A stretch of 21,404 nucleotides of DNA, from IMG/VR virus record IMGVR_UViG_3300022837_000114, positions 1-21,404 of that record. One strand, written 5' to 3'. Position 1 is the stretch's first letter. Every line of letters starts with the position of its first letter. The notes beneath the pieces were generated by a model. The model ran no database searches, was not told the origin of the DNA, and was given only the letters and a program-made list of their open reading frames with translations. This document shows, in pieces, positions 1-21,404 of this stretch. The DNA comes from a virus. Made by a program: the position numbers and the translations under genes.

Positions 1-204
1 ATGTTCGTTAACGACCAACTAATAAAGCAAATGCAGTATGACGCCCCAGAGGACGTAGAGCGTATATCAAAAACTTTCGCCGTAACGAGAAAGGCGTTTA
101 GCATTGCCTTGTTGGAAGCTCGGTGGGGTTCGTTCGACTACGAGACTCGACTCCGCGCAGCGAAAACAATAGAGTGTTTAAAAAGCAAAAGGTTTTTTAG
201 ATGA
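1..204 (+). CDS. Unrecognised 67-residue protein, possibly 5'-truncated by the window edge
   Basis: An open frame begins with ATG at base 1 and ends with TGA at 202-204. The stop overlaps the start of the downstream lysin gene (ATGA at 201-204), which suggests translational coupling. The product is short and mostly helical in character, with a basic C-terminus (KSKRFFR). I recognise no domain. Because the window starts exactly at the ATG, no ribosome binding site can be checked and the gene may extend further upstream. It is called real because of its frame, the coupled overlap and the compact operon that follows. Function unknown. Confidence 0.6.
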   Translation: MFVNDQLIKQMQYDAPEDVERISKTFAVTRKAFSIALLEARWGSFDYETRLRAAKTIECLKSKRFFR

Positions 205-608
205 TTGCCCCCGCCCTGATGTGCATTGCAATCGCAGTGTACTTTGAAGCTAGGGGGGAGCCAAGCGACGGGCAGATTGCAGTAGCTCAAGTTATACGAA
301 ACAGAATCGAAGACCCACGTTACCCAGACAATGCGTGCGATGTGGTTAAGCAGGGGTACTACTGGAACGGCAACCCCGTAAGGAACAAGTGCCAGTTTAG
401 TTTTTACTGTGACGGTAAGAGCGATACACCCAAGAACAGACAGGCATGGTTTAACGCGCTTTATATTGCGCACCTAAGCAAGTTCGTACCCGATGTGACA
501 GATGGCGCGACCCACTACCATAGTACAAAGGTGTTTCCACACTGGGCATACACCGGACAAGTTACAACCAAGATACACAAGCATGTTTTCTACACAGGAA
601 TTAGATAG
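201..608 (+). CDS. SleB-type cell wall hydrolase, probable phage endolysin
   Basis: The 135-residue protein matches the cell wall hydrolase SleB family (Hydrolase_2). The N-terminal helix carries YFEARGE, with Glu16 the likely catalytic acid. It is followed by AVAQVIRNR, CQFSFYCDG around residue 60, a GATHYHS segment and a P-x-WA segment near the C-terminus, all in the family order. Family members cleave peptidoglycan glycan strands. Its length equals a bare catalytic domain, with no separate wall-binding domain. The hydrophobic start belongs to the catalytic fold, so I do not call a signal peptide; release would then need a holin, and none is visible in this window. The start overlaps the previous stop by four bases, and its TAG shares one base with the next GTG start. 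It is unusual in sitting at the head of the replication module rather than beside virion genes. Confidence 0.88.
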   Translation: MIAPALMCIAIAVYFEARGEPSDGQIAVAQVIRNRIEDPRYPDNACDVVKQGYYWNGNPVRNKCQFSFYCDGKSDTPKNRQAWFNALYIAHLSKFVPDVTDGATHYHSTKVFPHWAYTGQVTTKIHKHVFYTGIR

Positions 609-868
609 TGACTACAACAAAAATAGATATACCGCCACCATATAAGAAAGACCTTGACCGCGAGAAGATTGCCGAGGACATTAAGAAGTATCTAGCCAAA
701 GGCGGTAAGGTAACGCAGTGCCCGAGGAACGCGTTTACAACCGTTGACCCTGATGGCAAGCCAGTTAAAAAGAAAAAGTTCGACGGCGGGCGAAACGCTT
801 CGTTAACCTCCCCAGACAAAAGAACACTCGGTGGTTTTGTATTTCCCCCCAAAAAAGGAAAAGAGTAA
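608..868 (+). CDS. Small basic phage protein with a helical 'YLAKGGKVT' segment, unknown function
   Basis: This 86-residue frame starts with GTG at 608, one base inside the previous TAG, and ends with TAA at 866-868, which overlaps the next ATG (TAATG). The start is fixed by this stop-start coupling. The segment around residues 22-42 reads as a helix then IKKYLAKGGKVTQCP. Similar short segments occur in small phage and bacterial regulatory proteins such as the RNA polymerase-binding factor SutA, but the likeness is too short to transfer a function. The C-terminal half is Lys/Gly/Pro-rich and probably disordered. No catalytic motif is visible. Confidence 0.72.
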   Translation: MTTTKIDIPPPYKKDLDREKIAEDIKKYLAKGGKVTQCPRNAFTTVDPDGKPVKKKKFDGGRNASLTSPDKRTLGGFVFPPKKGKE

Positions 869-1305
869 TGAAAACAAAAATCCACGTTAACCAACACAAC
901 ATTCGCGCCAATGCTAAAGGGGCCGACCTGCCCGTGCTTACTGTCAAAACGTATAAGGAAAACCGCAAGTGCAATAAAGTCGTGGTCCATGGGCCGAGCA
1001 CCGTAATCTACAGTCCGGACAAACCGCTCTCTTGCGGGGCAAAGGTGTGGATAGAAACAGAGGCCGAGGTAACCGTAGACGAAGTTAGGCTCGCTAAAGA
1101 TTCCGAAGAAATAGTTTTCCTTATACGAACCACAAATACCGCGTTAAACGCGCTGGCCCTTGTAAATAAAAGCTTTGACGCTGATCACATAGCCGAAATT
1201 ACCGAAGAAGCGGATGCGGTAGCCTTAGTGGCTGAGAGGTTCTACGGTATTAACGTAGACTTCAGTGAGCAACTGTCCAAGATAAAAGTGAAAGCAGGGG
1301 AATGA
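868..1305 (+). CDS. Conserved phage protein of unknown function (145 aa)
   Basis: Starts at ATG 868, overlapping the previous TAA, and ends at TGA 1303-1305. The first 70 residues look like a small beta-rich domain (IHVNQHNIRAN, a basic stretch, then VVVHGPSTVIYSPDKPLSCGAKVWIETEAEV). From memory this layout recurs in phage proteins of unknown function. The remainder is an acidic helical tail rich in Ala, Glu and Asp, ending in a Lys-rich segment. There is no signal peptide, membrane segment or catalytic motif. Its position between the lysin and the nuclease/polymerase genes suggests an accessory role in early infection, but this is context only. Confidence 0.75.
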   Translation: MKTKIHVNQHNIRANAKGADLPVLTVKTYKENRKCNKVVVHGPSTVIYSPDKPLSCGAKVWIETEAEVTVDEVRLAKDSEEIVFLIRTTNTALNALALVNKSFDADHIAEITEEADAVALVAERFYGINVDFSEQLSKIKVKAGE

Positions 1306-1342
1306 AAGCAACTTATATGACGCATTAAACGGGAAAAGCAAC

Positions 1343-1750
1343 ATGTACGAATACAATTGCAAGATTGTGAGGGTAATTGATGGTGACTCTATCATTATTG
1401 ATATCGACCTTGGTTTTAGCCACTTTATTCACAATGAGTCTATACGTTTGTATGGCGTTGATACTCCAGAGTGCCGCACGAGAGATGCAGAAGAAAAGGC
1501 TGCCGGACTCTTGGCAAAGAAGTTTGTCGAACAGATGCTTCACGTCGGAGGAACTTACAAGCTCGAAACTAGAGAGAAAGGAAAGTTCGGGCGGTACCTC
1601 GGAGTGATAAAGATAACGGGCAACCTAACCATTAACACCGCACTGGTAACCGAACACTTAGCCGTGCCCTACATGGGGCAGAACAAACAAGAAATAGAAG
1701 ACGCGCACAAAGAAAACTACAAAATACTTAAAGACAGGGGATTGGTGTAA
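1343..1750 (+). CDS. Staphylococcal nuclease-like (SNase/thermonuclease) protein
   Basis: The 135-residue protein has the SNase fold signature in order: RVIDGDSI (Asp13, Asp15), IRLYGVDTPE (Arg35, Asp40, Glu43), GKFGRYLG (Arg84) and LAVPYMG. The Arg/Asp/Glu/Arg set corresponds to the catalytic and calcium-binding residues of S. aureus nuclease, so it should be an active calcium-dependent endonuclease/exonuclease. There is no signal peptide, unlike the secreted bacterial enzymes, so it would act inside the cell, for example on host DNA or recombination intermediates. The ATG at 1343 follows a weak GGGAAAAG site. The stop is one base upstream of the polymerase GTG, consistent with cotranscription. 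Confidence 0.9.
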   Translation: MYEYNCKIVRVIDGDSIIIDIDLGFSHFIHNESIRLYGVDTPECRTRDAEEKAAGLLAKKFVEQMLHVGGTYKLETREKGKFGRYLGVIKITGNLTINTALVTEHLAVPYMGQNKQEIEDAHKENYKILKDRGLV

Positions 1751-1751
1751 C

Positions 1752-3614
1752 GTGAATATAATAACGGTAGACTTCGAGACGTACTACGACAAAGACATCT
1801 CACTACGCAAACTAACTACAGAAGAGTACGTGCGCCACGAAGGGTTTGAGGTAATAGGCGTTAGCGTTAAGGTGAACAATGAGGAAACAACATGGCTAAG
1901 TGGTCCACATGACGCACTCAAAAAATACTTACTCGCTAATTACGATTGGGAAAACTCTGCTGTATTGGCTCACAATACTATGTTTGACGGGGCTATTCTT
2001 AGTTGGCTGTTTGATATTCACCCTCGGGTATGGCTTGATACTTTGTGTATGGCACGCGCGCTACATGGCGTGGAGGTTGGCGGGTCGCTTGCGTTCTTGG
2101 CGGAGAAGTACGAGCTAGGGGTAAAGGGCACAGAGATACTCAATGCAGTTGGTAAACGGCGGGCAGACTTTTCTGTCGAAGAGTTAGATCGGTACGGAGA
2201 CTACTGCGTAAACGACACGGAGATTACCTATAAACTGTATAACAAGTTTGCGGCAGACTTCCCTGTTATAGAACTTAAAGTAATAGACATGACCCTACGT
2301 ATGTTTATCGACCCCGTACTAGAGTTGGATACGCCGAAACTAAAACTGCATTTGGACCTTCTTAAAGACCAGAAAGATGAACTCCTAGAACAGTGCGGGA
2401 TAGAGAAAGACGAGCTGATGTCTAACCCTAAGTTTGCCAAAGCACTCGAGGCGCTGGGCGTTACCCCACCTATGAAAACAAGTTTGCGTACTGGTAAGGA
2501 AGCCTTTGCGTTTGCTAAGAGTGACGAAGCATTCAAAGCCCTACAAGAACACGAAGACCCACGAGTACAAGCCTTAGTCGCCGCCCGTATCGGATTGAAA
2601 AGTACCCTAGAAGAAACACGAACCCAACGGTTCTTAGAGGTAGCGTCGCGGGGGAGGATGCCGGTTCCTATCAAGTACTACGCAGCGCATACCGGAAGGT
2701 GGGGCGGCTCAGATAAATTGAACCTCCAGAATTTACCGTCAAGGGGGCCGAACGCCAAGGTACTTAAGTCCAGTATTTGCGCGCCCGAAGGGTACTCTAT
2801 AATAGAAGCTGACTCCGCTCAGATCGAAGCGCGGGTTCTTGCGTGGCTATCAGGGCAGTCCGACTTGGTTGCCGCGTTCGAGAACGGCGAGGATGTGTAC
2901 AAGAAGATGGCGGGCGCTATCTACGGCAAGAAGGAAGAAGACATAGACGGACCCTCAAGGTTTATTGGGAAAACGACAATACTCGGATGCGGCTACGGTA
3001 TGGGCGCGGTGCGGTTTAAGGAGCAGTTAAAGACTTTAGGCGTTGACATGGAGCAGGAGGAAGCCGCGCGTATTATTAAGATATACAGGCACACGAACAA
3101 CCAGATCATTAAGTTGTGGCGGGAGTGTCAGGTAGCTTTGGAGGGCATGCTTGCGGGCGACGCTTACGCAATAGGATTAGGTGGGGTACTACAAGTAGTT
3201 CCAGAACAGAACGGTATACGCCTACCTAACGGTTTGATGATGCGTTACGGAGACCTCAAAACTTCAGAAGGCGAACGCGGACTAGAGTACTCATACAAAA
3301 CGCGTAGGGGAGACGTGCGAATCTACGGGGGTAAAGTAGTAGAGAACGTATGCCAAGCTATAGCGCGGTGTATTATGGCGGAACAAATGCTACTAATATC
3401 AAAACGCTACCCAATACTTCTTACCGTACATGACTCTGTGGTATGCTCTGTACCAGATAGTGAGCTTAACGAAGCAGCAGCTTACGTATCCGAATGTATG
3501 CGTTACACCCCCGATTGGGCAAAGGGCCTTCCGGTGCGTGGTGACGTGGAAACCGGAAAGAATTACGGAGAATGTACAGAATGGCGCAACCCACATGGTC
3601 CTTCAGCAGCATAA
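1752..3614 (+). CDS. polA: Family A DNA polymerase with 3'-5' exonuclease; Leu at the '762' position
   Basis: This 620-residue replicative polymerase lacks the 5'-3' exonuclease domain of bacterial Pol I. The proofreading domain shows VDFET (Asp7, Glu9), AHNTMFDG (Asp79) and YCVND (Tyr151, Asp155). Polymerase motif A is ADSAQIEAR (Asp354, in place of DYSQIELR). Motif B is RFIGKTTILGCGYG (Arg403, Lys407, Leu411, Tyr415). Motif C is TVHDSVV (His560, Asp561). Aligning Arg403/Lys407/Tyr415 with E. coli Arg754/Lys758/Tyr766 puts Leu411 at the Phe762 position. Catalytic residues are intact. It starts with GTG at 1752 behind AGGGGA at 1736-1741. The 3' end overlaps the next nuclease gene, so the two are probably cotranslated. 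It copies the phage genome together with the downstream primase-helicase. Confidence 0.95.
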   Translation: MNIITVDFETYYDKDISLRKLTTEEYVRHEGFEVIGVSVKVNNEETTWLSGPHDALKKYLLANYDWENSAVLAHNTMFDGAILSWLFDIHPRVWLDTLCMARALHGVEVGGSLAFLAEKYELGVKGTEILNAVGKRRADFSVEELDRYGDYCVNDTEITYKLYNKFAADFPVIELKVIDMTLRMFIDPVLELDTPKLKLHLDLLKDQKDELLEQCGIEKDELMSNPKFAKALEALGVTPPMKTSLRTGKEAFAFAKSDEAFKALQEHEDPRVQALVAARIGLKSTLEETRTQRFLEVASRGRMPVPIKYYAAHTGRWGGSDKLNLQNLPSRGPNAKVLKSSICAPEGYSIIEADSAQIEARVLAWLSGQSDLVAAFENGEDVYKKMAGAIYGKKEEDIDGPSRFIGKTTILGCGYGMGAVRFKEQLKTLGVDMEQEEAARIIKIYRHTNNQIIKLWRECQVALEGMLAGDAYAIGLGGVLQVVPEQNGIRLPNGLMMRYGDLKTSEGERGLEYSYKTRRGDVRIYGGKVVENVCQAIARCIMAEQMLLISKRYPILLTVHDSVVCSVPDSELNEAAAYVSECMRYTPDWAKGLPVRGDVETGKNYGECTEWRNPHGPSAA

Positions 3615-4255
3615 AAACTTTCGAGCAGTGTCCTAAGAAGTACTACCACTTAAAGGTAGCGAAAGACTACAAAGAAGACTTCAACACGGACGCCATACTG
3701 TACGGCAACGAGTTTCACAAAGCAGCGGAAGAGTACATAAGAGACGACGTAGAGCTAGAAGCTAGGTTTGACTACACACTTGCGGCTTTGGATAAACTAA
3801 AGAACTCGAAGGGCGAGAAGCTGTGCGAGTACAAGATGGGACTTACGGCGGACCTAGAGCCGTGTGGTTTCTTCGACAAAAACGTATGGTGGCGGGGGGT
3901 AGTTGACCTTGCCATACTTGATAGAGAAGCCGGTACCGCTAAGGTAATAGACTACAAGACGGGTAAGTCTGCGAAGTACGCCGACAAGGGGCAGCTAGAA
4001 CTAATGGCTTTGGCTATGTTCAAGCACTTCCCCGAAGTGAAGATAATAAAAGGCGGGTTGCTGTTCGTGGTATGCAACGCGTTTGTAAAAGACACCTACA
4101 CCATAGAACAAGAATCGGAACTATGGCAGAAGTGGTTGGCCGACTACGCCAAGATGGCGAAAGCCTACGAAGTAGATGTTTGGAACCCGCGTCCTACTGG
4201 GTTATGTAGAGCGCATTGTATAGTAATGGAATGTCCACATAACGGACGGAGATAA
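3581..4255 (+). CDS. RecB/Cas4-like PD-(D/E)XK exonuclease with a possible Fe-S cysteine cluster
   Basis: The 224-residue protein has the RecB/Cas4 nuclease order: SFSSIKTFEQCPKKY near the N-terminus, GNEFHKA (His46), RGVVDLA (Asp109), VIDYKTGK (Asp124-x-Lys126) and QLELMAL (Gln138, where many relatives have QxxxY). One N-terminal cysteine (Cys17) and three C-terminal cysteines (Cys209, Cys213, Cys218) are placed as in Cas4/AddB proteins that bind a 4Fe-4S cluster, although the C-x3-C-x4-C spacing differs from the usual C-x2-C-x5-C. It probably resects DNA ends during phage recombination or replication. I prefer ATG 3581, because GGAG at 3567-3570 lies 10 bases upstream; the ATG at 3572 is only one base from that site. 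It overlaps the polymerase gene by 34 bases. Confidence 0.88.
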   Translation: MAQPTWSFSSIKTFEQCPKKYYHLKVAKDYKEDFNTDAILYGNEFHKAAEEYIRDDVELEARFDYTLAALDKLKNSKGEKLCEYKMGLTADLEPCGFFDKNVWWRGVVDLAILDREAGTAKVIDYKTGKSAKYADKGQLELMALAMFKHFPEVKIIKGGLLFVVCNAFVKDTYTIEQESELWQKWLADYAKMAKAYEVDVWNPRPTGLCRAHCIVMECPHNGRR

Positions 4256-4257
4256 AT

Positions 4258-4695
4258 ATGATTGACTATGAAAATGATGAACAGACCAAGACCTGCGAAG
4301 CTTGCGGCGCCAAAATGGTAGCCTACCGACACAAACTAAACACGGGCATGGTAGTGTCGTTGAAGAGATTGTATGACGTGGGGGGTAGTGCGCACCTTAA
4401 TGCTCTTCAGCTAAACTATAATCAACGGTGTAATTTCCAGAAGATGCGGTACTGGGGTTTAGTTGGTAAGGGTGGAGCTGAGGCGGGGGTATGGATTATC
4501 AGCCAGTACGGTAAGCTGTTTGTAGAAGGCCAGTCCACGGCACCGTCACATGCTTGGTCTTATCGTGGAGTAACTATAGACAAAGACGACCCAGATGTAT
4601 CTTACTTAAGTTTTTCTGATCTTATGGAAGGGGGACCGCTAGCCTCCTATGGGAAACTTGCTGACTACGTAGACGATTCTGAACCAACTGATTAG
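4258..4695 (+). CDS. Phage protein of unknown function with an N-terminal CxxCG zinc-ribbon half
   Basis: This 145-residue frame starts at ATG 4258 behind GGAG at 4248-4251 and ends with TAG at 4693-4695. Near the N-terminus, CEACG (Cys13, Cys16) followed by YRHKLN looks like half of a zinc ribbon. The central segment (residues about 30-75) carries LNYNQRCNFQKMRYWGLV, which may be a winged-helix-like fold. From memory, comparable phage proteins of unknown function share it. The C-terminus is acidic and probably flexible. Context between two nucleic acid enzymes suggests DNA binding, but no function is assigned. Confidence 0.75.
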   Translation: MIDYENDEQTKTCEACGAKMVAYRHKLNTGMVVSLKRLYDVGGSAHLNALQLNYNQRCNFQKMRYWGLVGKGGAEAGVWIISQYGKLFVEGQSTAPSHAWSYRGVTIDKDDPDVSYLSFSDLMEGGPLASYGKLADYVDDSEPTD

Positions 4696-4705
4696 GAGAA
4701 CTACT

Positions 4706-4984
4706 ATGCCTTACAAGGACCCAAAAGATAGACCTAAGCAAAAGAACAAACCCGTCGGCAGTCCTGAGTTTGAAGCTAGGATGGAACGCCAACGCGCTAG
4801 GCGAAAGATGGACAAGGAAGGCAAGGACGAGAACAACAACGGCAAAGCCGATAAGCGCGAAGGCAAAGACGTTAGCCACAAGAAAGCACTTAGTAAAGGC
4901 GGTTCAAACAAAGACGGGGTAACAGTAGAAAGCTCCAGTAAGAACCGTGCTAGAAACTACAAAAAGAAAACGACGAAGAAGTAA
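4706..4984 (+). CDS. Small, highly basic protein with an HNH-like 'GKDVSHKKALSKGGSN' segment
   Basis: The 92-residue product has very high Lys/Arg content. ATG 4706 follows AGGAG at 4694-4698. Residues about 50-85 (REGKDVSHKKALSKGGSNKDGV, then SSSKNRARN) resemble the core of HNH-type proteins, with one His followed by a GG-N stretch and a downstream Asn. The cysteine pairs and the second catalytic His are absent, so nuclease activity is doubtful. Short basic proteins with this segment are, from memory, frequent in marine phages and are sometimes annotated as structural. It may coat or bind nucleic acid. A hairpin with a T run follows the stop. Confidence 0.7.
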   Translation: MPYKDPKDRPKQKNKPVGSPEFEARMERQRARRKMDKEGKDENNNGKADKREGKDVSHKKALSKGGSNKDGVTVESSSKNRARNYKKKTTKK

Positions 4985-5002
4985 CGCAACATTACAAAAA
5001 GT

Positions 5003-5040
5003 AAATAGAGGGAAGCACACAGCGGTTTCTCTCTATTTTT
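5003..5040 (+). terminator. 13-bp hairpin followed by a T run, possible intrinsic terminator or attenuator
   Basis: Bases 5003-5015 pair with 5026-5038 (AAATAGAGGGAAG against TTTCTCTCTATTT) with two G-T wobbles, around a 10-base loop. The 3' arm runs into five T residues at 5036-5040. It lies 18 bases past the stop of the basic protein and 17 bases before the SNF2 ATG at 5058. The GGAGA binding site of that gene comes directly after it. The stem is AT-rich at its base, so termination may be partial. Confidence 0.6.
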
Positions 5041-5057
5041 GTCCTCTGGAGAAAGAG

Positions 5058-6599
5058 ATGCAGATAGTAGACAACAAGGCGTTGCGGCTTAAAGTGCGTA
5101 ACCCCATGCAAATAACAACAGCAATACCCCGCAGTAAAAGTTTAGGCAACAACGAAGTGCTAGTTAAATGGGGTATGGAAGAAGCGCGGGTATTAAAAAA
5201 TCTAGGGATAAAGAACGTACCGTCACCAATTTTAGGCCAGTACAGTTGGGCCGGTAAGTTTAAACCGTTCGAGCACCAGAAAACCACGGCTGCTTTTTTA
5301 ACGATGAACCAACGGGCGTTTTGTTTTAACGAGCAAGGCACCGGTAAGACGGCCAGTTCTATATGGGCCTCGGACTTCCTAATACAATTGGGGATAGTAA
5401 AACGCGTTCTCATAATATGCCCTCTGTCGATTATGGACTCAGCATGGCGGGCAGACCTGTTCTCCTTTGCTATGCACCGTACGGTTGACATAGCTCACGG
5501 GGCTAGGAAGAAACGAGAAGAGATAATTAGAGGTGGTGCGGAATACGTAATCATAAACTACGACGGCGTAGAGATTGTGCGGGATGCGATTGACGAGGGC
5601 GGCTTTAATTTAATCATAGCGGACGAAGCCACACACTATAAGAACCCACAAGCAAAACGATGGAAGGTATTGAATTCTATAATAAAACCAACTACTTGGC
5701 TGTGGATGATGACGGGTACACCTGCTGCACAATCGCCGCTTGACGCGTACGGGTTAGCGAAACTAATTAACCCAAAGGCCGTACCCCGCTTTGCGGGGGC
5801 TTTCAAAGAGATGGTGATGACCAAGCTTACCCAATTCAAGTGGGTTCCCAAGGAAAGCGCTACGACTATAGTGTACAACGCACTTCAACCGGCAATTAGA
5901 TTTACTAAAGAACAGTGCCTAGACCTGCCGGAAATGACGTACGTAAAACGCGAGGTGGAACTAACCCCTCAACAGAACAAGTATTACAAAATACTTAGAA
6001 GTCATATGCTTACGATAGCTGCGGGCGAATCTATTTCTGCCGCTAACGCTGCGGTTAACATGAACAAGCTGCTACAAATATCTTGTGGGGCGGTGTACTC
6101 CGACAGCGGAGAGACCGTAGAGTTTGACGTGAAGAACCGCTACAAAGTATTATCCGAAGTAATCGCAGAGTCTAGCCAGAAAGTTTTAATTTTTGTGCCG
6201 TTCAAACACGTGATTAGAATACTCGCAGAGAAACTAAACAAGGACGGTATAACCAACGCAATTATTAACGGGGATGTGTCGGCCAACAAACGTACTGCCA
6301 TATTCAACGAGTTTCAAACTACCTCTGATCCTAGGGTACTGATTATCCAACCCCAAGCCGCAGCGCACGGCGTAACGCTTACCGCAGCAAACACTATTGT
6401 ATGGTGGGGTCCAGTGCCCTCTTTAGAAACGTACGCGCAAGCTAACGCTAGGGTACACCGCTCTGGGCAGAAACACCCATGCACTGTGGTGCAGCTACAA
6501 GGGTCGTCAGTAGAGCAACGTGTTTATAAAATGTTAGACCAAAAAATAAATGTACATACAAAAATGATAGATTTATACAACGATGTGCTTGATACCTAA
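5058..6599 (+). CDS. SNF2-family DEAD/DEAH-type helicase
   Basis: The 513-residue superfamily 2 helicase of the SNF2 class contains Walker A NEQGTGKTASS (Lys97), motif II ADEAT (Asp189, Glu190), motif III MTGTPAAQSP, and in the second lobe QAAAHGVTLTAANTIVWW followed by motif VI QANARVHRSGQ (Arg465, Arg468). Both RecA lobes are complete. Phage SNF2 helicases are generally thought to act in replication restart or recombination, translocating on duplex DNA. ATG 5058 is chosen because TGGAGAAAG lies just upstream and the protein then begins directly with the conserved region. The open frame runs back to 4947, but that would overlap the previous gene and translate through the hairpin. Motif II reads DEAT rather than DEAH, as is common in phage members. 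Confidence 0.9.
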   Translation: MQIVDNKALRLKVRNPMQITTAIPRSKSLGNNEVLVKWGMEEARVLKNLGIKNVPSPILGQYSWAGKFKPFEHQKTTAAFLTMNQRAFCFNEQGTGKTASSIWASDFLIQLGIVKRVLIICPLSIMDSAWRADLFSFAMHRTVDIAHGARKKREEIIRGGAEYVIINYDGVEIVRDAIDEGGFNLIIADEATHYKNPQAKRWKVLNSIIKPTTWLWMMTGTPAAQSPLDAYGLAKLINPKAVPRFAGAFKEMVMTKLTQFKWVPKESATTIVYNALQPAIRFTKEQCLDLPEMTYVKREVELTPQQNKYYKILRSHMLTIAAGESISAANAAVNMNKLLQISCGAVYSDSGETVEFDVKNRYKVLSEVIAESSQKVLIFVPFKHVIRILAEKLNKDGITNAIINGDVSANKRTAIFNEFQTTSDPRVLIIQPQAAAHGVTLTAANTIVWWGPVPSLETYAQANARVHRSGQKHPCTVVQLQGSSVEQRVYKMLDQKINVHTKMIDLYNDVLDT

Positions 6600-6662
6600 A
6601 CATAACTAGAATAGACTACATGTCGTTCCATTAAACTAAAACACTACACAGGAGATGTGCGT
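6600..6662 (+). promoter_or_regulatory. AT-rich 63-base gap; possible internal promoter region
   Basis: This is one of only four non-coding gaps longer than 60 bases in the window. It holds a TAGAAT hexamer at about 6608-6613 and a CATTAAAC stretch, and ends with GGAG at 6651-6654 serving the next ATG. No -35 hexamer at acceptable spacing was found, so promoter activity is only a possibility. Confidence 0.25.
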
Positions 6663-7076
6663 ATGAGTGAAGAGATTGCGGATGAGGCTAGATTAAACAA
6701 ACTCATCGGGGTGTACATAAAGATACGCGATAAGAAGTTGCAGATAGTCACCGAGATGAAAAAGCAAGAGGACGACTTGGAGGAGAAGCTAGGTAAAGTT
6801 AAGGCCGCGCTTTTAGCTCACTGCAAAGCAACAGGACTAGAGTCTGGTAAGACAGAGTTAGGGTCCTTCTACCGTTCAGTAAGAACTAAATACTGGACTA
6901 GTGATTGGGATTCTATGAGTAAGTTTATGCTAGAAAACGAAGCGGTAGACTTACTAGAGAAGCGCCTACACCAAGGCAACATGAAGCAGTTTTTAGAAGA
7001 GAACCCAGACCTACACCCGCCCGGCCTTAACACCGATAGGGAGTACACAGTAACTGTAAGGAGGAGTAAAAATTGA
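6663..7076 (+). CDS. Conserved phage protein with N-terminal coiled coil, unknown function
   Basis: The 137-residue protein begins at ATG 6663, eight bases after GGAG at 6651-6654; an in-frame GTG at 6657 is too close to that site. Residues about 10-50 form a charged amphipathic helix likely to be a coiled coil. The second half carries GSFYRSVRTKYWTSDWDS, then LLEKRLHQGNMKQFLEE and NPDLHPPGLNTDREYTVTVRR. From memory this block recurs in phage replication regions without an assigned function. The organisation is reminiscent of Gam- or Gp157-like accessory proteins, but I see no decisive motif. Its TGA overlaps the next gene's TTG start (TTGA at 7073-7076). Confidence 0.78.
   Translation: MSEEIADEARLNKLIGVYIKIRDKKLQIVTEMKKQEDDLEEKLGKVKAALLAHCKATGLESGKTELGSFYRSVRTKYWTSDWDSMSKFMLENEAVDLLEKRLHQGNMKQFLEENPDLHPPGLNTDREYTVTVRRSKN
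7058..7065 (+). promoter_or_regulatory. Strong Shine-Dalgarno site supporting a TTG start
   Basis: AAGGAGGA at 7058-7065 is close to a full anti-SD complement and lies seven bases before TTG at 7073. No ATG or GTG occurs in this frame between the site and the conserved domain, so it decides the unusual TTG start. Confidence 0.7.
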
Positions 7077-7399
7077 ACGATGTAGATTCGTATGTACCAA
7101 TAGACGATTTGGCGGAAGTGCTGAACGTAAAAACCCAAACGCTACGGGCGTGGGTACGCCAAGGTTTTATCCCTAGGGATACCTACATAAAAGTAGCGAA
7201 CACCTATAGGTTTAACATCCCCCAAGTTATCGACGCGCTGCGGACGGGGAAAGAGCTAGAAGAACACGTAGACGAAGTTACTAATATGCCGGAAGAAAGC
7301 GTATCAGACCTTGCCTATGAAATTACAAGCGCGACCACAGAACGTCCAAGCCTACAAGAACAACTGGTTCTGGACTTAGACGAAAACGAAGACTTTTAG
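7073..7399 (+). CDS. Helix-turn-helix DNA-binding protein (MerR/excisionase-like fold)
   Basis: The 108-residue protein starts with TTG at 7073 behind a strong AAGGAGG site and overlaps the previous gene by four bases. Residues about 7-60 form a HTH_17/MerR-like domain: IDDLAEVLNVKTQTLRAWVRQGFIP, then a beta-wing-like YIKVANTYRF and NIPQVIDALRTG. The remaining half is acidic and probably unstructured, ending in LDLDENEDF. Proteins with this fold include phage excisionases, transcription regulators and small terminase subunits. With no integrase or large terminase in the window, the choice stays open. A transcription regulator for this module, or an excisionase, are the leading options. Its stop TAG is part of the AGGAG site for the next gene. 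Confidence 0.8.
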   Translation: MNDVDSYVPIDDLAEVLNVKTQTLRAWVRQGFIPRDTYIKVANTYRFNIPQVIDALRTGKELEEHVDEVTNMPEESVSDLAYEITSATTERPSLQEQLVLDLDENEDF

Positions 7400-7405
7400 G
7401 AGTAA

Positions 7406-8362
7406 ATGATGAGCAACGTACAATTATTTGAAAACATGCCCGCCGCGTACAAAGACCTTTTGGCCCAACTAGCGCCAGAGAAGAACTTAACCGGTGGAGA
7501 GTACTCTAGCAGCCATAGACTAAGTATCCGTGGTGGGGTATTCCGTAAGCTCGTAAACGGTAAGGAAGTGGCCGAACTAGAAAGCCGCTCGCTTAAAGCA
7601 GTAATCATTAAAGCCGCACCGCTTTCTAGGATGTACTACAAAGGCACTTACGCTGCCGGAGAGTCTAACCCTCCCGTATGTTGGTCCGCCGACACCCGTA
7701 CAGGGTTCCCCTCAGATGACGTAATTTCTAGCGACCGCCAAGCGAATAAGTGTGGTGACTGCGCTCAGAACGTAAAAGGTTCGGGGCAAGGCGAGAGCCG
7801 TGCGTGTAGGTTCCAACAGCGTGTAGCGTTATTACTCGCGGACGGCGAAGGCAACATAGTATCTAAAGAGGTGTACCAACTATCTCTACCGGCTACTAGT
7901 GTGTTTGGGGACAAGCAGGACAAGATGCCGATGCAAGCCTACGCTCGCTTACTGGCTAGCCACACGTCTCCAGTAGCTTCGGTACTTACCGAAATACGTT
8001 TCGATACTGATGCGTCTACGCCTAAGCTTTGCTTTAAGCCGCTGCGTCCACTGGAAGAATCCGAACTGCTAATGTCTATCGACTTACAGAAGAGTCCAGA
8101 AGTAGAGAAGATGTTGACTATTACGGTAAGCAAGAAGACTGAGCAAGACGGCCCCGCAGTAGCAGAACCCGCCGCACTACCCCCTCTGTTTGCGGACCCT
8201 ACGCCAGAAGCAAAACCTGCGCCCGCGCCAGAAGCAAAGCCAGAACCTGTAGCGGCTGCGGAGGCAATCGAAGAGCCTACGGTAAAGGTATCTAAGAAGA
8301 AGGCGGAACAGCCCAAGCCGGACGAAGACTTGTCTAGTCTTTTAGAAGAGTGGGACGACTAA
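7406..8362 (+). CDS. Putative zinc-binding ssDNA-binding protein with acidic C-terminal tail
   Basis: The 318-residue protein (317 from the second ATG at 7409, which has the better spacing from AGGAG at 7398-7402) has a globular part of about 240 residues. It holds four cysteines, Cys91, Cys115, Cys118 and Cys133 numbered from 7409, within PPVCW, KCGDCAQN and RACRFQQR, which is a likely zinc site. YQLSLPATSVFG and a helical QAYARLL follow. The last 75 residues are a Pro/Ala/Glu/Lys linker with a PEAKP repeat, ending in LSSLLEEWDD. A disordered linker plus a short acidic tail is the architecture of SSB and T7 gp2.5, whose tails recruit replication partners. The gene lies directly before the primase-helicase. 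I recognise no named family, so the SSB role is inferred. Confidence 0.72.
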   Translation: MMSNVQLFENMPAAYKDLLAQLAPEKNLTGGEYSSSHRLSIRGGVFRKLVNGKEVAELESRSLKAVIIKAAPLSRMYYKGTYAAGESNPPVCWSADTRTGFPSDDVISSDRQANKCGDCAQNVKGSGQGESRACRFQQRVALLLADGEGNIVSKEVYQLSLPATSVFGDKQDKMPMQAYARLLASHTSPVASVLTEIRFDTDASTPKLCFKPLRPLEESELLMSIDLQKSPEVEKMLTITVSKKTEQDGPAVAEPAALPPLFADPTPEAKPAPAPEAKPEPVAAAEAIEEPTVKVSKKKAEQPKPDEDLSSLLEEWDD

Positions 8363-8446
8363 CCTTTTAGACCCAACGCACTAAAATAAACGGGCTAGGG
8401 TTCCCTAGGGAACCCTCGACCCTCAAAAAAAGTACTAAGAGATGTG
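8363..8446 (+). promoter_or_regulatory. 84-base intergenic region with a perfect 20-bp palindrome
   Basis: The gap between the putative SSB and the primase-helicase contains AGGGTTCCCTAGGGAACCCT at 8397-8416, identical to its own reverse complement. A shorter CGACCCTC copy of the arm, an A7 run and then AAGAGATG before the start follow. No T run follows on either strand, which argues against a simple terminator. It could be an operator for a dimeric protein, a replication signal or an mRNA hairpin. Confidence 0.5.
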
Positions 8447-11377
8447 ATGATGAATACGAAGGAATTTCTAAGTACAGTGCTAGGGGACGAAGGGTTTTAT
8501 TGTGTTTACGCTATACGAACTAAAGATAACAAACATGTATCCAAGTTCTATAACTCAATAGACTCAGTAGTCAACACTGCACTGAACCGCGACGCAGAGG
8601 GGTACGATGCGTATTACGCGCTAGGTACTTTTGTAAAAGAGCGTAGTAGGCTAGCAGAAAACGTATGCCAAATGCGCTCTCTGTTTTTAGATATAGACTG
8701 TGGGGAAACCAAACCCTACCCAGATAAAAAGAGTGGAATGGGCGCATTGCGCGCGTTCTGCGAACAGCTATCCCTACCTAAGCCTACCATTATTGTCGAT
8801 TCCGGCGGGGGCTTACACGTGTACTGGGCGTTAGACAAGCCGTGTACTAGACAAGAGTGGCAGCCGGTAGCCACTAGACTTAAGAAAGCGTGTGTCGATT
8901 ACGACTTCCATGTTGACCCCGCTATAACTGCGGACGCGGCAAGAATACTGCGCGTGCCCAATAGCCATAACTGCAAGTTCGACCCTCCCGCAGAGGTTAA
9001 AGTAGTGGGTATGCCTCAGAGCACAGTGGTGCTAGAAGAGTTTGCCGCGCAGTTGCCCTACCCAGACTTAATACCAGTTCTTCAAGAAAGAGAGTACACG
9101 CAAGCCGACAAGGAAAACGCAAAGAACTTAGCAGGCAATAACCTAGTTAAGAAGTTTGCAAACATACTGTTGAAGGACGCTGAGGGTAAAGGCTGCGCGC
9201 AAATACATAAGGCGCTGTTTGACCCTAACAGCTTATCCTATAATGACTGGACGCACGTGCTGTCTGTCGCAAAACACTGTGAAGAACCAGAAGCCATACA
9301 CGTAGTCTCACAAGGGTACGAAGCCTACTCGGCGGACGAAACAGAGAAGGTAGCAGCATCACTACACTCACCCCACCTATGTACTACCTTTGAGGGGGAC
9401 AACCCAGAGACATGCAAAAACTGCCCGCTGTGGGGCAAGATTAAAAGCCCGATAAACTTATCCTATGAGATAAAAGAAGCTACAGAAGCGGATAACATAA
9501 TACAGATACCCGACCCCTCTGTGGCTACTGCTACTGTGTCTGCGGATTCGGGGTTGTTTGCTAACTCAGGAGAAGACGAAGAGGTAGAGGGCGTCGTACC
9601 TACTATAGACTATACGATACCTACTTACCCCGCACCGTACTTCAGGGGCGCACGTGGCGGGATATACGTACGCCAGTTCAACAAAGACACCAAAGAGATG
9701 GAAGAAATTCCGATCTACGCCCGAGACTTGTATATAACTAAGCGAATAATGGACCCCGTAGATGGGCCTTCGTTTGAGTTTAAACACCATACTAGGTTAG
9801 AGGGGATAGAGACGTTCGTAATAAAAGGTACGGACCTAACCTCCAGAGACGAGTGCCGGAAAGCTTTGGGTAGGAACGACATCCACTTACTAAAACCGGA
9901 TAACATAATGAACTACATTCAGGCTTGGGTAGAAGACTTAGCGGGGCAGATACACCGCGTGGACGCAAAAACTCAGTTTGGTTGGACAGAGAACATGGAG
10001 TCTTTTGTCCTTGGGGATAGAGAGATATTTGCAGACAGAGTAGAAGAGAACCCACCCTCGGGGCATACTGCACGGTATATGCCTATGTTTAAGAGACGCG
10101 GGACGCTAGATGGTTGGCGAGAAGCTATGGAGTTCTATGAGAAACCCAACATGGAGCCACATCAGTTCATGGTAGCTACGGCGATAGGGTCTATCTTAAT
10201 GACTTTCATCCCTAACATACGCGGGTGTATAAACCACGTGTACAGCCCAGAGTCGGGGTACGGCAAGTCCACAGGTATGATTGTCGGCGCGTCTATTTGG
10301 GCTAACCCAGAAGAATACATAATGAACGGGGAGTCCACAGCCAACTCTATTTGGAACAGGGCGGAGGCTATGAAGAATCTACCGATCTACATAGACGAAG
10401 CTACCAACATGGAAGGAGACGACGTTAGTGATATAGCGTACGCGGTTACTAGCGGTAAGCAGAAGACTCGTATGACTAGCGGCGGTACTAATAAAGAACG
10501 GTACCAAGGTAAGGCTTGGGCCTTGATGTTAGGTACTAACGGTAACACTAGTTTCATAGACAATTTGTCTAACGCTAAGGCGGTACCAAGAGGAGAGATT
10601 CAGCGTGTTATAGAAACACGTTTGGAGAAGTTAGACATCCCAGAAGATGAAACCATGGCGCTGAACAGGGCGGTAGTTAACAACCACGGCCACGCAGGAG
10701 AGTTGATAGTTCAAGAGATACTACGCGACCCCCAAGCGGTGGAGGATTTGGTTTTTAAATTCCGTAAACTAGTAATAAAGCGCGCGGGACTGAACGATCA
10801 AAACAGAAACTGGGTGGCTAACGCCGCGTGTAACTTAGCGGGGGCAGTGTTAGCAAAGCGCTGCAATTTGTGGAACATAAACATACAAGGGCTTAGCGAT
10901 TGGGCTATCGCACGTCTAAAATATATGAAGGGCGTAGACAGCTCGCTGGACATAGACATATATGACTTAGTTAGGAACTACTACTTCGAGAAGCAGGGGC
11001 AGATTATTCGCATAAAGAGCACACAGGACGGCAGAAGCAAGGATGAGTCGGGGCTAACCGATACCTTTGTTAACCCAGAGAAGCTACCCCATTACTCTTG
11101 GGTTGGGCGGTATGAGTATGATGTGAAGAGGTTCTATATGCTTATTAAACCATTCAAAACCGAGATGCGGAAACTGAAGCATAACCCTACCCAAGTAGAT
11201 GAGGAGATATATAAACACATGGGGGGCGTCAAGAAGAAGGTACACTTAGGTAAAGGCACCACGATAAACATAGGCAGCGTGTATGTCTTATGCGTAAACT
11301 TCGATGCGGGGGACGATGACGACGACGAGTTTGAAACCCCAGAAAATTTAGAATCTTTGTATGCGCCGAAAGCTTAA
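8447..11377 (+). CDS. Bifunctional primase-helicase (AEP-type primase plus DUF927-like ATPase)
   Basis: The 976-residue replication protein has an archaeo-eukaryotic primase-like module at its N-terminus: SLFLDIDCG (Asp82-x-Asp84), VDSGGGLHVYW (His124) and DAARILRVPNSHN. Residues about 310-330 hold a HLC...CKNC cluster (Cys312, Cys323, Cys326) that may bind zinc. After an acidic linker, a DUF927-type helicase domain carries YSPESGYGKST (Walker A, Lys607) and PIYIDEATNM (Walker B, Asp650, Glu651). The C-terminus has an acidic DDDDDE stretch. Such proteins synthesise primers and unwind the fork ahead of a family A polymerase. ATG 8447 is used; ATG 8450 or GTG 8444 are alternatives behind AAGAGA. 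It overlaps the last plus-strand gene by 17 bases. Confidence 0.9.
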   Translation: MMNTKEFLSTVLGDEGFYCVYAIRTKDNKHVSKFYNSIDSVVNTALNRDAEGYDAYYALGTFVKERSRLAENVCQMRSLFLDIDCGETKPYPDKKSGMGALRAFCEQLSLPKPTIIVDSGGGLHVYWALDKPCTRQEWQPVATRLKKACVDYDFHVDPAITADAARILRVPNSHNCKFDPPAEVKVVGMPQSTVVLEEFAAQLPYPDLIPVLQEREYTQADKENAKNLAGNNLVKKFANILLKDAEGKGCAQIHKALFDPNSLSYNDWTHVLSVAKHCEEPEAIHVVSQGYEAYSADETEKVAASLHSPHLCTTFEGDNPETCKNCPLWGKIKSPINLSYEIKEATEADNIIQIPDPSVATATVSADSGLFANSGEDEEVEGVVPTIDYTIPTYPAPYFRGARGGIYVRQFNKDTKEMEEIPIYARDLYITKRIMDPVDGPSFEFKHHTRLEGIETFVIKGTDLTSRDECRKALGRNDIHLLKPDNIMNYIQAWVEDLAGQIHRVDAKTQFGWTENMESFVLGDREIFADRVEENPPSGHTARYMPMFKRRGTLDGWREAMEFYEKPNMEPHQFMVATAIGSILMTFIPNIRGCINHVYSPESGYGKSTGMIVGASIWANPEEYIMNGESTANSIWNRAEAMKNLPIYIDEATNMEGDDVSDIAYAVTSGKQKTRMTSGGTNKERYQGKAWALMLGTNGNTSFIDNLSNAKAVPRGEIQRVIETRLEKLDIPEDETMALNRAVVNNHGHAGELIVQEILRDPQAVEDLVFKFRKLVIKRAGLNDQNRNWVANAACNLAGAVLAKRCNLWNINIQGLSDWAIARLKYMKGVDSSLDIDIYDLVRNYYFEKQGQIIRIKSTQDGRSKDESGLTDTFVNPEKLPHYSWVGRYEYDVKRFYMLIKPFKTEMRKLKHNPTQVDEEIYKHMGGVKKKVHLGKGTTINIGSVYVLCVNFDAGDDDDDEFETPENLESLYAPKA

Positions 11378-11585
11378 GCCCAACGAGATAGACCCGGACG
11401 GCATTGCGTTTGAAGTAGATGTAGAGCGCTTTGCCGTCGGCACGTCTATGTTTGTACCGTGTATAGACACCGCTAAGGCGGTACACCAAGTAAAAAAGAT
11501 AACTAAACTAACCGCAACGCAGATAGAACACCGTGTAGTGATAGAAGCGGGCAAGTATGGTGTGCGTGTTTGGCGTGTGGTGTGA
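11361..11585 (+). CDS. Small unknown phage protein closing the replication module
   Basis: This 74-residue frame overlaps the 3' end of the primase-helicase by 17 bases and ends with TGA at 11583-11585, just before the convergent terminator. The sequence MFVPCIDTAKAVHQVKKI followed by VVIEAGKYGVRVWRV suggests a small alpha/beta domain seen, from memory, in other phage genomes without a known function. No clear Shine-Dalgarno site precedes the ATG, so translation is probably coupled to the upstream gene. No other motif is visible. Confidence 0.65.
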   Translation: MRRKLKPNEIDPDGIAFEVDVERFAVGTSMFVPCIDTAKAVHQVKKITKLTATQIEHRVVIEAGKYGVRVWRVV

Positions 11586-11622
11586 TAGAATACAGGTTCA
11601 TCATTCTCTTAGTCGAGAACTT

Positions 11623-11663
11623 AGCCCCCTTCACGGGGGCTTTTTTTTTTTTTTTTTTTTTTT
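11623..11663 (+). terminator. Strong intrinsic terminator with a 23-base T tract between convergent modules
   Basis: A 7-bp GC-rich stem, AGCCCCC (11623-11629) against GGGGGCT (11635-11641), with a TTCAC loop is followed by an uninterrupted T run at 11641-11663. This is a classic rho-independent terminator for the plus-strand module. The final two T residues belong to the TAA stop of the minus-strand giant gene. On the minus strand the A tract precedes the hairpin and no U run follows, so termination there would be weaker. Confidence 0.92.
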
Positions 11664-14600
11664 AGTACTCTTCTCCCGCCGCTTCCATCCTAGCTCGCAA
11701 CACAGTTTCTCTACGTCTAGGGCTTATAGTCACTCCACCGAACTGCTTAGTAACGTCACTAGTTCTTTCGTGCTGCTTAAGCGACCGCTCTATAGTATCC
11801 GGGGTGATCGGGAAGTCTGGATTGTCCTCGTTAAACTCTTGCATTCTCTCGTTTATGTCCCCCATAGCACCGAAATCATTCGTACGCTTGGCTATGTAGT
11901 ATTCACGGAGCAGCTTAGTGCGGCGCGTATTCACGTTCCTGTCTATACGCTTATCTACTGAGTTTCTTTCCAACTGCTGTGTGTAGCTAGCAGGAGCGAG
12001 ACCCACGGCTTGTGCCGCTATAGCTAGCGGGTTTATGTCTTCGACTATTGGGTCGCCGCGTAGTGTGGTGACGCCTTCGGTACTGTATCTAGCCGACTTC
12101 ATTACGTTGCTTGCGAAGCTAGGCACCATCTTCTCTACGCCTCGATACACTTCACCTTCGTTAATTAAGCCGATCCCGCCAAACGCGCGATTTGCAACTC
12201 CGTACACAGGACCTGCGAATAGCTCAAGACCTTGCAGTACGAGACTATCTTGCTCTTTGTTAGGCAGACTACGGAATACCAAGTTGGTCATGCCTATACG
12301 TGGAGCTACATCTGCACCAGTAATATAGTTTATAGCGCCGGAGTATGCGCCTTCACTAAAGAACGTAGACGCCATAGTATCAAAGTCTTCGTCTTCATCA
12401 TCGAGGAATACAGTGTTCATAATGAACGAGATAACGCCGTACAGGGGCAGACCTTGTACCCCCGCTAGTAGCCCGGAAGTAGCGAACAGACCCGCTAGTT
12501 GTTTCTTAGCCACTGTCCTCTCGTCTCCGGTAAGGTTCTTATCGAAAGCCTGCTTAGCCATACGCGCCTGCAAGTAAAGCATCGACACACCAAAGCGCTT
12601 GTACATAAACAGTACACTACCAAGATTGCTTTGCGCAAAACGAGGAGCGGTTTCTGTAAGTGCGCCACTGTTTGTTAGTTCCGCAGCGTCCAATGCTCCT
12701 TGGGCTGCGGCTTCGAGGTCCGCATCTGTCAGCTTAGTAGCGTCGCCTTTATACTTTGCATCCGCAATGCTCTGCATTTCCAAATCAAACGTAGCCATAG
12801 CACTGACTTGTCGGTTAAGTCGCTCGCCTTGGTGGAACATATACCCCATAGTAGCATTAACCTTAGTCCACACAGTACTGGCGGGGTTTTCCATATCCAA
12901 GGCATCAGAGGTCATGGTCGTATTAGCTTGCCCGCGCCTATCTAAAAGCTCCGCTAGAATTTTGTAGCGCTGTAGTTCTGGGGAGGTAGCGGGGTCGTTG
13001 TAGTCCACGTTAGTAAGTGAAGGCCCTTCCGCAGCCGTACCGAATACAACATCACCGAAACCGGTCGTAGTACGGCTCTTTGGAGTAGCCATGAACCGCT
13101 TGTGGGCGTCGAACAAAGCTCTGTTTGCGTCTTTATATCCGTACTTGCCGCCGAGATAGGGCAGCACTACAATTGGTAGGTTAGTCCAGTTAACTAGCAC
13201 AGAGGACACGTTAAAGCCTAGGGTCATACCAAAGCCCGCAGACTTAAGGGCACGACTCCACGTAGCTAGCTGTGGGTTTTTAGCGAACTCTATGTACTCT
13301 TGGAAGTGCCCCACTGTCTGAGTAATATTTTGCTTATCTTTTAACGTAAGCCCCGGCTTGTTCATTGCCTCTTTCTTCTCAGCCTCAAACGCGATGTTAA
13401 GCTTAGCTAGTTCTGTTTCGTACTGTAAGTTTACGGTCTGGTTTACTATGTTAGGCATACGCTCTCTAAGTACTTTTATAGCGTCTTTTTTAAAACCTAA
13501 AACACCTTCTCGTTGCTGCAATGCTCTAGCCAGTCCGCGCTCAGGCATGGCGTCTAACAACATATCCAACACCATCTTCTCAGTTTGCTTGTCTAACTTT
13601 AGCGGCTCGCCGGTTTTGTCGTCTTTACGGGGCTTGCGCAGTTCCGCCAGTAGTTTGGCGGCGAAGCCGACCTCTACATTACCTTGGCTTCGTCGCTTGG
13701 CTTCGTCTATACGGTCGTACTCAGAGAAGTCGAACAGGGTTTCAGGGGCAACCCCCGCCTTGTTTACCTTCGGATCACGCAAGGCGTCCAAGATTTCGGG
13801 GTCGTTTAGTATGGCGTCTTTTGCTACCTGCCGCTGACGTTCAGACTCAAACGCTTCTTTGTACGGTTCTATATTGCCTGTATCTGGGTTAACCGCGCTG
13901 TACTGTAGCCAGTAATCGCCTTTGCGGTATAGCGGGAAGTACGGCTCAATGGCCTCTTTGGATAAAAGCTCGCCGAGAATCCTATCCTTTAACTGTTTGT
14001 TTAGGTTGGGGTCTTTCTCAAGGGCGTCTATTCGAGCTTCCAAAGTTTTCTTAAGCTCTGCGTACATCTCTGCGTAAGAATCCCGCAGGGTAACGTAGGC
14101 GTCTCGGCTAGTTTGGTCCAGCTTACTCCAGTACTCTTTCTGTAGCCTGTCGTACTTCTCTAACTTACCTGTGTCATTTTTGTAGTCCGAGCGCGGCTTT
14201 GACGGGTCTACCCTGTCCATCGTACTTGCGCCTATTACAGCATCCCAAATTTTCTTCTGCTCGTCCCTACCTTTAAACGCCTTAGTAAGCGCCGCCGCAG
14301 TATCGTTAGTTTTACGTAGGTACTTCTGGCGCGCGCCCGCCTTGTCTTGAATAGTATTCACTAAGTCTCTACCTAGCTTACTAATCGCAGGCATCTCTCG
14401 CTCTATAACGTTAGCAATAGCAGGAAGTGGGAGCATATCTAACAGTGTCTTGCGGGCAGTTCGCTCTGCGTCGCGCATAAACCCAGATACGGCGGCGATG
14501 TTCTCGGACGATACCCGGTCGTTAACAAACTTACCTAAGCTGTCCACAACCTTTCTCTCTTCTCCCTTGGCCGCAGCTAGCGGTAGAGCAGTAGCATTAC

Positions 14601-17600
14601 GGTACTCAGGCGCAGGAGAGATAAGATCAGTAACCAACATGTCCACCTTGTCCATAGCAGATTCTAACTTCTTGCTAGGCTGCCCACGGAATCGGCGTAA
14701 GATATTCTGGATTATGTTTTTGAACTTGTCCCATAGCGTAATTCTTTCGCCGTTAACGGTGATACCCGCCAACTTGGATTGAAAATTAGGGTTACTAAAC
14801 GCCTCAGCTACAAACTCGTCTAAATTAGTGGCGCCGTAAGCGCTGTCCAGTCCCGAACGTATAGACTCAAACAAAGCGCGCATCTGTTTGGCGGCAGGAG
14901 TATTTTTAGCAATCTCGTGAGAGGTCACGGCGTGCATGGCTTCGTGCAGGAGTACGTGGTTAGATAAGTCAACGTCTTGGTTTAACGTAATCGTATCTGT
15001 CTTGGGGTCGTACAAACCCGCTACCGGCTCACCGGATTCGCTGACTACATTGCTAGCCATAACGACTTTAGTATTACCTAAGCCTTTCGAGATAGCTGCC
15101 GCAACGCGCTGTACGTTGTTGTCTTTGATCTTTGCTAGTTCGTCTATCGCACCACGCAGGTCTCCTGCTTCTAGCTTAGCAATAACCTCACTGGATAACG
15201 GGGCCGAAGTTTGCGCCATACTGGCAGTAGGTAAGGGCATACCCATATTGCGGCGGTTGAGCCTAACTAGTTCTCCAAAAAACTCGTTGCTTTCTGTGGA
15301 CAGGTTCTGACTTACCCACAGTTCCGCAGCTATTGCGGCGTCTGTCTTCGCTCCACGGTCGGCTACGTCGGCAGCTAATCTGGACAGTGCTCCGTTTATG
15401 TCCTTGTCTTTGTTGAAGTACTCAAAGAAAGGATTGCTCTTGTCCAAAGCCTTTAACTTCTTAACGTCTTCGTCTATGTTGGCGGCACGCTTGGAAGCTT
15501 TCTTAGGCTTGCTATTTTTGTTCTTGGCTTTGCGGCTAGCTTGGTCGCTTTTGTCTTGTAGGGCGGCGGTTTGTGCATCTAGGTCTTCGTCTGCCCCGCG
15601 CTCAGCGGCTATGACTTCTTCGTCTACATCAACCTCAACTTCTTCTTCAACTACTGTCTCAGCCGTACCCTCAACCACAGGGGCAGCAGACCTAGCAGCA
15701 ACATCGGCCTTAGTCTTTGCTGTCTCTTTGGCCTTATCTTGCTCAGCTTTCTTAGCAGCTTCGGCGCGCTTTTTGGCAGCTTCGGCGCGCTTTTTGGCAG
15801 CTTCGGCGCGCTGTTTAGCAGCTTCGGCACGCTTTTTAGTTTCTTTTGATGTAGGGGCTTTCGTAGCTTCCGGCTCAGCAGTAGTTTTAGCTTCAGTAGC
15901 AGAAGTTGTTTTTGTGCCCTTACTCCACGCATAAATATCGCTTGGAAAGCTGTATAAACTTTCTGGGTCAATACTTTTACTAACTCGCGGCCCGCTGTCA
16001 TATACTTGTCTAGCTACCAGAACAGTGTTAGCAGGTAGTTTAGTAGCTGCGTCATCAAAATCACTAAAGCTAAAAGAGCGGGAGCCATCACGGCCTACAC
16101 GTACAGGAAATTCTATAACCCTATCTGCGTAGACGTGCAATGGTACTGTAGCGCCTGTTACAATACCCTCTTCGCCCAGCGTGCCCTCTATTTGTGTTTC
16201 CCCGCTTTCTAAAGTGCCACTATAACTGGCAGCGACGTAAGGAGATGTTGATGCAAAAACCGCATAACCCTCTCTAGGTTCCCCACGTAACGCTGTTTCT
16301 GGAATGCTTTCTTCACTAGCAATTCCTCTGTATAAAACTAGTGGTTTCCCGTCTTCACCCGTTAGTTTTTTTACAGTATCTGTAGTTTCTTCCGTAGTTT
16401 CTTTCGTAGCCGCTTGCTCTTCGGCTTTCGCCCTTTTAGTGGCCGCACCTCTTCTGGCTACGCTAGCGCGCTTGGCTTTGGTAGTAATCTCACGCTCTTG
16501 TGCCGCTATCTCGGCCTCTTGAGCACCGCCCTCACGAGTAAAGGCAAACTTATCTTCTCCGCGCAGCACTCCGCCTTCAGGACCGAATAACCCACCCTGC
16601 TCGGCTTTCTGAGTTTCTAACTGAGCAAGTACTCGCTGCGCTTCGGCAATCTGCTCGTCTACAGTGGGGCCTTCTGGCGCGGGCTGTGCGGTAGTATCGG
16701 GAACAAATCGGTCCTGTTGACCTAAAGGAGCGGCTGCTTGATCGCGTATTTCTAACTGTGCTTGGCCCGGTACTTCTTCGCCACGAGTTTGCGCACGGTT
16801 TAATGCCGCAGCTAGAGGACTAGTAACCGCCCCAGCCGCAGGAATAGTTGCACGGGCAGCCGCATCCGCCGCTAGGTTTTCTTCTCTCTGGGCATCACGG
16901 GCTTGCGCAAACGCTTCTTGGGCCTGTACTGGTGCGGCTTTTTGTTGCGCAGTAACTTCTGCTTCTTGGACGGCAAACGCCGCTTCTCTTTCTGCTACTA
17001 TGCGGGCTTGTTCTTCTAAAGCGGCGTTGTTGAGTGCTTGCTCTTCTAAAGATAGCTGTTGTGGCGCTGTGGCTACGCTTTCTGTAGGTGTAGTGGGGGT
17101 AGTAGCTTCTAGGTTCCTAAAAGCGGGAAGGTTAAGTAGTCCAAACACCGCTTCGCGGCGCGCAGGGTTCTTCTTAGTTGTGGGCAAATTTGCATACCGT
17201 ACAACTTCCGCTGCCGCCGTGCGGGCTTCCTCTGCATTTGATAGGTCGAGTTTTGGTAACTCTTTGGCAAACCGTGAAGTCTTTGGTATCCCTAGTTTGG
17301 TAAGGTCCGCTTGGGTTACAGTCGTTCTAGCACCTGCTTGCAACTCTGGGAACATATCTAACTGTACGCCCCCGGGATTCTCCGCACGTAGTTTGGCTAC
17401 TTCCACTACCGCTGCCGCTTCTTCTGCTTCTTTGGCCGCCAAGAAATCACGGGCGAGTTGGGCTTCTCGGGCTTGTCGTAGTTCTGGGGCGACTTCAGCT
17501 AGTTCTGCGGAGCGGGCACGTTGTGCCGCACGATAGTCGTCTTTGTATCTTTCTGGGAACGCCGTACCGTCTGGCGCTACGAGTATCGCCTCTTGTCTAG

Positions 17601-18585
17601 GTGGGGGTAGGGTAGGACGCTCTTGTGGGGGGACAAAATCGGTCTCGATCTGAGCGGGTTCTGGGGGTACAAGCTCGCCTTCTATGCCGGTATCTAGTCC
17701 AAGTTCTTGCCTTTCTACTACAGAAAGCTCTCTACTTTTTCTCGGCGTTTTTGGTAACGCTAACTCAAACAGCCCTTGTAGCAAGCCGCCTACGCCCGCG
17801 CCCAAACCGAAAGACTCTCCAGTACCGGCGAACGTGCCTGTGTTGGGGTCGTACACACCCTGTGCAATTAGGTTCTGGCCTATCTCAGTAACGGCTTCCT
17901 GTAGTCCTTCTTCGCCAGCAGATTGCCCGACCCTACGTAGCCTACTGACAACATCGGTAGCAGTTTCAGACCCTAGCGCTTTTTTGAGTACGCCGAATCT
18001 TTTTACAATAGCTAGAGGCGCAGCCATCTCTAGTGCGCCCGGACCCATACCCAACGCCGCCGCGCGGCTAATCTCTTCTTCAGTAGCGCCCGCAGCCACG
18101 GCACGAGTAGCGGCTTCACCCGCCCCCGCAGCAACACCAGTAGCGCCCGCAGCCGCAATCCCCGCTAAACCGAACGGAGCCGCAGCAAGGAAAGGTAGCG
18201 TAGAGCCAAGGCCCTGACTAAGTTTGGATACTAGCGTATCGCGGTACAGCTCTTCTGGCCCAATAGCCTCCTGTACTGCCGCTCCACCACGCGCAATAGC
18301 CGCTCGCGCAGCTTGTTCTTGTTCTTCAGGCAGTAAGAAAGACGCACCGGTTAGCGCAGACTCGCCTAGCCCAGCAACACCCGCAGCAATACCCCTAGGA
18401 ATAGTACCTAAATACCCACTCAAGCGTTTGTTTGCTTCAGGGTAATCCGATTCTCTAGGGGCTTGTTGTGCCCGATCTTGCGCGGATATATCTCTAGCTA
18501 GCTGCGTTAGTCTCAGTACGGCGGGCGTATCACCTACTGCCTCTGCGTTACGTATTGCACTGAGGACTTTATTTAGTTCGGCCAT
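11662..18585 (-). CDS. Giant polyvalent virion protein (2307 aa): ART-like and metallopeptidase domains
   Basis: A single open frame occupies a third of the window. The N-terminus (1-45) is helical and is followed by Ala/Gly-rich hydrophobic segments at about 130-165 and 174-193. Residues about 200-740 are mostly low-complexity Ala/Glu/Gln/Arg sequence. At 745-885 lies an ADP-ribosyltransferase-like domain: LVLYRGI (Arg753), FASTSPYVAASY (Ser779-Thr-Ser781) and VYDSGP. RAEAAKK heptads at about 914-942 predict a charged helix. HEAMH (1214-1218) with DEFVAE (Glu1257, Glu1261) marks a zinc metallopeptidase. The C-terminal 1000 residues include YFPLYRKGDYWLQY (about 1555) and a hydrophobic stretch at 2025-2062 before DDEDEDFD, typical of large polyvalent protein-associated regions. 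Such proteins are thought to be packaged and injected with phage DNA. ATG 18585 follows TTAGGTAG. Confidence 0.85.
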   Translation of the reverse strand: MAELNKVLSAIRNAEAVGDTPAVLRLTQLARDISAQDRAQQAPRESDYPEANKRLSGYLGTIPRGIAAGVAGLGESALTGASFLLPEEQEQAARAAIARGGAAVQEAIGPEELYRDTLVSKLSQGLGSTLPFLAAAPFGLAGIAAAGATGVAAGAGEAATRAVAAGATEEEISRAAALGMGPGALEMAAPLAIVKRFGVLKKALGSETATDVVSRLRRVGQSAGEEGLQEAVTEIGQNLIAQGVYDPNTGTFAGTGESFGLGAGVGGLLQGLFELALPKTPRKSRELSVVERQELGLDTGIEGELVPPEPAQIETDFVPPQERPTLPPPRQEAILVAPDGTAFPERYKDDYRAAQRARSAELAEVAPELRQAREAQLARDFLAAKEAEEAAAVVEVAKLRAENPGGVQLDMFPELQAGARTTVTQADLTKLGIPKTSRFAKELPKLDLSNAEEARTAAAEVVRYANLPTTKKNPARREAVFGLLNLPAFRNLEATTPTTPTESVATAPQQLSLEEQALNNAALEEQARIVAEREAAFAVQEAEVTAQQKAAPVQAQEAFAQARDAQREENLAADAAARATIPAAGAVTSPLAAALNRAQTRGEEVPGQAQLEIRDQAAAPLGQQDRFVPDTTAQPAPEGPTVDEQIAEAQRVLAQLETQKAEQGGLFGPEGGVLRGEDKFAFTREGGAQEAEIAAQEREITTKAKRASVARRGAATKRAKAEEQAATKETTEETTDTVKKLTGEDGKPLVLYRGIASEESIPETALRGEPREGYAVFASTSPYVAASYSGTLESGETQIEGTLGEEGIVTGATVPLHVYADRVIEFPVRVGRDGSRSFSFSDFDDAATKLPANTVLVARQVYDSGPRVSKSIDPESLYSFPSDIYAWSKGTKTTSATEAKTTAEPEATKAPTSKETKKRAEAAKQRAEAAKKRAEAAKKRAEAAKKAEQDKAKETAKTKADVAARSAAPVVEGTAETVVEEEVEVDVDEEVIAAERGADEDLDAQTAALQDKSDQASRKAKNKNSKPKKASKRAANIDEDVKKLKALDKSNPFFEYFNKDKDINGALSRLAADVADRGAKTDAAIAAELWVSQNLSTESNEFFGELVRLNRRNMGMPLPTASMAQTSAPLSSEVIAKLEAGDLRGAIDELAKIKDNNVQRVAAAISKGLGNTKVVMASNVVSESGEPVAGLYDPKTDTITLNQDVDLSNHVLLHEAMHAVTSHEIAKNTPAAKQMRALFESIRSGLDSAYGATNLDEFVAEAFSNPNFQSKLAGITVNGERITLWDKFKNIIQNILRRFRGQPSKKLESAMDKVDMLVTDLISPAPEYRNATALPLAAAKGEERKVVDSLGKFVNDRVSSENIAAVSGFMRDAERTARKTLLDMLPLPAIANVIEREMPAISKLGRDLVNTIQDKAGARQKYLRKTNDTAAALTKAFKGRDEQKKIWDAVIGASTMDRVDPSKPRSDYKNDTGKLEKYDRLQKEYWSKLDQTSRDAYVTLRDSYAEMYAELKKTLEARIDALEKDPNLNKQLKDRILGELLSKEAIEPYFPLYRKGDYWLQYSAVNPDTGNIEPYKEAFESERQRQVAKDAILNDPEILDALRDPKVNKAGVAPETLFDFSEYDRIDEAKRRSQGNVEVGFAAKLLAELRKPRKDDKTGEPLKLDKQTEKMVLDMLLDAMPERGLARALQQREGVLGFKKDAIKVLRERMPNIVNQTVNLQYETELAKLNIAFEAEKKEAMNKPGLTLKDKQNITQTVGHFQEYIEFAKNPQLATWSRALKSAGFGMTLGFNVSSVLVNWTNLPIVVLPYLGGKYGYKDANRALFDAHKRFMATPKSRTTTGFGDVVFGTAAEGPSLTNVDYNDPATSPELQRYKILAELLDRRGQANTTMTSDALDMENPASTVWTKVNATMGYMFHQGERLNRQVSAMATFDLEMQSIADAKYKGDATKLTDADLEAAAQGALDAAELTNSGALTETAPRFAQSNLGSVLFMYKRFGVSMLYLQARMAKQAFDKNLTGDERTVAKKQLAGLFATSGLLAGVQGLPLYGVISFIMNTVFLDDEDEDFDTMASTFFSEGAYSGAINYITGADVAPRIGMTNLVFRSLPNKEQDSLVLQGLELFAGPVYGVANRAFGGIGLINEGEVYRGVEKMVPSFASNVMKSARYSTEGVTTLRGDPIVEDINPLAIAAQAVGLAPASYTQQLERNSVDKRIDRNVNTRRTKLLREYYIAKRTNDFGAMGDINERMQEFNEDNPDFPITPDTIERSLKQHERTSDVTKQFGGVTISPRRRETVLRARMEAAGEEY
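15758..15841 (-). repeat. Four tandem 21-bp repeats encoding RAEAAKK heptads
   Basis: Units at 15758-15778, 15779-15799, 15800-15820 and 15821-15841 share a 21-base sequence. The first two are identical, the third differs near its 3' end, and the fourth differs at a few positions. In the minus-strand reading frame each gives one seven-residue RAEAAKK-type heptad. The 21-base period keeps the frame and the helix phase, so copy number could change without disrupting the giant protein. Confidence 0.9.
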
Positions 18586-18602
18586 GTTTGCTACCTAAAG
18601 GT

Positions 18603-20297
18603 TTATTCGGCGTATTTTGCTAGGTCATCCGCAGCACTAGCCGCACTTGAGCCTCCCACGGTGCTTGCTAGTTGGCCTTTGGTATCTCTAAATCTTTTTT
18701 CTATTAAGTCTTGGCGTTTCTTAGCAAGAGCTTCCGCGTACTTGTCTTTGTCGTAGCTACCGAAGAACCCACCGTAAGTATCTTTGAACTCTTCCGCTGC
18801 GCGTAGGAATTCTGGGTCGGAGTCTATCCTAGCCATAATGCTTTCTAACAGCGCAGTATCTGCCGCTCGCTCAGAAGCCAACGAATCGGCCAACAGTTTA
18901 CTACGGAGTTCTGTATCCCTAAAGCCATATTCTGTTTCAAGGAGGTCTTTCCGCATATCTCGATCCGCTTGAGCTTGTGCCATCTCGTCTTGGCGTGCCT
19001 GCTCAGCCTGATTTATCTTGCGGCTTTCCTCGGCAATCTTAGCGAACTCAAAGCCTTTAGACGCACCCGCGCCCCTACCCAGTATCTCGGCAATGTCCGC
19101 AGCCTTATCGGCAAACGGCTTAGCTTTTTGGAGGAGTCCAGCTATACCGGTTTTGCTTGGCGCAGCCTTAGCCGCACGCGGCACTTCTGGTAGCTGCATT
19201 AGCTTTTGTGCCATCGTTAGTTCTTCTTTTGGCATCATGTTGCGTACGTCATACTTCGCAGCTAACCCAGCGTCGTTCTGGGGCATAGTTGGCTTGCCTT
19301 CCCTACGGGCGGCGTTTGCCTCAGCCCTTTTAGCTGCTTGCTGTTCTAGCATTCTTGTGGCTTCGCCGGACTCTATGCGGTCACGCCTTGCCTTAACTAT
19401 TCCAGTGGGTACTGCGCCAGTAACATCGACTGTATCAAGCGACGCTAGCTGTTCGGCAGTAATCCCCTGAGATGGGGGAAGTACGTTAAGTAGATTTACC
19501 CCCTCCTCACCAGCCCGCTCTACTTCACCACGGCGGATTTCTCTTGCTTCTTGTGTAGCTCTTGAAGGAGAAAGTAAATAGTCTTTGCCTTTACCAATAA
19601 GCTCAAACAACGCACCCAAGGGTATAATTGGCTCGTCATCTCCTTCAACTAGATCGCCCTTCGCATAACCTTTAACATCACCCCCCATAGCCATACCTTC
19701 GCTTGGGCCGTACATCATATCGCTCACTTTTTGCTTAAACGCGCTCGGGAACTGCTCTTCAAACATGCGGCGCTCTAGCTCTAGGGCTTGTCGGCCTTCT
19801 GGGCTTACTTTGTCTGGGTTCTTGTCGTAGTAGTCAAACTTCTTGAGGCCCTCTAAGTACTTGAGCATCTGAGCGTTTTCTTCAGGCGACATCTGAGGAA
19901 TAGGGCCTTTAGAATTTGCACCTACAACAGACCCATCAGGACCGGCATAACCCACAATACCGCCGTTAGCCATACGCTGCATATTAGGAGCGGCTTGTGT
20001 GGGTAGCCCCATAACAGGACGGTTTTGCGCTTGCATACTGCGCTGTCCTTGTTGCTGTACGCCCGGAGCTAAACGCTGCGACAGGCTTGTCTCCATCTGC
20101 CCTACCACATTTGCGGGCATAGGCATTTGCTGAGACATATCTCGCTCACGAGCGGCGGCCTCTACCATCTTAGTAGCTTCCTGCAAAGCAAGCGCGTACT
20201 TCAACTGAGGATCAACACTCTGCCTACGCATGAGTTCTGGTACGCCCAAGTCTTTTAGTTGGTCAATCTCGTATCCAATGCCGCCGGTCATAGCCAT
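18603..20297 (-). CDS. Met/Gln-rich virion-associated protein of unknown function (564 aa)
   Basis: This lies 17 bases upstream of the giant gene in the same operon. The N-terminus has a short helical domain (IDQLKDLGVPELMRR, then YALALQEATKMVEAAA), followed by a Met/Gln/Pro-rich linker. Two related Gly-rich motifs occur, MANGGIVGYAG at 109-119 and MAMGGDVKGYAKGD at 202-215. The second half is Ala/Glu/Arg-rich and probably coiled coil (about 400-540). There are no cysteine clusters, catalytic motifs or membrane segments. From memory, proteins with these GG-YA motifs accompany virion genes in marine phages. It is probably an internal or ejection protein, inferred from its position between the giant protein and a virion protein. 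The ATG at 20297 has only a weak upstream site; ATG at 20291 is an alternative. Confidence 0.75.
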   Translation of the reverse strand: MAMTGGIGYEIDQLKDLGVPELMRRQSVDPQLKYALALQEATKMVEAAARERDMSQQMPMPANVVGQMETSLSQRLAPGVQQQGQRSMQAQNRPVMGLPTQAAPNMQRMANGGIVGYAGPDGSVVGANSKGPIPQMSPEENAQMLKYLEGLKKFDYYDKNPDKVSPEGRQALELERRMFEEQFPSAFKQKVSDMMYGPSEGMAMGGDVKGYAKGDLVEGDDEPIIPLGALFELIGKGKDYLLSPSRATQEAREIRRGEVERAGEEGVNLLNVLPPSQGITAEQLASLDTVDVTGAVPTGIVKARRDRIESGEATRMLEQQAAKRAEANAARREGKPTMPQNDAGLAAKYDVRNMMPKEELTMAQKLMQLPEVPRAAKAAPSKTGIAGLLQKAKPFADKAADIAEILGRGAGASKGFEFAKIAEESRKINQAEQARQDEMAQAQADRDMRKDLLETEYGFRDTELRSKLLADSLASERAADTALLESIMARIDSDPEFLRAAEEFKDTYGGFFGSYDKDKYAEALAKKRQDLIEKRFRDTKGQLASTVGGSSAASAADDLAKYAE

Positions 20298-20309
20298 GGT
20301 AGTAGTCTC

Positions 20310-21143
20310 TTATGGTGTCGGTTCAGGTGTTGAGCCGGGAAGGAAATCAAGCCCTAGGTTTTTGTAAAGCTCACCCAAAACTCCCAGATACCCCAACCCA
20401 GTGGACAAACCGCTTTCCCCAACAAAGGTATTTTCTTGCGCGCTAATGGGTAGCCCTTCGAGCAGGGACTGCTGATACTGAACTTGTTTGTACGGGAAAT
20501 CTCGCTCTTCCATAAACTGCGCGTAGTCCGCTGCAACACCCTGCTGCTCGATGTCTCGCTGAATACCGCCTGCACTTTCTTGGGCGGCAAGAGCATCTAA
20601 ACCGTAGCGGTTAGTCCTGTCCTGTGCCGTCTGTGCGCGGTCTTGCTCGGTATTAAACTGCCCCATACCTTGGGTGTACGCAGTCTGCATGCCTGTACCG
20701 TAGATGTCAGCGAGGTTTCTAAGCAGGTTGCGCTGTCCTTCGGACTCCATGATAGCCTGACGTGACCCACCAAAAGCACCTGCTTTACCTAGCCTAGAGG
20801 CGTTTTGCACGCGCTGTATTTCTGCCCGCCTCTGAGCTTCGGCCATTTGCGGCTCTAAAGCAGCGTTCATAAAGGGAGACATGTAGTCCTGAGCGGTACT
20901 GCCCGAGGTGAAACTCGTAGGGGTAAACCCACCCATCTGAGACGTAGGCACGTTAAGTGCATTAAGCCCTTGGAACGCTGTAGTTTGTAGGTCAGACTGA
21001 CCCGCAGTAAGGGGGCCGCCATACGCTTGATACGGTTGGTTTGCTAGTGCTTCGCCTTTACCGAGCATGCCCGTTACGTAGGGGGCAGCCCAACCGGATA
21101 GGGACTCTGTGGTACTTGCTGGTGCGCCTATTGGATCAGCCAT
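20310..21143 (-). CDS. Virion protein, probable internal or ejection protein (277 aa)
   Basis: The protein opens with SLSGWAAPYVTGMLGKGEALANQPYQAYGGPLTAGQSDLQ-type sequence. Then come DYMSPFMNAALEPQMAEAQ and SRLGKAGAFGGSRQAIM at about residues 85-130, followed by long Gln/Arg/Ala-rich helices up to about 225 and a hydrophobic GLGYLGVLGELY near the C-terminus. This architecture is familiar from marine podovirus-like virion modules, where it is often labelled an internal virion or tail protein. The GGSR-containing segment is the most diagnostic part. Upstream AAGGAAAG, 4 bases before the ATG on the minus strand, supports the start at 21143. Gaps to neighbours are 10 and 12 bases, so it is cotranscribed with them. 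Confidence 0.8.
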   Translation of the reverse strand: MADPIGAPASTTESLSGWAAPYVTGMLGKGEALANQPYQAYGGPLTAGQSDLQTTAFQGLNALNVPTSQMGGFTPTSFTSGSTAQDYMSPFMNAALEPQMAEAQRRAEIQRVQNASRLGKAGAFGGSRQAIMESEGQRNLLRNLADIYGTGMQTAYTQGMGQFNTEQDRAQTAQDRTNRYGLDALAAQESAGGIQRDIEQQGVAADYAQFMEERDFPYKQVQYQQSLLEGLPISAQENTFVGESGLSTGLGYLGVLGELYKNLGLDFLPGSTPEPTP

Positions 21144-21153
21144 GATTCTTTCC

Positions 21154-21404
21154 TTACGCTAAAAATTTCTGGGGGTTAATCTGTCGCCCCTGTTCTTTGG
21201 TTCCAGTACGGGCTTTCCGTATCCTGTCCATCATACCGTATAGCTGTTGCGCGCCTGAGTCTGAATTTCCGTTACCTAAGTGGCTGACTACATCAGCAGG
21301 TATGACAAACTCCCCATCACTAAGGGCAGCGGGTTGTGCGTTGTCTATTGTAGCGGGGATTTGGTCCGCCATACCATCAGTACTTCCGCCTAAATAATAC
21401 CCTT
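21154..21404 (-). CDS. C-terminal part of a virion-module protein, truncated by the window edge
   Basis: The frame stays open to the right edge of the window. Upstream of the internal ATG at 21372 the codons read GYYLGGSTDG with no stop, and the whole C-terminal block then reads MADQIPATIDNAQPAALSDG, EFVIPADVVSHLGNGNSDSG and a helical MMDRIRKARTG. This block is, from memory, a recurring C-terminus of longer phage proteins next to virion genes, so the ATG at 21372 is probably internal and the real start lies beyond the window. The stop is TAA at 21156-21154. Function unknown. Confidence 0.75.
   Translation of the reverse strand, partial: GYYLGGSTDGMADQIPATIDNAQPAALSDGEFVIPADVVSHLGNGNSDSGAQQLYGMMDRIRKARTGTKEQGRQINPQKFLA

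Follow-up and report, generated by a model that had tools for sequence, protein, structure and literature searches.

Does the gene directly before the primase-helicase in the window (the whole 21,404-nt stretch of viral DNA analysed here) encode a single-stranded DNA-binding protein (SSB)? An initial annotation, made by reading the sequence, had proposed so from a four-cysteine site, a flexible linker and an acidic tail. We consider this probable, at roughly 0.8: the window protein would be a phage SSB that works in the manner of T4 gp32, with a putative affinity for single-stranded DNA (ssDNA) and zinc and with no detectable sequence link to gp32 itself or to T7/Enc34, N4 or bacterial SSBs. 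We are led to this reading by the design of the protein, its place in a replication cassette, the near-lack of other SSBs in the records that carry it and the host-SSB-like tips of some branches of its family. The initial proposal is supported by OB-type models, genome context and tails, while affinity for ssDNA is something we infer.

The gene is an intact open reading frame (ORF) with an ATG start, encoding 318 amino acids before its stop (Table 1). Its cysteines lie at residues 92, 116, 119, 134 and 209, so that the first four give exactly the spacing C-x23-C-x2-C-x14-C that was first described. The other parts initially listed are also as claimed: the Pro/Ala/Glu/Lys linker contains two copies of PEAKP, LSSLLEEWDD forms the last ten residues, and the primase-helicase ORF begins 81 nt after the gene. 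Residues 241-318 carry a net charge of -9. The core is near-neutral across the family and not clearly basic (+3 in the window protein; median -1 in 52 viral relatives and +1 in 49 genome relatives), which counts against the SSB reading.

Table 1. Features of the window around the SSB-like gene, with the basis for each.
Feature	Position	Strand	Basis and remarks
Family A DNA polymerase	1752..3614	+	Pfam/PHROG match; 36/45 viral family loci
PD-(D/E)XK (RecB-type) exonuclease	3572..4255	+	Pfam/PHROG match; 43/45 viral family loci
SNF2-type DNA helicase	4947..6599	+	Pfam/PHROG match; 45/45 viral family loci
Small Gam-like protein, phrog_13900 ('minor head protein')	6657..7076	+	PHROG match; weak Gam-type Pfam match, E 0.11
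Protein with weak helix-turn-helix matches, below Pfam cut-offs	7073-7399	+	Directly upstream of SSB-like gene
Likely ribosome-binding site AGGAG	7398..7402	+	Inferred from sequence; overlaps stop of upstream helix-turn-helix gene
SSB-like gene, four-cysteine, OB fold predicted	7406..8362	+	PHROG 27714, PHROG 23155; no Pfam family
Predicted OB-type core, residues 35-240	7508..8125	+	AlphaFold model, 10-residue blocks pLDDT 57-95; range aligned to gp32 core
Putative zinc loop, C92 to C134	7679..7807	+	Four Cys in 56/56; block pLDDT 57-77
Flexible Pro/Ala/Glu/Lys linker, residues 241-308	8126..8329	+	Sequence; pLDDT about 48-58
Acidic-hydrophobic C-terminal tip LSSLLEEWDD	8330..8359	+	Sequence
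Primase-helicase, next gene downstream	8444..11377	+	Primase/helicase PHROGs and DUF927

The protein is not an orphan, as it matches PHROG 27714 (E 2.2e-30) and PHROG 23155 (E 8.9e-10), and both of these are of 'unknown function'. The same two PHROGs are matched by all aligned relatives (56/56 and 54/54), and PHROG 5686 by 18/56 and 33/54. Pfam holds no family for the window protein and NCBIfam gives a chance-level match; over the family as a whole both yield only weak matches (E 0.018 or worse), Pam3_Gp34 (PF23977) aside, which TIN2 matches just under the cut-off (26.3 of 27 bits) and GTE7 also below it. When the window protein, TIN2 Orf55 and two profiles were run against PDB sequences, all matches were weak and unrelated, at E 0.17 or worse. 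PHROG 27714, 23155 and 5686 and Pam3_Gp34 are all sequence families with no stated function, for which an SSB role is proposed here. In the open-access literature, searched with limited coverage, we found no described function for the PHROG 27714/23155 family.

The family is large. Thirteen annotated phage records match the window protein at 26-31% identity, with products that are hypothetical, uncharacterised or unannotated; they include Pseudomonas phages KPP25, phiR18 and Rollin, Xanthomonas phage Xp15 and Acinetobacter phage Effie, as well as HHU4, MD-2021a and ctUtU524. With a clostridial relative as query, 27 phage records are obtained, which include phages of Rhizobium, Faecalibacterium, Thermoanaerobacterium and Meiothermus. 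Another 103 represent a distant branch, known from phages of Tsukamurella, Gordonia and Rhodococcus; the searches behind the figures 13, 27 and 103 overlap. This branch, to which TIN2 and GTE7 belong, is linked to the family by profile comparison, at probability 98.2 and E 4e-14 with alignment A4 and at 96.7 and E 3.5e-10 with A3. Profile scanning of viral contigs gave 397 relatives; the 80 best were retained and reduced to 52 at 85% identity. The scan of bacterial genome contigs gave 66, mainly from Clostridia and Proteobacteria. In phage ctUtU524 (L016, MW202621), the family ORF around the match at 10001-10618 is absent from the record annotation, and a phage AXL3 protein with a match to KPP25 YP_009030602 appears as hypothetical where its source lists it (PMC7504290).

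All four cysteines are invariant in each set of aligned relatives (8/8, 56/56 and 54/54), even where identity to the first row falls to 17%. The motif recurs in all 52 viral loci left at 85% identity, and the four residues are also present in 74/74 clostridial-type viral relatives. The main scans that fetched these rows used patterns containing Cys 3 or 4 (viral) or Cys 2-3 or 4 (genome), one matching pattern sufficing per locus, and Cys 1 was part of none of them. The conservation of the four residues is more than chance.

An OB fold plus a zinc site was the expectation to set against structure prediction. The AlphaFold model of the window protein, built on 56 sequences, has a mean pLDDT of 71.5 and a pTM of 0.66; strand blocks mostly reach 77-95, the cysteine stretch 57-77 and the tail about 48-58. 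The second model, of a clostridial relative that shares 26% identity with the window protein, was built on its own 54-row alignment (12 rows shared with the viral members) and gave pLDDT 84.2 and pTM 0.81, with 65-86 in the cysteine stretch. With VIA-align, the T4 gp32 core (1gpc) aligns to the window model at Z 5.8 over 146 residues and 4.5 A, placing model residues 35-240 on chain residues 27-219, and RB69 gp32 also scores 5.8; for the clostridial model the values are 6.5 (1gpc) and 6.6 (RB69 gp32). Taken together, the gp32 core alignments have Z 5.8-6.6 over 144-147 residues (1gpc, 2a1k), with 8gme at 4.3-4.8, values that lie under what the tool regards as safe. BRCA2 OB folds score 6.2 for the window model and 5.9 for the clostridial one, and the lower rows hold RPA, MCM, HIN, Teb1 and SSB domains together with, for instance, polymerase epsilon and tRNA synthetases. 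The Z scores of 5.8-8.4 are moderate, in a range that the tool flags as possibly a merely common arrangement; that the models of two distant relatives agree matters more, in our view, than either moderate Z.

Foldseek gave a similar mixture. Against the PDB, neither model has a match at E<=0.001 and many rows are unrelated proteins, among which RPA-type and gp32 entries stand in the first rows for the window model. Against predicted viral structures there are 31 matches at E<=0.001, mostly uncharacterised or nameless; one is named Single-stranded DNA-binding protein (E 6.7e-5), and a phage BRock row of the same name lies at E 2.4e-3. BRock gp86 (234 aa), which by its length is the protein of that row, is gp32-like by profile, at probability 76. 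The core of the window protein is predicted to be OB-type, with OB proteins aligning over the whole domain in two models at moderate scores; in both models the cysteine loop belongs to the regions of lowest confidence.

The first rank for both models goes to another protein, the recombination directionality factor (RDF) gp3 of phage phiC31 (9teh_I), with Z 7.6 over 158 residues at 4.0 A for the window model and 8.4 for the clostridial one. Since gp3 is itself encoded between exonuclease and primase/polA genes, in a similar replication cassette, the family might consist of RDFs of this kind. We regard this as most improbable. The two share no sequence similarity or common cysteine pattern: kinship with gp3, suspected from the fold and a C-G-C-P stretch, went unsupported at sequence level, as the profile probability is 1.2 or less and the gp3 cysteines are missing in 4/8 aligned gp3 relatives. 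PF18897 matches nothing in the family and is found in 0/44 family-bearing records, in a search run without a positive control, and no integrase is annotated in stretches of about 20 kb (not whole genomes) of KPP25, Xp15 and Effie, the last of which has mostly unnamed ORFs. We take the structural closeness to gp3 as a lead, and no test of kinship. The phiC31 gene (L102 23098-23832) has exonuclease, primase and polA in its cassette, and where Microbacterium and Arthrobacter phages encode gp3 relatives, an exonuclease, resolvase or primase gene is close by.

What does the neighbourhood say? On the + strand of the window the order is polymerase, exonuclease, SNF2 helicase, Gam-like gene, helix-turn-helix gene, SSB-like gene and primase-helicase, with a few unnamed ORFs interspersed. 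By tblastn, the 45 viral family loci of at least 10 kb (among the 52) hold SNF2 in 45, primase in 44, exonuclease in 43, the Gam-like gene in 43 and polA in 36; genome-contig family loci of at least 10 kb (n=53) hold SNF2 in 47, polA in 42, primase in 16, the Gam-like gene in 8 and exonuclease in 7. Because few queries were used, these counts are lower bounds wherever a neighbour seems absent. The SSB-like gene lies directly before polA in 74/80 viral loci fetched through the clostridial polA, its end being a median of 66 nt and at most 539 nt from the polA match. Of the six loci that lack it, three have <500 nt of DNA upstream, and the three with longer flanks (L236, L240, L272) have other DNA there, with no SSB evident by eye. 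As the Cys4 gene accompanies this clostridial polA lineage almost without exception, the lineage offers little ground for judging whether that gene and the Enc34-type SSB exclude one another.

Ligands of zinc-type loops and OB folds also include dsDNA, RNA and proteins, and the gene directly upstream looks helix-turn-helix, if only below Pfam cut-offs. A zinc protein of the early region that binds dsDNA or RNA, as a regulator or in nucleoid fashion, could thus be imagined, and to our minds it is far-fetched: linkage of the gene with helicase and polA recurs in different hosts, and the acidic design of linker and tip suits SSBs better.

The cassette also bears on an unlikely, if less easily dismissed, explanation, in which the host SSB coats the DNA and the window protein is an OB-fold accessory that acts on the coated strand as a mediator, an annealing protein or a helicase or primase loader. 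OB folds are common in all of these, the gene adjoins exonuclease, helicase and primase genes, SSBs are present in all 8 bacterial genomes examined, and the core, as noted, is not clearly basic; the product of the T7 SSB record is also named annealing protein. However, partners read SSB through its tail, so that one would expect a mediator to bind such a tail, not to bear one, and the Enc34 SSB occupies a matching slot beside polA, with the exonuclease gene on its other side and a helicase gene not far away. A phage SSB remains our preferred reading of the locus.

The Gam-like gene (phrog_13900) accompanies replication genes in 43/45 viral loci, and its label 'minor head protein' is probably wrong. 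The KPP25 copy also matches DUF7307, Pam3 gp33-like, at cut-off.

If the window protein is the SSB of its phage, other SSBs might be scarce in genomes that encode it. The initial annotation saw no other SSB in the module, and this agrees with our searches: PF00436 has no match in the window's 21.4-kb record, which is possibly a fragment, and none in 45 family-bearing records (Xp15 counted twice). That set contains seven named records, with KPP25, Xp15, Effie, HHU4 and ctUtU524 described as complete and Rollin as partial. Phrog_112 and PF10991 were each found in 0/44 family-bearing records, both searches being without a positive control. In later searches, phrog_112 detected T7 and Enc34 and 0/8 family records (Xp15 twice), whereas PF10991 detected Enc34, with T7 under the cut-off, and 1/23 family records (7 of them searched before); PF00436 was found in 1/18 further viral records. 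Known SSB families are thus nearly absent from family-bearing records, and apart from these later exceptions no clear SSB was found elsewhere in them. One exception (G054) carries its PF00436 gene about 8 kb from the Cys4 gene, on the opposite strand. The other (G058) has two separate cassettes, exonuclease-PF10991-Enc34-type polA and SNF2-Cys4-own polA, so that each polymerase has an SSB-type neighbour of its own.

The acidic tail typical of phage SSBs is present in the window protein and varies among its relatives. A net acidity of at least 3 in the last 10 residues occurs in 27/53 relatives against 25/407 other ORFs of the same loci, and of at least 4 in 18/53 against 9/407. Among 52 viral relatives, 25 have both a net acidity of at least 3 and a hydrophobic residue close to the C-terminus, and another 25 have the hydrophobic residue with acidity below that level; many end LNLDDLNFDD or similar.

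Some branches have a tip that resembles the host's own SSB. The bacterial SSB-type D/E..PF tip is found in 5/146 relatives, all clostridial, against 6/2227 control ORFs (the 146 come from 66 genome loci and 80 viral ones, redundancy included). We compared the tails of SSBs from the same genomes with those of the relatives and with 1125 control tails. L179 ends NGFMNVPDEISEELPFN and the SSB of its genome ends DGFMNIPDGIDEELPFN, identical at 13/17 residues; this pair scores 75, and the best of the 1125 controls 43. Scores are lower for L180 (29), L182 (44), L185 (33) and L187 (38), where 2, 1, 3 and 1 controls, respectively, score as well or better. Two neighbouring ORFs that look primase-like, one in L180 and one in L185, account for six of these seven control matches; as such neighbours bear SSB-type tips too, the tip alone is no marker of an SSB. 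The two ORFs lie beside the Cys4 gene (L180 10737-13391, L185 10628-13261), contain a CPFHRDKNAS/CPFHRDRNAS stretch and end much like their Cys4 neighbours, in DDEDFPF and DDEPLPF. Actinobacterial SSBs generally end DDEPPF; TIN2 and GTE7 end DDDEEPPF. For E. coli, the SSB-Ct motif is given as DDDIPF (PMC5872125). An SSB-type P-F end is found in 0/74 clostridial-type viral relatives, most of which (L193-L272, 74/80 loci) have a conserved acidic end like DPETGEVIEPLK, for example DPETGEVIEPL. This end is possibly a docking tag for their own polymerase.

How does the family compare with established phage SSBs? The types named in one account are T7-like, E. coli SSB-like, T4 gp32 and N4, and the T7 gp2.5/Enc34 type is described there as an OB fold with an acidic tail (PMC5686142). 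That no named SSB family can be recognised, as was noticed by eye, is confirmed with profiles: none links the protein to bacterial, T7/Enc34, T4 gp32 or N4 SSBs. For the T7 gp2.5/Enc34 type the hhalign probability is 0.2 or less, and family proteins match neither PF10991 nor phrog_112, a type that is also seldom found in family records (PF10991, 0/44 and then 1/23). For N4 SSB (gp45), represented by its one sequence, the probability does not exceed 0.3. The likeness to bacterial SSBs is confined to the C-terminal tip of some relatives; PF00436 finds no match in the window protein, and the family has a four-cysteine stretch instead.

In design the family resembles T4 gp32. Over and above the predicted core, which aligns over the whole domain at moderate Z, gp32 has an acidic tip, DLDDLLNDL, that recalls the ends of many relatives, and a zinc site within its core with a C-x2-C pair, as the putative site of the family has in its middle. 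In gp32 the ligands are given as His64 and Cys77, 87 and 90 (PMC3012046). The family differs in having Cys4 in place of His-Cys3, its fourth cysteine lying downstream, and the loose pattern H..C..C-x2-C is itself found in only 27/77 gp32-type sequences. Further, the hhalign probability is below 1 for T4 gp32 alone and for a 77-sequence gp32 profile, where the positive control, the gp32 profile against the BRock SSB, gave 76. Kinship with gp32 had been suspected from a CSST stretch of gp32 that paired with the first-Cys region of the family in both profiles, and the 77-sequence profile did not support it.

Set against the SSB reading are the moderate structural scores, the variable tips, the SSB-type tip on neighbouring ORFs and the records G054 and G058, which encode a known SSB as well. 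We nevertheless propose a model in which the OB-type beta-barrel, predicted at residues about 35-240, would bind and protect the ssDNA that arises from the SNF2 helicase, the exonuclease and the primase-helicase. The four-cysteine loop inserted in the barrel would hold a structural zinc ion, comparable to that of the His-Cys3 site of T4 gp32. The long flexible linker would carry the acidic-hydrophobic tip to dock on polymerase and primase-helicase, and in some relatives this tip may also dock on the host proteins that read the bacterial SSB tip.

If this function holds, the family would be either a further type of phage SSB or a branch of the gp32 type that has diverged very far. It would fill a gap in the replication module of phages whose examined records nearly all lack a known SSB, and would extend the phage SSB classes by a zinc-bearing OB type. 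The family is large and unstudied, the gene unnamed in annotated phage records, and it offers a candidate new ssDNA-binding protein. The host-SSB-like tips suggest one route by which a phage may plug into the host proteins that read SSB, and the predicted fold common to the family and the phiC31 RDF, a part used in genome engineering, may hint at where that RDF came from. It is a tentative and rather doubtful step further to picture a separate SSB class, spread through phages and prophages of Proteobacteria, Firmicutes, Actinobacteria and Meiothermus, with a Cys4-zinc OB fold and a copy of the host SSB tip to hijack its partners; such a class would share a remote ancestor with gp32 and the phiC31 RDF, the latter being an SSB turned switch.

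Two observations concern the DNA around the gene. In the Thermoanaerobacter locus L140, SNF2 and polA are each split in two ORFs (7879-9236, 10575-12496) and the Cys4 gene is intact, which suggests a decaying prophage. In the window, a perfect 20-nt palindrome, AGGGTTCCCTAGGGAACCCT, lies at 8397-8416, between the SSB-like gene and the primase-helicase. It is present there as a single copy, which 0/100 shuffles reach, and its 16-nt core recurs in 5/388 loci, namely L001-L004, where an identical protein is encoded, and L013, the window's own locus. The palindrome is a possible operator or hairpin.

Follow-up and report, generated by a model that had tools for sequence, protein, structure and literature searches.

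What might a single phage polypeptide of 2307 residues accomplish by joining an ADP-ribosyltransferase (ART)-like domain, a putative metallopeptidase and a long C-terminal region of polyvalent type? The question is raised by a 21.4-kb virus record (G000; IMG/VR record IMGVR_UViG_3300022837_000114), of which all 21,404 nucleotides are referred to here as the window. Injection of polyvalent proteins was predicted in 2017 on the basis of domain content and genomic context (Iyer et al., PMC5512222), and an initial annotation of the window described the protein as one that combines several effector-like domains and may serve host takeover, a model in which both the ART and the metallopeptidase would be weapons against host proteins. 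In this work, we compared the gene, its neighbours and its relatives, and we consider it reasonably probable that the product is a virion-internal large ejection protein, the counterpart of T7 gp16 or internal virion protein D, which carries an ART as cargo.

The giant gene and its neighbourhood

The gene starts at position 18585, ends with a stop codon at 11662-11664 and contains zero internal stops on the minus strand, the plus strand across the same interval being stop-rich; the coordinates reported initially (11662-18585) were correct, and the strand was absent from that report. The IMG/VR contig L001 spans the full gene and contig L002 holds its last 4.2 kb, both at >99.5% nucleotide identity and with one 15-bp insertion, which speaks against an artefact of assembly. 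The window gene differs from that of L001 by four substitutions and this 15-bp indel; they all lie within the linkers flanking the ART cassette (15358-16461, aa 709-1076), and every one of them alters the protein. The whole 2307-aa protein gave zero Pfam matches at E<1, and the evidence must therefore come from its segments and its relatives; a single-sequence phmmer search against PDB yielded chance matches only (E 0.55 and above). The features recognised by these means are collected in Table 1.

Table 1. Features of the giant gene and of the genes upstream of it, in window coordinates.
Feature	Position	Strand	Evidence
Giant polyvalent / large ejection-type protein gene	11662..18585	-	Open frame, no stops; 156 related ORFs
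Tail-700 / PLxRFG C-terminal domain (NF032893), aa 1680-2291	11713..13548	-	NCBIfam, 324.5 bits (cut-off 100)
LPD39 (PF18858), aa 1370-1521	14023..14478	-	Segment Pfam, 31.5 bits (cut-off 27)
Zincin-like metallopeptidase domain, aa 1129-1330	14596..15201	-	A8 profile against PDB
HEAMH zinc-binding motif, aa 1214-1218	14932..14946	-	Conserved in relatives
AEAAKKR heptad repeats, aa 920-946	15748..15828	-	Within charged linker aa 890-1040
Mobile ART cassette, 519 bp	15874..16392	-	95% nucleotide identity to L164; absent from L008/L009
ART domain, aa 743-890	15916..16359	-	Alignment A4; L037 homologue; model m8f875aa1c376
Low-complexity Ala/Glu linker, aa 300-735	16381..17688	-	Composition; few relatives match
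Ala/Gly-rich hydrophobic N-terminal block, aa 50-260	17806..18438	-	BLAST matches in relatives; hydropathy
564-aa gene directly upstream	18603..20297	-	Matched at the corresponding position in 14 loci
277-aa protein gene, PHROG 4287 'DNA ejection protein'	20310..21143	-	E 1.7e-4; upstream in 57 loci
5'-truncated upstream gene (82 aa), same late operon	21154..21402	-	Homologues upstream in 55 loci

In the loci of the relatives, genes are ordered 82-277-(sometimes 564-like)-giant, the giant gene being the last of a block that converges on the primase, SSB-like, helicase and polA genes. The primase was found in 105 of 154 loci and the three upstream genes in the numbers given in Table 1, many loci being too short to include every gene. 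The homologue of the 277-aa protein in L178 matches PHROG 4287 at 1.9e-7, and further upstream this contig encodes a head-and-packaging structural protein and a tail-fibre-like protein; L177 likewise has a head-and-packaging protein upstream. This synteny, together with the ejection-protein similarity, supports a late-gene (virion) position for the giant gene. The 564-aa protein, for which neither a family match nor a phage match was found, is probably a second protein of the ejection operon. At the left end of the window, cell-wall hydrolase-like and thermonuclease-like small genes (201-608 and 1343-1750) were recognised by eye.

A conserved chassis with a zincin-like domain

LPD39 and tail-700 span most of the C-terminal 900 residues, and both score above curated cut-offs, in agreement with the long polyvalent-type region noticed initially. 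With the ART and the zincin, they place several disparate domains in one polypeptide of 2307 aa, one of these being a polyvalent-specific LPD (LPD39), and the gene is located near late or virion genes, all of which supports membership among the polyvalent proteins. The best PHROG match of the protein is 10089 'DarB-like antirestriction' (2.2e-56), and several GenBank relatives are annotated accordingly, which would suggest a protein shielding incoming DNA from restriction; however, only the common C-terminal part is matched (profile positions 3952-4642 of 4647), the Pfam and NCBIfam searches revealed neither a methylase nor a helicase or ParB domain in the window protein, and we regard such a function as very improbable.

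A 1198-aa model of the constant C-terminal half (mean pLDDT 80), in which tail-700 is mostly helical, matched many polyvalent proteins in BFVD, as well as 'Internal virion protein D' from the Roseobacter phages CRP-5 (5.6e-8) and CRP-4 (1.3e-7), these with low TM, an RSB3 internal core protein (4.8e-9) and other structural proteins (E about 1e-7 to 1e-10, TM 0.2-0.4). Foldseek comparison of this model with PDB returned only long helical proteins (best E 0.12), rejected as chance, and the match of an LPD39 plus tail-700 profile (A9) to IpaD in PDB (0.023) was rejected as coiled-coil similarity. Since the PDB Foldseek search was empty, the link between the chassis and gp16 is drawn from predicted viral models (TM 0.2-0.4) and from a short zincin match.

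This zincin match concerns the HExxH metallopeptidase motif reported by the initial annotation, which occurs once in the protein (0.0025 expected in shuffled copies). Of 64 relatives, 63 retain residues H1214, E1215 and H1218, and 60 retain a downstream Glu (E1261), as a zincin would have for a further ligand; E1257 is conserved at least 90%, and both glutamates are candidates for the third ligand. The segment scores under Pfam cut-offs. A 64-sequence profile, when compared with PDB, found 9sfn_G 'Internal virion protein' as its best match (1.5e-6), followed by a modest match (1e-4) to 8vb2_A, which is gp48, a tetrameric ejection protein from Pectobacterium phage PhiM1, and by the lethal factor zincin domain (0.002); conservation and matches to both zincins and podovirus ejection proteins thus bear out the metallopeptidase assignment. 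No publication naming PDB 9sfn was found in a literature search. Cryo-EM has located PhiM1 gp48 in the core ejectosome within the capsid, and its Asp268-Asp528 region was described as endolysin/exotransglycosidase-like (PMC11440229). At approximately residues 380-511 of 8vb2 chain A, an HEAAH motif and a downstream EF element align to the window zincin profile, and the Asp268-Asp528 region may, by this alignment, be a zincin-like domain.

Metallopeptidases were allowed as effectors by Iyer et al. (PMC5512222), and the lethal factor match could also be taken to favour two weapons against host proteins. Conversely, the zincin is constant, with matches in about 110 of 156 relatives irrespective of their cargo, and structural ejection proteins head its PDB matches; on these grounds we assign the metallopeptidase to the conserved chassis rather than to the variable effectors. 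Pfam and NCBIfam revealed no other variable effector besides the ART in the window protein, and a multi-effector takeover protein appears unlikely to us. The description "several effector-like domains" was overstated, because the zincin, the hydrophobic ends, LPD39 and tail-700 belong to the chassis and only the ART is variable, that is, one recognisable cargo enzyme on a conserved ejection chassis.

The N-terminal block was matched by BLAST in about 15-34 of 156 relatives, mostly at 35-57% identity, and includes an Ala/Gly-rich hydropathy peak at aa 130-148; it probably interacts with the membrane. Hydrophobic Ala/Gly-rich segments had been proposed near both ends of the protein, of which the N-terminal one stands, whereas the C-terminal one (aa ~2030-2060) is discernible in the sequence but falls below the hydropathy threshold. 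The linker at aa 300-735 was matched in only 5-9 of 156 relatives and contains a short conserved patch (aa 594-675). The heptad-repeat charged helix described initially is represented by the AEAAKKR repeats, and the 5-residue insertion of L001 is found slightly downstream of them in the same linker.

A mobile and non-canonical ADP-ribosyltransferase

The ART segment of the window had no match in Pfam or other libraries. Its homologue in L037, a phage contig located via the C-terminus of the giant protein, is 48% identical to it and passes the Pfam ART-PolyVal cut-off (33.7 bits, cut-off 31.2, positions 1-140 of 140), and a profile built from these two sequences retrieves canonical domains of ART-PolyVal at about 5e-6. 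An AlphaFold2 model based on 9 sequences was of moderate confidence (pLDDT 69), and its Foldseek matches were the PARP/tankyrase, ParT and diphtheria-toxin ART folds, all weak (best E 0.16). The L037 homologue, along with weak model matches that are all ART folds, upholds the ADP-ribosyltransferase-like domain of the initial annotation.

The active site of ART-PolyVal (PF18760; Tox-ART-HYD2 clade, Iyer et al. 2017) is H-Y-D (PMC5512222). Alignment A4 indicates R753, S779-T780-S781 and D883 as candidate active-site residues. The strand-1 H position is occupied by R (R753) in 4/4 independent sequences (window/L164, L165, L037 and L167), all of which also display 'FAS' in the strand-2 region and D at strand 5 (D883), so that the same R, S and D positions are kept throughout. 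The subfamily shares with ART-PolyVal the entry motif WFGDSKVVD..G.PLV.Y[HR]G, the strand-5 D and, in L037 and L165, the exit motif KSA.GN.GT; it differs in the strand-1 residue, in 'FAS' at the strand-2 Tyr region and in the loss of the exit motif from the window and L164. Because it has R753 in place of H and no Tyr aligned at the strand-2 position, the window ART is, as far as sequence can tell, a related but non-canonical variant of ART-PolyVal, and without the canonical strand-1 His it could have altered chemistry or be inactive. Uniqueness of the H-to-R change to this subfamily was considered and dropped, as an ART-PolyVal-like domain in L080 also carries R at strand 1; the 13 other such domains in the loci carry H.

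The DNA comparison indicates that this ART is a mobile cassette, a half-kilobase piece recently exchanged between quite different phages. The cassette aligns without gaps to L164:6571-7089, whereas outside it the giant proteins of the window and L164 are ~25% identical in amino acids (C-terminal halves), the neighbouring genes being 77% identical in nucleotides. The nearest relatives, L008 and L009, with 84% protein identity over the C-terminal half, are devoid of the ART; their homology to the window ends at 16386 and restarts at 15540. Further, the GC content of the cassette is 0.447, compared to 0.511 for the whole gene. A near-identical cassette within otherwise very different giant proteins constitutes direct DNA evidence of cargo exchange, and its location marks a site that would tolerate cargo without breaking ejection.

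A decaying or selfish passenger without function, inserted by accident and tolerated in a disordered linker, might also leave such a pattern, given the replaced strand-1 His, the loss of the C-terminal KSAxGNxG motif in the window and L164, and the absence of the ART from the closest relatives. However, the frame is undamaged, the R, S and D residues are kept in four independent sequences, and the window and L164 cassettes display dN 0.031 and dS 0.122 (dN/dS 0.25), consistent with purifying selection, which disfavours plain decay; we therefore find a functionless passenger quite improbable, and prefer the ART as a selected cargo.

A profile-guided scan recovered only five IMG/VR contigs with this ART subfamily, and no additional carrier came up with an exact 32-base probe. 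When the ART was used by itself as a tblastn query, 50,697 phage records gave no match. The ART profile found no relative among 84,980 bacterial and archaeal species, each represented by one genome, in a search that required short peptide patterns and would miss distant relatives. The ART is placed in a longer protein in L165 and after the zincin, not before it, in L037, and the particular domain order emphasised by the initial annotation, which we also considered as a specific trait of the window protein, was for this reason dropped.

Delivery, cargo variety and known systems

LPD39/tail-700, the zincin matches in PDB, the internal virion protein D matches in BFVD, the late synteny and the adjoining PHROG 4287 protein are the reasons for which we favour a large ejection protein. 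Among podovirus large ejection proteins, a zincin-like HExxH is common to PhiM1 gp48, by profile match, and to N4 vRNAP, an ejected virion protein in which an HExxH domain precedes a large, helical C-terminal one (PMC12633501). The likeness to T7 gp16 or internal virion protein D is a predicted-model match, and the window gene is likewise the last of an ejection-type operon. The window protein is ~1,000 aa longer than PhiM1 gp48 (1263 aa) and carries an ART, and no transglycosylase or RNA polymerase was found in it. No report of virion mass spectrometry on a large polyvalent protein turned up in a literature search. T4 Alt, a head-packaged and injected ART, serves as a model (PMC5512222); it is of the R-S-E type and lacks a polyvalent chassis.

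According to the mechanism we propose, the giant protein would be made late, encoded last in the ejection operon, with the hydrophobic N-terminal block and the zincin-LPD39-tail-700 half forming a conserved delivery chassis, and with the low-complexity Ala/Glu/Lys linker permitting the insertion of cargo domains; the cargo in this phage would be an ART-PolyVal-type ADP-ribosyltransferase recently acquired as half a kilobase of DNA. The protein would be packed in the head core and then threaded through the tail before the DNA, after which the chassis would insert into the envelope. The zincin would possibly free the ART by self-cleavage, and the ART, on reaching the cytoplasm, would modify a host molecule with NAD+ as infection starts.

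The relatives display a wider variety of cargo. Tail-700 was matched in about 150 of the 156 related ORFs and the ART region in 1 of them. Pfam detected ART-PolyVal in none of 39 closer relatives, and among 24 others, mostly more distant, it detected ART-PolyVal in 7, a small methyltransferase in 6, InPase in 5, and single cases of RadC, ddrB-ParB, SLT and others, as well as several LPDs. Gp28 of Pseudomonas phage Skulduggery, VPAG_00062 of Vibrio phage douglas 12A4 and EVB30_085 of Rhizobium phage RHph_TM27B are homologous in the C-terminal part (25-28% identity) and are encoded near structural genes, as here, with different N-terminal cargo (an InPase-like segment, by eye, in the Rhizobium phage); EVB30_085 resembles the window protein further in its zincin and in the primase encoded next to it.

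A broader proposal, which we hold tentatively and at slightly less than even confidence, is that LPD39/tail-700 proteins in general are the gp16/internal virion protein D component of the ejectosome with an exchangeable effector slot, and that the ejection machine itself would therefore be the cargo carrier; the cargo here would be an R-type (R, S, D) ART, a half-kilobase cassette jumping between distant phages, possibly with chemistry or a target unlike those of H-Y-D enzymes. Connecting the shared zincin and C-terminal chassis of polyvalent proteins to ejectosome proteins of solved structure provides the delivery idea with a concrete machine. The mobility of the ART cassette, the strand-1 R in four independent members, and the ejectosome placement from gene order and predicted structure are new here.

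Three further observations concern this protein family. An FtsK_gamma DNA-binding domain (best E 1.8e-8) is present in three close relatives (alignment A6), as other cargo on the same chassis. In L056 (3673-11979), one giant protein of 2769 aa contains three ART-PolyVal-like domains. In L131, an 801-aa ART ORF (1-2403) ends just within the start of a 1521-aa giant ORF (2349-6911), and from this arrangement we read the pair as a split or frameshifted polyvalent gene.
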